From Pelagibacteraceae bacterium AG-337-G06 (GTDB lineage Bacteria > Pseudomonadota > Alphaproteobacteria > Pelagibacterales > AG-422-B15): a stretch of DNA of 64,000 bases. Shown in pieces: positions 1 to 64,000 of the stretch; the stretch's first letter is position 1; the number at the start of each line of letters is the position of its first letter. The DNA lies in the NCBI GenBank assembly GCA_003282175.1, contig QBZX01000003.1, positions 1-64,000 of the forward strand. The letters run 5' to 3'. The translations under genes and the position numbers were made by a program. The notes under the pieces are model-generated. The model was not told the DNA's origin, made no database searches, and was given only the letters and a program-made list of their open reading frames with translations.

Positions 1-475
1 CCGCTTCTACAACATTCTTATCTTTGTCATGTCTAACATATGACCACCTTGGATGAACTGAATTTATAGTTATGCATGCAGCGTCTAGTGAACTCTTTTT
101 AAACTGATTTATTTCTTTTTTAACGCCGTTATCAAATAATTGATCTGCGTTGGCAATAAACAGAGGTTCATCTTTAGAAATATAACTTATTGCTAATAAA
201 ACACTACATAATGCTCCTTTAGTTTCTCTTTTAACCCTTACTATATCAGGCTTAATGGGACATAATAATTCAATTGTGTTGTCTAGATGAAAATTATTGC
301 AGTCTTCTTCCATTATTATGAATATAATATTTTTAAAATCATTGTTTGAAGTTAGATTTTCTATTACGTGATGAATCATTGTTTTGCCAGAAATTTCAAC
401 TAATGGTTTTGGAAATTTGTAATTTTTATTTTGGAAATACTCTGATTTCGATGCAAGGGGAATAAGTAGTATCAT
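1..475 (-). CDS. Sugar nucleotidyltransferase, 5' part (runs off the left edge)
   Basis: About 158 codons are visible from an ATG at 475; the rest lies outside the window, so this is an edge truncation and not a broken gene. The protein opens with a hydrophobic strand and then KFPKPLVEISGKTMI, the pattern of NTP_transferase (GT-A fold) pyrophosphorylases, and has FIANADQLF at the usual metal/sugar-site position. Family knowledge: such enzymes join a nucleoside monophosphate to a sugar or polyol phosphate. The start overlaps the stop of the upstream HAD phosphatase gene (ATGA), so the two are translationally coupled in the leftward cassette. The substrate cannot be read from the sequence; a plain GT-A glycosyltransferase is the main alternative. 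Confidence 0.72.
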   Translation of the reverse strand, partial: MILLIPLASKSEYFQNKNYKFPKPLVEISGKTMIHHVIENLTSNNDFKNIIFIIMEEDCNNFHLDNTIELLCPIKPDIVRVKRETKGALCSVLLAISYISKDEPLFIANADQLFDNGVKKEINQFKKSSLDAACITINSVHPRWSYVRHDKDKNVVEA

Positions 476-1107
476 TTTTGAGTATCCTCAATTTGCTTAA
501 TTTGGTCCATTATATTGTGATAATTGACTTCACTGAATTTTTCAATAACCATTACATGTGCACCTGATGCCAACGCAGATTTGATTCCATTTTCATTATC
601 TTCAAGTACTAAACACTCTCTGGGATTAAGATTTAATCTTTTAATTGCACTTTCGTACATCTCAGGATTTGGCTTAGGAAATTTGACATCCTCATTAGAT
701 AGATAAAATTCAAAAAATTTTGTTATCTTTGATTTATCAAATAATATCTCAATGGTTTTTTTCACAGAATTTGAGCATGCAGCTAATCTATATCCATTTT
801 CTTTGAGTAGATTAAGCGCGTACAATTGATTAAAGCTTGGCTTACATTTTACGAAAGCAGTTTTAATTGTTAAATCTTGTTTAATTTCGTTAATAAAATT
901 GTGCAATTCCTTAGGAAGTCCTCTTTCCTGTGAAAGCATCTCAAGCTTTTTTTTTGTAGGTAAGCCATCATAGTTTACTAAATGGTCCTTTCTGCTGATT
1001 TCAAAACCAAATAAAATAAGTGCTTGATTAAGGGCCTCATAGTGCCAATCTTTAGCGTCAATGAGTACGCCATCCATATCAAAAATAACTGCTTTAATTT
1101 TATTCAT
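472..1107 (-). CDS. HAD-superfamily phosphatase, beta-phosphoglucomutase-like
   Basis: A 211-residue haloacid dehalogenase fold protein. Motif I is FDMDGVLID (nucleophile D10, acid/base D12), the cap follows, a lysine lies in the KFPKPNPEMY segment, and motif IV is VLEDNENGI. It most resembles small sugar-phosphate phosphatases or phosphomutases of the beta-PGM type. I chose the ATG at 1107 because it overlaps the upstream stop by 8 bp; an in-frame start at 1128 would add seven residues inside the previous gene and has no ribosome site. It sits between the GDPD-like gene and the nucleotidyltransferase, which suggests (inference) that it processes a phosphorylated precursor before nucleotide activation. 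Confidence 0.85.
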   Translation of the reverse strand: MNKIKAVIFDMDGVLIDAKDWHYEALNQALILFGFEISRKDHLVNYDGLPTKKKLEMLSQERGLPKELHNFINEIKQDLTIKTAFVKCKPSFNQLYALNLLKENGYRLAACSNSVKKTIEILFDKSKITKFFEFYLSNEDVKFPKPNPEMYESAIKRLNLNPRECLVLEDNENGIKSALASGAHVMVIEKFSEVNYHNIMDQIKQIEDTQK

Positions 1108-1732
1108 CAAAAAAATTTTTTGCTTCAAGTGGTAAATCTGTACAAATATAAACTTGATTGTTAATGTGAAAATTACTTTCTTTCAATAACTTCCAAACAT
1201 TTTTATGATCTCTTTTGTGTATTTCTGGTGAAATAATACACAATTTTTTTCCTCTATTAAGAAAATCTTTTATATCACTTTCATTGAACCAATCACTATT
1301 AAATGAGTCTAACCAAATTCCATCAACACTTTTAAATAAAACATTGTAGTTTTCATATTCACTTATTCTTAGAAATGTTGAAATATTTTTTTTTATATAT
1401 CCAAGACTGTCAGGTATTGACATATCAAAAACAAAATAATTTTTAATCACTTCCTTATTTAAAATATTATCTATAAGATCATGAAGTCCATCAGATTTAA
1501 TATTCACTGCAATTGTTTTCTCAGCGGAAAATTTTTTATATATTCTAAGAAATTCTAAAAATTTCATTGAATTTTCAGATGGTATATCATGTGAAACTAC
1601 TAGTTCACCTCCGTAATCTCTAATATCAGTTTCAATTCCAAAATTATTCTCTAGAGCTCTAAGAAATGAGTCTTCTGTATTTTGGTTGTCTGTATTTTTC
1701 CACATACCTCTATGAGCTAAGATATTAATCAT
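1100..1732 (-). CDS. Glycerophosphodiester phosphodiesterase-like protein
   Basis: 210 residues with the core of the GDPD/PLC TIM-barrel family: AHRG (H7, R8), then ETDIR (E34, D36) and VSHD (H48, D49), matching the catalytic histidines and metal-binding acids of glycerophosphodiesterases. It lacks a signal peptide, so it is cytoplasmic, and is shorter than typical GlpQ/UgpQ (about 250 residues). The gene overlaps its upstream ABC transporter gene by 4 bp and the downstream HAD gene by 8 bp. In this polysaccharide setting a role in making or trimming a phospho-polyol or phospho-sugar substituent is more plausible than phospholipid scavenging, but that is inference. Confidence 0.72.
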   Translation of the reverse strand: MINILAHRGMWKNTDNQNTEDSFLRALENNFGIETDIRDYGGELVVSHDIPSENSMKFLEFLRIYKKFSAEKTIAVNIKSDGLHDLIDNILNKEVIKNYFVFDMSIPDSLGYIKKNISTFLRISEYENYNVLFKSVDGIWLDSFNSDWFNESDIKDFLNRGKKLCIISPEIHKRDHKNVWKLLKESNFHINNQVYICTDLPLEAKNFFDE

Positions 1733-3483
1733 CTTACAGTCTCTACTTTTTTCAATAATTCTTTATATGTATAAATTCCTTTTATTCTACCTTTTTCAAT
1801 CTCATATATTTTATCACAAATACTTAGAGAGGATATGCGATGTGCTACCATTATTATCGTTAAATTTGGGTCATAATTTTTTAAATTCTCAACTATTCTT
1901 TTTTCAGTTTCATTGTCTAAAGCACTTGTCGCTTCATCCATTACAAGTAGGTCATTTAACTTATATATTGCTCTTGCTATTCCGATCCTTTGCCGTTGTC
2001 CCCCTGACAGTTTTACCCCATGTTCACCTATTATTGTTTGATATTTATTATCTAAAGTTCCAATATGATTATCAATTTCGGAAATTTTTGAAGCTTCAAT
2101 CACATCTTTGTGAGATATACTTTCAATATTTTTTATTCCAATATTCTCCAATATTGAACTATCAGACAAAAAAATATTTTGTGGAACATGAGATACTCTC
2201 TTAAACCACTGATGTTGATTTGCTTCAGAAATTGTCTCTCCATCTATTTTCATTTCGCCACTTATTGGCTCTAAAAGACCTATAATAATATCAACTAAAG
2301 TAGTCTTGCCACTTCCTGTGGGGCCAATTATGCCAATATTTTCTCCCTTGGTGATTTCAAGATTAATATCTTGAAGACACATTTGATTAGCGCCAGGGTA
2401 TGCGAAATTAATATCATTTAATTTTATCTTTGATTTAAGAGATAATTCTTTTGTATTAATGTTATTTTTATTTCTGGTTGTTTCATGCAATTTCAGAGTT
2501 TCAACTACATTGACTAGCGTAGCATTTGCACCTGATACTAAAACATAGGACTGATAAATATTCTGAATAACTGGCAAAAGTCTCTGAGCTGCTAGTGCTA
2601 ATATTGCAATAACACCTATCATTTCTACAGTTGATGAGGACTGTTGATTTAAATATATTGCAATAATAATTATAAAAACGATTCCAAGGCCTTCTATAAG
2701 ATATCTAGGGGCTACACCAAATAGTAAATTTACCGCTTCTGCATTTCTTAATTTTGTTTCTCTTCTAAAAAAAGATGACGAATATAATCTTCCAGTATCA
2801 TTAATAATTGTATCTCTCATGCCGCCAAAGCTTTCTTGCATTAGCCTATAAATCTTACTATTTTCTTTCTTTATTACTTCACTATTTATCAATAGTCTTT
2901 TTTTACTCAATGTAGAGATTAAATAATATGTAAAAAGGAAAAATGATCCAGTTATTAATGTAAGTTTCCAATCTATAACAAATAGTACAACTATTATGAA
3001 TAAGCAGATTAAAAGGCTTGAAGTAATCATAAACATTGGATGAATTAAGTGGAAAATTAATCGTTGATTTTGAATAGTTAATCTTTCTGTAAGATCACTA
3101 CTATTATTTTGTATGAAATATTTATAAGGTTGGTTTATTATATTTCTGTACATTTGGTTACTAAGTTGAACACCAATATCGAAAGATATTCTGCTCAGTT
3201 TCCATAGTAACAAAATCCTTGAAAACATAGATATAATTACAATTATTATAAAAGATATTACTAATAAGAATGAAATTTTTGATATGCTATAGTTCTTTAA
3301 GAAAGAAAATATTTCATAATCAAAAATCTTTTCTGGAGATACAAGTACTAATATAAATGGCATTACTGCGCCAATACTTATTACTTCAAGAATAGCACAT
3401 GTAAACATCAAAAAAATTAGGTAAAAAATTGAAAAATAAAATTTTTTCTCTATGTAGCTAAATAGTAAAATAAGCTTATACAT
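1729..3483 (-). CDS. ABC transporter, fused membrane/ATPase half-transporter (PglK/MsbA-like flippase)
   Basis: 584 residues: an N-terminal six-helix ABC exporter domain (about 1-320) and a C-terminal ATPase. Walker A GPTGSGKTT is at 387-395, the signature LSGGQRQR at about 492-499, Walker B LLVMDEATSALD follows, and the H-loop is MVAHR. The fused half-transporter layout and size match MsbA and the PglK/WlaB lipid-linked oligosaccharide flippases; it would act as a homodimer in the inner membrane. Being embedded between sugar-modifying genes (22 bp after the PIG-L gene, 4 bp overlap with the GDPD-like gene) favours flipping of a lipid-linked glycan over drug export. The exact cargo is not determinable. 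Confidence 0.88.
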   Translation of the reverse strand: MYKLILLFSYIEKKFYFSIFYLIFLMFTCAILEVISIGAVMPFILVLVSPEKIFDYEIFSFLKNYSISKISFLLVISFIIIVIISMFSRILLLWKLSRISFDIGVQLSNQMYRNIINQPYKYFIQNNSSDLTERLTIQNQRLIFHLIHPMFMITSSLLICLFIIVVLFVIDWKLTLITGSFFLFTYYLISTLSKKRLLINSEVIKKENSKIYRLMQESFGGMRDTIINDTGRLYSSSFFRRETKLRNAEAVNLLFGVAPRYLIEGLGIVFIIIIAIYLNQQSSSTVEMIGVIAILALAAQRLLPVIQNIYQSYVLVSGANATLVNVVETLKLHETTRNKNNINTKELSLKSKIKLNDINFAYPGANQMCLQDINLEITKGENIGIIGPTGSGKTTLVDIIIGLLEPISGEMKIDGETISEANQHQWFKRVSHVPQNIFLSDSSILENIGIKNIESISHKDVIEASKISEIDNHIGTLDNKYQTIIGEHGVKLSGGQRQRIGIARAIYKLNDLLVMDEATSALDNETEKRIVENLKNYDPNLTIIMVAHRISSLSICDKIYEIEKGRIKGIYTYKELLKKVETVR

Positions 3484-3505
3484 TAGTATATCTAACTTCT
3501 ATCTC

Positions 3506-4186
3506 CTATTTTAGAATTCTTTTAACTGAGAATGCTTCCGCATATTTAAATCCTGAGTTCATTCCCCTGTAATTGCCTAGGACTCTTATACCCTCTAGAG
3601 ACCGTGGGTGAGGAAATGGCTTCAGTTCATCCTTATACATCTTTAAAGCTTCAAGTTTTTGTTTGAAGTATTTAGAAATATCTACAAAAAAGTTTGGATT
3701 AAAAGAATTTTGACTTTCGGACAGCCCCCACTCAGTTGATGAAAGAACTTCATAGCAATATATTTCTTTAATAGACTTGCCAGGTAATGGCCTACATGCG
3801 GTTATAACTGCCCTATGAACAATTTGATGATCAATATTTAAATCTTGAGCACAATGGGTATAAATTATTTCTGGACTTACCTTTTTTATAATTTTTTCAA
3901 TTGATTTTATAATTAATAGTAAAGGAACTTCATCAAGCTTGTTGTCTGGATAGTCCAAAAAATATGTTTCTATTGCACCAATTATTGCTCCTGATTTCTT
4001 AGCGCATTGTTTTCGTTTATTTATTAGTTTTTTAACCTGACTCTTTTTGATATCTCTAGAACTTTCACCATCAGAAACAAATAATTGATAGACTTTATCT
4101 CCATTTGCAGAATGTTTTATTAATGTGCCACCACAACCTAATATTTCATCATCAGGATGAGCTGATATGACAAGGACATTACTCAT
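3506..4186 (-). CDS. PIG-L/LmbE-family N-deacetylase
   Basis: 226 residues with the zinc motif AHPDDE at residues 9-14 and a downstream DLNIDHQIVHRAV segment supplying the further metal histidine. This family removes N-acetyl groups from N-acetyl-amino sugars (PIG-L, MshB, BshB) or sugar-linked antibiotics. No signal peptide is seen, so it works in the cytoplasm on a nucleotide- or lipid-linked sugar. It is the first gene of the leftward cassette reaching the window edge, with a 198-bp divergent intergenic region upstream that must hold the promoters for it and for the histidine phosphatase. The native substrate is unknown. Confidence 0.85.
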   Translation of the reverse strand: MSNVLVISAHPDDEILGCGGTLIKHSANGDKVYQLFVSDGESSRDIKKSQVKKLINKRKQCAKKSGAIIGAIETYFLDYPDNKLDEVPLLLIIKSIEKIIKKVSPEIIYTHCAQDLNIDHQIVHRAVITACRPLPGKSIKEIYCYEVLSSTEWGLSESQNSFNPNFFVDISKYFKQKLEALKMYKDELKPFPHPRSLEGIRVLGNYRGMNSGFKYAEAFSVKRILK

Positions 4187-4384
4187 AATTTCTCAATTAA
4201 TACGTAAGAATTCATAAAAGTTCTAGGAGAATTTTGTTTAATTTTTGTCATTTGACTATCTTTTTATAATTTATAAGTGATGAAATTTAGCCTATTTAGC
4301 TGATTAATCTATAATAGAAAATTTCCCAATTTGACTAATATTATTAAGTATGTATAAAACATACCAAATATTTTATTAATAATA
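4187..4384. promoter_or_regulatory. Divergent intergenic region between the PIG-L and histidine phosphatase genes
   Basis: 198 bp of AT-rich sequence without coding potential. It must carry promoters for the leftward cassette and the rightward group. Several TATAAT-like hexamers occur, but base composition makes single choices unreliable. Confidence 0.5.
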
Positions 4385-5152
4385 ATGAATAATTATTTAA
4401 GATACTCCCTTTACATCTGTATATTTGGCGTTTTTGGGATTCTTCTATTTTCTGCATTAGTCAACTTATACATAAATAAAGATAGGATAATTTATACACT
4501 AAAAGGTACGACTGCAGAGGGAAGAGAGAGAGGATCAAGCTATACAGCTGATTCAGAACAAGTCGAGCTGGCAAAAAAAATCGTTAATGGTGGATATATT
4601 CTTTATTTTAGACATGCACATAGAGAAAAATGGATTGATGTAGCAATGTATGATGCTATGGAAGCAACTAATTTATTAAAAGCTGAAGATTTATACTTCA
4701 AGGACGCTGTATGTTTAAGCTCTATGGGCATAATTCAAGCACAAATGATGGGAGAATTCATAAAAGACATTGGTTTGCCAATTGGCAAAATTATTACTAG
4801 CCCGAGTTGCAGATCAAGGCAAACATCTGAAATAGCATTTGGAGACCTCGGTGATTTAAAGCAATTACTTCTCCATCCAGGACCGTATAACGAGAACTTA
4901 GATGAATTTGCGCAGTCAATAAAAAATGAAATCCTTTCTTTGAAATTTGAAAATAACACAAATGCTATAATTTCAGCACACAATGGAGTTATAAAAGCAA
5001 ATGTCTTTGATGAGATAGAAAAAGATTTTGAGTTTGATCTTGAAGAAGGTGGTTTCTACGTTATAAAAAATGATAACGGAAGATTGATCTTAGTTGATAA
5101 ATTCCACAATTTTCAATTTTTTCAACAAGTTTTTTATCCTCGTCCAAACTAA
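4385..5152 (+). CDS. Membrane-anchored histidine phosphatase, Ais-like
   Basis: 255 residues. Residues 7-30 form one transmembrane segment after an R6-containing tip, predicting a type II anchor with the enzyme in the periplasm. The catalytic core is of the histidine phosphatase superfamily: YFRHAHRE (R76, phosphoacceptor H77), CLSSMGIIQAQMMGEFI, SPSCRSRQTSEIAF, and the second histidine in ISAHNG. The RHA form and the layout resemble Ais/PmrG, the lipopolysaccharide core heptose phosphatase, rather than the RHG of phosphoglycerate mutase. That fits a role in removing phosphate from a surface glycan, which is inferred. It heads a rightward group with the fusion gene 51 bp downstream. Confidence 0.75.
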   Translation: MNNYLRYSLYICIFGVFGILLFSALVNLYINKDRIIYTLKGTTAEGRERGSSYTADSEQVELAKKIVNGGYILYFRHAHREKWIDVAMYDAMEATNLLKAEDLYFKDAVCLSSMGIIQAQMMGEFIKDIGLPIGKIITSPSCRSRQTSEIAFGDLGDLKQLLLHPGPYNENLDEFAQSIKNEILSLKFENNTNAIISAHNGVIKANVFDEIEKDFEFDLEEGGFYVIKNDNGRLILVDKFHNFQFFQQVFYPRPN

Positions 5153-5203
5153 TAAACACAATTAATTATTTTACATAAAACTTTCTTCTAATATAAAGAG
5201 AAT

Positions 5204-7231
5204 ATGAAAACTATAGCTATTGTTCAAGCAAGAATGGAATCCGTTAGACTTCCAGGAAAAGTAATGATGGAAATAAACGGTATCCCTCTAATTAATATAT
5301 TGCTTGAAAGACTATCCCAAGCAAAATTAGTAGACAAAATAGTTGTTGCAATACCTGATAGCGAAGAAAACGACATCTTATCTAATTACCTAAAATCACT
5401 TGGACATGTTGTTGAGCGTGGGAGTAAAAATAATGTTCTTGAACGATATTATTTTGTTTCAAAAAAATATAAATCTGATCTCATAGTAAGAATAACAGGA
5501 GACTGTCCGTTAGTTGATCCACATATTGTTGACCATTGCATCGAAAAACTAAAAAGTGGTGACTCCGACTATCAAACTAATACTCTTCCTCCAACATATC
5601 CTGATGGATTAGATGTTGAAGTGTTTAGCTATAATTCTTTGAAAACTTGTTATCAAAAAGCACATAAGATTGAAGATTTAGAGCATGTCACAAAATTTAT
5701 TCGTGACTCTAAGGAATTTAAAAAAGAGAATTTTACTAACCCAGAAGATTTATCTAATCTACGGTGGACAGTAGATGAAAAAGAAGATTTTGATTTCATA
5801 AAAAAGATTTTTGAATACTTTAAACCTAACATACTATTTTCTTGGGAAGAAGTTTTAAAACTTATTAGAGAAAATCCAAAAAATTTTCAACAAAATCAGC
5901 ATTTCTCCAGAAATGAGGGATCAAATCTTTCCAAAGGTCAAAAGATATGGAAACGTGCTAATAGAGTAATTCATTCAGGTAACATGCTATTGTCAAAAAA
6001 TCCAGATATGTTCTTGCCAAATAAATGGCCAGCGTATTTTCATAAATCGAAAGGTTGTCATGTGTGGGATTTGGAAGGTAATAAGTTTATTGATATGTCA
6101 GTAATGGGAGTAGGTACAAATATTTTGGGGTACGGAAACGAAGAAGTAGACCAAGCAGTCAGAGAAACAATAAATCTTGGAAATATGTCTACATTAAATT
6201 GTGAAGAAGAAGTATACCTCGCTGAAAAAATCGTTTCAATGCATCCATGGTCTAACAAATTAAAATTTGCTCGGTCAGGAGGAGAAGCTAATGCAATTGC
6301 GGTCAGGATTGCAAGAAGTTTTGCAAAAAATCAAAATATTGCCGTTTGTGGGTATCATGGTTGGCATGATTGGTATCTATCAGCAAATATTTCAGACAGC
6401 AGCAACCTTGATAATCATCTACTACCTGGGCTAAGCACAGTTGGCGTACCGCATCAACTTAAAGACTCCGTTTTTACATTCAATTATAATGACTTTGATT
6501 ACTTAGAAAAAATTATTGTTGAAAAAAATATAGGTATTATAAAAATGGAGGTTATGCGTAATGCAATGCCTAAAAATAATTTTTTAAAAAAAATAAGGGA
6601 AATATCAAATCAGTACGAAATAGTTTTAATTTTTGATGAGTGTACGTCAGGATTCAGAGAAACTTTTGGCGGATTGCACAAAAAATTTGAAATTGAACCA
6701 GACATTGCAACCTTTGGAAAGGCACTGGGAAATGGTTATGCAATTACAGCTGTATTATCAAATGAAAAAATTATGAATGCCGCAGAAGATAGTTTTATGA
6801 GTAGTACTTTTTGGACTGAGAGAATTGGCCCTACGGCTGCATTAAAGACACTTGAAATTATGGAAAGGCTATCCTCGTGGAATATAATTACAGACCTGGG
6901 TAATTATTTGAAATCAAAAATAATAAAAATAGCAAAAAAAAATGACCTTGATGTAAACACTTTTGGCTTACCTGCATTAACCGGTTTTAGTTTTAATAGT
7001 AAAGATAACGTTAAATATAAAACATTTATATCTCAAGAAATGTTAAAAAATGGTTTTCTTGGGGCTAATTGTACTTATTTATGCATTAATCATTCAAAGG
7101 AAATAATAGACGAATATATTGAAGTTTTAGATACCATTTTTTCAAAAATTAGTGATTGTGAAAGAGGTGCTGAAATAGACAAATTACTCCATGCGCCTCC
7201 AAGCAAAGTTGGATTTGGAAGACTTAATTGA
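5204..7231 (+). CDS. Fusion: PseF/SpsF-like cytidylyltransferase + class III aminotransferase
   Basis: 675 residues in two enzyme domains. Residues 1 to about 245 are a CMP-sugar synthetase-type cytidylyltransferase: QARMESVRLPGK at the start and RITGDCPLVDP for the metal site. Residues about 260-675 are a class III PLP aminotransferase of the glutamate-1-semialdehyde mutase type: SGGEAN phosphate site, GYHGWHDWY, IFDECTSGFR, and the PLP lysine K506 in TFGKALGNG. The linker near 235-255 is polar. The N domain is the only PseF candidate for the nonulosonate pathway in this window; the C domain would install or move an amino group on a sugar or small acid. The next gene, pseG, starts within its stop (TTGA). 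Confidence 0.85.
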   Translation: MKTIAIVQARMESVRLPGKVMMEINGIPLINILLERLSQAKLVDKIVVAIPDSEENDILSNYLKSLGHVVERGSKNNVLERYYFVSKKYKSDLIVRITGDCPLVDPHIVDHCIEKLKSGDSDYQTNTLPPTYPDGLDVEVFSYNSLKTCYQKAHKIEDLEHVTKFIRDSKEFKKENFTNPEDLSNLRWTVDEKEDFDFIKKIFEYFKPNILFSWEEVLKLIRENPKNFQQNQHFSRNEGSNLSKGQKIWKRANRVIHSGNMLLSKNPDMFLPNKWPAYFHKSKGCHVWDLEGNKFIDMSVMGVGTNILGYGNEEVDQAVRETINLGNMSTLNCEEEVYLAEKIVSMHPWSNKLKFARSGGEANAIAVRIARSFAKNQNIAVCGYHGWHDWYLSANISDSSNLDNHLLPGLSTVGVPHQLKDSVFTFNYNDFDYLEKIIVEKNIGIIKMEVMRNAMPKNNFLKKIREISNQYEIVLIFDECTSGFRETFGGLHKKFEIEPDIATFGKALGNGYAITAVLSNEKIMNAAEDSFMSSTFWTERIGPTAALKTLEIMERLSSWNIITDLGNYLKSKIIKIAKKNDLDVNTFGLPALTGFSFNSKDNVKYKTFISQEMLKNGFLGANCTYLCINHSKEIIDEYIEVLDTIFSKISDCERGAEIDKLLHAPPSKVGFGRLN

Positions 7232-8325
7232 AAAATTATAATGTGTGTTTTAGGGTTGATGCTTCTTCTTTCATAGGAATGGGCCATTTGATGCGCTGCT
7301 TGTCACTTGCAGATTATCTAAAACAAAATGGTTATAAATGTCACTTTCTAGTAAGGAATTTTAATACTCAAATATTGAATGTAGTTAAACGATCTCGACA
7401 TTCGTTACATTTACTTCCAAAAAAAAAGATGGTGCATATCAATATTAATAAATCAAAATTTATATACTCTGATTGGCTTCAAGTTACACAACAAGTTGAT
7501 TTTATGGAAAGTTATAAATTTATCAAAAAAATTAGCCCTGGTCTCGTAGTTGTTGATCATTATGGTATCGATAAAACCTGGCATTTACTTGCAAAACAAA
7601 GAGGTCTTAAACTATTTGTATTAGATGATCTTGCAGATAGGCAACATTATTGTGACATATTACTTGATACAACTCCAGGAAGAAAAAAAAATGATTATTT
7701 AGGCAAAGTAAATAGAAAAGCTATTCTTCTTTTGGGAAATAAGTATTGTATTATTAGAGATGAATTTCTTAAACTGCGAAAATTATCATTGCGTAGAGAT
7801 AGAACAAGACTAGGTAAATTGATGGTAAGTATGGGTGGTATGGATGCAGATAATAATATACTTAAAATTATAGAAAAATTAAGAACTTTAGATTTAGATA
7901 TCAAAATAACTTTCATAATGGGCAATGAAACAAAAGATTACAAAAAAATAATTGCTCTTTCAAAACAATTAAATGTAAAAAATATTGTGTTGCCTTACTC
8001 TACTTCAATATCAAAGTTAATGCTAGAAAGTGACCTTGCAATTGGAACGCCCTCTGTAACGGCTTTAGAAAGATGTTGCATGGGATTGCCAAGTATAAAT
8101 ATTACTACCTCAAGGAATCAAAAAACTATTGCCAGCAACCTTGAAGATATTGGCGCAGCTATAGATTTAGGGAGAATTGAAAAATTAAGCAGTAAAAAAA
8201 TAGTTAAGACTATAAACAATATTTATTTAAATAAAAAAGTTCTAAAATCAATGAGTGTAAAGTCATCAAAAGTCTGTGACGGATTAGGAAAGGATAGGAT
8301 CATAGAAAAAATTAATGACCTTTAA
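7228..8325 (+). CDS. pseG: PseG-like UDP-sugar hydrolase
   Basis: 365 residues of GT-B fold with the diagnostic N-terminal motif GMGHLMRCLSLA, whose histidine is catalytic in Campylobacter PseG. A later segment MVSMGGMDADNNILKI and the GTPSVTALERC nucleotide-binding region also fit. The enzyme removes UDP from UDP-2,4-diacetamido-2,4,6-trideoxy-L-altrose to give the free sugar used by PseI. The start is TTG, overlapping the fusion gene's stop by 4 bp, which suggests coupled, probably reduced, translation. It ends 4 bp from the convergent WavE gene. SpsG-type proteins with different substrates are an alternative, but the complete Pse set nearby supports PseG. Confidence 0.82.
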   Translation: MKNYNVCFRVDASSFIGMGHLMRCLSLADYLKQNGYKCHFLVRNFNTQILNVVKRSRHSLHLLPKKKMVHININKSKFIYSDWLQVTQQVDFMESYKFIKKISPGLVVVDHYGIDKTWHLLAKQRGLKLFVLDDLADRQHYCDILLDTTPGRKKNDYLGKVNRKAILLLGNKYCIIRDEFLKLRKLSLRRDRTRLGKLMVSMGGMDADNNILKIIEKLRTLDLDIKITFIMGNETKDYKKIIALSKQLNVKNIVLPYSTSISKLMLESDLAIGTPSVTALERCCMGLPSINITTSRNQKTIASNLEDIGAAIDLGRIEKLSSKKIVKTINNIYLNKKVLKSMSVKSSKVCDGLGKDRIIEKINDL

Positions 8326-8329
8326 ATTA

Positions 8330-9151
8330 TTATCTAGTCTTCAGTTTATTATAGATGAAATATATTAACCTATAAATTTTTGAGTATCTATACTTTGCAT
8401 TTAATTTACCTTTTATTCCAAAAACATAGTCATCGATGCGTCTTGGTAAATCACAATTTACATCTAATTTTAAAATAATCTTATTCAAATCAATTAAATA
8501 TTTTGAATTATTTCCTAATATTTCATCATAAGAAATATCATACTGTTTACTAAATATCTTTTTTATATAGCTCATGTACATAACTTCTTCAGGCGTTAAA
8601 AAAGAATCTGAAACAGAAGGAAGTTTGCTTGGAAATATAGTGGTGTTTTCAATATTAATATAATCACATGTATTTCTACAACTTAAGAGTAATTCTATCT
8701 CGTCTCTATGACCATAAATAATCATATCTCCATTCATGAAATTTAAATTATGATAGTAAGGAAATACAAAAATTGGTCGTATCTTTGCATTGTAGTGAAA
8801 ATAACTGAACTTTTTAATCGTTTGAATATTTGGAATCTTTATCTTATTTAATTTTACATCTGATCTGATTTTTAAGATATATTCTCCTTTAGATGCTTCA
8901 ATGCCTGTTTGAGCGCTAAAAACGTGTCTCAAATAGTTTCGAGAAAAGAACCCATAATCTTCGAATATACCGGGCTCATCATATTTGATAGTTTTATACC
9001 TCTCATTTATGCTTAGTTTTTCATAGTTAATGTCATTTTTTGCTGAGGAAAATATTAATTCACTTTTATCGAATATTGAAGCTACGCTATCTAATGTTGC
9101 CTGAGTTTCATCTCTTATCTGACCATGAACAACAATGCTAAGACTATTCAT
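8330..9151 (-). CDS. WavE-family lipopolysaccharide synthesis protein
   Basis: 273 residues. The N-terminus (LSIVVHGQIRDETQATLDSV) and the GEYILKIRSDVK segment match the WavE family (named for Vibrio cholerae core oligosaccharide synthesis), which has a GT-A-like glycosyltransferase layout. It has no signal or clear transmembrane helix; the C-terminal part is basic and aromatic, suitable for membrane association. It is the last gene of the long leftward operon starting at pseB, overlapping the preceding gene by 8 bp. It probably adds a sugar to the surface glycan; donor and acceptor are unknown. Confidence 0.72.
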   Translation of the reverse strand: MNSLSIVVHGQIRDETQATLDSVASIFDKSELIFSSAKNDINYEKLSINERYKTIKYDEPGIFEDYGFFSRNYLRHVFSAQTGIEASKGEYILKIRSDVKLNKIKIPNIQTIKKFSYFHYNAKIRPIFVFPYYHNLNFMNGDMIIYGHRDEIELLLSCRNTCDYINIENTTIFPSKLPSVSDSFLTPEEVMYMSYIKKIFSKQYDISYDEILGNNSKYLIDLNKIILKLDVNCDLPRRIDDYVFGIKGKLNAKYRYSKIYRLIYFIYNKLKTR

Positions 9152-10439
9152 TATATTTTTCTATATTTATATTAAAATTGTCAGGTGTGGGATATTTTCC
9201 AAATAAAGTAATTTTAATTCTTTCTCCAATTAATTTTAAAAATAACTGTGACGAAGCTGCAAGTTTTTTTTCTTTTTTATCTATTTTATAATCTAAAAAA
9301 TATGAATAGTTTCTTAGTTTTGATTTTATAAATTCATTAAAATTATCCTCACTAATTTTTATATACCCAGGAAAGTTGTAATACCAATTTTGATTGCCTA
9401 TCAATATATGAGGGGTGTCTAATATAATAGACTCTGCGGCGATAGATGAACCAATACTTATCGTAAATAATGAATTTTTACATAATTCATAGGAAGATCT
9501 ATTATTGTCATAATTGATGATTACATCAGGATACATGCTCTCAATTCTTTTCCAATATCTTCTCACTGATATATCTTTATTTATAGTGTTTGGGTGAACC
9601 CGAATTTTAAGTTCATACTTACCAAAATCTATGTCCAACAGTTCTTTTATAATTTTCGACTGATTAATAGGTTTCTCATAAGTGAATTTATACTCATCGT
9701 TACTGCTTGTAAAATATGTGATATATTTTTTTTCAGTTGCGTTCTCGATAGTTTTATTCTTAAACCAATATTCTAATACTTTTGATTCGTTTTCTTTATA
9801 AAAATTTTCAATTTCATTTTGATATAGATCAAGTTTATGCAAGCTATGCCTCATATAGTATATTTTATTCTGATAATTGTTACATTCATGAAATATAAAA
9901 TTTAAATTTTTAATTTTTCTTAATTTCTTTTGTATAGTAAATTCTACTGGAAGCCGCCCATTAAATAAAAGTATATCGTCAGCGGCTTTGATTTTCTTCT
10001 TCTTCACTAGGTTATCAATAATAGAGTCCGTTTCATTAATGGTTTCTCTCAATTTCTTTGAATATTTATTATGTCTTAAAAAAGAAATTCCATATTCAGT
10101 ACAAGAATAGGTTTCCATTATCTGGTGTATATCACTCTCACAAATATTTCCTTTATCAAAGCTCATACATTCTAGAAATTGAAAAATCTTTTTTTTATTT
10201 AGCTTATAAATATAATATGAAATAGATTTATTGAGACCATTCCTTATTTTTCTTGATACATTTAATTTAAATGGAAGATAATTTCTCCAGGTATATTCAT
10301 GTCTATAAGAGAGATATTTAACTAAATTAATAATTATTACTTTTCCATAATCATTTCTATATTTTTCAGCAAAATGTAAAGAAGCCTCATAATGAGGTGA
10401 CTGATAAGTAGTAATAAATACGACTAAATTTTTTTTCAT
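9144..10439 (-). CDS. Capsule/surface polysaccharide biosynthesis protein (GT-B-like)
   Basis: 431 residues of no firmly recognised family. The C-terminal half has features shared by KpsS/KpsC- and TagF-like capsule enzymes: KIRVHPNT, then a SIGSSIAAESIILDTPHILIG stretch typical of GT-B nucleotide-sugar binding in that group. The N-terminal FITTYQSPHYEASLHFAEKY looks like a Rossmann start. No membrane helix is evident. It lies between the methyltransferase gene (18 bp upstream) and wavE (8 bp overlap). A transferase adding Kdo-like, nonulosonate or polyol-phosphate units is possible; the sequence alone does not decide. Confidence 0.6.
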   Translation of the reverse strand: MKKNLVVFITTYQSPHYEASLHFAEKYRNDYGKVIIINLVKYLSYRHEYTWRNYLPFKLNVSRKIRNGLNKSISYYIYKLNKKKIFQFLECMSFDKGNICESDIHQIMETYSCTEYGISFLRHNKYSKKLRETINETDSIIDNLVKKKKIKAADDILLFNGRLPVEFTIQKKLRKIKNLNFIFHECNNYQNKIYYMRHSLHKLDLYQNEIENFYKENESKVLEYWFKNKTIENATEKKYITYFTSSNDEYKFTYEKPINQSKIIKELLDIDFGKYELKIRVHPNTINKDISVRRYWKRIESMYPDVIINYDNNRSSYELCKNSLFTISIGSSIAAESIILDTPHILIGNQNWYYNFPGYIKISEDNFNEFIKSKLRNYSYFLDYKIDKKEKKLAASSQLFLKLIGERIKITLFGKYPTPDNFNINIEKYNE

Positions 10440-10457
10440 ATAAGTTGTTAGAAACTT

Positions 10458-11144
10458 CTAAGCTTGAGCGACTAAATTATATACACAGTGTCGGTACGGC
10501 TCTGTAGATGTTTGAATACTTTCCTTAACTACATGCTCTAACTCTAATATCTTAAATGACTTAGCCTCAAAGAGCTCATAAATATGATCTTTCGAAAAGA
10601 AATGAACGTTTCCTACGCCCTTAAACTGTTTTGTATTAATATTTTTTCTTGTGAATTCGTCAACTTTTTCACCTAACTTAAATGATGAATGTTCTGTAGA
10701 AAATAAATCAACTCCAAAGTAAAATGACTTTTGACTCATTTTATTTTTCAAAACTGTTAGGCACTCTTTTATGCTCGCAGTAGAATTGTGAGTTAGGCTC
10801 CCACGATCTACAACAGCATCAAATTTTAAATCAAAGGGAATCGATTTCGTGAAATCCCCAGCCACTAAGTTTTGTCTTAGTTCAGGAAACTTATCTTTTA
10901 GCTGATTTATTATTATTTCACTTCCATCAAGACCATAGAAATGATTTTTTCTATTAATAAAAAAAGGTATATTAGCTCCAGCTCCGCAGCCAATCTCTAA
11001 AATGTTATTATATTTCTCTACTGGATTACAATATTTTGAAACTAATGATACTACATCACTCCAAGGCCATATCGACATATGAATATTTTGATCATATATA
11101 TTTTCCCATTCTTTTGAAAAACCATTTAAATTTATTTCGTTCAT
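10458..11144 (-). CDS. SAM-dependent class I methyltransferase
   Basis: 228 residues with the Rossmann SAM motif ILEIGCGAGANIPFF near residues 47-61, an acidic strand-2 end (YGLDGSE), and FDAVVDRGSLTHN as the post-II region. Class I methyltransferases of this type in polysaccharide loci methylate sugar hydroxyls, amines or carboxyls. The gene is 41 bp downstream of the WbqC-like gene and 18 bp upstream of the capsule-type gene, all co-directional, so it belongs to the pseB-led operon. Target not identifiable. Confidence 0.8.
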   Translation of the reverse strand: MNEINLNGFSKEWENIYDQNIHMSIWPWSDVVSLVSKYCNPVEKYNNILEIGCGAGANIPFFINRKNHFYGLDGSEIIINQLKDKFPELRQNLVAGDFTKSIPFDLKFDAVVDRGSLTHNSTASIKECLTVLKNKMSQKSFYFGVDLFSTEHSSFKLGEKVDEFTRKNINTKQFKGVGNVHFFSKDHIYELFEAKSFKILELEHVVKESIQTSTEPYRHCVYNLVAQA

Positions 11145-11185
11145 ATTAATTTTTATATTTCTAATAATTTATTCTAATAAAACAA

Positions 11186-11884
11186 TTATAGAGATTTTAT
11201 ATTATCTTTTAAGAGTATTTTTAATGAATTATGACCTTCATTAAAAATAAGATCCAGAAATGACATTTTAGGACAAAATTCACCATGTAATTGATCATAC
11301 TCAGGATGATCATATTCTTGAAAGTAAGCTTTAATATCATTGGCTATAAATGACTCTTTGTTTGCATAATTTTTTCCTTCAGATCCAAATAAATATTTTT
11401 TAGCACCGAGTTTTTTACACATATCCAAGACTAAATCTGACTTAACTCCCTCAAAGTTATTTTCACTTGCAATGATTATATTAGTTTTTATATCAAGGGC
11501 TTTTAGTCCAAATTTAATAAACTCTAAATTTAAGTCTGAAAGTAAGTCATATTTTGTTCGCATTAAAATTCTTTCTATTTCCACAATATATTTATCATAA
11601 AATTTAGATTTCTTATAAGCAAGTGAGATAGATCTAAAGTGTTTTTTATTCCAACCATTATTGATTATTTTTATTTTACCTACCTTCTTTGAAAAATGGT
11701 TCTTGGACTCAACTGGCACAGACAACCATATTGGACCTTCATTCGTTTTAATCAAATTGCGGTTATTAAAATCTTTATTTTGATACTGCGCGATATCAAA
11801 ATAACAATAATAATCTGTTAAATAAATTTTATGAAAAAATCCTAACCAAGGGATATAAACTGGCTGGTGGGCTGTTAAAATCAT
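11186..11884 (-). CDS. WbqC-family protein
   Basis: 232 residues that begin with MILTAHQPVYIPWLGFFHKI and continue with YFDIAQYQNKDFNNRNLIKT and WLSVPV, the conserved N-terminal blocks of the WbqC family; YLFGSEGKNY lies towards the C-terminus. WbqC-like genes occur widely in O-antigen loci, often beside DegT aminotransferases, and their biochemical role is not well settled; a link to amino-sugar acyl or aminoacyl modification has been proposed from context. Here the gene overlaps the second DegT gene by 4 bp, so the usual association holds. Confidence 0.85.
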   Translation of the reverse strand: MILTAHQPVYIPWLGFFHKIYLTDYYCYFDIAQYQNKDFNNRNLIKTNEGPIWLSVPVESKNHFSKKVGKIKIINNGWNKKHFRSISLAYKKSKFYDKYIVEIERILMRTKYDLLSDLNLEFIKFGLKALDIKTNIIIASENNFEGVKSDLVLDMCKKLGAKKYLFGSEGKNYANKESFIANDIKAYFQEYDHPEYDQLHGEFCPKMSFLDLIFNEGHNSLKILLKDNIKSL

Positions 11885-12897
11885 TTTGTATCTGCAGCTA
11901 TTTGAGCGATTCTTTTTGCGTCTTTAAGTGAAAGAGTAGGATAAATTGGTAAAGAAAGAGTTTCTTCTGTCATCCTAATTGAATTTTTAAATTTACTTTT
12001 ACCGCTTAATAGTTCCCATTTCTCGATAGGGATAATTGATCTAATTTTATTTGAGTTCAGTTTTTCAATTATTTTCTTTGGATTAGATGTTCTAATTACA
12101 GCTCTATATCTTACTGGTTTAAGGTTCTTACTTAAATCGTTCCCCAGAAGACTGAGGCCTGCATCACTGTATATTTTAAAAATTTTTTTTCTTTTTTCGA
12201 TAAATGACTTTAATTTGCTTAATTGCATTCTTCCAATTGATGCATGAATGTCTGTCATTTTTACATTAAGATTTGGAACATGGCTTCTACTTTCATCGAA
12301 ATCTCTATAATCTCTTGCCTTCTTTATAAACCCGCTGTTTTTGGAAACAATCATCCCACCCATTCCGCCTGATGTGATCAATTTAGTGGCTTGAAAAGAA
12401 AGAACTCCTACATCTTTTATTGTTCCTGTAGGTTGATTATTTACGTATGCGCCAAGTGAATGTGCACAATTTTCGATTACAATTGATTTGCTATAGCCTG
12501 ATAAGTCAACAGGTATTCCATACATATGAGGTACTATTAAAAAATCTGGGGGTGATTTCCTTACATCACTAATATTAATATTAGGATCCATTCTATTAAT
12601 ATCAAAAAGTTTTTCTTTTGCACCTGCCGTTGCAGCTGCTCCTCTTAATACCCTACTAACATAGACTGGCATTCCAACAGTTCTTTGTTTGGCTTTTAGT
12701 ACTGTTAATGCAACAAACATTGCCATTGAACAACTAGATACCGCCACAGCATGAGATTTTGGTAATTTTAGAAAATTGCAAATTTCATTCTCAAAAAGCT
12801 CTACTTCTCTACCTTGAGCAATCCAGCCAGACTTAATTACTCGTTCAGCACAAAGTCTTTCTTCTCTCTTAAGAGTTAGTTTGTTATGAGGGATCAT
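11881..12897 (-). CDS. DegT/DnrJ/EryC1 aminotransferase paralogue with altered active site
   Basis: 338 residues, homologous along its whole length to the next gene upstream (shared IPHN.LT, SGW, KLITSGG.GG, KDYRDFD-like and SIIP segments). The PLP Schiff-base lysine is kept (K172 in FQATKLITSGG). The aspartate that normally contacts the PLP pyridine nitrogen (IEDxxH in PseC) is asparagine here: N143 in VIENCAHSLG. This predicts weak or changed chemistry, or a partner role with its twin, since DegT active sites form at a dimer interface. It overlaps the twin gene by 4 bp and wbqC by 4 bp. Confidence 0.85.
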   Translation of the reverse strand: MIPHNKLTLKREERLCAERVIKSGWIAQGREVELFENEICNFLKLPKSHAVAVSSCSMAMFVALTVLKAKQRTVGMPVYVSRVLRGAAATAGAKEKLFDINRMDPNINISDVRKSPPDFLIVPHMYGIPVDLSGYSKSIVIENCAHSLGAYVNNQPTGTIKDVGVLSFQATKLITSGGMGGMIVSKNSGFIKKARDYRDFDESRSHVPNLNVKMTDIHASIGRMQLSKLKSFIEKRKKIFKIYSDAGLSLLGNDLSKNLKPVRYRAVIRTSNPKKIIEKLNSNKIRSIIPIEKWELLSGKSKFKNSIRMTEETLSLPIYPTLSLKDAKRIAQIAADTK

Positions 12898-13922
12898 TTT
12901 GATATATTTTGAAGTACTTTAATTACTCTTAATTGATGATTTTTTGAGAGCCGTGGGTACATAGGAATAGCAACCAACTTTTTTGTAAATTTTTCAGCAT
13001 TCCTGTATTTTATTTTTGAATCTAATAGCTCTCTTTTTCTTAATGGTATTATTGAACTAATTTTGTTTATTTTTAGACTTTTTATAACCTCATTTGGTCT
13101 AGGTGATATTAATATAGCCCTATGTCTCACTGGTGAAAAATCATCATTTAATGGGTTTAGTAAATGCAACCCTGAATTATAATATTGTTGAAAAATATCT
13201 TCTCTTTTTTTTAAAAATAATGGTAATTTTTTTAATTGAACTCTTCCTATTGCAGCCTGCATGTTTGTCATAAGGAAGTTAAATCTTATTTTTTCATCGT
13301 CTCTATTATCAAAATCTCTATAATCTTTTAACATTTTTATTATTGATTTATTCTTTGAAATTATAACACCTCCTTGACCTCCGGAAGTAATTAATTTAGT
13401 AGATGCAAATGAACATACACCTACATCTCCTCTCAGACCAATTTTTTTACCTTTGACTTTAGATCCTATTGCTTGGGAAATATCCTCTATAACTTTAAAC
13501 TTATATTTGTTAGTTAAATCTAGCGGTATTCCATATAATGATGGTGCGATTAATATATCGATATTCTTATTTTTAACTTCATTAATATCAATATTTGGCG
13601 ATTCTACAGAAGAGTCTATATATACAGGTGTTCCTCCTATTAGATGAGTTGCATTTCTAAGTGAGCAGCATGAGTATACTGGTATTCCGATTTTTTTATT
13701 TTTTGCATTCAAGGCCCAAAGCGATAAGTATAGGGCAGCGGATCCACTGGACACAGCCATAGCGTGCCCATCTGGAAGTGAAAAAAAATTACACAAATCA
13801 TTTTCAAACTCTTTAACTTGTTCAGCTGATGTAAGCCAACCTGAATTAAGAACCTTAAGCGCTGCAGACTTTTCTTCTGCTTCAATTGTTAAATTATTGT
13901 GTGGTATTTCAGTGTTATACAT
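12894..13922 (-). CDS. DegT/DnrJ/EryC1 sugar aminotransferase
   Basis: 342 residues with an intact PLP site: D147 in VIEDISQAIG and lysine K176 in FASTKLITSGG, plus the N-terminal IPHNNLTIEAEEKSA block. The family transfers an amino group, usually from glutamate, to a keto sugar nucleotide. It is shorter than PseC (396 residues) and clearly a separate lineage, so it probably aminates a second sugar of the glycan or forms a pair with the downstream paralogue. Its start overlaps the acyltransferase stop by one base (TAATG). Histidine of the usual ED..H motif is glutamine here. Confidence 0.87.
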   Translation of the reverse strand: MYNTEIPHNNLTIEAEEKSAALKVLNSGWLTSAEQVKEFENDLCNFFSLPDGHAMAVSSGSAALYLSLWALNAKNKKIGIPVYSCCSLRNATHLIGGTPVYIDSSVESPNIDINEVKNKNIDILIAPSLYGIPLDLTNKYKFKVIEDISQAIGSKVKGKKIGLRGDVGVCSFASTKLITSGGQGGVIISKNKSIIKMLKDYRDFDNRDDEKIRFNFLMTNMQAAIGRVQLKKLPLFLKKREDIFQQYYNSGLHLLNPLNDDFSPVRHRAILISPRPNEVIKSLKINKISSIIPLRKRELLDSKIKYRNAEKFTKKLVAIPMYPRLSKNHQLRVIKVLQNISK

Positions 13923-14380
13923 TATTTTTTTCTTTTAAAATATTCTTCTTTTACTCTCGCTGGATTACCAGCAATTAGGGAGTATGGAGGTATGTTAAAA
14001 TTGCCAACAAGAATTGTTCCAGCTGCAATTACTGAATGGTGCCCAACTTTTATTTTACCAGAAATTACACTATGAGAACCAACGAAAACACAATTGCCAA
14101 GCGTGATTTTTCCTCTTGTAATTTTTTTTGAAATACCTATGCACTTTTTGTGAGAGTCAGCAGCATTGATTGCCACAAATGATGCAATATCGCAGTAATT
14201 TCCAATTGAAACTTCTGCATCTTTAGCCTGAATTTCAGTAAAGCCCCCTATAATCACACCTTTTCCAATATTAGGGTTTCCAACAATCCAAACCAGAGGG
14301 TGAAATCTATTTTTTGGGATATCAGTAAGCTTCGTGAAGCATTTCTGAATTTCTGCTTTTGAAAGACTTTTACTCACCAC
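13922..14380 (-). CDS. Left-handed beta-helix (hexapeptide) acyltransferase
   Basis: 152 residues with hexapeptide-repeat character throughout the middle (GNPNIGKGVIIGGF, ISGKIKVGHHSVIAAGTILVG) and the C-terminal signature PPYSLIAGNPARVKEEY of trimeric sugar acetyltransferases. The enzyme would acetylate an amino or hydroxyl group of a sugar using acetyl-CoA. The start codon is GTG at 14380, overlapping the pseI stop by 11 bp; a second GTG follows immediately. Placed between pseI and the DegT pair, it likely acylates the amino sugar made by those aminotransferases (inference). Confidence 0.85.
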   Translation of the reverse strand: MVSKSLSKAEIQKCFTKLTDIPKNRFHPLVWIVGNPNIGKGVIIGGFTEIQAKDAEVSIGNYCDIASFVAINAADSHKKCIGISKKITRGKITLGNCVFVGSHSVISGKIKVGHHSVIAAGTILVGNFNIPPYSLIAGNPARVKEEYFKRKK

Positions 14381-15437
14381 TGCTATTTATATCCCCTATT
14401 TTAATACATTCTCCTTTTTTTATTAATCTATTTGATTTTGATTGAATTATGTCCTGAAACATTGAAGCCGGAAGTCCATCTCCAGGCCTTCTCATTCCAA
14501 TATTATCATTACTAAAGAGCTGATTTTTTTTTATATCTTTCAGGGCAACAATACTGCGTCTAGCAAGTATTCTCATTTCTTTTTCTGATTCCGTTGGCAT
14601 TACGTGACTAGTACCTAACATGTCATAAGAGGTCCTAATTGATTTTATCCATTTTGATAATTCATTGGGATTAGATGAAAACCAATGATCCGGACCAGGA
14701 AGATTATTATCCAAAGTAAAATGTTTTTCAAAAATTCTAGCTCCTTTTGCAACAGCTACACATGCAGCTAACTCATCTTCTGTATGATCTGAGAAACCTA
14801 AAATAATCTTTGGAAAGGCTTTTGATAGAGTTGATAATTTGTTTAAATTCACGTCTTCTGGTGGAGTTGGATATTGTGAGGTACACAACATTAAAGCTGT
14901 AGGATAACCTTTATACCATCCAATCTCTGACAACGAGCTATATACTTCAGCAAGGTCACTCATGCCACAAGAGAGAATAATTGGAAGTTCAGTTGAACTA
15001 TATTTTTTTAACAGTGGCAGATTGACAAAATCATCAGAACCAATTTTTATTGCTGGAACAGGCAGTTTGAGTAATATTTCAAGATCTGTATAATTTTGAG
15101 GAGTTGAAAAAAAAGTAATATTTTTTTTATCTGCATATTCCTTAAGTTTAAACCATATATCACTCTCAAATTCATATCTTTTGAACATTTCAAGCATTGA
15201 TTCTGTTACTTTTTTTCCTTGGGATTTATACGTAAACATTTGATCTTTATCGCCACAAAGTTCTTCTGATTTAAAAGTTTGAAATTTTACTGCATTAGCA
15301 CCTGACTCTTTTGCTACATCTATCATTTCATAGGCTTTTAATACATCGCCATTGTGATTTATTCCTACCTCTGCAATGCAATAGGGCGGAAAATCATATC
15401 CTATCTTCACTTCATTAATTTTTATAAAAGAATTCAT
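14370..15437 (-). CDS. pseI: Pseudaminic acid synthase (NeuB/PseI family)
   Basis: 355 residues: an N-terminal TIM-barrel NeuB domain (PPYCIAEVGINHNGDVLKAYEMI, NAVKFQTFKSEEL, ILGFSDHTEDELAACVAV, FEKHFTLD) and a C-terminal antifreeze-like SAF domain (about 290-355, with ARRSIVALKDIKKN and GDGLPASMF). It condenses phosphoenolpyruvate with the 6-deoxy diacetamido sugar released by PseG to make the nine-carbon acid. PseI is preferred over sialic or legionaminic synthases because PseB, PseC, PseH and PseG candidates are in the same island. It starts 24 bp after the aldo/keto reductase gene. Confidence 0.85.
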   Translation of the reverse strand: MNSFIKINEVKIGYDFPPYCIAEVGINHNGDVLKAYEMIDVAKESGANAVKFQTFKSEELCGDKDQMFTYKSQGKKVTESMLEMFKRYEFESDIWFKLKEYADKKNITFFSTPQNYTDLEILLKLPVPAIKIGSDDFVNLPLLKKYSSTELPIILSCGMSDLAEVYSSLSEIGWYKGYPTALMLCTSQYPTPPEDVNLNKLSTLSKAFPKIILGFSDHTEDELAACVAVAKGARIFEKHFTLDNNLPGPDHWFSSNPNELSKWIKSIRTSYDMLGTSHVMPTESEKEMRILARRSIVALKDIKKNQLFSNDNIGMRRPGDGLPASMFQDIIQSKSNRLIKKGECIKIGDINSSGE

Positions 15438-15461
15438 AATTTCAAATTTTATGTATGATTA

Positions 15462-16337
15462 TTAATAACACCAATTACTTGGATTTATCAAGCCTTCATC
15501 GCAAGAGGCTACATCTGGAAATTCCATATTTTTATCGAATTTTAATTTAATGATCTGTTCGAGCTGCTGACTATTATTCACGCCAATAACTAATCTATCG
15601 ATGCTTTTTTCATTATATGTAAATGCAAGACATGCCTCCAAAGATGATATATTATTTATTTTTAACCATTCATGCCATTTTTTAAATATATGCGACCATT
15701 TATTAAAATATTTTGGAATTTGATGACTACTCATCAATAATAATCCCTGTAAAAAAATAGACCTAACATGAAGTTCAATATTATTTAAGTTTAATAGTTC
15801 AATTATTTTTCTTGATATTATTCTTTGATCTACGATATTAAAGGGTGCCTGTACTAAATCCAGATCAAAATTTTTAATATACCTATAAAGGTCATCAGTC
15901 GAATAAATTGATAACCCAATTTTTTTTATCTTTTCTTCTTTTTTTAAATTGATTAATGATTTAAATATGATGTCTCCTGTAGATGTAAATAATTGATCAG
16001 GATAATGAAGTATAAGTCCATAAAGATTATTGACCTTTAATCTTTTAATTGAATTTTCAACCTGACTTGTAATCCATAGCTCAACTTTTGATTTATCCAT
16101 TTCAGGTACCTTAGGAAGTTTTGTGATGATGCTTAATTTGGAGTTATTATTATCACCAATAATTTTTTCGCTATTACCATAATTCATTGATGTATCAAAA
16201 AAAGAAATTTGATATTTATCTGCTAAATCAAAGATCTTGTTCACTTCACTTTGGTTTAAAATTATACCAGAATTACTTATTCCATAACTAGTACCAAATT
16301 GAGCTGTACCAATAACAATTTTGTTCTTACTAATCAT
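15462..16337 (-). CDS. Aldo/keto reductase
   Basis: 291 residues with the full aldo/keto reductase tetrad in order: D48 (FFDTS), Y53 (NYGNSE), K73 (ITKLP) and H111 (ILHYP). The TIM barrel with the VQAPFNIVDQR segment fits the small soluble group that uses NAD(P)H. It sits between pseH (8 bp overlap) and pseI in the operon. Reductases of this kind are found in other nonulosonate loci, where they may alter the sugar's oxidation state and so diversify the final acid. The actual substrate is unknown. Confidence 0.87.
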   Translation of the reverse strand: MISKNKIVIGTAQFGTSYGISNSGIILNQSEVNKIFDLADKYQISFFDTSMNYGNSEKIIGDNNNSKLSIITKLPKVPEMDKSKVELWITSQVENSIKRLKVNNLYGLILHYPDQLFTSTGDIIFKSLINLKKEEKIKKIGLSIYSTDDLYRYIKNFDLDLVQAPFNIVDQRIISRKIIELLNLNNIELHVRSIFLQGLLLMSSHQIPKYFNKWSHIFKKWHEWLKINNISSLEACLAFTYNEKSIDRLVIGVNNSQQLEQIIKLKFDKNMEFPDVASCDEGLINPSNWCY

Positions 16338-16848
16338 TTAGTATGGATGCAAGAATTCTGCCAACTCTTTTATTATCATGTATCCAGTAACTTTTAAGGT
16401 ATCCATCAATTGAATATCCACATTTCAAGAAACTATTCAGTCCTTTTTTATTTACGCTATAAAAACCTGCTTCTATTCTTTTTAGGTTCAATTCATTAAG
16501 GCCATATTTTGTTATTTTATCAATAGATTCTTGCGCATAACCCTTATTGTGACAATCTTTGTTGCCAATTAATATGCCAATATTTCCAACCTCGTCTATC
16601 GGATGCTTGATTGTTAGCCTAATATTTCCTATGTGTTTTTTGCTATTTTTTTCAAATATACCAAATAAGAAATTATGTTTACTAGCTTTTAGAGTACGAA
16701 CATATTCTTTAGTTGACTCAAGACTTTGTTTTTCATGTTTTACCTGCAAAAATTGGTTGATTTCCTTGTCATTTAACCATGAAACATACTCTTCAGTCAC
16801 ATCATGCTCCTCAAGTTCTCTAAAAATAAGATTCTTAGACTCTATCAA
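16330..16848 (-). CDS. pseH: GNAT N-acetyltransferase, PseH-like
   Basis: 172 residues of the RimJ/RimL-type GNAT fold: IFRELEEHDVTEEYVSWLND at the start, GNIRLTIKHP, GNIGILIGNKDCHNKGYAQESI as the acetyl-CoA motif A, and NLKRIEAGFYSVNKKGLNSFLKCGY. PseH acetylates the 4-amino group of the sugar made by PseC. The 4-bp overlap with pseC and the pathway order support the name; ribosomal-protein acetyltransferases are the generic alternative but would be out of place here. Confidence 0.82.
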   Translation of the reverse strand: MIESKNLIFRELEEHDVTEEYVSWLNDKEINQFLQVKHEKQSLESTKEYVRTLKASKHNFLFGIFEKNSKKHIGNIRLTIKHPIDEVGNIGILIGNKDCHNKGYAQESIDKITKYGLNELNLKRIEAGFYSVNKKGLNSFLKCGYSIDGYLKSYWIHDNKRVGRILASILND

Positions 16849-18035
16849 CTTAATGCCTTCTTTAAACTATTAATCACCCTATTTTGATCTTTTCTGGTTA
16901 AGGACGGATAAATAGGCATGCTAATTGCAGACTTATTATATTTTTCAGCTTCTTTACAATAGTTTTTTTTAAATCCTAGATGTTTATAAAATTCATGATG
17001 ATAAACTGGCATATAATGAAAATTTACGAGTATTCCATCATCTCTTAATGATTGCATTATGTCATTCTTTGAAAATCTGATGTAATCAAGTTTTAATTTA
17101 ATTATATATAAGTGCAGTGAAGATTTCTTAAATATTTCTTTAGAGGGCAATTCAACTGGTAGATTCTTCAACTGTGTATCGTATAAATTTGCTATTTGTT
17201 CTCTATTTTTCTTAAATTTATTTATTTTCTTTAGTTGACTTAATCCTAAAGCGGCATGCATGTCGCTCATTCTATAATTATAGCCAATAGATATTTGGTC
17301 ATAATTCCACTCGTATATATTTTTTTTATTTTTCATGTGTGAAGGATCTCTTGTAATCCCATGGCCTCTAAATAGTTTAAGTTTCATATCAAGTTTTTCA
17401 GAATTTGTTACTGCCATTCCTCCTTCTGCTGAAGTTATAATTTTTACTGGATGAAAGCTAAATACTGTAATGTCGCTGTATTTACAATTTCCAACAAGAC
17501 CCAATTTATATTTTGCGCCTAAGGCATGAGAGGCATCTTCAATAATTTTAAAATTGTATTTTTTTGATAATTTATATATTTTTTCCATATCGCAGGGCAA
17601 TCCTGAAAGGTGAACAGGTATTATTACTTTAGGAAGTTTTGAATTTTTCTTAGCCTTTATTAATTTTTTCTCTAAGTGGCTTAACGAAAGATTATTTGTC
17701 GATGGGTCAATATCAATAAAGTCCACTTTCGCTCCAAGATATACTGCACAATTAGCACTAGCAACAAAAGTTATTGAGCTTGTCCAGACAATGTCTCCCT
17801 TACCAACCCCTAAAGCAGCACATGCTGCATGGAGTGCACTAGTAGCACTATTCATTGCTGTTGCAAATTTACATTTATTGTATTTTTTTATTGAATTTTC
17901 AAAGTTCAATACTTCAGGTCCCTGGGTCAAATATGCAGAATTAAGAACCTTTATAACTTCTTTAATATCATTCTTTGAAATATCTTGAGTAGAATAGGGT
18001 ATAAATTTATTAGATTTTTTCAAAATCTTTTTCAT
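16845..18035 (-). CDS. pseC: PseC: UDP-4-keto-6-deoxy sugar aminotransferase
   Basis: 396-residue DegT-family aminotransferase with FIPYSTQDISKNDIKEVI, the usual PseC opening. It has AMNSATSALHAACAALGVG at the PLP phosphate site, D167 in IIEDASHALGAKY and the Schiff-base lysine K198 in SFHPVKIITSAEGG. Length matches known PseC (about 375-390). It converts the PseB product to UDP-4-amino-4,6-dideoxy-N-acetyl-L-altrosamine with glutamate as amino donor. The start codon lies 26 bp inside pseB, so the two are tightly coupled. Confidence 0.9.
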   Translation of the reverse strand: MKKILKKSNKFIPYSTQDISKNDIKEVIKVLNSAYLTQGPEVLNFENSIKKYNKCKFATAMNSATSALHAACAALGVGKGDIVWTSSITFVASANCAVYLGAKVDFIDIDPSTNNLSLSHLEKKLIKAKKNSKLPKVIIPVHLSGLPCDMEKIYKLSKKYNFKIIEDASHALGAKYKLGLVGNCKYSDITVFSFHPVKIITSAEGGMAVTNSEKLDMKLKLFRGHGITRDPSHMKNKKNIYEWNYDQISIGYNYRMSDMHAALGLSQLKKINKFKKNREQIANLYDTQLKNLPVELPSKEIFKKSSLHLYIIKLKLDYIRFSKNDIMQSLRDDGILVNFHYMPVYHHEFYKHLGFKKNYCKEAEKYNKSAISMPIYPSLTRKDQNRVINSLKKALS

Positions 18036-19005
18036 TATTTTTTACCCAATTAACAAGTTCATCTCTACTCATCCACTCTTTGTTATTCTCACTATCATAA
18101 ATAAAATTCTCACTCACTTTAATACCATTTTTTATTCTATTAGCATCCTTATGCCAGTCATTGATTGATGGTAAAATTTTATAATGGTCATCATATTCAT
18201 ATGTAAATATAGCATCCTCTGAACTGATCATTTGTTCATGTAACTTCTCACCTGGTCTTATTCCGATAACTTCTTTTTTAGCCTTTGGCGCTAGCGCTTC
18301 TGCAATATCAATAACTTTCATTGAAGGTATTTTCTTTACATAAATTTCACCACCAATACAGTCCTCAAAAGCATGCCAAACTAATTTAACTGCTTGCTCT
18401 AGAGTTATCATGAACCTAGTCATTCTGTTATCAGTAATAGGTATTGATCCATTTTCTCGGATTTTATTAAAAAGTGGTATCACTGAGCCTCTAGATCCCA
18501 TAACATTTCCATATCTAACGACTGAAAATTTTGTATGTTCGCCAGAGTAAGCATTTGCAGCAAGAAAAAGTTTGTCCGAAGCTAGTTTTGTAGCTCCATA
18601 TAAATTAATTGGGCTAGATGCCTTATCAGTTGAAAGAGCTACAACTTTTTTGACGCCCTTATCTATAGCTGCATCTACAACGTTCATTGCTCCTATAACA
18701 TTGGTCTTTACACATTCAAATGGATTGTATTCTGCTATTGGAACGATTTTTGTTGCTGCAGCATGCACCACATAATCAACATTTGTAAACGCACGATAAA
18801 GCCTATCTTTATCTCTCACGTCCCCAATGAAAAATCTTAAATTGCTGTGTTTCTTAAATTTTTCAGCCATGCTCCATTGCTTCATTTCATCTCTTGAAAA
18901 AACAATGACTTTTTTGGGGCTAAAGTTTTCAAATATCATTGAAACAAACTTAGTTCCAAAAGACCCTGTACCGCCCGTTATTAGGACATTTTTGTTATTA
19001 AACAT
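18010..19005 (-). CDS. pseB: PseB: UDP-GlcNAc 4,6-dehydratase (inverting)
   Basis: 331 residues of extended SDR fold. The NAD(P) motif is GGTGSFG at 11-17. The active-site set D127-K128 with Y136 and K140 (LSTDKASSPINLYGATK) matches the FlaA1/PseB inverting dehydratases rather than the larger membrane-bound LegB/PglF type, which points to the altro (pseudaminic) series. It is the first gene of the 12-gene leftward operon. The 139-bp divergent region upstream, shared with the CMAH-like gene, must contain the promoter. No flagellin gene is in view, so the product is likely used in a surface polysaccharide. Confidence 0.92.
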   Translation of the reverse strand: MFNNKNVLITGGTGSFGTKFVSMIFENFSPKKVIVFSRDEMKQWSMAEKFKKHSNLRFFIGDVRDKDRLYRAFTNVDYVVHAAATKIVPIAEYNPFECVKTNVIGAMNVVDAAIDKGVKKVVALSTDKASSPINLYGATKLASDKLFLAANAYSGEHTKFSVVRYGNVMGSRGSVIPLFNKIRENGSIPITDNRMTRFMITLEQAVKLVWHAFEDCIGGEIYVKKIPSMKVIDIAEALAPKAKKEVIGIRPGEKLHEQMISSEDAIFTYEYDDHYKILPSINDWHKDANRIKNGIKVSENFIYDSENNKEWMSRDELVNWVKNNEKDFEKI

Positions 19006-19144
19006 TAATTTATCTTTATAGATTAAACTTTATAATGACAATCATTAAAATCCCCTTGATTTTAATGAATATTGAGTTTTATTTGTTAATATTGAAATAT
19101 TGCAAATTTAATATAATTAAATATTACAACCAAAAAAAAATAAT

Positions 19145-20404
19145 ATGAAATTTGAGTTTATCGCAAATGCCTCGGGCATTTTTAAGTCAAAAAATGGAAA
19201 GTCAGTTCTATTAGACCCGTGGTTAATGGATGGAGTTTTTGAAGGTTCTTGGTGCCACTTTCATAAATTACAAACAACAAGCTCTCAACTTCAAGATGTA
19301 GATGCAATTTATTTAAGCCATATTCATCCTGATCATTATGATGAAAGAGATTTTAATTATCGAAAAGATATTCCTATATTTGTACTTGATCACGGGCTAA
19401 ATTTTTTGCATAAAAACTTAGAGGCTAAAGGTTATAAAAATCTAATTAAAATTAAAAATGATGAAACAATTAAATTTGAAGATTTTGAAATTACACTGTA
19501 TGCCCCTTTCGTAAAAAATAATTTTTTTGAGGATGAATCTGTCGTAGGTAATCTTATAGACTCTGCAATGGTTATTGAGTCAGATGGTTTAGTGGCTTTT
19601 AATGCTAATGATAATACTCCTGACGTAGAAGCTTGCAAATACATACGTAAAAAATTTGGATCGATAGATCTTGCAATGCTTAATTATAATGCTGCTGGTC
19701 CATACCCTTCTTGCTTTAATAATTTAACAGATGAAGAGAAGTTTTTTGAGCAAGATAAAAACTTAAAAAGAAATTATGAATATCTATTAAGTAACTTGAG
19801 AGAACTTAAACCAAAATATATGCTTCCGTTCGCTGGAGCATATACATTAGGAGGTAAGCTCAGCAAAAAGAATAAATATTTAGGCATTGGGACTTGGGAT
19901 GATTGTGCAGATTATTTGAGAAGAAATATTAACTTTGGAACTGAGGTCATTTGCTTGAGAGAAACTGACGAAATAAATATTGCTGATGGCGCAAGAAATA
20001 AGGATTATATTCCAATTGATAAAGATGAAATCTATAATTATTCCCGTAATGAATTATCAAATTTAGAATATGATTATGAAAAAGACCCAGAACCATGCTT
20101 AGCCACAATGCAAAAAGATATAAATATAGCTTCTATTAAAATGCAAGAAAGGTGTGGTAGGATTAAACTTAAACCTGATATGAATGTAAATATCAAACTT
20201 GAAGATGATATAATTGAAATATGCAACTCGGAAGAAAGTAAGGGAAATCTCTCTTGCTCAATGGATAGTCGTCTTTTAAGAAGAATATTAGATAGAAAAT
20301 CTCACTGGAATAATGCTGAAATAGGTTGCCACATAGAATTTAACAGGACTCCAAATTACTATTCTCCGGACATCCACCTTATGCTTCAATTTTTCCATCT
20401 TTAG
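19145..20404 (+). CDS. CMAH-like metallo-beta-lactamase-fold protein without Rieske domain
   Basis: 419 residues. The metal motif HIHPDHYD places H59, H61, D63 and H64. Beyond the core it follows the hydrolase-like half of CMP-N-acetylneuraminate hydroxylase (CMAH) closely. LLDPWLMDGVFEGSW resembles the CMAH segment around FDPWL; LKPKYMLPFAGAY resembles the PFAGY block; the C-terminal HWNNAEIGCHIEFNR...PDIHLML block resembles the CMAH end. The N-terminal Rieske iron-sulphur domain of CMAH is absent, since the protein begins at the beta-lactamase fold. It may modify or hydrolyse a CMP-nonulosonate or related sugar; this is inferred. It is transcribed divergently from pseB. Confidence 0.75.
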   Translation: MKFEFIANASGIFKSKNGKSVLLDPWLMDGVFEGSWCHFHKLQTTSSQLQDVDAIYLSHIHPDHYDERDFNYRKDIPIFVLDHGLNFLHKNLEAKGYKNLIKIKNDETIKFEDFEITLYAPFVKNNFFEDESVVGNLIDSAMVIESDGLVAFNANDNTPDVEACKYIRKKFGSIDLAMLNYNAAGPYPSCFNNLTDEEKFFEQDKNLKRNYEYLLSNLRELKPKYMLPFAGAYTLGGKLSKKNKYLGIGTWDDCADYLRRNINFGTEVICLRETDEINIADGARNKDYIPIDKDEIYNYSRNELSNLEYDYEKDPEPCLATMQKDINIASIKMQERCGRIKLKPDMNVNIKLEDDIIEICNSEESKGNLSCSMDSRLLRRILDRKSHWNNAEIGCHIEFNRTPNYYSPDIHLMLQFFHL

Positions 20405-20408
20405 AAAT

Positions 20409-21446
20409 TTATTTCAAATAGCCGGAATCATTATAAATATTATCAATAAAACAGTTCATCATGTAAGGCTTAGATAGCAGCCAAATCGCTCTACTGCTAA
20501 AGAACATGAATATGTATATATTTAAGAAATACGAATTAATATTTCTACATAAAATAAAATAAATACAAATAGTTGAAATGAATAGTACAGGGCTTAGTCT
20601 TGAAAAACTTCCATAGTCAATGAATATAAGCAAGAATATAAAAAAATAAAAAAATAAAAATAGATAAAGTCTATTTTTTTCTTCTATTTTTTTTACTTTG
20701 CTTGAATAAAATAGCAAAAATAACATGTTACCAAAATATGTGAGAAATATTAAATAAGGTGTACCGGCTATACTTTCAGAAATTCTCTTTGCCTTTCCCC
20801 CTTCTATATATCCAACCAACCTTTCAAATAATTGAAATTCTGTTAGAAAAACAAGTGTACTCTGGTAATAAGTTACAATTAAAATAATAGAAATTGCAAC
20901 CAGTGGTGCGATTATAATTTTTTTTGATAATAAGTTATAACGATCTAGTAAAAATATTACTATTTTAAGTAAAAAATAGATTAGAAGAACTAAATATGAA
21001 ACAAAATGAGAGGTGATAGCAAGTAATGCTATTAATGATTGAATAAGTATTTTTCTTTTAAAACTTAATTGTGTATTTATATCTGTAAGAAAAAAAATTG
21101 TTAAAAGCAAGAAAGAAAAATCACTTCTAGTAAAGCTTATATGATGAATTGTAATTATTATAAATAGAGTTGTTACATTTGAATTTCTTGTAAGAAGCCA
21201 AGCGACTAATATTAAAAATAGCAATATGAGTTTGTGAATAATTAGTGCTATTTCAAAACTAAAATAAGAAGTGATTGATGTAAACAAACTCATAAAAAAG
21301 TTTATTGAGCCCCAATTCTGTTCCTTTGTTAGGAACTCATGATACAACAAGTTATCTGGTCCACATAATGCCGATGAAAAAAAAAACATTAAAATAATGA
21401 GAATCAGCAACTGTATTGTAAGATTAAAATTTGAGAGCTTTATCAT
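20409..21446 (-). CDS. Polytopic membrane protein, EpsG/Wzy-like polymerase candidate
   Basis: 345 residues, almost entirely hydrophobic, with about ten predicted transmembrane segments and short polar loops, one of which (residues about 200-230, FQLFERLVGYIEGGKAKRISES) resembles the larger periplasmic loop of Wzy/EpsG O-unit polymerases. Sequence conservation in that group is poor, so the call rests on topology and location. It would join oligosaccharide repeat units in the inner membrane. It ends 4 bp from the convergent CMAH-like gene and is transcribed alone. Confidence 0.55.
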   Translation of the reverse strand: MIKLSNFNLTIQLLILIILMFFFSSALCGPDNLLYHEFLTKEQNWGSINFFMSLFTSITSYFSFEIALIIHKLILLFLILVAWLLTRNSNVTTLFIIITIHHISFTRSDFSFLLLTIFFLTDINTQLSFKRKILIQSLIALLAITSHFVSYLVLLIYFLLKIVIFLLDRYNLLSKKIIIAPLVAISIILIVTYYQSTLVFLTEFQLFERLVGYIEGGKAKRISESIAGTPYLIFLTYFGNMLFLLFYSSKVKKIEEKNRLYLFLFFYFFIFLLIFIDYGSFSRLSPVLFISTICIYFILCRNINSYFLNIYIFMFFSSRAIWLLSKPYMMNCFIDNIYNDSGYLK

Positions 21447-21541
21447 ATTAATTTAATGAGTATAAAATTTACAACTTGTAAAAAATAATTTAATATATAA
21501 CTTTAAAAACATTAAGATAAATTTAATACCCTAAAGGTTTA

Positions 21542-22564
21542 ATGAAAAAAAAAGCATTAATAACTGGCATTAATGGTCAAGATGGTGCTTATCTATCAAA
21601 GCTATTACTTGATAAAAACTATGAAGTATACGGAGCAATAAGACGTGGTGCTTCAGAAAAAACTGATCGTCTTGACACTCTTGGAATAACAAGCAAAATA
21701 AACTTTGTTGATTCTGATCTACTTGAAATTTCAAATATCCACCAAATTATTGAGGATATAGCCCCTACAGAAATTTATAATTTAGCAGCCCAGAGCTTTG
21801 TCCCTACATCTTTTGCACTTCCATTGTTAACATCAGATATAAATGCCATGGGGTGCCTACGAATTCTAGACAGTATTAAAAGAATAAACAAAGAAATAAA
21901 ATTTTATCAGGCTTCTACATCTGAAATGTTTGGAAAAGTTGCTGAAATACCTCAGACAGAAAATACCAGGTTACATCCACGAAGCCCTTATGGAGTATCT
22001 AAAGTTTACTCGCATTATATGACAATGAATTACAGAGAGACTTACGATATATTTGCTTGCTCTGGAATTTTATTTAATCATGAATCACCACTAAGAGGAA
22101 AAGAATTTGTAACTAGAAAAATAACATCATCACTTAATAAGATTAAGTATGGTTTACTAGATCACATGGAAATCGGAAATATGAATGCTGAGAGAGATTG
22201 GGGTTTTGCTGGAGATTATGTTAAAGCTATGTGGCTTATGCTAAATACTGATCATGCTGATGATTATGTGATTGCAACAGGTGAAAAACATTCAATAAGA
22301 GAGTTTATAAAATTGTCTCTTCACTTTCTAAATATTGAGACAGAATGGGAAGGCGAAGGACTAGATGAACGAGTTATTAATAAATCTGATGGCAATGTAA
22401 TAATTAAAGTCAGCCCTAAGTATTTTCGACCCGCAGAAGTTGATGAGCTGATTGGCTCACCTGAAAAAGCTAAAAATAAACTTAAGTGGGAACCAGAAGT
22501 AAAGTTTGAAGAATTAGTAAAAATGATGATTGAACATGACTCAAAACTTATAAAGCCAAACTAA
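21542..22564 (+). CDS. gmd: GDP-mannose 4,6-dehydratase
   Basis: 340 residues of extended SDR fold. The cofactor motif is GINGQDG at 9-15, followed by RRGASEKTDRLD, which binds the NADP ribose phosphate. The catalytic residues T126, E128, Y150 and K154 lie in ASTSEMFGK and SPYGVSK, and the family blocks LFNHESPLRGKEFVTRKI and MNAERDWGFAGDYVKAMW are intact. It makes GDP-4-keto-6-deoxy-D-mannose, the precursor of fucose, rhamnose or perosamine. No reductase or perosamine synthase partner is obvious in the window, although one DegT protein could act on it. Its stop is one base from the 3' end of the convergent tRNA-fMet gene. Confidence 0.93.
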   Translation: MKKKALITGINGQDGAYLSKLLLDKNYEVYGAIRRGASEKTDRLDTLGITSKINFVDSDLLEISNIHQIIEDIAPTEIYNLAAQSFVPTSFALPLLTSDINAMGCLRILDSIKRINKEIKFYQASTSEMFGKVAEIPQTENTRLHPRSPYGVSKVYSHYMTMNYRETYDIFACSGILFNHESPLRGKEFVTRKITSSLNKIKYGLLDHMEIGNMNAERDWGFAGDYVKAMWLMLNTDHADDYVIATGEKHSIREFIKLSLHFLNIETEWEGEGLDERVINKSDGNVIIKVSPKYFRPAEVDELIGSPEKAKNKLKWEPEVKFEELVKMMIEHDSKLIKPN

Positions 22565-22565
22565 T

Positions 22566-22642
<77 letters not shown>

Positions 22643-22884
22643 ACACTGCTTTTCTTGGCCTTTTTTCGTCACTGGTTTCATTTCACTATATTCCTGAAAC
22701 GAACTTGCTACAAAAACTCTTCGCCTAAAGACTTATAAATAAAGGACACTTAGGCAAACCCTCATAAAATTTGCTCCACCCTTAATTCAGTTATGTCCAG
22801 GTAAAGTAAAAATAACTTACACGAATAGGAAATATAGTCAAATTGTTAGAATGCTTCTCTCAATTTTAAATTTTATAAATAATA
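22643..22884. other. Intergenic leader upstream of tRNA-fMet with two hairpins
   Basis: About 240 bp without a gene. Read on the minus strand, it contains a 9-bp stem pairing 22720-22728 with 22750-22758 (one G-U) and a 6-bp stem pairing 22675-22680 with 22695-22700. It must carry either the tRNA promoter or the processing region if the tRNA is made as part of the rRNA/ugd/PhyH transcript. I recognise no known small-RNA family (no SRP Alu-type or tmRNA features). Confidence 0.4.
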
Positions 22885-23781
22885 TTATACGTTAGTATAT
22901 ATTCTTCTATTTTTTCCCTCTACACGTGACTTATTAGATTTGGACTTGTCTACTCTTGTATTATTCACTTTATTTTGAGATAACATTTTGTCAATAAGAG
23001 TCTTTTTCTTATTTCTTTTTTTTATTAGATAACGAAGGGATATTCTAAAATTCTCTTTTTCTCGTTTTGCCAAAGCAGATCCATGAAGAGTATTACTGGT
23101 CCACATATAAACTTGTCCTGCTTCACCAACTAACATTTCTTTTTTAAATTTCTTAAAGGTTTTATTATCTGAGCTCACTTCAAGAAATTCTTTATCTTTC
23201 GAATTTCTAATATTATGAGGGTAAGGTAGGCAACCAAGAGTATGACTCTTTTTTAATATATGGAGGGGAGACATATACTTGTCTACTTTATTTAGATAAA
23301 TATACATTGTAATAAATTTATTACTTTTATTATTCCAATCTATTGAGTCCATATGAAAATCTGAGCCTTTAAAATAAGTGACATCTCTATATTCTTTTTT
23401 TACATACGAATTTAGATTAGACACATAATTTCCTTCAATTAATTTTTTTAAATAATTTGGGAGCCAACTTTTAGGAACTGCAACTACAAATTTAGCCAGC
23501 ATGATTTCATATTCATCACCGAGAATTTCCGATAAAATTGCTTTAATCCTTGGATTCTCATCGATGAATTCTAAATTAACTTTATCAACTAAATTCTGAA
23601 CACCTTTCCCAGGGTTAGATTTTGACATTTGAGGTTTGTCATCTTTAGAAATAAATAGTTTTTTACCCCAGGGCCTATCTTTTTTTAATGTATTAAAAAG
23701 TTTTCTGCATTCCTTTTGGTTTAATAAGTCAGTAAAACTCACAAAACCATTCTTTTCAAATGCATTTAATTTTTTTTTCAT
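22885..23781 (-). CDS. Phytanoyl-CoA dioxygenase (PhyH)-family Fe(II)/2-oxoglutarate oxygenase
   Basis: 298 residues of double-stranded beta-helix type. The iron facial triad is H143-x-D145 (DFHMDSID) with H233 (NTLHGSA), and R246 (FRISLRY) is placed to bind 2-oxoglutarate. The last 40 residues are lysine/asparagine rich and low in complexity. PhyH proteins in polysaccharide loci hydroxylate small molecules or sugar substituents; the substrate here cannot be named. It lies between ugd (137 bp upstream) and tRNA-fMet, on the same strand as the rRNA operon. Confidence 0.8.
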   Translation of the reverse strand: MKKKLNAFEKNGFVSFTDLLNQKECRKLFNTLKKDRPWGKKLFISKDDKPQMSKSNPGKGVQNLVDKVNLEFIDENPRIKAILSEILGDEYEIMLAKFVVAVPKSWLPNYLKKLIEGNYVSNLNSYVKKEYRDVTYFKGSDFHMDSIDWNNKSNKFITMYIYLNKVDKYMSPLHILKKSHTLGCLPYPHNIRNSKDKEFLEVSSDNKTFKKFKKEMLVGEAGQVYMWTSNTLHGSALAKREKENFRISLRYLIKKRNKKKTLIDKMLSQNKVNNTRVDKSKSNKSRVEGKNRRIYTNV

Positions 23782-23918
23782 AAAGTCTACTATCTCTAGC
23801 GAAATATATTATGTTAAAATTAGAAAAAAGATATTATTTAAAAAAAGAGATTTTATATTCAAAAATGTTAATAATGTAATGTTTTTTTTGAATTTTTTTC
23901 TTACTCCATAAGATTCAG

Positions 23919-25091
23919 CTAATTCTTTTGGAAAAGATCTCTGGAATATACTTTATCGAGAACATGATTTAAATTATCTGATAGCCTATTTGCAATAATC
24001 AAGTCAGATCGAGCTATGAAACTATTTAGATTAGATACAACCTCTATATCATTAAAATAGTTTTTATTAATGAACGGTTCGTAAAGTATAACTTTAATTT
24101 TCCTTCTTTTCAAATTATTGAGTATGTCTAGAACAGCACTTTCTCTGAAATTATCTGAACCTTCTTTCATAATTAATCTATATACACCAACTGTATCTGG
24201 ATGCTTATTTAAAATTGACTTAATTACAAAATCTTTTCTTGTTTTGTTTGCTTCTACTACAGCTTTTATAATATTATTTGGTATCTTATTAAAGTTATCA
24301 AGCAGTTGCTTTGTATCTTTAGGTAAGCAATAACCTCCATATCCGAAAGAAGGATTATTGTAATAATTGCCAATTCTTGGATCAGCGCTTACGCCTTGTA
24401 TTATTTTTTCAGAGGATAATTTCTGTATTTCCGCAAAACTATCAAGTTCATTAAAAAAAGATATTCTCATAGCAAGAAACGTATTTGAAAAAAGCTTGAC
24501 TGCTTCTGCTTCTTTAGACTTCATTTTAAATAATTGTATATCTTGTTCTGAATAGAAAGAGCAATCTAATAACATCTCACCAAACTTAACTGCTTTTTTT
24601 GACTTGCTTCCTATTACAATTCTCGAAGGATAAAGATTATCATAAAGTGCCTTAGTTTCTCTTAAAAACTCTGGAGAAAATATTATATCTGCTTTATTAA
24701 ATTTATTTCTCATTTTGTCAGTAAAACCTAAAGGAATAGTTGACTTGATTATTATTAATCCTTTTGAATTAATTTCTAAACAATCTGAAATTACTCCCTC
24801 AACTGTTGATGTATCGAAAGAACCAGTCGTTACATCATAATTTGTAGGAGTTGCTACAATGATAAAATCAGCATTCGAATAAGCTTCATTTTTGTTTATA
24901 GTTGATTTTAGCTTAAGTGGTTTGTGTAATAGAAAATCTTCTAACTCAGCGTCTTTGATCGGGGATTTTTTATTGTTTATATTTTTAACGCGATCTTTGG
25001 AAATGTCTAAGGCAACAACATCATATTTTTGAGCTAGTAGAACTGCTAAACTAAGCCCCACGTAACCTGTACCAACGACACAAATTTTCAT
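23919..25091 (-). CDS. ugd: UDP-glucose 6-dehydrogenase
   Basis: 390 residues, the length of the short bacterial form. The NAD-binding GTGYVG is at 7-12, SPEFLRE at 139-145, K199 lies in AEAVKLFSNTFLAMR, and the catalytic cysteine C255 is in GGYCLPKDT. It oxidises UDP-glucose to UDP-glucuronate for acidic polysaccharide. The ATG is only about 45 bp beyond the 5S processing stem, with no U-tract terminator between, so it may be transcribed by read-through from the rRNA promoter. No ribosome-binding site is evident before the start. Confidence 0.92.
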   Translation of the reverse strand: MKICVVGTGYVGLSLAVLLAQKYDVVALDISKDRVKNINNKKSPIKDAELEDFLLHKPLKLKSTINKNEAYSNADFIIVATPTNYDVTTGSFDTSTVEGVISDCLEINSKGLIIIKSTIPLGFTDKMRNKFNKADIIFSPEFLRETKALYDNLYPSRIVIGSKSKKAVKFGEMLLDCSFYSEQDIQLFKMKSKEAEAVKLFSNTFLAMRISFFNELDSFAEIQKLSSEKIIQGVSADPRIGNYYNNPSFGYGGYCLPKDTKQLLDNFNKIPNNIIKAVVEANKTRKDFVIKSILNKHPDTVGVYRLIMKEGSDNFRESAVLDILNNLKRRKIKVILYEPFINKNYFNDIEVVSNLNSFIARSDLIIANRLSDNLNHVLDKVYSRDLFQKN

Positions 25092-25134
25092 ATGTAAACA
25101 ATAAAGTGCAAAGAGTAATTGTAAAGTGACAATA

Positions 25135-25282
25135 ATTTCACGTTTAGTAGACCTGGCAATGTCCTACTCTCCCATGCCTTAAGACAAAGTACCATCGGCG
25201 CTGGAGCCCTTAACTTTCGAGTTCGAAATGGAGTCGCGTGTAACCTCTCCGCTATAACCACCAGGTCAACAAAACGTGAAAT
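25135..25282 (-). other. 5S precursor processing stem
   Basis: The 11 bases at 25135-25145 (ATTTCACGTTT on the plus strand) are the exact reverse complement of 25272-25282, enclosing 5S with a few bases to spare. This is the expected double-stranded RNase target around a 5S precursor. The right arm overlaps the outer 23S stem arm, so the two structures are mutually exclusive or sequential. Confidence 0.6.
25150..25267 (-). rRNA. rrf: 5S ribosomal RNA
   Basis: About 118 nt bounded by the terminal helix GACCTGG/CCAGGTC, with the conserved CGAACTCGAAAG loop region and the GGGAGAGTAGGACATTGCC 3' half. It follows 23S by about 90 nt. Perfect 11-nt complementary flanks (25135-25145 with 25272-25282) would form the precursor processing stem. 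Confidence 0.95.
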
Positions 25283-25339
25283 CAATACCAAATTTTATTT
25301 TATTAATTATTCTATCTTAGTGTTGCTTGTATCTTACTA

Positions 25340-28116
<2,777 letters not shown>

Positions 28117-28222
28117 TTAAATGTCTTTTGCAATACTTTTTGATATTTTGAATTCTCAATAAAAATTTTATTAATTTAGTATTGATGTCACTTCACGATG
28201 TAAATGGAAAAGCTTAAAACTT

Positions 28223-28298
28223 TGGTGGAGCTGACCGGGATCGAACCGGTGACCCCCTGCTTGCAAAGCAGGTGCTCTCCCAGCTGAGCTACAGCCCC
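28223..28298 (-). tRNA. tRNA-Ala (TGC)
   Basis: 76 nt with encoded CCA; acceptor GGGGCTG/CAGCTCC, anticodon loop TTTGCAA. It lies in the 16S-23S spacer, the standard place for this tRNA. Confidence 0.97.
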
Positions 28299-28314
28299 AA
28301 GAGAAACCACGTCA

Positions 28315-28392
<78 letters not shown>

Positions 28393-28421
28393 AAACGAAG
28401 GCTTTATAGTTTTAAACAATG

Positions 28422-30107
<1,686 letters not shown>

Positions 30108-30432
30108 CAATTAACTTTTCCAATAGCATAATCGCGCAGGCAGATATCATTTTTCCATTAGAAAAATAAAAAATGCCAGATTGATTATATTAAGACTAAA
30201 ATAGTCATATGCCGCAGGTTCAGAGCATCACCGAACAAGGGTGAACGTTTTTTTATTGTATTGAGCCAAAAAGTCAAGCATCAAACATAAAATTAGGCAG
30301 AAAATAAGCACTTTTCACTCATATATAATATCCAATAATATCAATGGGATAGAGAGTATAAAATCATTTTATCTCTTAAGACTAATATTAGTGATGTCAT
30401 AAAATATAAATTCTTTATATGAAGAGTTGAAA

Positions 30433-31695
30433 ATGTATCTATTAAGCAAAAAAATCTTGGTTTTTATAGCTGGTCTGTTTCTTATTATTGCGATCGCTTA
30501 TTATTTATCATTATCTTTTAACGACAAAAATGACATTCAAATACCGGTAGAGCCGAATCAAATTCAGGAGGATCATAATGAGATGAAAGATAGTTTGGAC
30601 ATATTCTTTTCATTTCTCGAGTACTATGACCTTAAAGAGGGTGATACATTTATAAGCACTCTAAAAAAAACTAACCTTAATAAAAAAGAAATCGATCAAT
30701 TAATTACAGCTGCAAGAGATGTAATGGATATAAACCAATTAAGAATCGGAACACGCATAGAGATAATTTCTGATCTTATAAAAGAAAAAAGAATTGTTAA
30801 TGAAGTTGTAATTTATCCTGATAGTCAAGAAAAAATATCAGTATTTAGAATAGACGATAAATTTACAGTTCGTAAAGATGTAAAAACACTCTACTCAGAA
30901 CTTGTGTTCCATGAAATTGAAATAGATAAGAGCATCTACTCATCGCTTAAAAATATTAACGTACCAGACAATATAATTATGTCATTTGTACAACTTTTTA
31001 GTTTTGATATTGATTTTCAACGAGATATAAGAAACGGAAATAAGATAAATATTCTATTTGAACAATATAAAGATAAGAATGGGGAGTTAATCAAAACAGG
31101 TTCTATTTTTTTTGCAGAAATTATTTTAATAAAAGATAGTTACGAACTTTATAAGTTCGAAGATAATAATTATATTGAATATTTTAATAGCGACGGCAAA
31201 AGTGCTACAAAAGCCTTGATGAAAACTCCATTAAATGGCGCAAGATTGTCATCAGCCTACGGTATGAGAAAACACCCTATACTAGGATATAACAAAAAGC
31301 ATATGGGAGTTGACTTTGCTGCCCCCATGGGTACACCAATCATGGCTGCCGGAACAGGTCATATTGAATACATTGGTACCAACGGTGGTGCTGGAAAATA
31401 TATTCGAATTAAACACTTGAATGGCTATAAGACAAGCTATTCTCATCTCAGTAGCTATGCTTCTGGCATGCAAAAAAATATTAGGGTCAAACAAGGTCAA
31501 ACTATTGGTTATGTAGGAAGTACAGGATTATCAACAGGTCCGCATCTTCATTATGAGGTTATATTTAACGGTGAAAAAATTAATCCGATGAAGATGAAAC
31601 TTCCATCAGGTAAAAAATTAAAAGGTATAAATTTAAATAACTTTCTCACAGAAAGAGACAGGATAAATGATGAGATTTCAAAAATTAGGAATTAG
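30433..31695 (+). CDS. M23-family peptidoglycan endopeptidase, membrane anchored
   Basis: 420 residues. An N-terminal hydrophobic segment (about 5-27) anchors it to the inner membrane, and residues about 30-250 form an OapA/LysM-like and linker region. The C-terminal LytM domain carries SSAYGMRKHPILGY, HMGVDFAAPMGTPI and GPHLHYEV, giving the zinc ligands H, D and H and the catalytic HxH. It would cut peptide cross-links for cell growth. I chose the ATG at 30433 because GAAGAG lies six bases upstream; an in-frame TTG at 30427 would overlap that site. Its 3' end overlaps the convergent DUF4167 gene by 11 bp. Confidence 0.9.
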   Translation: MYLLSKKILVFIAGLFLIIAIAYYLSLSFNDKNDIQIPVEPNQIQEDHNEMKDSLDIFFSFLEYYDLKEGDTFISTLKKTNLNKKEIDQLITAARDVMDINQLRIGTRIEIISDLIKEKRIVNEVVIYPDSQEKISVFRIDDKFTVRKDVKTLYSELVFHEIEIDKSIYSSLKNINVPDNIIMSFVQLFSFDIDFQRDIRNGNKINILFEQYKDKNGELIKTGSIFFAEIILIKDSYELYKFEDNNYIEYFNSDGKSATKALMKTPLNGARLSSAYGMRKHPILGYNKKHMGVDFAAPMGTPIMAAGTGHIEYIGTNGGAGKYIRIKHLNGYKTSYSHLSSYASGMQKNIRVKQGQTIGYVGSTGLSTGPHLHYEVIFNGEKINPMKMKLPSGKKLKGINLNNFLTERDRINDEISKIRN

Positions 31696-32026
31696 CTTCT
31701 TCTATAGCTTTAGCAGGATCTAAAGTTTCTACAAGCAAAGTTTTCTCATCTGCGGACTCAGTTTTAATAGCTTTTACTTCAACATTACCATTATTTCTAT
31801 CTTGACGGTCATTTATCAAACGACTGTAGTGCTCGGCATGCTGTAAATAATTTTCAGCACCTACATGATCTCCTGAAGCTGCTGCATCTTTTGCCAGGAC
31901 TTTATACTTTTCAAGCACTGTGGATAGATTTCCTCTAACGCGAGTAGAGCTATTACCATTAACAAAACTATCACCTGAATGTCTATTGTTTGACCTTTTA
32001 AAAGGTCTGGTTTTTCTATTTTTCAC
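31685..32026 (-). CDS. DUF4167-domain protein
   Basis: 113 residues with the alphaproteobacterial DUF4167 block: basic N-terminus (KNRKTRPFKRSNNRH), then STRVRGNLSTVLEKYKVLAKDAAASGDHVGAENYLQHAEHY. The domain is predicted helical and often has RNA-binding-like basic flanks; function unproven. The C-terminal tail (about 80-113) is acidic. It is the last gene after lysC-ispG-prfA-prmC, the usual place for this family, 102 bp downstream of prmC. Confidence 0.85.
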   Translation of the reverse strand: MKNRKTRPFKRSNNRHSGDSFVNGNSSTRVRGNLSTVLEKYKVLAKDAAASGDHVGAENYLQHAEHYSRLINDRQDRNNGNVEVKAIKTESADEKTLLVETLDPAKAIEEANS

Positions 32027-32128
32027 TCTGAAAATTAATTCCTAAATATAATTGGAAATTTTTTAATTAATTCTTTTAAAAGAATGTTTGTAAATTAGTG
32101 TTTACTATAAAAATAATCAAGTTTTTAT

Positions 32129-32956
32129 TTAATTACTTTCAGCAATAACACATCTAGGAATATTTGATATATCATTTTTTATAGAAACAACCTTAAAGTT
32201 GTTATTTTTCAATATCTTAACTACTCCATCATGTTGATTTATTCCTACTTCAAAGAATAAATATTGCTTCCTCTTCACCTTTTTTGCTAAATTCTGAATT
32301 ATATTTCTGTAAAAATAAAGTCCTTCTTCATCTGCAAATAATGCTTTTATGGGCTCAAAATCCATAACATCTACCATGATATTATTTTTTTCTTCAAATG
32401 GAATATATGGTGGATTACTTATTATAATATCGAATGAACTAGTGTCAAAATTAGAAAAATCTCTCTCCAAAAATTTTAACCTATCTTTATTTAATAAAAA
32501 TTCTTTATTTATTTCTGAAACCTTAATAGCTTCTTTATCAATTTCAATACCTGTTCCTAAACTTGATAAATATTCATTTAACAAAGAAATAATCAAGCAT
32601 CCAGATCCTGAGCCAAGATCTAAAAAATTATAAGATTTTGTTAGATCAGGAAAATACTCAATGACTGATTCAATTAACAATTCACTATCTGATCTTGGAA
32701 TGAGAACAGAATAATCAACATAAAAATCATTTTTCCAAAATGATTTGGTATTCGTTATGTAAGCAATTGGCTCTGAATTTTTTCTTCTATTAATTAGTTG
32801 TTCAAAATTTTTTAAATCCTTTTCACCTACTTTTTTATTATTATTTAAATTTATTTCTTCATTACTCAATCCAAGCGCATGTGATAAAAGTAACTTTTTC
32901 TCAAAAACAGAGATAGAATTCTTTGTTGAATATAGAATCTCATCTATTGTTGTCAT
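32129..32956 (-). CDS. prmC: Peptide chain release factor N5-glutamine methyltransferase
   Basis: 275 residues: a helical N-terminal domain and a class I methyltransferase with FLDLGSGSGCLIISLL and the catalytic NPPYIP motif. PrmC methylates the glutamine of the GGQ motif in release factors 1 and 2. The ATG at 32956 follows the prfA stop by a single base; an upstream TTG at 32977 would overlap prfA and is less likely. Adjacency to its substrate gene prfA confirms the call. Confidence 0.93.
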   Translation of the reverse strand: MTTIDEILYSTKNSISVFEKKLLLSHALGLSNEEINLNNNKKVGEKDLKNFEQLINRRKNSEPIAYITNTKSFWKNDFYVDYSVLIPRSDSELLIESVIEYFPDLTKSYNFLDLGSGSGCLIISLLNEYLSSLGTGIEIDKEAIKVSEINKEFLLNKDRLKFLERDFSNFDTSSFDIIISNPPYIPFEEKNNIMVDVMDFEPIKALFADEEGLYFYRNIIQNLAKKVKRKQYLFFEVGINQHDGVVKILKNNNFKVVSIKNDISNIPRCVIAESN

Positions 32957-32957
32957 T

Positions 32958-34007
32958 TTAATTACTCTGATCTGCAATAATTAAATTTGAGATTACTTCC
33001 TCAAGACCAGAGGCATTCAAAATTTGCTCTAGTTTATATAACGTTAAATTAATTCTATGATCAGTAACTCTTCCTTGAGGGAAGTTATAAGTCCTAATTC
33101 TTTCAGATCTATCACCTGAACCAATCTGAGATTTTCTCTTATCTGCAATATCATCTTCCTGTTTTTTTCTTTCATGATCGTAAAGTCTTGTTTTTAATAC
33201 AAGCATAGCTTTTGCTTTATTTTTGTGTTGTGATTTCTCATCCTGCTGTTGTACTACAATTCCTGATGGCAGATGAGTAATTCTAACTGCACTATCAGTA
33301 GTATTTACATGTTGGCCCCCAGCTCCACTTGAGCGAAATACATCAACCCTTATATCTTTTTCGTCAATTTGAATATCAACATCCTCAGCTTCAGGCAACA
33401 CTACAACACTGGCTGCAGATGTATGAACTCTTCCTTGAGACTCAGTTTCAGGAACCCTTTGGACCCTATGAACACCAGACTCAAACTTCAGTTTTGAATA
33501 GACACTCTGTCCTGATATTTTTGCTATTACCTCTTTCATGCCCCCTTTTTCAGAATCAGAAACAGACAAATAATCGACTTTCCAATTTTGATCCTCCGCA
33601 TATCGCTGGTACATGCGCAATAGTTCATTTGCAAATAACGCCGCCTCATCTCCACCTGTTCCAGCTCTAATTTCAAGAATTACATCTTTTTGATCTAATG
33701 GATCTTTTGGAATCAATAATTGTTTTAAAGATTCTTCTGATGATTGAAGATTTAATTTTAAGTTACCGATCTCAGATTTTGCAATTTCTATTAGATCGTT
33801 ATCATTTCCTTCTAAAACAGCATTTAAATCTTCATGCTCTTTAAGAAGAGATAAATAAACATTTATTTGTTCCGCTAAAGGTTTAATTTCTGCGTATTCC
33901 TTTGAAATTGAAACATATTTTTCTTTATCATTTACTGCAGTAGTTAGCTCTTTTTCTAAAGAATTAAATTTATTTAATATTTTATCTAACTCGTCTCGCT
34001 TAATCAT
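32958..34007 (-). CDS. prfA: Peptide chain release factor 1
   Basis: 349 residues. The GGQ motif sits in SGAGGQHVN at about 230-232, and the stop-codon reading P-x-T motif is PET at 186-188 ([11 protein letters not shown]), the RF1 type that recognises UAA and UAG. Coiled-coil domain 1 is at 1-100. It overlaps ispG by 8 bp and is followed one base later by prmC. Confidence 0.96.
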
Positions 34008-35091
34008 TTATTGTTCTAACTTTTTGCTCAACAAGCTCAACTACATGGTCAACAATTTCAGGATTGGTAATTTTATGATCTGCAATACCTGACAAATAAA
34101 TCATATTATTACCCTTACCTCCTCCAGTAAGACCGATGTCACTTTTGAGTGCCTCTCCTGGACCGTTAACAACACATCCAATGATTGAAAGTGTGAGAGG
34201 TGTTTTTATGTGTGCAAGTCTTTGTTCTAATTTTTTGACTGTTTCAATCACTGGGAAAGCCTGTCTCGCACATGAAGGGCAAGAGATAATTTTTATTCCT
34301 CTTGAACCTAAATCTAAGCTTTTTAATATTTCATAACCAACTTTAATTTCTTCTATTGGATCGGCAGTAAGTGATACTCTTATCGTATCCCCAATGCCTT
34401 TTGATAAAAGATTACCAATGCTTATCGAAGATTTAATTGAACCAGATAAATAAGTGCCCGCCTCGGTAAGCCCAACATGAAATGGATAATCACATAATTG
34501 AGCAAGCTTTTCGTATGATTCAATAGTTATAAATACATCAGAAGCTTTAACGCTTATTTTAAAGTTTTCAAAATTATTATCTTCCAATAACTTTATATTT
34601 TCTAACGCACTTTCAACCAATGCATCTGAGCATGGTTCCTTATATTTCATTAGTATTTTTTCATCTATTGAACCAGCATTAACTCCCACTCTCATACTAA
34701 TATTATTTTGCTTTGCAGCTTCAATCACTTCAATAATTTTTTCTTTTCCAATGTTTCCAGGATTCACTCTCAAACAGGCTGCACCAGCTTCTGCCGCTTC
34801 TATTGCACGCTTATAGTGAAAGTGTATATCTGCAACGATCGGAACACTTGATTGATTTACTACCTCTTTAAGAGACTCAGTAGATCTTTTGTCTGGACAG
34901 GAAACCCTAACAATGTCAGCACCTTCTTCAACCAATGAGTTGATTTGAGAGACTGTAGCATCAATATCTGTAGTTAAAGTATTGGTCATTGATTGAACTG
35001 TGATTTTCGAATCTCCACCAACTTGCACGTGACCAACATTAATCATTTTAGTCTTACGTCTGACTATAGTATGTTTAAAATCTTCCCTCAC
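34000..35091 (-). CDS. ispG: 4-hydroxy-3-methylbut-2-enyl diphosphate synthase (IspG/GcpE)
   Basis: 363 residues: N-terminal TIM barrel ([33 protein letters not shown]) and a C-terminal 4Fe-4S domain with ISCPSCAR and [10 protein letters not shown] supplying the three cysteines. It catalyses the penultimate step of the non-mevalonate isoprenoid pathway, reducing methylerythritol cyclodiphosphate. The last enzyme, IspH, is encoded at the right edge of the window. It lies in the lysC-ispG-prfA operon. Confidence 0.96.
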
Positions 35092-35122
35092 AATAAAACC
35101 TTATTAATATTTTTAAATTATA

Positions 35123-36340
35123 TTATATTTTATCTAGATTAAATACACTGTGTAGCGCATTTACAGCTGCCTCTGTTTTATTTCTATCAATTAAAACACT
35201 AATTTTAATTTCTGAAGTAGATATGACCTCAATATTAATATTATTATCAGAGAGACACTCAAACATTTTTGCTGCTATTCCAGGCTGATTTCTCATACCT
35301 GAACCAATTATTGAAACTTTTGATAAGTTTTGTTCATCCAATACTTTAGAAAAAATTATTCTTTCTTTGAGCTTCACAAGTACGGCGAGTGACTTCTTCA
35401 ATTCAGTCATCGGGACTGTGAAAGTTATATTAGTCATTTTTCTTTCAATAAAATTATTTTGGACAATCATATCAACATTTACTGATGAACTGGCCAATTC
35501 TTTGAATATTTCTGCTGCAACTCCAGGCTTATCCTCGACATCAATAATAGTTATTTTTGCCTCATCTTTAGAGTAAGCAACGCCTGTAACTGCCCGAGTT
35601 TCATTCGATACATCATTTGAAATTTGTGTACCTTCATCAGAAGGATTAAATGTTGATCTTACATTAACATTCACATCATGATTCATTGCAGACTCAACAG
35701 ATGAAGTTTGAAGGACTTTCGCACCTTGAGAGGCCATTTCGATCATCTCTTCATAAGAAATTTTATCAAGTCTTCTGACTTTGTCTGTCATTTTAGGATC
35801 AGAAGTATAAACACCATCAACATCAGTATAGATATCACACCTTTCCGCAGTAACTGCCGCAGCTAAAAAGACCGCTGTATTGTCTGATCCACCTCGGCCA
35901 ATAGTTGTTATTCTTCCTTCTGAAGATATTCCTTGAAATCCTGCAACCACTGCAACTTTTTTCTCTTTGAAATCGTTGACAATGCCATCCGGAACTATTT
36001 TATCAATAAAGGCATTTCGATGTTGGCCTCTAGTAATAATGGGTATTTGCCATCCTAACCATGACCTTGCTGGTACGTTAAGTTTTTTTAGTGCCAAGGA
36101 CATAAGGCCAGCAGTAATTTGCTCACCGGACGAGACAACAAGGTCATATTCACTATCATCATTAAAATCGATACTGTTGACATGATCGATTAAACTATTT
36201 GTAGTTCCAGACATGGCTGATACGACTACGATAATGTTGTTGTTTTTATCGTATTCAGATTTAACAATTTTTGCAGCAGACTCTATTAATTTTGTAGTAG
36301 CAACAGAGGTACCGCCGAATTTTAAAACAAGTGTGGACAT
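35123..36340 (-). CDS. lysC: Aspartate kinase
   Basis: 405 residues: an amino-acid kinase domain beginning LVLKFGGTSVA, with GRGGSDNTAVFLAAA and DIYTDVDGVYTSDP, then two ACT domains (about 265-405) for feedback control by lysine and/or threonine. It phosphorylates aspartate for lysine, threonine and methionine synthesis. This is the monofunctional lysine-sensitive type usual in alphaproteobacteria. It heads the leftward lysC-ispG-prfA-prmC operon. Confidence 0.95.
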   Translation of the reverse strand: MSTLVLKFGGTSVATTKLIESAAKIVKSEYDKNNNIIVVVSAMSGTTNSLIDHVNSIDFNDDSEYDLVVSSGEQITAGLMSLALKKLNVPARSWLGWQIPIITRGQHRNAFIDKIVPDGIVNDFKEKKVAVVAGFQGISSEGRITTIGRGGSDNTAVFLAAAVTAERCDIYTDVDGVYTSDPKMTDKVRRLDKISYEEMIEMASQGAKVLQTSSVESAMNHDVNVNVRSTFNPSDEGTQISNDVSNETRAVTGVAYSKDEAKITIIDVEDKPGVAAEIFKELASSSVNVDMIVQNNFIERKMTNITFTVPMTELKKSLAVLVKLKERIIFSKVLDEQNLSKVSIIGSGMRNQPGIAAKMFECLSDNNINIEVISTSEIKISVLIDRNKTEAAVNALHSVFNLDKI

Positions 36341-36445
36341 TTTCTATATCGTAACTAAATAGTTTATCGTGATATTTTAAAGAATTAAAAATAAGAAGTA
36401 CTGTATAACCTCAGTTAAATCAAGTACTACTTAAGTCATTGTATT

Positions 36446-37177
36446 ATGGATATAAATTCAATTGATAAGAATGAAATTGAGAAATTCAGAAATCTCTCAA
36501 AAGAGTGGTGGAAGCACGATGGCAAATTCAAAACTTTACACAAATTTAACCCTGTTCGTCTCTCTTACATAATTCAAACTATAAAAGATCATTTTGCTAT
36601 AAACTCCGAAAACAACAAACCACTTAAAGGTTTATCAATTTTGGATATAGGGTGCGGCGGCGGATTAATGTGCGAACCATTAGCCAGACTAGGTGCCAAA
36701 GTAACTGGAATAGACGCATTAGAGAAAAACTGTCTTACAGCAAAAATTCATGCTGAAGAAAATGGACTAGACATTAATTATATTATGAGTACCGTTGAGG
36801 AGCTTCCCAAAACAAATCAATATGATGTAATATTAAATTTAGAAGTTATTGAACATGTCAATAATCCGAGAGAGTTTATTAATCAAAGTTGCAATCTGGT
36901 AAACAATAATGGATTGATGTTTATTGCAACGATTAATAAAACATTATTTTCTCTGGTGTTTGCTAAATTTACAGCTGAATATATATTAGGATTTCTTCCG
37001 AAGGGCACTCATAATTGGAATAAGTTCTTAACACCAGAAGAAATTTATTCTTTCCTTATTCAAAACAAATTTGATGTTATTGGAAGTGTGGGAGTTAATT
37101 ATAATCCTTTAGGCGATACATGGTACAAGTCTCAAAATATGAACGCTAATTATATGGTAGCTGGTAAAAAAATTTAA
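36446..37177 (+). CDS. ubiG: Ubiquinone biosynthesis O-methyltransferase
   Basis: 243 residues with the UbiG opening (EIEKFRNLSKEWWKHDGKFKTLHKFNPVR), the SAM motif ILDIGCGGGLMCEPLARLG and the LNLEVIEHVNNPREF region. It performs both O-methylations of the ubiquinone ring at the membrane. It is divergent from lysC and overlaps the convergent DUF1178 gene by 4 bp. Confidence 0.95.
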   Translation: MDINSIDKNEIEKFRNLSKEWWKHDGKFKTLHKFNPVRLSYIIQTIKDHFAINSENNKPLKGLSILDIGCGGGLMCEPLARLGAKVTGIDALEKNCLTAKIHAEENGLDINYIMSTVEELPKTNQYDVILNLEVIEHVNNPREFINQSCNLVNNNGLMFIATINKTLFSLVFAKFTAEYILGFLPKGTHNWNKFLTPEEIYSFLIQNKFDVIGSVGVNYNPLGDTWYKSQNMNANYMVAGKKI

Positions 37178-37590
37178 TTCTTCTCTTCAACCCAAGGTAT
37201 TGATGCGACTTCAATACCCTCATCATTTAGCTCTACAACATCTTCTTTAGTGGCCTTGCCGTAAATAGGTTTTTTGTCTTTCTTACCATAGTGTATTTTC
37301 CTTGCTTCATAAGCAAAATTATCACCTACATAATCGCAATTTTTTTCAATAAATTTTTTTACATCCTTAATTTTATTTTTTAATTCTCGTAGAACCTTTT
37401 CTGACGATTTATCCTTACCCTTATTGACAGATACATTCGGCTTAGAAAGTGTTTTTTCTATATTAGAGGAATTGCAAATTACACACTCAACTAATTTTTG
37501 TTTAATCTGAGTATCACAAGATTTAGAGTTAGAAAACCACCCTTCAAATTCAGAAGAACAATCTTTGCACATTAAATTAAATACGATCAT
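37174..37590 (-). CDS. DUF1178-family protein
   Basis: 138 residues. The N-terminal zinc-ribbon-like part has C-x2-C twice (MCKDC and ECVICN), with the family blocks FEGWFSNSKSC and the C-terminal ARKIHYGKKDKKPIYGKAT. Function unknown; it regularly neighbours the carbon-nitrogen hydrolase and glutaredoxin genes found here. It is 13 bp from the nitrilase gene. Confidence 0.85.
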   Translation of the reverse strand: MIVFNLMCKDCSSEFEGWFSNSKSCDTQIKQKLVECVICNSSNIEKTLSKPNVSVNKGKDKSSEKVLRELKNKIKDVKKFIEKNCDYVGDNFAYEARKIHYGKKDKKPIYGKATKEDVVELNDEGIEVASIPWVEEKN

Positions 37591-37603
37591 GTATAATATA
37601 TTG

Positions 37604-38431
37604 TTACGAAATAGTTCTTTTCAATAGTTTTGATTGGTAACTAGGCATATTTTTTCTAATATTATAAACTTCATCCATATTAATTTTACAGGTTATTATT
37701 CCAGTTCCACTCATTTTTTCTTTTAAGATTTTGCCATATGGCGAGACTATGAGGCTATGACCATATGTTTTTCTTTTAGGAGTATTTTGACCACATTGAG
37801 CAGGTGCGAATACATAACATCCGCTTTCAATAGCTCGTGCTTTTAATAATGTGTGCCAGTGAGCTTTTCCAGTAGTAACCGTAAATGCAGAGGGAATTGA
37901 AATTATTTTAGCGCCTCCAGTAACTTGACTTCTATACAATTCTGGAAACCTCATATCATAGCAAATTGAAAGCCCCACTTTGCCCCACGGTGTCTGGCCA
38001 ATCTTTACTTTTTTCCCAGCAGTAAAAATAGAAGACTCCTTATAAAATTCTTTAGAGGAGATGATGGCATCAAACATATGAATTTTGTCATATTTTGAAA
38101 TTATTACACCTTTATTGCTGATTAAGTAAGATCGATTGAAAAGATTATTATTATTATCTTTAATAATGATAGACCCTAAAATAATCCAAACAGAATTATT
38201 CTTAGCAAATTCTTTTACCATATATAAACATGGGTCTTTTTTTTCAGAATAAGTTTCTCTGACTAAATGCTCACGATTTAAAGAAACGATATTAGTTATT
38301 TCAGGTGTCAAAATTAAATTTGCATTAAGCTTTACAGCTCTTGTTAAAAATTTGAGTGTTTGATTGAGATTTTTTTTAACCGATTGGCCTGATTTTAATT
38401 GAAGGCAGGCTACTTTAAATCTGTTACCCAT
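37604..38431 (-). CDS. Carbon-nitrogen hydrolase (nitrilase/Nit family)
   Basis: 275 residues with the catalytic triad of the superfamily: E in LILTPEITN, K in SKYDKIHMFD, and C in GLSICYDMRFPELYR. The Nit1/NitFhit-like group acts as amidase, in several cases on deaminated glutathione; that activity fits the adjacent glutaredoxin gene but is inferred. It overlaps grxC by 8 bp. Confidence 0.88.
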   Translation of the reverse strand: MGNRFKVACLQLKSGQSVKKNLNQTLKFLTRAVKLNANLILTPEITNIVSLNREHLVRETYSEKKDPCLYMVKEFAKNNSVWIILGSIIIKDNNNNLFNRSYLISNKGVIISKYDKIHMFDAIISSKEFYKESSIFTAGKKVKIGQTPWGKVGLSICYDMRFPELYRSQVTGGAKIISIPSAFTVTTGKAHWHTLLKARAIESGCYVFAPAQCGQNTPKRKTYGHSLIVSPYGKILKEKMSGTGIITCKINMDEVYNIRKNMPSYQSKLLKRTIS

Positions 38432-38684
38432 CTAAAATACTGTCAAGCTTGCCGCTTAAATCAAGTTTTTTTAATTCTTGATATCCTCCGATATGTAAAT
38501 CTTTATAGAAAATTTGTGGAACAGTTCTGCGGCCATTTGATTTTTGGAGCATTTCATTTCTCTTTTCAGTCTCAACCTGAATATTGATTTCCTTAAACTG
38601 TATTCCTTTTTCATTTAGTAGTTTTTTTGCTAAGTCACAATAACCACAATTATAAGATGAATACATTATCATAACATTTTCCAT
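38424..38684 (-). CDS. grxC: Glutaredoxin 3-like
   Basis: 86-residue thioredoxin fold. The active site is C13-G-Y-C16 rather than the usual CPYC; RTVPQIF supplies the cis-proline and HIGGYQEL the glutathione-binding GG. It reduces disulphides with glutathione in the cytoplasm. It is 13 bp after mutT and overlaps the nitrilase gene by 8 bp. The glycine replacing proline may alter redox potential. Confidence 0.88.
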   Translation of the reverse strand: MENVMIMYSSYNCGYCDLAKKLLNEKGIQFKEINIQVETEKRNEMLQKSNGRRTVPQIFYKDLHIGGYQELKKLDLSGKLDSILDG

Positions 38685-38697
38685 GACTCTTTTTATA

Positions 38698-39096
38698 TCA
38701 TACCTTCTTCAATAATTGATTAATAATTTTAATATTAGCGGGCAAAAGTTTAATATTTTTAAGTTCTTTCTTTGAAACCCATCTTAATGTTTCATTATCT
38801 TTATTTTTGATTTGACCTGACCAGTGTTTAACCTCAAATGTATACATCATTAACAAGAAAGCTCGATACTGATGCCTAGTGAAAATATAATTCTTTAACT
38901 TATTTTTTGCGATATCAATTCCTAATTCCTCTTTCAATTCTCTTATTAAGGCTTCAAAATAATCTTCGAAATTAGACAATTTTCCTCCAGGAAACTCCCA
39001 ACAATTTCTGAATGTTTTTTTATTTTTTCGACTCATGATTAGAATTTGGTTTTTTTTATTTCTAATTACTGCTGAAGAGCAAAAAACCAGATTCAT
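38698..39096 (-). CDS. mutT: NUDIX hydrolase, MutT (8-oxo-dGTP diphosphatase)
   Basis: 132 residues with a full Nudix box (GGKLSNFEDYFEALIRELKEELGI) and the WEFPGGK entry typical of MutT. It would hydrolyse oxidised dGTP to prevent mutation. The start overlaps the argJ stop by 4 bp, as in other alphaproteobacteria where argJ and mutT are adjacent. Confidence 0.9.
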   Translation of the reverse strand: MNLVFCSSAVIRNKKNQILIMSRKNKKTFRNCWEFPGGKLSNFEDYFEALIRELKEELGIDIAKNKLKNYIFTRHQYRAFLLMMYTFEVKHWSGQIKNKDNETLRWVSKKELKNIKLLPANIKIINQLLKKV

Positions 39097-40328
39097 GACT
39101 TATATGAAGCATTTATATCTATATATTTGTGCGACAAATCACATGTTAAAGTATCAGCATGTGAATTTCCTATTGCGAGATCAATTTGTATCTCAAGCTC
39201 TTTTTGACTTAAGTACTTCTTAATATCAGAGTTATTTATTTTAGTATTAGCTTTTCCATTCATTGCTACTAAGTAGTTGCCAAAGTAAATCTTTAATTTG
39301 CTTTGATTGATTTTTTCATATGTTTTGCCAATTGCCATGATAATTCTCCCCCAATTAGCATCTTCTCCATAAATCGCAGTTTTAAAAAGATTTGAATTTG
39401 CGATAGATCTTGCAATTTTCTCAGCCTGCAAACTATTCTTAGCTTTCTTCACTTTAATTTTGATTAATTTAGTTGCTCCCTCACCATCTCTAACGATTTG
39501 TTCCGATAAAGAGCTAAACACTTTATATAAAGAGATTTTCAAGCTATTTAATCTTTTATCATTTATAGAATTAATTTTGTTTTTAAGTTTAATTTTATTC
39601 GAGCTTGCAAGTATAACTGTATCGTTCGTAGACTCATCGCCGTCAACAGAAATTCTATTGAATGACTTGGCATTAAGTTGTTTTAATAAAGCTTGTAAAA
39701 TTTTCTGAGGAATTTCTAAATCAATAAATATAAATCCTAACATAGTTGCCATATTTGGCTCGATCATTCCGGATCCTTTGGTAATTCCCGTAATTGTTAC
39801 TACTTTGTTATCAACTTTAGTCTTTGATGAAATAGCTTTTGGAAAAGTATCTGTTGTCATTATGGCTTTTGCTGCATCCATCCAATTGTTGTTTTTAATT
39901 TTATTTTTTCTTATCGCATTTATTATTTTTTGTTCAGGAAATTCTTCTCCTATGACACCCGTAGATGCAAAAAATATTTTTCTTTTTGAAACATTAAATA
40001 TATTTGAAACAAGTTCGCTTATCTTTATTAAAGACTGATAACCTTTCTTTCCTGTAAACGTATTTGCATTTCCAGAATTAATTATTATTGCTTGCACCTC
40101 TTTTTTTTTAAGTGCTTTTTCATTCCAGTCAAGAGTACAGGATCTCATAGAAGACTGAGTAAACACTTCAGCTATAGAACCTTTTTCTTTAAAAATAAAA
40201 ATTGCTACATCGTTTCTAGATTTATCGTAAAGATTGGCACAGTAGGTATAAAGTTCTATGCCTTGAATACTTGAAACCTTGTTTACCTTTTTTGGTGCAA
40301 GTGGTGATTTTCTGTATTTTTGTCTCAC
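39093..40328 (-). CDS. argJ: Bifunctional ornithine acetyltransferase / N-acetylglutamate synthase
   Basis: 411 residues of the ArgJ family. GMIEPNMATMLGFIF contains the self-cleavage site before T195, which becomes the nucleophile of the beta subunit. NSGNANTFTGKKG and the C-terminal GEDANWGRIIMAIG are also conserved. It recycles the acetyl group between acetylornithine and glutamate in arginine synthesis. The start is GTG at 40328, preceded by GAGAT at good spacing. Divergent from secA across about 100 bp. Confidence 0.95.
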   Translation of the reverse strand: MRQKYRKSPLAPKKVNKVSSIQGIELYTYCANLYDKSRNDVAIFIFKEKGSIAEVFTQSSMRSCTLDWNEKALKKKEVQAIIINSGNANTFTGKKGYQSLIKISELVSNIFNVSKRKIFFASTGVIGEEFPEQKIINAIRKNKIKNNNWMDAAKAIMTTDTFPKAISSKTKVDNKVVTITGITKGSGMIEPNMATMLGFIFIDLEIPQKILQALLKQLNAKSFNRISVDGDESTNDTVILASSNKIKLKNKINSINDKRLNSLKISLYKVFSSLSEQIVRDGEGATKLIKIKVKKAKNSLQAEKIARSIANSNLFKTAIYGEDANWGRIIMAIGKTYEKINQSKLKIYFGNYLVAMNGKANTKINNSDIKKYLSQKELEIQIDLAIGNSHADTLTCDLSHKYIDINASYKS

Positions 40329-40429
40329 TATGATCTCTTTAATTAATAATACTAATTTTAACTTAATTGAAGTTAGTATTTAATGTATAAAAGCTTGTAA
40401 TTAAATAGAAAATAACAATATCAACTTAC

Positions 40430-43039
40430 ATGTTTAATCTAAATTCAATAGTAAATTCACTTTTTAGCGGGAATGATAAGAAAAAAATTGGTGAGTTTTC
40501 GAAAATTGCCAAAGATATTGATGCACTTGAACCAGTATTTGAAAAGAAAACTCAAGAGGACTTAATAAGTCATATCGAAACGATTAAAGCTAAAATCAAA
40601 GATGGGGCAAGTATTGATGAATTTATTCTTGAAGCTTTCGCTATCGTTCGAGAAGCAGCAAAAAGAACACTTGGGCAAAGACATTTTAATGTTCAGTTAA
40701 TTGGGGGGATGATTCTTCATAACGGTGGTATAGCTGAGATGAAAACAGGCGAGGGTAAAACACTTGTATCTACACTTGCTGCATTTCTTAACTCACTAAC
40801 TGATGAAGGTGTGCATATAGTTACTGTAAATGACTATCTCGCAAGAAGAGACTCCGAGTGGATGGGTAATGTATTCAAATATCTTGGACTAACTGTTGGA
40901 TGCCTCACAAACGACGTGACTGGAGTTGAAGAAAGACAAAAACAATACAACTGTGATATTACATATGGAACAAATAACGAATTCGGTTTTGATTATTTAA
41001 GAGACAACCTAAGAGTACTTAAAAAAAATATGGTACAGAGATCTCATAATTTCTGTATTGTTGACGAGGTCGATAGCATTCTTATAGATGAGTCAAGGAC
41101 GCCCTTAGTAATCTCTGGAGCTGTCGAAGATAAAACAACCCTCTATAATTCTGTAAACAAGATTATTCCTTTCCTAGACCCAGAAGATTATGAGATTGAC
41201 GAAAAGACAAAGACAGGGACTCTTACAGATAAAGGAAATGATAAGGCAGAAAAAATTTTAAAGGAAAAAAATATTATTACTGAGGGTACGCTTTATGATG
41301 TATCAAATGTTTCAGTAGTTCACCATATTAATCAAGCATTGAGGGCAAATAAATTATTTGAAAAAGATAGAGATTATATTGTTAAATCTGGAAGTGTAAT
41401 CATTGTTGATGAGTTCACGGGTAGAACAATGGAAGGAAGAAGGTATGGCGATGGTTTGCATCAAGCAATAGAAGCAAAAGAAAATGTTAAGGTGCAAAAT
41501 GAGAGCCAGACCCTAGCCTCTATAACATATCAAAACTATTTTAGACTTTATAAAAAAATATCAGGGATGACTGGAACTGCTCTTACTGAAGCAGAAGAAT
41601 TTGCAGATATATATAATTTGCCAGTTTTTGCGGTCCCTACAAATACACCTATTGTAAGAAAAGATAATGAAGATGAAATTTACCGTACCTCGGAAGAAAA
41701 ATATGATGCAATCATAAAACAAGTTGTTGAATGTAGTCAGAAAAATCAGCCTGTTCTGATTGGAACAACTAGTATTGATAAGTCAGAAAAAATATCAAAA
41801 AAATTAAAAAATGCCAAAATTAATCACGAAGTTCTTAATGCAAAGCAACATGAATCAGAGGCAAAAATAATTGCTAACGCTGGAGAGCCAGGTGCAGTGA
41901 CAATAGCAACAAATATGGCTGGAAGGGGAACTGATATTCAACTGGGTGGAAACTTTGAATTTAATAAAAAACAAATGAAAGATCATGAAGGTTCTAATGA
42001 ATTAAAAAATAAAATTTCCTTGCAAAATAAAAGTGTGATTGACGCTGGTGGTTTATATGTGATTGGAAGTGAAAGGCACGAAAGTAGAAGAATAGACAAT
42101 CAACTTAGAGGTAGATCTGGAAGACAAGGAGACCCAGGTGAAACTAAATTTTTTATTAGTTTAGAAGATGATTTGATGAGAATTTTTGGTTCTGAACGAA
42201 TTGACAGTGTTCTTAAAAGTCTAGGTCTCAAAGAAGGTGAGTCAATCCAACATGCTTGGATATCAAAAGCTCTTGAAAGAGCGCAAAAAAAAGTTGAGGG
42301 TCGTAATTTTGATATTAGGAAAACATTATTGAAATTTGATGACGTTTTAAATGATCAAAGAAAAACAATATTTGATCAAAGGCTGGAATTGATGAATGCT
42401 GATGATATATCTGAAATTGCAAAAGACATGCAATACGATGTCGCTGATGACATTATAAATCAATACGCTCCTGAAAAAGCGTACATAGATCAATGGAATA
42501 TAGATGAATTAAGTAAGGAAATTACTCAGCATTTCTCTCAAGATTTTAATCTAAAGAAAATAATAGAAGAGGAAGAGATCGATCATCAAGGATTAAAAGA
42601 TAAGATTTATAAAATTATAGATGATATTTCAATCGCCAGAGCTCAAAATCATTCAAAGGAAAAAATTAATGCTGCAGAGAAAATGGTTCTTCTTAAAATC
42701 CTAGATGATAAATGGAAGGATCATATAAATAATTTAGAGCAATTACGATCAACAATAGGTCTTAGAGGATATGGGCAAAGAGACCCACTTAATGAATATA
42801 AGAATGAAGCTTTTAGTTTATTTGAAGGATTAATCAATAGTCTGAAAACAGATGTAACAAAGATTTTCTCTCGGATGCGAATACGTGAGAATACTAATCT
42901 CAATATTGACAATGATAATGACGAAGTTGAACAATCATCAAGTGAACCTATCAAAAAAGACAAAAAAATATCAAGGAACTCTCCTTGTCCATGTGGATCT
43001 GGAAAAAAATATAAACACTGTCACGGAAATATTAGCTAA
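40430..43039 (+). CDS. secA: Preprotein translocase ATPase SecA
   Basis: 869 residues. Walker A is MKTGEGKT at about 104-111, the DEAD-type box is VDEVDSILIDE, and the preprotein cross-linking and helical scaffold regions follow. The C-terminal linker ends in SPCPCGSGKKYKHCHG, the zinc/SecB-binding motif. It drives export through SecYEG. It is transcribed alone and its last 8 bp overlap the convergent accA gene. Confidence 0.98.
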   Translation: MFNLNSIVNSLFSGNDKKKIGEFSKIAKDIDALEPVFEKKTQEDLISHIETIKAKIKDGASIDEFILEAFAIVREAAKRTLGQRHFNVQLIGGMILHNGGIAEMKTGEGKTLVSTLAAFLNSLTDEGVHIVTVNDYLARRDSEWMGNVFKYLGLTVGCLTNDVTGVEERQKQYNCDITYGTNNEFGFDYLRDNLRVLKKNMVQRSHNFCIVDEVDSILIDESRTPLVISGAVEDKTTLYNSVNKIIPFLDPEDYEIDEKTKTGTLTDKGNDKAEKILKEKNIITEGTLYDVSNVSVVHHINQALRANKLFEKDRDYIVKSGSVIIVDEFTGRTMEGRRYGDGLHQAIEAKENVKVQNESQTLASITYQNYFRLYKKISGMTGTALTEAEEFADIYNLPVFAVPTNTPIVRKDNEDEIYRTSEEKYDAIIKQVVECSQKNQPVLIGTTSIDKSEKISKKLKNAKINHEVLNAKQHESEAKIIANAGEPGAVTIATNMAGRGTDIQLGGNFEFNKKQMKDHEGSNELKNKISLQNKSVIDAGGLYVIGSERHESRRIDNQLRGRSGRQGDPGETKFFISLEDDLMRIFGSERIDSVLKSLGLKEGESIQHAWISKALERAQKKVEGRNFDIRKTLLKFDDVLNDQRKTIFDQRLELMNADDISEIAKDMQYDVADDIINQYAPEKAYIDQWNIDELSKEITQHFSQDFNLKKIIEEEEIDHQGLKDKIYKIIDDISIARAQNHSKEKINAAEKMVLLKILDDKWKDHINNLEQLRSTIGLRGYGQRDPLNEYKNEAFSLFEGLINSLKTDVTKIFSRMRIRENTNLNIDNDNDEVEQSSSEPIKKDKKISRNSPCPCGSGKKYKHCHGNIS

Positions 43040-44144
43040 ATAAGTAGTAAGCTAATCCTACAGAAAAAATAGTAATTGCAAAAGCAGCAATTGCTCTGAA
43101 AAAAGTACTATTTTTGAATTTTTTCCTATCACTTGCCTTTCCATACTTTTCATCAAGCACAGAATTTGCTGTAGTAAGTGTATCGCTAAATAGCCCTGAT
43201 CGCCCAATCTGCAAATATCTTTCTTGTCTTGCGTGTTTTAAATCATTTCCATGCTGGTTTGATAAAATATTAAGATACTCTTCTATATCATCACCAACAT
43301 TGTTCATTGCGATGAGCCGATTCCTATGGGCTCCGCCTGAGGGTTCCTGAATTATTTTGTCAATCACATCTATTTTCAACATATCATTAGCGGTAAGTTT
43401 AAGTGCTGATGCAGCCTCAACAGTTTTTGAGTTATCCTTCCATAAAATTGAGGAACAGCCTTCAGGTGAGATTACAGAATATATTGAATTTTCAAGCATC
43501 AAAACGGTATTGCCCGTTCCAATTGCAACCGCTCCTCCAGAACCTCCTTCTCCTATAATTACCGCTACAATAGGCACTCCTAGTGATAAGCAGCATTCTG
43601 TAGTTTTCGCAATTGCTTCTGACTGTCCTCGTTGTTCTGCTCCCACTCCTGGATAAGCACCAGGTGTATCCACAAATGAAATAACAGGAATATCAAACTC
43701 TTCAGCAAGTTTCATTAAACGTTGGGCTTTTCTATAACCTTCAGGTCTTGGCATGCCAAAATTATGCTCTATACGAGAAGTCGTATCATGACCCTTTTCA
43801 TGACCAATAACCAAAACCGATTTTCCTCTGAATTTTCCAAATCCACCTATAATCGCCTTGTCATCTGAAAAAGCTCTATCACCTGATAAAGGAAAAAAAT
43901 CTTCAATTAAATGTTCTATGTACTGCTTTGTTTTTGGCCTATCCGGATGCCTGGCAACAAGTGTTCTTTGCCACGGACTTATATTTGAGTATATTTTTTT
44001 ATAAGTATCACTAATCTCTAACTCAACTTTAGAGATCTTGTCTAGCATATCCTCAGAAGGAGCGCTGTCATTCAAGCTTTTTAATTCAACTATCTTACTA
44101 TCGAGTACTTCAATTGGTTTTTCAAACTCAAGATAAGTGGTCAT
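43032..44144 (-). CDS. accA: Acetyl-CoA carboxylase carboxyltransferase subunit alpha, with C-terminal membrane helix
   Basis: 370 residues. Residues 1 to about 315 are a normal AccA: WQRTLVARHPDRPKT, FGMPRPEGYRKAQRLM, DTPGAYPGVGAEQRGQ, GEGGSGGAVAIG. It transfers the carboxyl group from biotin to acetyl-CoA, with AccD, for fatty-acid synthesis. The protein is about 50 residues longer than usual (E. coli 319). The tail has a charged stretch (KASDRKKFKN) and then a hydrophobic segment ending AAFAITIFSVGLAYYLFS, a likely single membrane anchor. It is 15 bp after the lyase gene and overlaps secA's 3' end by 8 bp. Confidence 0.92.
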   Translation of the reverse strand: MTTYLEFEKPIEVLDSKIVELKSLNDSAPSEDMLDKISKVELEISDTYKKIYSNISPWQRTLVARHPDRPKTKQYIEHLIEDFFPLSGDRAFSDDKAIIGGFGKFRGKSVLVIGHEKGHDTTSRIEHNFGMPRPEGYRKAQRLMKLAEEFDIPVISFVDTPGAYPGVGAEQRGQSEAIAKTTECCLSLGVPIVAVIIGEGGSGGAVAIGTGNTVLMLENSIYSVISPEGCSSILWKDNSKTVEAASALKLTANDMLKIDVIDKIIQEPSGGAHRNRLIAMNNVGDDIEEYLNILSNQHGNDLKHARQERYLQIGRSGLFSDTLTTANSVLDEKYGKASDRKKFKNSTFFRAIAAFAITIFSVGLAYYLFS

Positions 44145-44159
44145 TAAATATAAATTATA

Positions 44160-45137
44160 TTAACTTAAAGTTTCAATTAATTTAGTTTGTTCAATGATTT
44201 GCTCAGCCTGTCTAATGGATGCAGCATCTATAAGTCTACCATTGAGAGTGGCTGCCCCTGCCCCAGACTCTTGAGCTTCTCTCATTGCCTTAATAATATC
44301 TTTGGCTTTTTGGACTTCGCTTTCAGGTAACGTAAAGACTTCATTGGCTAAGTCTACTTGACTAGGGTGAATCGCCCATTTACCCTCACATCCGAGTATT
44401 GCAGTTCTTTTTGCATGCGATTTAAATCCATCTGGATCTGAAAAATCACCAAAAGGTCCATCAATAATTCTCATGCCGTGAGCCCTGCCAATAGTTGTCA
44501 TTTTAGAAATAGGATAGTGCCACATGTCATTCCAGTGAATATTTCTCTCTCCATTAGTTTCGTCTGTTAAAATAGAATAATCTGAATTCGACCCACCAAT
44601 ATTAGTAGTCCTCATTCTGACTGATGCAGCATAGTCAGCATAACCAAAATGAAGAGACTCAATTCTTTTACTGCCAGTTAAAATACTATCTAAGTTGGTG
44701 ATGCCCATTGAAATTTCAATAATTAATTCAAAACCAATTTTTTTGTTTCTATTTATTTTGTCTTCTATTTGAGTAACCATCATGTCAATGGCATAAACAT
44801 CAGCCGCAACTCCAACTTTTGGTATCATTATCAAGTCAAGTCGTTCCCCGGCTTGCTCCATTAAATCAACTACATCGCGGTAACAATAATGAGTATCAAG
44901 GCCGTTTATTCTGACAGAAATAGTTTTTTTTCCAAAATCAAGTTCATTTAGAGCTTTAATAACATTTTCTTTTGCTTGCTCTTTGTCTTGTGGAGCCACC
45001 GCGTCCTCTAAGTCTAAACAAATAATGTCAGCATTACTCTTGCATGCTTTATCAAATAATTCGGGTTTAGAGCCTGGGACAAATAACTGGGAACGATTTA
45101 GTCTCGTTGGTTTTGTTGGTACAGATGTGAAACTCAT
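44160..45137 (-). CDS. mcl: L-malyl-CoA/beta-methylmalyl-CoA lyase (HpcH/HpaI family)
   Basis: 325 residues of the CitE-like TIM barrel: RSQLFVPGSKPELFDKA, DIICLDLEDAVAP (metal acids), SVRINGLDTHYCYRD, LDLIMIPKVG and a C-terminal HPSQVDLANEVF. Length and these blocks match Mcl1 of alphaproteobacteria, which cleaves malyl-CoA to acetyl-CoA and glyoxylate or makes the reverse addition. It could link glyoxylate, propionate and acetyl-CoA metabolism together with the methylmalonyl-CoA mutase at 55.7 kb (inference). Cotranscribed with accA. Confidence 0.82.
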   Translation of the reverse strand: MSFTSVPTKPTRLNRSQLFVPGSKPELFDKACKSNADIICLDLEDAVAPQDKEQAKENVIKALNELDFGKKTISVRINGLDTHYCYRDVVDLMEQAGERLDLIMIPKVGVAADVYAIDMMVTQIEDKINRNKKIGFELIIEISMGITNLDSILTGSKRIESLHFGYADYAASVRMRTTNIGGSNSDYSILTDETNGERNIHWNDMWHYPISKMTTIGRAHGMRIIDGPFGDFSDPDGFKSHAKRTAILGCEGKWAIHPSQVDLANEVFTLPESEVQKAKDIIKAMREAQESGAGAATLNGRLIDAASIRQAEQIIEQTKLIETLS

Positions 45138-45193
45138 ATTGTTTTTTCTATCACTATAAAATTATCTTTTCAAGATCTTCTTCAGATACGAAA

Positions 45194-46114
45194 TTATTTA
45201 TTGTAAATTTTTGAGAGTGGGTGGTTATCTTTAACAGTCTTTTTCAATCTATCATTTAAAATATGAGTATAAATTTGAGTTGTAGAAATATCTGCATGAC
45301 CCAGCAATATTTGTAGGGATCTCAGGTCGAGACCGTTTGCAAGCAGGTGTGATGCAAAGGCATGACGTAATTTGTGAGGACTAACAAATTTCTCTTCTAT
45401 GCCTACTTTTATCGTAAGTTCTTTTAAGAGCTGATTGAATCTCTGTCTGCTGATATGTCCTAATTTAGAATTTTTTGAAGGAAATAACCATTTTTGATCA
45501 TTTTTATTTTTAATAAATAATTCTCTTATTTTTAAATAGTTTTCGATTGTGCCTAATGTATTTTTGTCAATCGGAACAAGCCTTTCTTTATTTCCCTTCC
45601 CATAAATAAGTAAAAAATTTTTTTTCTCATAAAGTGCTGAAATCCGTAAGTTAATTAGTTCTGTTATCCTTATACCTGTTGAATAAAGTATCTCAAGCAT
45701 CACTAAAAATCGAATACCTCCATTAGACTTATCTTCTCGGGCAGCTTTTAAAAGTCGATCAATTTGTATATTTGTTAGGAAAGTAGGCAACTTTGAACTT
45801 TTCTTTGGAATATTTATTTTTTTTATTGGATTTGATTCTAGAATTTCCTCTTCGACTAAAAAATTAAAAAAATGCCCTAACGCTGAGATTTTTCTAAGCA
45901 CAGTAGATCGCTCAAAACCCTTTGCATGCAACGAAGCAATATATTTTTCAATATCTAAATTTAAATTTTTTGATGAAATTTTACCTATATTAAGTTTAGT
46001 TATTTTTAAACACTGCTTAATATCAAGGCTATATGATTGAATAGTGTTCTTACTAAGTCCTTTTTCAGACGCAAGAGACTCTAAAAAATTTTCGATTAGT
46101 GATGCATTAGCCAT
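45194..46114 (-). CDS. xerD: Site-specific tyrosine recombinase XerC/XerD
   Basis: 306 residues: N-terminal SAM-like DNA-binding domain (LIENFLESLASEKGLSKNTIQSY) and C-terminal catalytic domain with R in TGIRITELINL, K in YGKGNKERLVP, HKLRHAFASHLL, and LGHADISTTQIYTHI holding H and the nucleophilic tyrosine. It resolves chromosome dimers at dif. Placement next to aroK/aroB matches the XerD copy in related genomes. Not a mobile-element integrase. Confidence 0.9.
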   Translation of the reverse strand: MANASLIENFLESLASEKGLSKNTIQSYSLDIKQCLKITKLNIGKISSKNLNLDIEKYIASLHAKGFERSTVLRKISALGHFFNFLVEEEILESNPIKKINIPKKSSKLPTFLTNIQIDRLLKAAREDKSNGGIRFLVMLEILYSTGIRITELINLRISALYEKKNFLLIYGKGNKERLVPIDKNTLGTIENYLKIRELFIKNKNDQKWLFPSKNSKLGHISRQRFNQLLKELTIKVGIEEKFVSPHKLRHAFASHLLANGLDLRSLQILLGHADISTTQIYTHILNDRLKKTVKDNHPLSKIYNK

Positions 46115-46119
46115 TTAAT

Positions 46120-47841
46120 CTAAAGCGTATCTTTTGTGAGATATTCAAATACGTATTGATTTGCATATACAGGGTCTATGTTAATAAGTCCCTCTATGAT
46201 CATAAATATTGTAGTTTCATGAAGATTTATGAACTTTTGATCACCGTGTATGAGATTTAAAAGCAAGATCATTTCTCCAATCTGATTATCTAGTGATTTT
46301 AAGTATTCATCAAGCTTCACATTTGTAATTACAGATGAAACCCTGTTTAAATCATTTGGCGTTTTCCAATAATTACTTATTTTTTCATCTGTCATTAACT
46401 CATAATATTTGACAATAATATTTTTCTGTTTTGAGCTAAGTTTTTTATCTTCAAGTAGAATTTCAAGCTCATCTAAAGAAAAAGAGATATCAGAATTGAG
46501 GAATAAATAAAACTTAATCTTCGCCATTAATATTTTATAATCATCATTATAATCAATTACATTTAACCATTCCTTACATTTATCTACATCTTTGTTAAGT
46601 ATAAGAATTAAACAAACATCTAAACTTTCTGCTACTAAATTTTGTTTTGGAGTAATTACTTTAACTTTGTCATAAATAAGAGTTGAAGCTTTATTAAGGA
46701 AGCCTTGCTTACTAAATACATCAATAAATTTTGGAATAAGCTTTAAAATCTTTTCTTGAGATGCAGTTTTTCTAATTTCTTGATAAATTGAAATCCTATT
46801 CTCCAATTTTATATTTTTTTCATTATCATTATCAATCTTATAATCTTTATAAAAATCTGCTAAGTAGGAAACGTCAAGAAGACCTAGTTCTAGCAATGTT
46901 TCAGTGATGTTTATTTTTTTTAAGTTGCTTTCTTGACTAGATAATACATAAAATAATTTATAGTCAATATCTGCATCTTCTTTAATCAAGTTATCATAAT
47001 TTATCTTTTCATTCTTTAGCAGATTTAATTTAATGAGACTTATGTCTCCAATTTTGTTAGTATTAGTAAGTTCATCATTTAATAAAGAAATCAAAAGTTC
47101 AATATATTCTTTTTCGTGCTTAGATTCTTCACGCATAAGAGAGATATTTAAATCTAAAGCCAACAAGTTTGAGTTCATTGCATTACAAAATGATGTGTAA
47201 TATAAATCATTAAAATAATCAGAAAAATAAGTTACATCTCTATTGCAAATTCTCTTATAATTTCCACTAATAAGGAAATATTTTTCAATATTCCTTAATA
47301 TTTGTTCATTGATTTCGTCTTCATTCATTAGAGTGGATAATAAATAAATTTCTTCAAAATACCCTTTGGAGGCCAGAAAATTAATTTTTAAATCTAAATA
47401 ACTTTGAGCACTTTCTAAATTATATTTTGGAGGTATAGCTATAGTAAGAAGTGAATTAACCAGCAGCTCCCTAAGTGTTGAACTATGGGATACTTCAGGT
47501 AAGGAATTTATCAAATACTCAAGATCAGAGTAACTTGATCCATTCCATAAAGTTGTATCAAACCCACCATTTGAGACATCAATCAAGCCAAGTGAGTCTT
47601 TTCTAGAATAAGAAAAATCAGACTCTTTTACTGCAGACTTTGACTCTTTATTTTCATCAATTTTCACATCTTCTTCTGTGTCATTTTCATTAATTGGCAA
47701 CAAACTATCTTCAGCCCAAATATCAAATGGTTCTTTCGTGTCTGTTTGTTCGGCATTTGCTGAGAAAATTATAAAAATTATACTTACGAGATAAATAGTT
47801 ATAATATATAATAAATATACAAAAATGCTTTTTTTCGTCAT
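46120..47841 (-). CDS. Uncharacterised exported protein next to xerD
   Basis: 573 residues. An N-terminal hydrophobic segment (about 7-28) ends in SANAEQ, a plausible signal-peptide cleavage site, so the protein is periplasmic or anchored. A low-complexity acidic linker follows (about 45-80). The rest is helical and acidic, with no motif I recognise and a length and rhythm compatible with TPR/SEL-type superhelices. Large exported proteins of unknown function, sometimes labelled antifreeze-like, occur beside aroK in alphaproteobacteria; this may be the local version. It is 5 bp upstream of xerD and divergent from aroK. Confidence 0.8.
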   Translation of the reverse strand: MTKKSIFVYLLYIITIYLVSIIFIIFSANAEQTDTKEPFDIWAEDSLLPINENDTEEDVKIDENKESKSAVKESDFSYSRKDSLGLIDVSNGGFDTTLWNGSSYSDLEYLINSLPEVSHSSTLRELLVNSLLTIAIPPKYNLESAQSYLDLKINFLASKGYFEEIYLLSTLMNEDEINEQILRNIEKYFLISGNYKRICNRDVTYFSDYFNDLYYTSFCNAMNSNLLALDLNISLMREESKHEKEYIELLISLLNDELTNTNKIGDISLIKLNLLKNEKINYDNLIKEDADIDYKLFYVLSSQESNLKKINITETLLELGLLDVSYLADFYKDYKIDNDNEKNIKLENRISIYQEIRKTASQEKILKLIPKFIDVFSKQGFLNKASTLIYDKVKVITPKQNLVAESLDVCLILILNKDVDKCKEWLNVIDYNDDYKILMAKIKFYLFLNSDISFSLDELEILLEDKKLSSKQKNIIVKYYELMTDEKISNYWKTPNDLNRVSSVITNVKLDEYLKSLDNQIGEMILLLNLIHGDQKFINLHETTIFMIIEGLINIDPVYANQYVFEYLTKDTL

Positions 47842-47893
47842 AACAATTTCTTTTAACAGATTAATCTGAAACTGTGAAATTTATTCACATCTA

Positions 47894-48433
47894 ATGATGT
47901 CAAAATTAAGACTTTCTAATAGTAATAAAAGTATTGTTCTTGTGGGTCACATGGGATCAGGAAAATCAACAATAGGCAAAAACCTCTCAAAGAAATTGGG
48001 TATTGACTTTATTGATTCCGATAACGAAATAGAGTTAAGAGAAAAAATAAAAATTAGTAGTATCTTTAGTTTACATGGAGAAAAATATTTCAGAAACCTT
48101 GAGGAAAAAATTAATCTTAAACTTCTTAAATATAAGAATATTGTTCTTGCACTTGGTGGTGGAGCATTTCAAAATCCTTCTGTAAGAAAAGTAGCCTTAG
48201 AAAAATGTAATTGTATTTGGCTAAAATGTAGCTTAAATCTATTGGAACAAAGGTGTAATTTTAAAAAAAATAGACCTTTACTTGAAAATAAAAATATTAA
48301 ATCAGAACTGTTAAAGTTAGATAAAATTCGAAGAAAAAATTATTCTAAAGCCCACTTATCAATAAATGTGGGAGGGAAAACGAAATATCAGGTTACAAAG
48401 GAATTACTAAATCAAATTAAACTTAATGATTAA
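47894..48433 (+). CDS. aroK: Shikimate kinase
   Basis: 179 residues. The P-loop is GHMGSGKSTIG, the shikimate-binding D is in FIDSDNEIE, then HGEKYFRNLE and LALGGGAF, with the lid RPLL. It phosphorylates shikimate in the aromatic amino-acid pathway. Two ATG codons are adjacent at 47894 and 47897; either may be used. Its 3' end overlaps aroB by 8 bp. Confidence 0.94.
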   Translation: MMSKLRLSNSNKSIVLVGHMGSGKSTIGKNLSKKLGIDFIDSDNEIELREKIKISSIFSLHGEKYFRNLEEKINLKLLKYKNIVLALGGGAFQNPSVRKVALEKCNCIWLKCSLNLLEQRCNFKKNRPLLENKNIKSELLKLDKIRRKNYSKAHLSINVGGKTKYQVTKELLNQIKLND

Positions 48434-49532
48434 AACTCTCAAGGTTACAACTCCTCTTAAGAAATATAATATAATTATTGGCAATAATATTATAGCCAGC
48501 TCTGGAAAGTATTCTAAAAAATATTTAAAGAGCAATAGGGTATTCATTGTTACAAATAAGCTTCTTAAATCTTTGTATTTAAAAAAAATAAAGAAATCAT
48601 TTGTTAAGCATGGAATAACTGTCAGTGAAATTATCATTAACGATAGTGAAAGTAAGAAAAATCTTGAGTCAGTAAAAATCTTAACAAGCCATTTATTAAA
48701 AAATAAAGTTGATAGAAATGATACTCTGATTGCTCTTGGGGGAGGTGTAATAGGTGATCTCGTTGGGTTTGTAGCAAGTATAACCCTAAGAGGTATTAAC
48801 TTTATTCAAATTCCTACAACTTTACTTTCACAAGTAGACTCATCAGTTGGTGGGAAAACAGGAGTTAACACACCACTTGGAAAAAATTTAATCGGTTCTT
48901 TTTATCAGCCCGCCCTTGTTCTTTCTGACGTAGGCATATTAAAGAGCTTAAATAAAAGAGAGGTATTGTCAGGATACGCAGAAGTAATCAAGTATGGCAT
49001 CATAATGGACAAAACGTTTTTTAATTGGCTTTTAAAAAATGATAAACATTTTTTAAATCAAAACGCTAATTACTTAATAGAGATAGTATATAAATCATGC
49101 AAAAATAAAGCAAAAATAGTAAATCAAGATGAAAAGGAAAAAAATATTAGAGCCTTATTAAACCTAGGCCATACTTTTGGACACGCTATCGAAGCACTAA
49201 ATAATTATAAAAAAACAGTTGTGCATGGTGAAGCTGTTGCGATAGGAATTATAATGGCACTAGAGTTATCTTTCTTAGAAGGAAAAATATCAAAAAACAT
49301 TATAAATAAAATAGAATCGCATTTTGATAAAATAGGTATTAAAAGAAAAATACCAAAGCAATTAAAACGGCATTTAAACACTTCACAGTTTATAGAAGCA
49401 ATGTCTTCTGATAAAAAAGTAAAAAACAAAAAAATAAATTTAATACTATGTAAGAGTATTGGTGAAGCTTACATCACTGATACTTTCAAATATAAGAACA
49501 TGAAAAAGGTAATAAAAGATTTTTTAAACTAA
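48426..49532 (+). CDS. aroB: 3-dehydroquinate synthase
   Basis: 368 residues with the NAD-binding ALGGGVIGDLVGFVAS, QVDSSVGGKTGVNTPLGKN, and zinc ligands in GHTFGHAIEA and VHGEAVAIG. It cyclises DAHP to 3-dehydroquinate. It is coupled to aroK (8 bp overlap) and its stop touches the next start (TAAATG). Confidence 0.96.
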   Translation: MIKTLKVTTPLKKYNIIIGNNIIASSGKYSKKYLKSNRVFIVTNKLLKSLYLKKIKKSFVKHGITVSEIIINDSESKKNLESVKILTSHLLKNKVDRNDTLIALGGGVIGDLVGFVASITLRGINFIQIPTTLLSQVDSSVGGKTGVNTPLGKNLIGSFYQPALVLSDVGILKSLNKREVLSGYAEVIKYGIIMDKTFFNWLLKNDKHFLNQNANYLIEIVYKSCKNKAKIVNQDEKEKNIRALLNLGHTFGHAIEALNNYKKTVVHGEAVAIGIIMALELSFLEGKISKNIINKIESHFDKIGIKRKIPKQLKRHLNTSQFIEAMSSDKKVKNKKINLILCKSIGEAYITDTFKYKNMKKVIKDFLN

Positions 49533-50801
49533 ATGTTATTTGAGATAATTATTTTATTTTTTGCTATTATTATACTGCTTGTATTATCTGCATTCTTCTC
49601 AGGATCAGAAACTGGATTGACAGCCAGTACAAGAAGTCGACTTACAGGTTTGCGAATGAAGGGTAGTAAAAATGCTGATGTTGCTCTCCAATTGCTAAAT
49701 AAAAAAGAGTCATTAATTGGCGCGATATTATTAGGTAATAACCTAGTCAATATTCTTGCTTCTGCATTGGCAACAAGCCTACTCATTAAAGTATTTGGAA
49801 ACTCAGGTGTAGCTTACGCAGTAATAATTATGACAGCATTAATTGTGATCTTCGCTGAAATCCTGCCTAAAAGCTATGCAATTGCGAATGCGGAGAAATT
49901 AGCGTTGATTGTTAGTCCATTATTAAAACCACTGGTTACTATACTGGCGCCTGTTACATGGATTATGGAAAAAATAGTTTTTTATATTCTGGGAATTGTA
50001 GGAATTAAACATGATCAAAATTCTCGCAGTATATCTGTTGCAGATGAAATAAGAGGAACGGTAGACCTACACCATAAAGAAGGTCGACTATTTAAAATTG
50101 ACAAGGACATGGTTACTGGAATTTTAGATTTATCTGAAATTGCAGTTGAAGATATTATGGTACATAGAAGCAACATGTTTATGCTGAATATTGATGATGA
50201 TCCTGAAAATATTGTTAATCAGGTAATAGAAAGCCCCTATACAAGAGTCCCAATTTGGAAAGATAATAATGAAAACATAATAGGTCTAATACATGCTAAA
50301 AATTTACTGAAATTACTTAGGGAAAAACAAACCCTTTCAATTGCACGGGAAGATATAAAGGACTCACTTATTAAAACATGGTTTGTGCCAGAAACAACTT
50401 CTCTGAAAGATCAACTTCAAATGCACCTTAGTAGAAAAATTAAATTGGCTATGGTTGTAGATGAGTACGGAGTACTGAGCGGAATGATTAGCTTAGAGGA
50501 TATTATTGAGGAAATAGTTGGTGAGATAAGTGATGAACATGATATTGAGCTTTCTGACATAAAGAGGAATCAAGATGGTTCAGTAAAAGTAAAGGGTTCG
50601 ACAGAAATAAGAAATATAAATAGAAGTTTTGGATGGGATTTGCCTGATGAAGAAGCAAATACGATTTCAGGACTTATAATTAATGAGTCAAGATCATTTC
50701 CCAAGAGTGGTCAGATTTTTCAATATTATGGTTTTAAGTTTGAAATATTAGGAACAAATAAAAATATTATTACTCAAGTAAAAATATCTTCACTTAATTA
50801 G
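49533..50801 (+). CDS. CNNM/CorC-type transporter (DUF21-CBS-CorC_HlyC)
   Basis: 422 residues: an N-terminal DUF21 membrane domain with about four hydrophobic segments (1-165), including SAFFSGSETGLTASTRSRL, a CBS pair (about 190-310), and a C-terminal CorC_HlyC domain (about 335-422). The family includes CorB/CNNM magnesium exporters and TlyC. It probably exports or regulates divalent cations at the inner membrane. It is immediately downstream of aroB and overlaps the convergent bolA gene by 12 bp. Confidence 0.9.
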   Translation: MLFEIIILFFAIIILLVLSAFFSGSETGLTASTRSRLTGLRMKGSKNADVALQLLNKKESLIGAILLGNNLVNILASALATSLLIKVFGNSGVAYAVIIMTALIVIFAEILPKSYAIANAEKLALIVSPLLKPLVTILAPVTWIMEKIVFYILGIVGIKHDQNSRSISVADEIRGTVDLHHKEGRLFKIDKDMVTGILDLSEIAVEDIMVHRSNMFMLNIDDDPENIVNQVIESPYTRVPIWKDNNENIIGLIHAKNLLKLLREKQTLSIAREDIKDSLIKTWFVPETTSLKDQLQMHLSRKIKLAMVVDEYGVLSGMISLEDIIEEIVGEISDEHDIELSDIKRNQDGSVKVKGSTEIRNINRSFGWDLPDEEANTISGLIINESRSFPKSGQIFQYYGFKFEILGTNKNIITQVKISSLN

Positions 50802-51071
50802 AGAATATTCTGCTTCAGTATGTAGCTTAAGTCTAATTGAATGAATATCATCTAAAATTTCCTGTTCGAGTACTTTATGCACTTTTCTCTCTCTATCAAT
50901 TCGTGATAAGTTTAGAAATTCTTCAGAGACTATAATAAGTTTTATATGGGAAGTATCTTTATTTTCGTCAGAATAATGGTTTTTGTGTTGGTCAGAAAAA
51001 TTTATTATTTTGAAAAATGATGGTTTAAAAAAATCATTAATCTTCCTGTTTATATTTTTTTCAAGACTCAT
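50790..51071 (-). CDS. bolA: BolA-family protein
   Basis: 93 residues with the class II KH-like BolA fold. The segment SHIKLIIVSEEFLNLSRIDRERKVHKVL corresponds to the conserved core containing the [FY]xGxSxxxRHRxV-type motif in divergent form. BolA proteins work with monothiol glutaredoxins in iron-sulphur handling and stress. It is divergent from the J-domain gene by 36 bp, a conserved alphaproteobacterial pair. Confidence 0.82.
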   Translation of the reverse strand: MSLEKNINRKINDFFKPSFFKIINFSDQHKNHYSDENKDTSHIKLIIVSEEFLNLSRIDRERKVHKVLEQEILDDIHSIRLKLHTEAEYSLIK

Positions 51072-51107
51072 ATATAATAATATATACTTAACATAATTAA
51101 TTGCGAT

Positions 51108-51647
51108 ATGGATAACAGAAAATGCTCTTTTGAAAATTGCCCTAATGATGGAGAATTTAAAGCACCTTCATCACCAAAAGAGCTTAAAAGGTATGTATGG
51201 TTCTGTTTGAAGCACATAAGAGAATATAATAAAAAGTGGAATTATTTCTCTGATATGTCTGCTGACGAAATTGAAGAATTTATTGAAAACGACATCATTG
51301 GCCATAGAAAAACTAAAAAAATAGGCACGAATGATGTGAATTACTTCGAAAAAATATCAAAAATCTCTGAACAGATGTTTTCTGGCATGAATAATCTTGA
51401 AAACCTGAATATGCACCCTAGTTTTTATAGTTCTAAGTATCTAAATGCGCTAGCTACTTTAGGTATGGACAAAAAAGAAAGTTCATTAGAGGATATTAAA
51501 TCTAAATTCAAAAAGATTGTAAAAGAACTTCACCCTGATACAGTTGGACTGAATGAGGAAAATAAAGAAAAACTTACTAAGGTTCTAGAAGCCTACAAAA
51601 TAATAAAGGATCAACATGACAGCAACAGAAAACCTAATACAAAATAA
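51108..51647 (+). CDS. J-domain protein of the bolA-cobS locus
   Basis: 179 residues. An N-terminal part has paired cysteines (CSFENC and WFCLKH), a likely metal site, and the J domain is C-terminal (about 118-175) with the essential HPD in KELHPDTVG. It should stimulate an Hsp70 ATPase for a particular client. Consistent position beside bolA and cobS in alphaproteobacteria suggests a shared process. It overlaps cobS by 32 bp. Confidence 0.87.
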   Translation: MDNRKCSFENCPNDGEFKAPSSPKELKRYVWFCLKHIREYNKKWNYFSDMSADEIEEFIENDIIGHRKTKKIGTNDVNYFEKISKISEQMFSGMNNLENLNMHPSFYSSKYLNALATLGMDKKESSLEDIKSKFKKIVKELHPDTVGLNEENKEKLTKVLEAYKIIKDQHDSNRKPNTK

Positions 51648-52605
51648 GCCTGACATTTCTATTTCAGTTAATCAGGCCTTTGGCATTGACACAGATTTAC
51701 ACGTTGAAGGATTTTCAAAGAAGTCAGAATATGTTCCAGATATCGATAGTAGTTATTGTTTTGATAAAGCAACAACAATGGCAGTTTTATCAGGTTTTAA
51801 ATATAATAGAAGGGTAATGGTACAAGGATTACACGGTACTGGAAAATCTACCCATATTGAACAAATTGCTGCGAGGCTTAATTGGCCTTGTATAAGAGTA
51901 AACCTTGACAGTCATATAAGCCGAATAGATTTAATAGGAAAAGATGCAATTGTGCTAAAAGAAGGTAAGCAAGTAACAGAATTTCAGGATGGAATTCTTC
52001 CATGGTCATTACAAAATCCAACGGCATTAGTTTTTGATGAGTATGATGCAGGTAGGCCTGATGTTATGTTTGTAATACAAAGAGTCTTGGAAGCAGATGG
52101 TAAATTTACACTTCTAGATAAGAATAGAGTTTTAAAGCCAAATCCTTATTTTAGAATGTTTGCCACAACAAATACGGTTGGCTTAGGCGATACCACAGGC
52201 TTATATCACGGAACCCAACAAATCAATCAGGGTCAAATGGATAGGTGGAATATTGTAACGACACTCAATTATCTTAATTTTGAGCAAGAAAAACAAATTA
52301 TGCTATCAAAAGTTCCATCGTTCAATACACAAGAAAAGCAAGAGATCGTTGAACTTATGATTAAAGTGGCAGACTTATCTAGAAAAGGTCTATCAAATGG
52401 AGATATATCAACAGTTATGAGTCCACGAACAGTTTTAACCTGGGCTCAAAATGCAGAGATATTTGACTTTAATTATGCAATGGCATTCAAACTTACTTTC
52501 TTAAATAAATGTGATGAGAGTGAAAGACAGATTATATCTGAGTATTATCAACGCTGTTTTGGTGATGATCTCTCATTAGAGAAGAATGAATTTAACTTAA
52601 TATAG
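51616..52605 (+). CDS. cobS: Cobaltochelatase subunit CobS (AAA+ ATPase)
   Basis: 329 residues. Walker A is [13 protein letters not shown], Walker [10 protein letters not shown], followed by [25 protein letters not shown] and the sensor region GQMDRWN. CobS and CobT form the ATPase motor that powers cobalt insertion by CobN in aerobic B12 synthesis. No cobN is in this window. It overlaps cobT by one base. Confidence 0.94.
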
Positions 52606-54440
52606 TGAAAGAAGATATTTTAGAAGATATCAAAAGAGCAATCTCATCTGCTACAAGGGCTATTGCTGAAAACAAAGAGCTTGAAGTTGTGTTCGAAGAT
52701 ACTGGCTCTTCGTCTGAAAATAAGATTGTTTTACCCCAAATAAAGTTAGATTATAATACTGAGTCACTAAGCCAGCTAAGAGGGAATGCTGATAATCAAG
52801 CACTAAGATATAAATATCACAATCAAGAAACTTTTAGAGAATACGAGCCCTCTGGTGAAAAAAATAGAAGGATTTATGAAATACTTGAAGATACTCGCAT
52901 ACAACTAATTGGCAGTAAATTGATGAGGGGTGTTAAAAATAATTTGCATTCTCTCTATGAAGATAAATTTAAAGATAAAAACATTTCTGAAATCTCTAAA
53001 CAATCTGATATTGATATTGAAGATGCTATTGATTTATATTTCAGAAATAAAGTAAGTCCTGATTATCTACCTAAAGACTCTGATAAAGCAATAAACGTAT
53101 GGAAGAAATGGCTTCAAAGTAGGATTGGCGATTCTTCCAATTCCCTCTTAGAGAATATCTATGATCAAAAAGTTTTTGCTGAAAATGTAAATAAATTAAT
53201 AAATGACTTAAACTATTATGATGAGCAAAACACCAATGATGAAAAAAATGAAGAGGAAAAAAATCAAAACACAGAACAACTCGAAAATAATGAATTAGAT
53301 GAGATAGAGAATCAGTCATCTTTTAGTGATGATGAGGCCTCGCAGTCAGAAGAGGAAGTAGGATATGAAGAAACAGAAATGAATATTGACCAGCAAGAAG
53401 ATGACGAACTTTCAGAGTTTGATGAAGGAAATAGTGAAAATGCAACACCTCAGTATAGAGCTGAGAATTCAAGTGAACAAATACTAAATGAGTACAGTAT
53501 ATACACTGAAGAATTTGATGAAATAATTACTGCTTCAAATATATGTGAAGATGAGGAATTAAACCGTCTTCGGGCTTACTTAGATCAACAACTAAAGTCA
53601 TATCAAACAATTATTTCTAGATTGGCTAATCGATTACAAAGGAAATTGCTTGCTAAGCAAAATCGAAGTTGGGATTTTGATTTAGAAGAGGGCTTGTTGG
53701 ATACATCAAGGTTAACAAGAATTATAATGGACCCCTATCACTCATTATCTTTCAAAAAAGAAAAGGATACTGACTTCAAGGATACGGTAGTTTCACTTTT
53801 AATTGATAATTCTGGATCAATGAGAGGAAGACCCATTACTGTTGCCGCTATGAGCGCAGATATTCTTGCCAGAACTCTTGAGAGATGTGGAGTGAAGGTT
53901 GAGATACTTGGCTTTACTACTAAAGCTTGGAAAGGAGGCAAAAGCCGAGAGCATTGGATGCAAAATAAGAAAATACCAGCCCCAGGTAGATTGAATGATT
54001 TAAGGCATATTATATACAAAGCTGCAGATGAACCATGGCGCAGGTCAAAAAAGAATTTAGGTCTTATGATGCGTGAGGGGTTATTAAAAGAGAATATTGA
54101 TGGAGAAGCACTATTATGGGCGCACAAGAGGTTACAAGTTAGATATGAAGCAAGAAAAATATTAATGGTAATATCTGATGGGGCCCCAGTAGATGATAGT
54201 ACATTATCTGTGAATACAGGAAATTATCTTGAAAAGCATTTAAGGGGTGTAATCGAATGGATAGAGTCAAAATCTGCTATTCAATTACTTGCTGTAGGAA
54301 TTGGTCACGATGTAACAAGATATTATAAAAGAGCTGTCACCATAGTAGATGCTGAACAGTTAGCAGATGTTATGACAGAGCAGCTAGTTGATTTGTTTGA
54401 GGAAAGTGAAAAGAAGAGTAGAAGGCAGCTTGCTAATTAG
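52605..54440 (+). CDS. cobT: Cobaltochelatase subunit CobT
   Basis: 611 residues. The start is GTG, sharing a base with the cobS stop (ATAGTG). An N-terminal helical domain is followed by a long acidic low-complexity stretch (about 205-285, rich in E, D, N and S) and a C-terminal von Willebrand A domain whose MIDAS motif is [11 protein letters not shown]. The acidic linker is typical of CobT. Its 3' end overlaps the convergent rpmB gene by 8 bp. Confidence 0.94.
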
Positions 54441-54723
54441 CTTTACTTGCTGCTATACCCATTGCACGTTGCAATCTCTTGGCCTTAAGTGACAATTTTT
54501 TACTTTTCGTTTTAGTTAAATACTCGTCTATACCGCCAAATTTTGAGACTGTTCTAATTGACGATGTAGCCACTGATAACTTTATTTTTTTATTTAACAG
54601 TTCACTTTTAAAAGTTACTGCTTGGAGATTAACATTGAATTTTCTTCTAGTCTTGTTATTGGCTTTACTTACATTGTTTCCAAATTGAACTTTTTTGCCA
54701 GATAAATCACATGCTTTTGTCAT
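54433..54723 (-). CDS. rpmB: 50S ribosomal protein L28
   Basis: 96 residues, basic throughout, beginning [32 protein letters not shown], the L28 signature. This is the alphaproteobacterial length with a C-terminal extension relative to E. coli (78). The cysteine of the lost zinc-type L28 is a single C5. It is monocistronic and faces cobT. Confidence 0.95.
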
Positions 54724-54765
54724 AATTGTGTTAGTTAAAGATAATAGTAAATAATGTCAATATGA

Positions 54766-55731
54766 TTATTTATTCTGCAAATTCTGGGTAATGGCTTCAA
54801 TAGCATCAAACATTTGAATCTCACCATTCATTACTTTTTGAGAAAATTTACTAATACTGCCATCTTCTTTGATTTTGTTTTGAATACTAAATTGAATTAT
54901 TTCTCTTACCTCTTCTTCTATCCAGTAAGTAAACTGTTTGGCCCTTCTTTCATCAAAATTTTTATTTTTTTTATTTTGCGTAACTATATTCTGTATAGTT
55001 TCTATTACTTTTTCCATGCCAGTTTGTTCAATTGCAGAAACAAGTAAGACTTCCTTTTCTGCAACATCACTTGATTTCTTATAGTAACTTATAGCTGATT
55101 TATAGTCAGATGCGGTTTTAGAAGCTTCAGATTTCAGATCGCCATCATTTTTATTTACTATAAATATATCGGCATATTCGGTGATACCTTTTTTAATACC
55201 TTGTAGCTCATCTCCTGATCCTGGTCCTACAATTAGAGAAAATATGTCTACTAAATTAGTTGCCATAGTTTCTGACTGCCCTACGCCAACAGTTTCGATA
55301 AAAATAAAATCATACCCCGCTGCATCCAAAATAATTGATGCTTCTCTTGTTCCAAGAGAAATTCCACCCAAAGATCCTCTAGAGGGGGTGGACCTTATAA
55401 ATGTATTAGGATTTTTAGAAATTTCTATCATTCTAGTTTTATCACCCAAAATAGAACCTCCTGTAATCTGTGAGGATGGATCAATGGCTAAAATACCAAG
55501 CTTATAATTTTTTTCTACCAGGTAACGACCAAACGACTCGATAAATGTTGATTTACCAACACCTGGAGGTCCTGAAAACCCAATACGAATTGATTTACCT
55601 GGTTTATTCAAAAGCTCAGATATTAGCCTTCTGCTTTCTTTTTTATCATTCTCCTTTGATGACTCAACTAATGTAATGGCTTTAGCTATCGCAGCTCTTT
55701 CGCCTTTTACAATTTTTTCGACAAGTTGCAT
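54766..55731 (-). CDS. meaB: Methylmalonyl-CoA mutase-associated GTPase MeaB (ArgK family)
   Basis: 321 residues. P-loop GPPGVGKST is at 54-62, ILAIDPSSQ is switch-like, FIETVGVGQSE is Walker B and VNKNDGD the NKxD base motif. MeaB protects methylmalonyl-CoA mutase and gates cobalamin loading. Its ATG directly follows the mutase stop (TAAATG), which secures the pairing. Confidence 0.95.
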   Translation of the reverse strand: MQLVEKIVKGERAAIAKAITLVESSKENDKKESRRLISELLNKPGKSIRIGFSGPPGVGKSTFIESFGRYLVEKNYKLGILAIDPSSQITGGSILGDKTRMIEISKNPNTFIRSTPSRGSLGGISLGTREASIILDAAGYDFIFIETVGVGQSETMATNLVDIFSLIVGPGSGDELQGIKKGITEYADIFIVNKNDGDLKSEASKTASDYKSAISYYKKSSDVAEKEVLLVSAIEQTGMEKVIETIQNIVTQNKKNKNFDERRAKQFTYWIEEEVREIIQFSIQNKIKEDGSISKFSQKVMNGEIQMFDAIEAITQNLQNK

Positions 55732-57888
55732 TTAATTATTTTTATGAATTTTATCTGATATCAAATCAATAACCGTTTCTGCAGATTCAATAATATTTGA
55801 ACCAGGACCAAAAATAGCTGAAATATTATTTTCATATAAAAAATCGTAATCTTGCTCAGGTATTACTCCGCCAACAAAAACAACTATTTTTGAATTAGGA
55901 TCTATTTTTTTTAAACTTTTCATGAGCTCCGGTACAAGAGTTTTGTGTCCTGCTGCAAGTGTTGAAACACCTATTGCATGTACGTCATTTTCTATAGCGT
56001 CTTTTGCTACATCTTTGGGAGATTGAAATAAGGGACCCATGTCAACATCAAATCCCATATCTGCAAATGATGTGGCAACAATCTTTGCTCCTCTATCATG
56101 ACCATCTTGACCCATCTTGACTATTAAAACTCTTGGTCTTCGTCCATTTTCTTCCTCAAACGTATTTACTTTTTTTGCTACATTCATATAATTCTTATCG
56201 CCTTCAAAATGTTTCCCATAAACTCCAGAGACACTTAATGACGTTGCAAAATGTCTTCCGTATACTTGCTCTAGTGCTTTTGATACTTCTCCAACTGTTG
56301 CTCTGTTTTTTATAGCATCAATCGAGCAAGCTAACAAATTACTGTCCTCTTTGGCTGCTGACACCAATTTTGCTAATGACTCATCGACTGCCTTTTGATC
56401 TCTGGAGGCTTTAATATCATTGATCTTTTTAATTTGATCATCTCTAACCTTATTATTGTCTATTACCCTTACATCAACCTGAGGCTCTTTTGGATTTTTA
56501 AACTTATTTACTCCTACTACTACTCTTGAACCACTATCAACTTTGGCTTGTTTTTTTGTCGCAGACTCTTCAATTTTTAATTTTGGCACACCTGCTTTTA
56601 CAGCTTTCGTCATCCCACCAAGCGACTCAATTTCTTCTATAATCTCCCAAGCTTTCTTTGATAACTCGTCTGTAAGACTTTCTATAAAATATGAACCTGC
56701 TAATGGATCTACAGTATTAGTTACTCCCGTTTCATTTTGAAGAATAAGCTGAGTATTTCTAGCTATTCTAGCAGACTCATCAGTGGGAAGAGCAATAGCT
56801 TCATCAAATGAATTAGTGTGTAAACTCTGGGTTCCTCCCAAAATTGCAGAGAGAGCCTCATACGATGTCCTAATAATATTATTATAAGGATCCTTTTCAG
56901 TAAGTGATACTCCAGAAGTCTGACAATGTGTTCTCAGTATCATAGACTTTTCATTTTTAGCTCCAAAATCTTTCATTATTTTATACCACAATGTTCTTGC
57001 TGCCCTGAGTTTTGCAATCTCCATAAAGAAATCTGTTCCAATAGCAAAAAAGAATGAAAGTCGTGGAGCAAAATCATCTATATCCAATCCTTTTGATAAA
57101 GCAGCCCTTACATACTCCATACCGTCAGCAAGTGTGTATGCAAGTTCAAGTACATTATCAGCGCCAGCTTCTTGCATGTGATAGCCCGAGATTGAAATTG
57201 AATTAAATTTTGGCATTTCCTTAGATGTAAACTCGATTATATCTGCAACAATTTTCATAGAAGGATCAGGGGGATAAATGTATGTATTTCTCACCATGAA
57301 TTCTTTTAATATGTCATTCTGTATTGTCCCAGATAGTAGATTTTTATTTACATTCTGCTCTTCTCCTGCAACAACAAACGAAGATAAAACGGGAAGTACT
57401 GCTCCGTTCATTGTCATTGATACAGACATCTGATCAAGTGGAATATCATTGAATAGAATCTTCATGTCTTCGACAGTATCAATAGCAACACCTGCCTTAC
57501 CAACATCTCCCATTACTAAATCATCGTCAGAGTCATAACCTCTATGAGTTGGTAAATCAAAAGCAACTGAAAGACCTTTTTGTCCAGATTTCAAATTTTT
57601 CTTATAAAACTCATTTGACTCCTCAGCTGTAGAAAACCCGGCATACTGCCTTATCGTCCAAGGTCTATTTGTATACATTGAGGCTTTTGGGCCTCTTGTA
57701 TAGGGTAATTGGCCAGGGAGTGAGTCATTATCCACAAATGACAGATTTTCAATGTCAGCTTTTGTATAAACTGGTTTTATTTTGATTCCTTCATCTGTAT
57801 CAGAAGATGCCTCGCTAAGATCAATCTTAGTTTCTTGTTCAAAACTTTTCTGCCATTTTGTATAATTTTCACTATTTTTTGTTTTCAT
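55732..57888 (-). CDS. scpA: Adenosylcobalamin-dependent methylmalonyl-CoA mutase
   Basis: 718 residues. The substrate barrel carries [23 protein letters not shown] and [19 protein letters not shown], and the C-terminal cobalamin domain has the base-off ligand motif DGHDRG with H597. It isomerises methylmalonyl-CoA to succinyl-CoA for propionate and odd-chain or branched carbon use. The single-chain full-length form acts as homodimer. A 182-bp divergent gap separates it from the TerB gene. Confidence 0.97.
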
Positions 57889-58070
57889 ATGCGATTAAGA
57901 AACTTTTAAATTTAGTTTATGTGATGTATATAATTATTTGATTATAAAAAAAAATAGAATATTTAAAGAACATAGCTTGTTAGTGATTCGGACATATAAT
58001 CTACCTGTTTTGTTCTATATTATAAACAACATGTTGTGTCAGATACTAATTAATATACAAAATTAATATT
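57889..58070. promoter_or_regulatory. Divergent intergenic region between the mutase and TerB genes
   Basis: 182 bp with no gene. It separates the B12-dependent mutase (leftward) from TerB-fdxA-carD (rightward). I looked for a cobalamin riboswitch and did not find its conserved B12-box; no other element was recognised. Confidence 0.4.
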
Positions 58071-58508
58071 ATGTTTGAAAAATTTACATCATTATTTGAA
58101 AAGACCGATACTAAAGAAGAGACAGAATTTGATGTAATACAGTTAGCTGTCGCCTCACTAATGATTACAACGGCAAAACACGACGGTATATTTGATGAAA
58201 CTGAAAAAGAAGAAATTCTCAAGTTACTTAATAATTACTTTAAATTAACAGATGAAAGCTTAAACAATTTGTTTGAAGTATCTGTTTCCATGGTAGATAA
58301 TGCAAGTGACATTCATCAGTTTACCTCAAAAATAAATTCTTCCTTGGATGATGAGGAGAAACTCATAATCATTGAAATGCTCTGGAAAATAATCATAGCT
58401 GATGGACGAATTGATGATTACGAAAATGCACTTATAAGGAAACTATCAGGACTTCTTTATATCGACGATTTTAAAGTTGGTGAAATCAAAAAAAGACTTA
58501 CAGGCTAA
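58071..58508 (+). CDS. TerB-family protein
   Basis: 145 residues, all helical, with two repeats of the TerB pattern: MITTAKHDGIFDETEKEEI and KIIIADGRIDDYENALIRKL, in which the D-G and E residues would bind metal. The family is tied to tellurite resistance and general stress, and is common next to fdxA/carD in alphaproteobacteria. Seven bases separate it from the ferredoxin gene. Confidence 0.85.
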   Translation: MFEKFTSLFEKTDTKEETEFDVIQLAVASLMITTAKHDGIFDETEKEEILKLLNNYFKLTDESLNNLFEVSVSMVDNASDIHQFTSKINSSLDDEEKLIIIEMLWKIIIADGRIDDYENALIRKLSGLLYIDDFKVGEIKKRLTG

Positions 58509-58514
58509 TCTTAT

Positions 58515-58847
58515 ATGACATACGTAGTAAATGAGAATTGCATTAAATGCAAATTCACAGATTGTGTAGAAGTTTGTCCAGTTGATTGTTTCTATGAAGG
58601 AGAAAACATGTTAGTAATCAATCCTGAAGAGTGTATTGACTGCGGAGTTTGTGAGCCAGAATGTCCAGTGGACGCAATAATCTCTGATACAGAAGATAAA
58701 GATGGAAAATGGTTAAAAATTAATACAGAGTTTTCAGATTTATGGCCAAATATTACCTTAAAAAAAGATCCGCCAGTGGATGCGGAAAAATATGAAAGTG
58801 AAGACGATAAGTATAATAAATTTTTTTCAAAAAAACCTGGGAGATAA
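58515..58847 (+). CDS. fdxA: Seven-iron ferredoxin (3Fe-4S/4Fe-4S)
   Basis: 110 residues. The first cluster ligands are in [17 protein letters not shown] and the second in [12 protein letters not shown], an FdxA pattern with [3Fe-4S] and [4Fe-4S] clusters. The C-terminus extends past the fold with [16 protein letters not shown], also typical. It carries electrons to an undefined partner. It is the middle gene of TerB-fdxA-carD. Confidence 0.93.
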
Positions 58848-58856
58848 GTCAATTAT

Positions 58857-59690
58857 ATGAAAAAAAATAAGAAACCTATAAAAAAGAAAAAGAAAGTTGT
58901 TAAGAAAGTTGTTAAGAAAGTTCCTAAGAAAAAGAAAGTTGTTAAGAAAGTTTCTAGGAAAAAGAAGGTTATAAAAAAACCTGTCAAAAAAAAGAAAACT
59001 GCTGCCAAAAAAAAAGTAGAAGCAAAAAAAACATTGAAAAAGTTTGTTGCGCCAAAATTGCCACAGCAGTCAAATAAAAAAGTTAATAACAGAATTATTA
59101 ATCCTTCACATTATCAGGCAAAAAAAGTAAAGAAGTTTTTAGAAATTAAAACAATTAAAGAAAAGAAAGTTAAAAAGATCTTTGAGACTAAAGACTTTGT
59201 AGTCTACCCGACTCATGGAGTTGGACAAGTTATTGATATTGAAAAACGAGAGGTTGTTGGCCAGAAACTAGAAATGTACGTCATTGAATTTTTGAGAGAT
59301 AAATTAATACTTAGAGTGCCAGTTGATAAAGCAAAAAAACTCAGTTTAAGAAAAGTTTCAAAGCCGTCTAAAATTCAAAATGTTTTGAAAATACTTTCTC
59401 AAAAAGCAAAAATAAAAAGAACCATGTGGAGCCGACGTGCACAGGAATATGATTTAAAAATAAACTCTGGGGAAATTGAACAAGTTGCTGAAGTTGTGAG
59501 AGATTTGAACAGAGCAAACAACCAGATTGAGCAATCTTATAGTGAACGCCAACTTTTTGAATTATCTTATGATCGGTTTTTAAGAGAAGTAATTGCAAGT
59601 CTTAAAATTACTGAGGAGAATGCGATTAAGAAAATAGATAAAATTCTTGGAAGAGACAAATTAAAAAACGCCCCTAGTCTATTAAACTAA
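58857..59690 (+). CDS. carD: CarD-family RNA polymerase-binding regulator with lysine-rich N-terminal arm
   Basis: 277 residues. From about 113 on it is a standard CarD/CdnL protein: DFVVYPTHGVGQVIDIEKREV and YVIEFLRDKLILRVP form the RNA-polymerase beta-lobe-binding Tudor-like part, followed by the helical DNA-binding domain with SRRAQEYDLKINSGEIEQVAEVVRDL. The first ~107 residues are an added tail very rich in lysine and valine, with a 10-residue repeat (KKVVKKVPKK at about 16-25 and KKVVKKVSRK at 26-35) that is also visible as a 30-bp DNA repeat. CarD usually has about 165-175 residues. The tail is histone H1-like and could bind DNA. Confidence 0.92.
   Translation: MKKNKKPIKKKKKVVKKVVKKVPKKKKVVKKVSRKKKVIKKPVKKKKTAAKKKVEAKKTLKKFVAPKLPQQSNKKVNNRIINPSHYQAKKVKKFLEIKTIKEKKVKKIFETKDFVVYPTHGVGQVIDIEKREVVGQKLEMYVIEFLRDKLILRVPVDKAKKLSLRKVSKPSKIQNVLKILSQKAKIKRTMWSRRAQEYDLKINSGEIEQVAEVVRDLNRANNQIEQSYSERQLFELSYDRFLREVIASLKITEENAIKKIDKILGRDKLKNAPSLLN
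58903..58962 (+). repeat. Tandem 30-bp repeat coding for the CarD lysine-rich arm
   Basis: Two adjacent 30-bp copies within carD share the 21-base block AAGAAAGTTGTT + AAGAAAGTT and diverge at the end (CCTAAGAAA versus TCTAGGAAA). Shorter 12-bp sub-repeats of GTTGTTAAGAAA extend upstream. The pattern suggests growth by slippage or duplication. Confidence 0.7.
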
Positions 59691-59695
59691 GGGCG
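59663..59695 (-). terminator. Intrinsic terminator inside the carD 3' end
   Basis: On the minus strand, a 10-bp stem with one mismatch (59686-59695 with 59069+600-59678, that is 59669-59678) and a 7-nt loop is followed by TTTTTT (59663-59668). The stem is GC rich (CGCCC/GGGCG). It would stop transcripts from the small lysine-rich gene at 59726-59848, and it lies in the last codons of the convergent carD gene. Confidence 0.65.
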
Positions 59696-59696
59696 C

Positions 59697-59723
59697 AAAA
59701 AAAAGCATTGATTAATCAATGCT
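59697..59723 (-). terminator. Second hairpin with U-tract (minus strand), possibly bidirectional
   Basis: The 20-bp perfect palindrome AGCATTGATTAATCAATGCT (59704-59723) is followed on the minus strand by a run of T (59697-59703). It lies between the stop codons of carD and the lysine-rich mini-gene. On the plus strand the downstream T-run is weaker (ATTTATCTTTT), so it may serve carD as well. Confidence 0.6.
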
Positions 59724-59725
59724 AT

Positions 59726-59848
59726 TTATCTTTTCTTTTTCTTCTTTTTAGCTGGCTTCCTTTTAGCGGCTTTTTTCTTCTTTTTAGGAGCTGCTTTTTT
59801 CTTAGCTTTTTTCCTTGCCTTAGCAAAGATTACTTTAAGTTCCTCCAT
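59726..59848 (-). CDS. 40-residue lysine/alanine-rich basic protein, histone H1-tail-like
   Basis: A complete small gene: ATG at 59848, TAA at 59726-59728, encoding 40 residues of which 20 are lysine and 3 arginine, with alanine and proline between (MEELKVIFAKARKKAKKKAA at the start, then KKKKK and PAKKK blocks). A strong ribosome site, GGGGGGAGAT, lies about four bases upstream, clearer than at most genes here. Two hairpin terminators follow it. Composition resembles H1-type C-terminal tails and other small nucleoid-binding proteins; DNA or RNA binding is inferred. It converges on carD, whose own tail has similar composition. Confidence 0.72.
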   Translation of the reverse strand: MEELKVIFAKARKKAKKKAAPKKKKKAAKRKPAKKKKKKR

Positions 59849-60138
59849 AATTATCTCCCCCCATTTGGGTTTAGTTAGAGGTTAGTTAATGAATCAAAAG
59901 TTTGATTCGTTATGTTTAATGATTAAACTTTTATTAAAAACTGTCAATTTCTCAATCTTTTCAAAGATTAACATTCAAAATATAAAAAAATTAAGTTTAT
60001 TTTAAATTATTAGTTTATTTATTTAAATACCTATACTAATTGAATTTTTTTAATAAAAAATATTTATCATTTTAAATTTACAATTTTAAAACAAAAAAAT
60101 AAAAATAACTTTGTTATAAGTTTATTTCTAAAAAGCGT
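59849..60138. other. AT-rich intergenic region with inverted repeats
   Basis: About 290 bp between the small basic gene and tRNA-Arg with no coding potential that I can see. It contains perfect short palindromes, 8 bp at 59891-59898/59901-59908 (2-nt loop) and 7 bp at 59914-59920/59922-59928 (1-nt loop), close to where the mini-gene promoter should be. These could be operator-like sites or simply AT-rich chance structure. Confidence 0.4.
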
Positions 60139-60215
60139 GCGCTCGTAGCTCAGTAGGATAGAGCACAGGATTCCTAATCCTGGGGTCGGATGTTCGAATC
60201 ATCTCGAGCGCACCA
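60139..60215 (+). tRNA. tRNA-Arg (CCT)
   Basis: 77 nt with encoded CCA; acceptor GCGCTCG/CGAGCGC, anticodon loop TTCCTAA. It reads AGG. It stands alone, upstream of and convergent with csaA. Confidence 0.96.
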
Positions 60216-60227
60216 AAAAGATTTTAT

Positions 60228-60581
60228 CTAAGCTATTTCTGAACCGTTATTTACTAATTGACGTGGTTCCAAAAGTATTACATCTTTTCTTTCATTTATA
60301 GCACCTAATATTAATACTTCTGATACTACACCTGCAATATTCCTATTTTCAAAATTGCAAACTGCTACAATTTGTCTATTTAATAACTCATCTATTGAAT
60401 AATTAGTAATTTGAGCGGAACTGATTTTCATCCCTACTTCTGGACCAAAATCAATTGATAAAACATATGCGGGTTTTCTTGCTTTTTTATTAATCTCAGC
60501 AGTTTTTATAGTGCCTGTTAAAATTTGTATTTTTTGAAAATCTTCGTATTTTATAACGCTTTTTTTATCTATGAGAGCCAT
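60228..60581 (-). CDS. csaA: CsaA-like tRNA-binding protein
   Basis: 117 residues of OB fold: FQKIQILTGTIKTAEINKKARKPAYVLSIDFG, then KISSAQITNYSIDELLNRQIVAVCNFENRNIAGVVSEVLILGA, matching CsaA and the C-terminal EMAPII-like tRNA-binding domain. CsaA has been described as a chaperone-like protein with secretion links. It is monocistronic and divergent from rpoH. Confidence 0.9.
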   Translation of the reverse strand: MALIDKKSVIKYEDFQKIQILTGTIKTAEINKKARKPAYVLSIDFGPEVGMKISSAQITNYSIDELLNRQIVAVCNFENRNIAGVVSEVLILGAINERKDVILLEPRQLVNNGSEIA

Positions 60582-60653
60582 ATTGGCAATTGTTAATACC
60601 CTTTGTTGTATGATTAAATTTGTATTTTTTTATTCAATTTGTATTTTACCGAT

Positions 60654-61520
60654 ATGTCAAGTTTTGATGATACAAATGAAATGAAAGCTTTTACTAAGAA
60701 GGCTATGTCAATCCCTCTTTTAGGCGAGGAACATGAAAAAGTTTTGGCAAAAAAGTGGATTGAAAAGCAAGATGAAAGTGCACTTCACGAACTCACACAA
60801 TCTCATATTAGATTAGTAATTGCCTTTGCAGTAAAATATAAAAATTACGGTCTAAACCTCAGCGACTTAATCCAAGAGGGTAATATCGGGTTAATGAAAG
60901 CTGCAGAGAGATTTCAGCTCGATAAAGATGTTAGATTTTCTACTTATGCAGGATGGTGGATAAGAGCATCGATACAGGATTTTGTTTTAAAAAATTGGTC
61001 TTTAGTAAGAATAGCCACTACATCAAAGCAAAAAAGCCTATTTTTTAATCTAAGAAAATTGAAGCATAAAATTCATCAAACTGAGCATGGATCAATCGAC
61101 TTTAGAACAGCCCAAGGAATTGCAAACGATTTAAGTATATCTACATCGGACGTCATAAAGATGGATAGTAGAATAAGTCAGAATGATAGCTCTCTAAATC
61201 ATAAAATTAACGATGAAAGCCAAAGTGAATTTATGGAGCTGATTGAAGATGAAGACGCTCGTCCTGATGATAAAGTATTTGAAAAGGACCAAGTGAATTT
61301 TAAAAAAGATCTTATTACTAAATCTCTCGAAATATTAGATGATAGAGAAATTAAAATTATTAAAGATCGTCACCTAGCTGAAGAAACTAAAACTCTAGAT
61401 ATATTAGGAAAAGAACTAAAAATATCAAAGGAAAGAGTTAGACAAATAGAAAAAGGTGCAATGATGAAGTTAAAATCGTATATCTCAAACTCTCAAAGTA
61501 AAGACCTTCTTTTTAGCTAA
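60654..61520 (+). CDS. rpoH: RNA polymerase sigma factor RpoH (sigma-32)
   Basis: 288 residues. Region 2 holds HIRLVIAFAVKYKNYGLNLSDLIQEGNIGLMKAAERFQ and FSTYAGWWIRASIQDFVLKNWSLVRIATTSKQKSLFFNLRKL, the RpoH box; region 4 ends with LDILGKELKISKERVRQIEKGAM. It directs heat-shock transcription. I prefer the ATG at 60654; an upstream TTG at 60639 would add five residues without a ribosome site. Its position after carD fits the alphaproteobacterial order. The 3' end overlaps the next convergent gene by 8 bp. Confidence 0.95.
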   Translation: MSSFDDTNEMKAFTKKAMSIPLLGEEHEKVLAKKWIEKQDESALHELTQSHIRLVIAFAVKYKNYGLNLSDLIQEGNIGLMKAAERFQLDKDVRFSTYAGWWIRASIQDFVLKNWSLVRIATTSKQKSLFFNLRKLKHKIHQTEHGSIDFRTAQGIANDLSISTSDVIKMDSRISQNDSSLNHKINDESQSEFMELIEDEDARPDDKVFEKDQVNFKKDLITKSLEILDDREIKIIKDRHLAEETKTLDILGKELKISKERVRQIEKGAMMKLKSYISNSQSKDLLFS

Positions 61521-62619
61521 CCAATCCAAGAATATGTTCTCCTAAAACTAAGGAAGAAGTCAAACCAGGTGACTCAATTCCGAAGAGATTAATCAAATTC
61601 TTAGTATTGTGGATTTCTTCTCCTTGTATCATGAAATCACTTTTTCCCTCTCCACAATTTTTTAATTTTGGCCTTACCCCGGAGTAACCTTTTTTTAATA
61701 AACCCTTATCAAAAGTAGGAATATACTTTCGAATATCATTATAAAATAAATCAAGTCTATTTTCATCCACATCATAATTTATTTCATTGATCCACTCTAC
61801 ATCTGGACCAAAACGAACTTGCATACCGATATCTAAACCCAAATGTAAGCCAAGACTTGCTTCATTTGGAATTGGATAGATTAAATGCCTAATATTTAAA
61901 TCCTTACTGGTTTCAAAATAGTTTCCCTTAGCAAAGTATGTCTGAGGAATTAATGTTTTATCCATAGAGGATATTGATTTAGCAACTTCTTCAGCATAAA
62001 GACCTGCCGCATTGATTAAGATTGAAGACTCAATTTTGATTTCATGATCTTCATTGAGAATTGTTGAGATATGTTTGTTATTCTTTAGCTCAGATTTAAT
62101 AAATTTACTGTTATAGGCAATGCTTCCCGACAACTCCAGCTCTCCAAGATATGATCTCATTAATGATGTTTGATCAACAATACCTGAAGATGGAACAAAT
62201 AATGCTTCCTCACATTCTACTAGCGGTTCCGCCTGCGAAACATAATCTCCTGTTACTTTTTCTATTCCTTCAACACCATTGTCCCCTGCTTTTTCATATA
62301 TCTCGTTAAGCTTTGGGATTTCTTCTTTTGAACAAGCCACAATAAATTTGCCTGTATTGACGTGTGGAATTTTAAATTTATTGCAATATTCATAAATACG
62401 TTTATTTCCAGGAGCGCAAAATTTAGCTTTTAATGAATTCTGGTCATAATAGACACCGGCATGTATCACCCCGCTATTTCTTGAACTTGTTACTGAACCA
62501 AAAGTATTCTCTCTTTCGACAACTAGTACGTCCCTCCTTTCGGCGGCAAAAGTCTTAGCAACTGCCAACCCAACAACTCCTCCTCCTATAACTAATACGT
62601 CTACAAAATTATTACTCAT
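61513..62619 (-). CDS. lhgO: FAD-dependent oxidoreductase, L-2-hydroxyglutarate dehydrogenase-like
   Basis: 368 residues of the DAO fold: FAD motif VLVIGGGVVGLAVAKTFA (GxGxxG at 12-17), ERENTFGSVTSSRNSGVIHAGVYY and LVNAAGLYAEEVA-type second half (seen as LINAAGLYAEEVA), and a C-terminal GIESPGLTSSLVLGEHI. It matches the LhgO/L2HGDH group that oxidises L-2-hydroxyglutarate or similar hydroxy acids and passes electrons to quinone. Other DAO-type substrates are possible. It overlaps the GNAT gene by 4 bp. Confidence 0.85.
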   Translation of the reverse strand: MSNNFVDVLVIGGGVVGLAVAKTFAAERRDVLVVERENTFGSVTSSRNSGVIHAGVYYDQNSLKAKFCAPGNKRIYEYCNKFKIPHVNTGKFIVACSKEEIPKLNEIYEKAGDNGVEGIEKVTGDYVSQAEPLVECEEALFVPSSGIVDQTSLMRSYLGELELSGSIAYNSKFIKSELKNNKHISTILNEDHEIKIESSILINAAGLYAEEVAKSISSMDKTLIPQTYFAKGNYFETSKDLNIRHLIYPIPNEASLGLHLGLDIGMQVRFGPDVEWINEINYDVDENRLDLFYNDIRKYIPTFDKGLLKKGYSGVRPKLKNCGEGKSDFMIQGEEIHNTKNLINLFGIESPGLTSSLVLGEHILGLVS

Positions 62620-63104
62620 GAAATTTTCTTTATCATTAATGATACTTTCTTTGTTTCATTTTCCGTAAGCTGTTGCCCAACGTTTTGATAGTTTAGACTT
62701 TCATGAAATTTTTTTGATATTGGGTTTGGTGGCTCAATATTAAATTCACAAGCAATTAATTCATATTCACTAATGTTTTTTTCTAAGTCTAAATAAAGAC
62801 TTTTTCCAATACCATTTTTCTTAAACTCATTCATAACCACAATTCTATCGATGTATGCAAACTTATCATACCTTCTACTAAACCATTTATAATTTAAGCT
62901 CTTATATTCAAGTCCTGATGGCAAAACTAACAAAAAGCCAGAAATGGCACCGTGAGAATTCTCAGCTATTTTGAAATAAAGTTTTCTATTAAGAAACCAC
63001 TCAAATTCATTATAGGATACATAATTAACTGCTGGAATTGCAGATTTATTAATTTGTACAATCCTATCTATATCAGAATGCTTAACATCTCTTAACGTAA
63101 ACAT
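62616..63104 (-). CDS. GNAT-family N-acetyltransferase
   Basis: 162 residues with the GNAT acetyl-CoA motif in IDRIVVMNEFKKNGIGKSLYLDLE, and N-terminal FTLRDVKHSDIDRIVQINKSAIPAV. The acceptor is not predictable. It is sandwiched between the thioesterase gene (1 bp gap) and the oxidoreductase gene. Confidence 0.85.
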   Translation of the reverse strand: MFTLRDVKHSDIDRIVQINKSAIPAVNYVSYNEFEWFLNRKLYFKIAENSHGAISGFLLVLPSGLEYKSLNYKWFSRRYDKFAYIDRIVVMNEFKKNGIGKSLYLDLEKNISEYELIACEFNIEPPNPISKKFHESLNYQNVGQQLTENETKKVSLMIKKIS

Positions 63105-63105
63105 T

Positions 63106-63543
63106 TTAACAAGTTACATTATAATTTTCGACAAAAAGCTTTGGCATCCTTACTGGCTTAAAATTTGTTAAACTTACACAAGCGTAATCAACAAAAGAAG
63201 TAAAAATTGTTTGATCTTTAGCTATGTTAATAACTTGAAAAAATCTACTTAATCTGATTTTTTTATCAGTTGAAATAATCCAAGTTGAAATAGCCACTTG
63301 GTCTCCTTCAAATAGAGATCCTGTAAAACTATTTTCACTTCTTATTACAACACAAGCACATTTCAAATCTTCATATACCTCTGGAGTAATACCTAATCTT
63401 GCTGAATGTTTCCAGCTTACAATTTCACACCAGTTTAAATAAACTTTATTGTTAACATGACCAAGTATATCAATATCTTCTTTTGTAACAGTATATTCTT
63501 CGATAAACGGATTTTTATATTTCCAATTTAAATTTTCAAACAT
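63106..63543 (-). CDS. Hotdog-fold acyl-CoA thioesterase, 4HBT type
   Basis: 145 residues with the 4-hydroxybenzoyl-CoA thioesterase pattern: DIDILGHVNNKVYLNWCEIVSW contains the catalytic D and GHVNN, then STWIISTDKKIRLSRFFQV. It hydrolyses an acyl-CoA or acyl-ACP; YbgC-like and fatty-acyl forms are not distinguishable here. Two bases after ispH, so it is in the same operon. Confidence 0.87.
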   Translation of the reverse strand: MFENLNWKYKNPFIEEYTVTKEDIDILGHVNNKVYLNWCEIVSWKHSARLGITPEVYEDLKCACVVIRSENSFTGSLFEGDQVAISTWIISTDKKIRLSRFFQVINIAKDQTIFTSFVDYACVSLTNFKPVRMPKLFVENYNVTC

Positions 63544-63545
63544 TA

Positions 63546-64000
63546 TTAGTTTCTGACTTCCTTAGGAAGTTTAAATTGAACATTTTCCTCACCAAGTGAA
63601 ACATTCTCAATTTCTAATGAATAATTTTCTTGAAATTTTGATATTACATTCTCTACAAGAACTTCTGGCACAGAGGCTCCTGAGGATATTCCAATAGTAT
63701 TGTATGAGGAATAATTGCTAACATTCAAGCTTTTAGCATTTTCTAGTAGATATGAATTTAAACATCCTGCATTTTTAGCTACTTCGACAAGTCTATTTGA
63801 ATTAGATGAATTCTTAGACCCAACCACAATAAATGCATCACACTTATTTGCATACTCCTTGATAGCATTTTGCCTATTCGAAGTTGCGTAACATATATCT
63901 TCCTTCGGAGATGACTCAATATTTGGAAATTTATTGCGTAACTCAGCAATCATATCTTGAGTATCATCAACAGATAGAGTTGTCTGAGTTACATAAGCAA
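63546..64000 (-). CDS. ispH: 4-hydroxy-3-methylbut-2-enyl diphosphate reductase, C-terminal part (runs off the right edge)
   Basis: The frame is open to the window edge; the visible codons begin with the IspH block AYVTQTTLSVDDTQD, followed by ICYATSNRQ with a cluster cysteine, FIVVGSKNSSNSNRL and SSGASVPEVLV. IspH makes IPP and DMAPP in the last step of the non-mevalonate pathway started by enzymes such as IspG at 34 kb. An internal ATG at 63953 is not the start. The N-terminal portion lies outside the window. Confidence 0.95.
   Translation of the reverse strand, partial: AYVTQTTLSVDDTQDMIAELRNKFPNIESSPKEDICYATSNRQNAIKEYANKCDAFIVVGSKNSSNSNRLVEVAKNAGCLNSYLLENAKSLNVSNYSSYNTIGISSGASVPEVLVENVISKFQENYSLEIENVSLGEENVQFKLPKEVRN

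Follow-up and report, generated by a model that had tools for sequence, protein, structure and literature searches.

In SAR11 (Candidatus Pelagibacter), a hypervariable island of surface-polysaccharide genes, HVR2, abuts the rRNA genes, which serve as its conserved edge for exchange (Wilhelm et al. 2007, PMC2217521); in SAR11 subclades IV and V the rRNA operon is reported to be unsplit (PMC7318151). Bacterial rRNA precursors include a pre-23S RNase III stem, alongside a 9S precursor of 5S (PMC8708148, a review). In Enterococcus faecium, a broken terminator allows an rRNA operon to drive the inserted downstream vanHAX genes (PMC11702846).

Here we examine a locus from a SAR11-related marine bacterium in which ugd follows the rRNA (rrn) operon (Table 1). 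The window is the whole stretch of DNA analysed, 64,000 nucleotides in length. As in HVR2, variable polysaccharide genes lie beside the rRNA genes, and the first gene and the distance to tRNA-fMet differ between relatives, with gmd and ugd present in the window. Unlike HVR2, which splits 23S from 5S, the island here begins after 5S: 23S and 5S are adjacent and the operon is intact. A long-range stem flanks 23S, as in the RNase III pre-23S system; however, a further arm is found past 5S, and because of this arm the stems would form a three-way junction around both 23S and 5S. Protein genes follow 5S directly on the same strand, as do vanHAX in E. faecium, but whereas a rho-independent terminator is broken there (PMC11702846), here there is a conserved promoter-like element ahead of the gene. 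That element recalls bacterial leaderless mRNAs, in that the −10 lies 6 nt before the ATG and a ribosome site is absent, the start being predicted from sequence.

Table 1. Features of the rRNA–ugd region, in window coordinates.
Feature	Position	Strand	Remarks
16S rRNA	28507..29995	-	sole copy found in genome
tRNA-Ile + tRNA-Ala (16S–23S spacer)	28223..28392	-	
P1 5' arm GTGAAGTGAC (tRNA-Ala/23S spacer)	28187..28196	-	invariant in 31 genomes
P2 5' arm ATCAATACTAAAT	28174..28186	-	MFE and consensus fold
23S rRNA	25359..28094	-	
P2 3' arm ATTTGGTATTGAT (23S–5S spacer)	25281..25293	-	
P3 5' arm TTCACGTTT, extends 5S closing stem	25272..25280	-	covariation
5S rRNA	25151..25265	-	Rfam RF00001
P3 3' arm AAACGTGAA, directly after 5S	25137..25145	-	covariation
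P1 3' arm GTCACTTTAC	25121..25130	-	+21 to +30 after 5S; pairs with GTGAAGTGAC
Putative −35 TTTACA	25120..25125	-	overlaps P1 3' arm
Putative −10 TATTGT	25098..25103	-	6 nt upstream of ATG
ugd, UDP-glucose 6-dehydrogenase, 390 aa	23919..25091	-	ATG 25091; PF03721/PF00984/PF03720
PhyH-like ORF, next island gene past ugd	22885..23781	-	weak Pfam match
tRNA-Met (CAT), tRNA-fMet of the first-pass annotation	22566..22642	-	variable position in relatives

The gap between 5S and ugd

Pfam and NCBIfam both place the ugd product among the UDP-glucose 6-dehydrogenases; its match to PRK15057 (1.5e-150) falls under that model's curated cut-off. The first-pass annotation, which took 23919–25160 as a unit (ugd, the spacer and the final bases of 5S), proposed that ugd may be driven by read-through from the rrn promoter: it starts some 59 nt downstream of 5S on the same strand, and the gap was said to contain neither a U-tract terminator, nor a ribosome site, nor an obvious promoter. 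The spacing is as described (5S edge at 25151, ATG at 25091). So too are the first two absences, there being no intrinsic terminator pattern anywhere in 22500–25500 and no Shine-Dalgarno sequence upstream of the ATG. Both are nevertheless uninformative, because terminator patterns are no more frequent than chance in a 20-kb sample of the window (6 found, compared to 6.9 expected from shuffles) and Shine-Dalgarno sequences are uncommon: in 318 kb of the genome such tetramers are uncommon ahead of starts, and most starts have none. Rho is encoded in the genome. Upstream of 16S (~260–290 nt; 30250–30300 in the window, and in relatives) is a conserved block, CTTGACTT / CTTGACTTTTTGGCTC, which is the probable rrn promoter.

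Genes occupying the slot after 5S

For comparison we used 31 genomes of the same family, the window genome included, with the 3' flank of 5S. The gene after 5S differs among them: ugd is found in eleven, with a sugar epimerase, a formyltransferase-like protein and others elsewhere; in seven genomes the gene is convergent, and in six of these its stop codon lies 23–49 nt past 5S. Judged by these occupants, the slot is the edge of an exchangeable surface-polysaccharide island at which ugd is not fixed. The notion that 5S-adjacent ugd represents a single inherited lineage was rejected: these ugds form no clade, six label changes are seen and clustering is no tighter than in shuffles.

These data bear on the proposal that ugd lacks its own promoter and is transcribed by polymerases that leave the rrn promoter and read through past 5S. 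The vanHAX precedent and a 59-nt gap with no U-tract or identified terminator are in its favor, as is the direction of the first genes, which are co-directional in 23 of 30 genomes – an excess compatible, however, with read-through and a promoter alike. Against it, relatives do not consistently carry ugd at this position, and the six convergent genes end so close to 5S that the rrn transcript would have to stop there or run antisense.

In four genomes belonging to one family (f2) of the same order, a small same-strand ORF lies ~8–15 nt after 5S. It encodes ribosomal protein L36 (rpmJ), as recognized by Pfam in one genome and by similar sequence in the other three. These genomes offer a better case for co-transcription of 5S and an mRNA than does ugd, because a promoter would have to sit inside 5S.

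Pairing between the 23S leader and the 5S trailer

The motif GTCACTTYAC is present past 5S in all 31 genomes, regardless of the next gene and even where that gene is convergent; the order is invariably the 3' half of P3, a variable linker and then the motif. In 318 kb of the genome the only GTCACTTYACA is the one at 5S, and on this basis we rejected the idea that the motif marks 3' ends in general. A local GTGA...TCAC hairpin past 5S was also rejected as a terminator, because its left arm changes (to CATGA or ATGTTA) with no matching change on the right side, whereas a long-range partner fits.

This partner lies ~3 kb away, in the spacer between tRNA-Ala and 23S. The two arms (P1) are complementary and preserved across relatives, with a mean of 9.5 of 10 pairs formed compared to 7.3 in shuffles. 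Among departures from perfect complementarity, pairing survives 33 transitions (C to T opposite G, A to G opposite T) and is lost with one; it is lost too with 16 transversions, most of which lie at the motif ends and in a single genome carrying a deletion. Since the upstream arm is invariant, the case for P1 is made by pair-keeping substitutions and not by two-sided covariation. Sequences adjacent to P1 form P2, in which the tRNA-Ala/23S spacer pairs with the 5S leader. In P3, 281 of 300 cells are paired, with compensatory changes at three inner pairs; slides of one base give 127 and 139. A three-way junction of P1, P2 and P3 is recovered both in the MFE fold of the window and in the consensus fold of 30 genomes, each computed with 23S replaced by a loop.

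Substitutions across the 31 genomes retain this long-range stem through wobble pairs, and the rrn precursor therefore very probably continues into the 5S–ugd spacer, to at least 25121. To this extent the read-through proposal gains ground: P1 places the rrn transcript inside the spacer. The stem itself would be a pre-rRNA processing stem.

Beyond the family, a search of 384 further genomes of the class that tolerated up to one mismatch did not find the exact 5' arm of P1. Analogous pairing of a 23S leader with a 5S trailer is strong in one other alphaproteobacterium, suggestive in two and absent in two. The strong case, from another alphaproteobacterial family, is a perfect 13-bp pairing of AATAGGGTTCATG in the 23S leader with CATGAACCCTATT in the 5S trailer, equalled in none of 100 shuffles. 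No account of a junction between a 23S leader and a 5S trailer turned up in a literature search that covered few subscription journals.

A putative promoter for ugd

The earlier statement that ugd has no obvious promoter is not borne out by comparison across relatives. The window carries the arrangement TTTACA-N16-TATTGT-N6-ATG (25125–25098 for the promoter-like pair), with the −35 supplied by the last bases of the P1 3' arm. The −10 ends 6 nt upstream of the ATG, and the ATG itself is therefore the predicted start of a leaderless mRNA; no Shine-Dalgarno sequence precedes it. Taken in the window alone this match is no better than chance, hits being as frequent in shuffles, and a consensus promoter scan of the window was accordingly dropped as uninformative. 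Single-sequence scores mean little in AT-rich DNA and the support for a promoter is thus comparative.

With genomes treated as independent (not wholly true of them), small counts and a test chosen after inspection of the alignment, a TANNNT −10 at a spacing of 16 or 17 is present in 12 of the 20 relatives whose next gene is co-directional and in none of the seven where it is convergent (p = 0.008; before the motif of one genome was correctly placed, 11 of 20 and p = 0.02). TTTAC itself is found in 13/20 and 1/7, respectively (p = 0.03). Among co-directional relatives with TTTAC or TTTGCA, 11 of 13 have TANNNT at N16/17, compared to a shuffle mean of 2.2 that never exceeded 8 in 2000 trials. 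By spacing, TANNNT has nine occurrences at 16 and three or fewer at every other value. In these nine genomes the T, A and T of the −10 are invariant – supporting evidence only, as the first and last positions belong to the selection criterion – and the spacer is 45% identical. Start codons fall 59–66 nt after 5S in 14 of the 20 co-directional relatives, for ugd and unrelated first genes alike. The −10 is missing in eight of the 20; three of these start just 45–53 nt after 5S. Genome-wide, the leaderless signal from TANNNT offsets is weak.

Three alternatives can be weighed against these counts. The post-5S motif could be an rRNA processing or termination element and nothing else, its neighboring −10 a chance likeness and ugd expressed in some other way. 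Retention of the motif beside convergent neighbors is in keeping with this, as is the abundance of promoter matches in shuffled AT-rich DNA; but the −10 count at a spacing of 16–17 lies above all 2000 shuffles, and its absence from all seven convergent cases makes this reading very improbable. For read-through as the sole source of ugd transcripts, entry of the precursor into the spacer is the part that finds support. The claimed lack of a promoter is the part that does not, since the spaced −35/−10 pair is confined to relatives whose next gene is co-directional, and we regard read-through of this kind as improbable.

It is somewhat easier to entertain, if still unlikely, that both operate: a leaderless promoter would give basal ugd expression, and polymerases arriving from rrn would supplement it by read-through or, when growth is fast, occlude the promoter. 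Occlusion would follow from rrn polymerases crossing the −35. The bases common to the P1 3' arm and the −35 agree with this arrangement, and a dedicated terminator is not visible; no sequence feature, however, singles it out.

We conclude that ugd is probably transcribed from a promoter of its own, in which case rrn read-through would be unneeded to explain its expression.

Genes downstream of ugd

The first-pass annotation extended coupling with rRNA, as a possibility, to the PhyH-like gene and to tRNA-fMet. PhyH after ugd was found in the window genome and in no other genome examined, and its ATG is preceded by a promoter-like TTAACA-N17-GATAGT. In relatives tRNA-fMet lies 1.3–12 kb downstream, in either orientation, and a search upstream of it found no conserved sequence among them. 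Given the unique placement of the one and the variable position of the other, such coupling is not a conserved design, and this part of the proposal is not supported. TTGACA-like sequences lie some tens of bases upstream of tRNA-fMet in seven relatives, which suggests that in several it has its own promoter. In the window (22560–22642) the end of tRNA-fMet (22566) and that of the convergent gmd (22564) are one base apart, so that their transcripts must overlap or terminate inside each other.

Discussion

The explanation that we favor, with reasonable though not strong confidence, is that ugd is transcribed from its own TTTACA-N16-TATTGT promoter as a leaderless mRNA, with the −35 overlapping P1 of the junction, at the edge of an exchangeable island. 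Transcription would begin at the ATG or within one or two bases of it. The promoter would be attached to the rRNA transcription unit at its 3' end: P1, P2 and P3, the last being the lengthened stem of 5S, would form a three-way junction that closes the 23S–5S part of the precursor, and the −35 hexamer would overlap the 3' arm of P1. As the rrn transcript is predicted to continue for 30 nt or more beyond 5S, rrn polymerases would cross the −35 region of ugd. The edge of the island would stay fixed, while an incoming co-directional gene would tend to carry a −10 at the right spacing.

More tentatively, the 3' arm of the pre-rRNA junction may double as the −35 for whichever gene fills the first slot of the island, an extension about which we are rather more doubtful than hopeful. 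If so, the structure of the rRNA precursor would both constrain and supply the promoter of swappable genes.

The locus carries a warning: a missing terminator or ribosome site is poor ground for proposing rRNA read-through in genomes that rarely use either. If the favored explanation is true, it provides a testable map of pre-rRNA ends in an uncultured relative of SAR11. One short conserved sequence would serve both the maturation of rRNA and the transcription of exchangeable surface genes, and this would explain how genes swapped into the rRNA-adjacent island can be immediately expressed.
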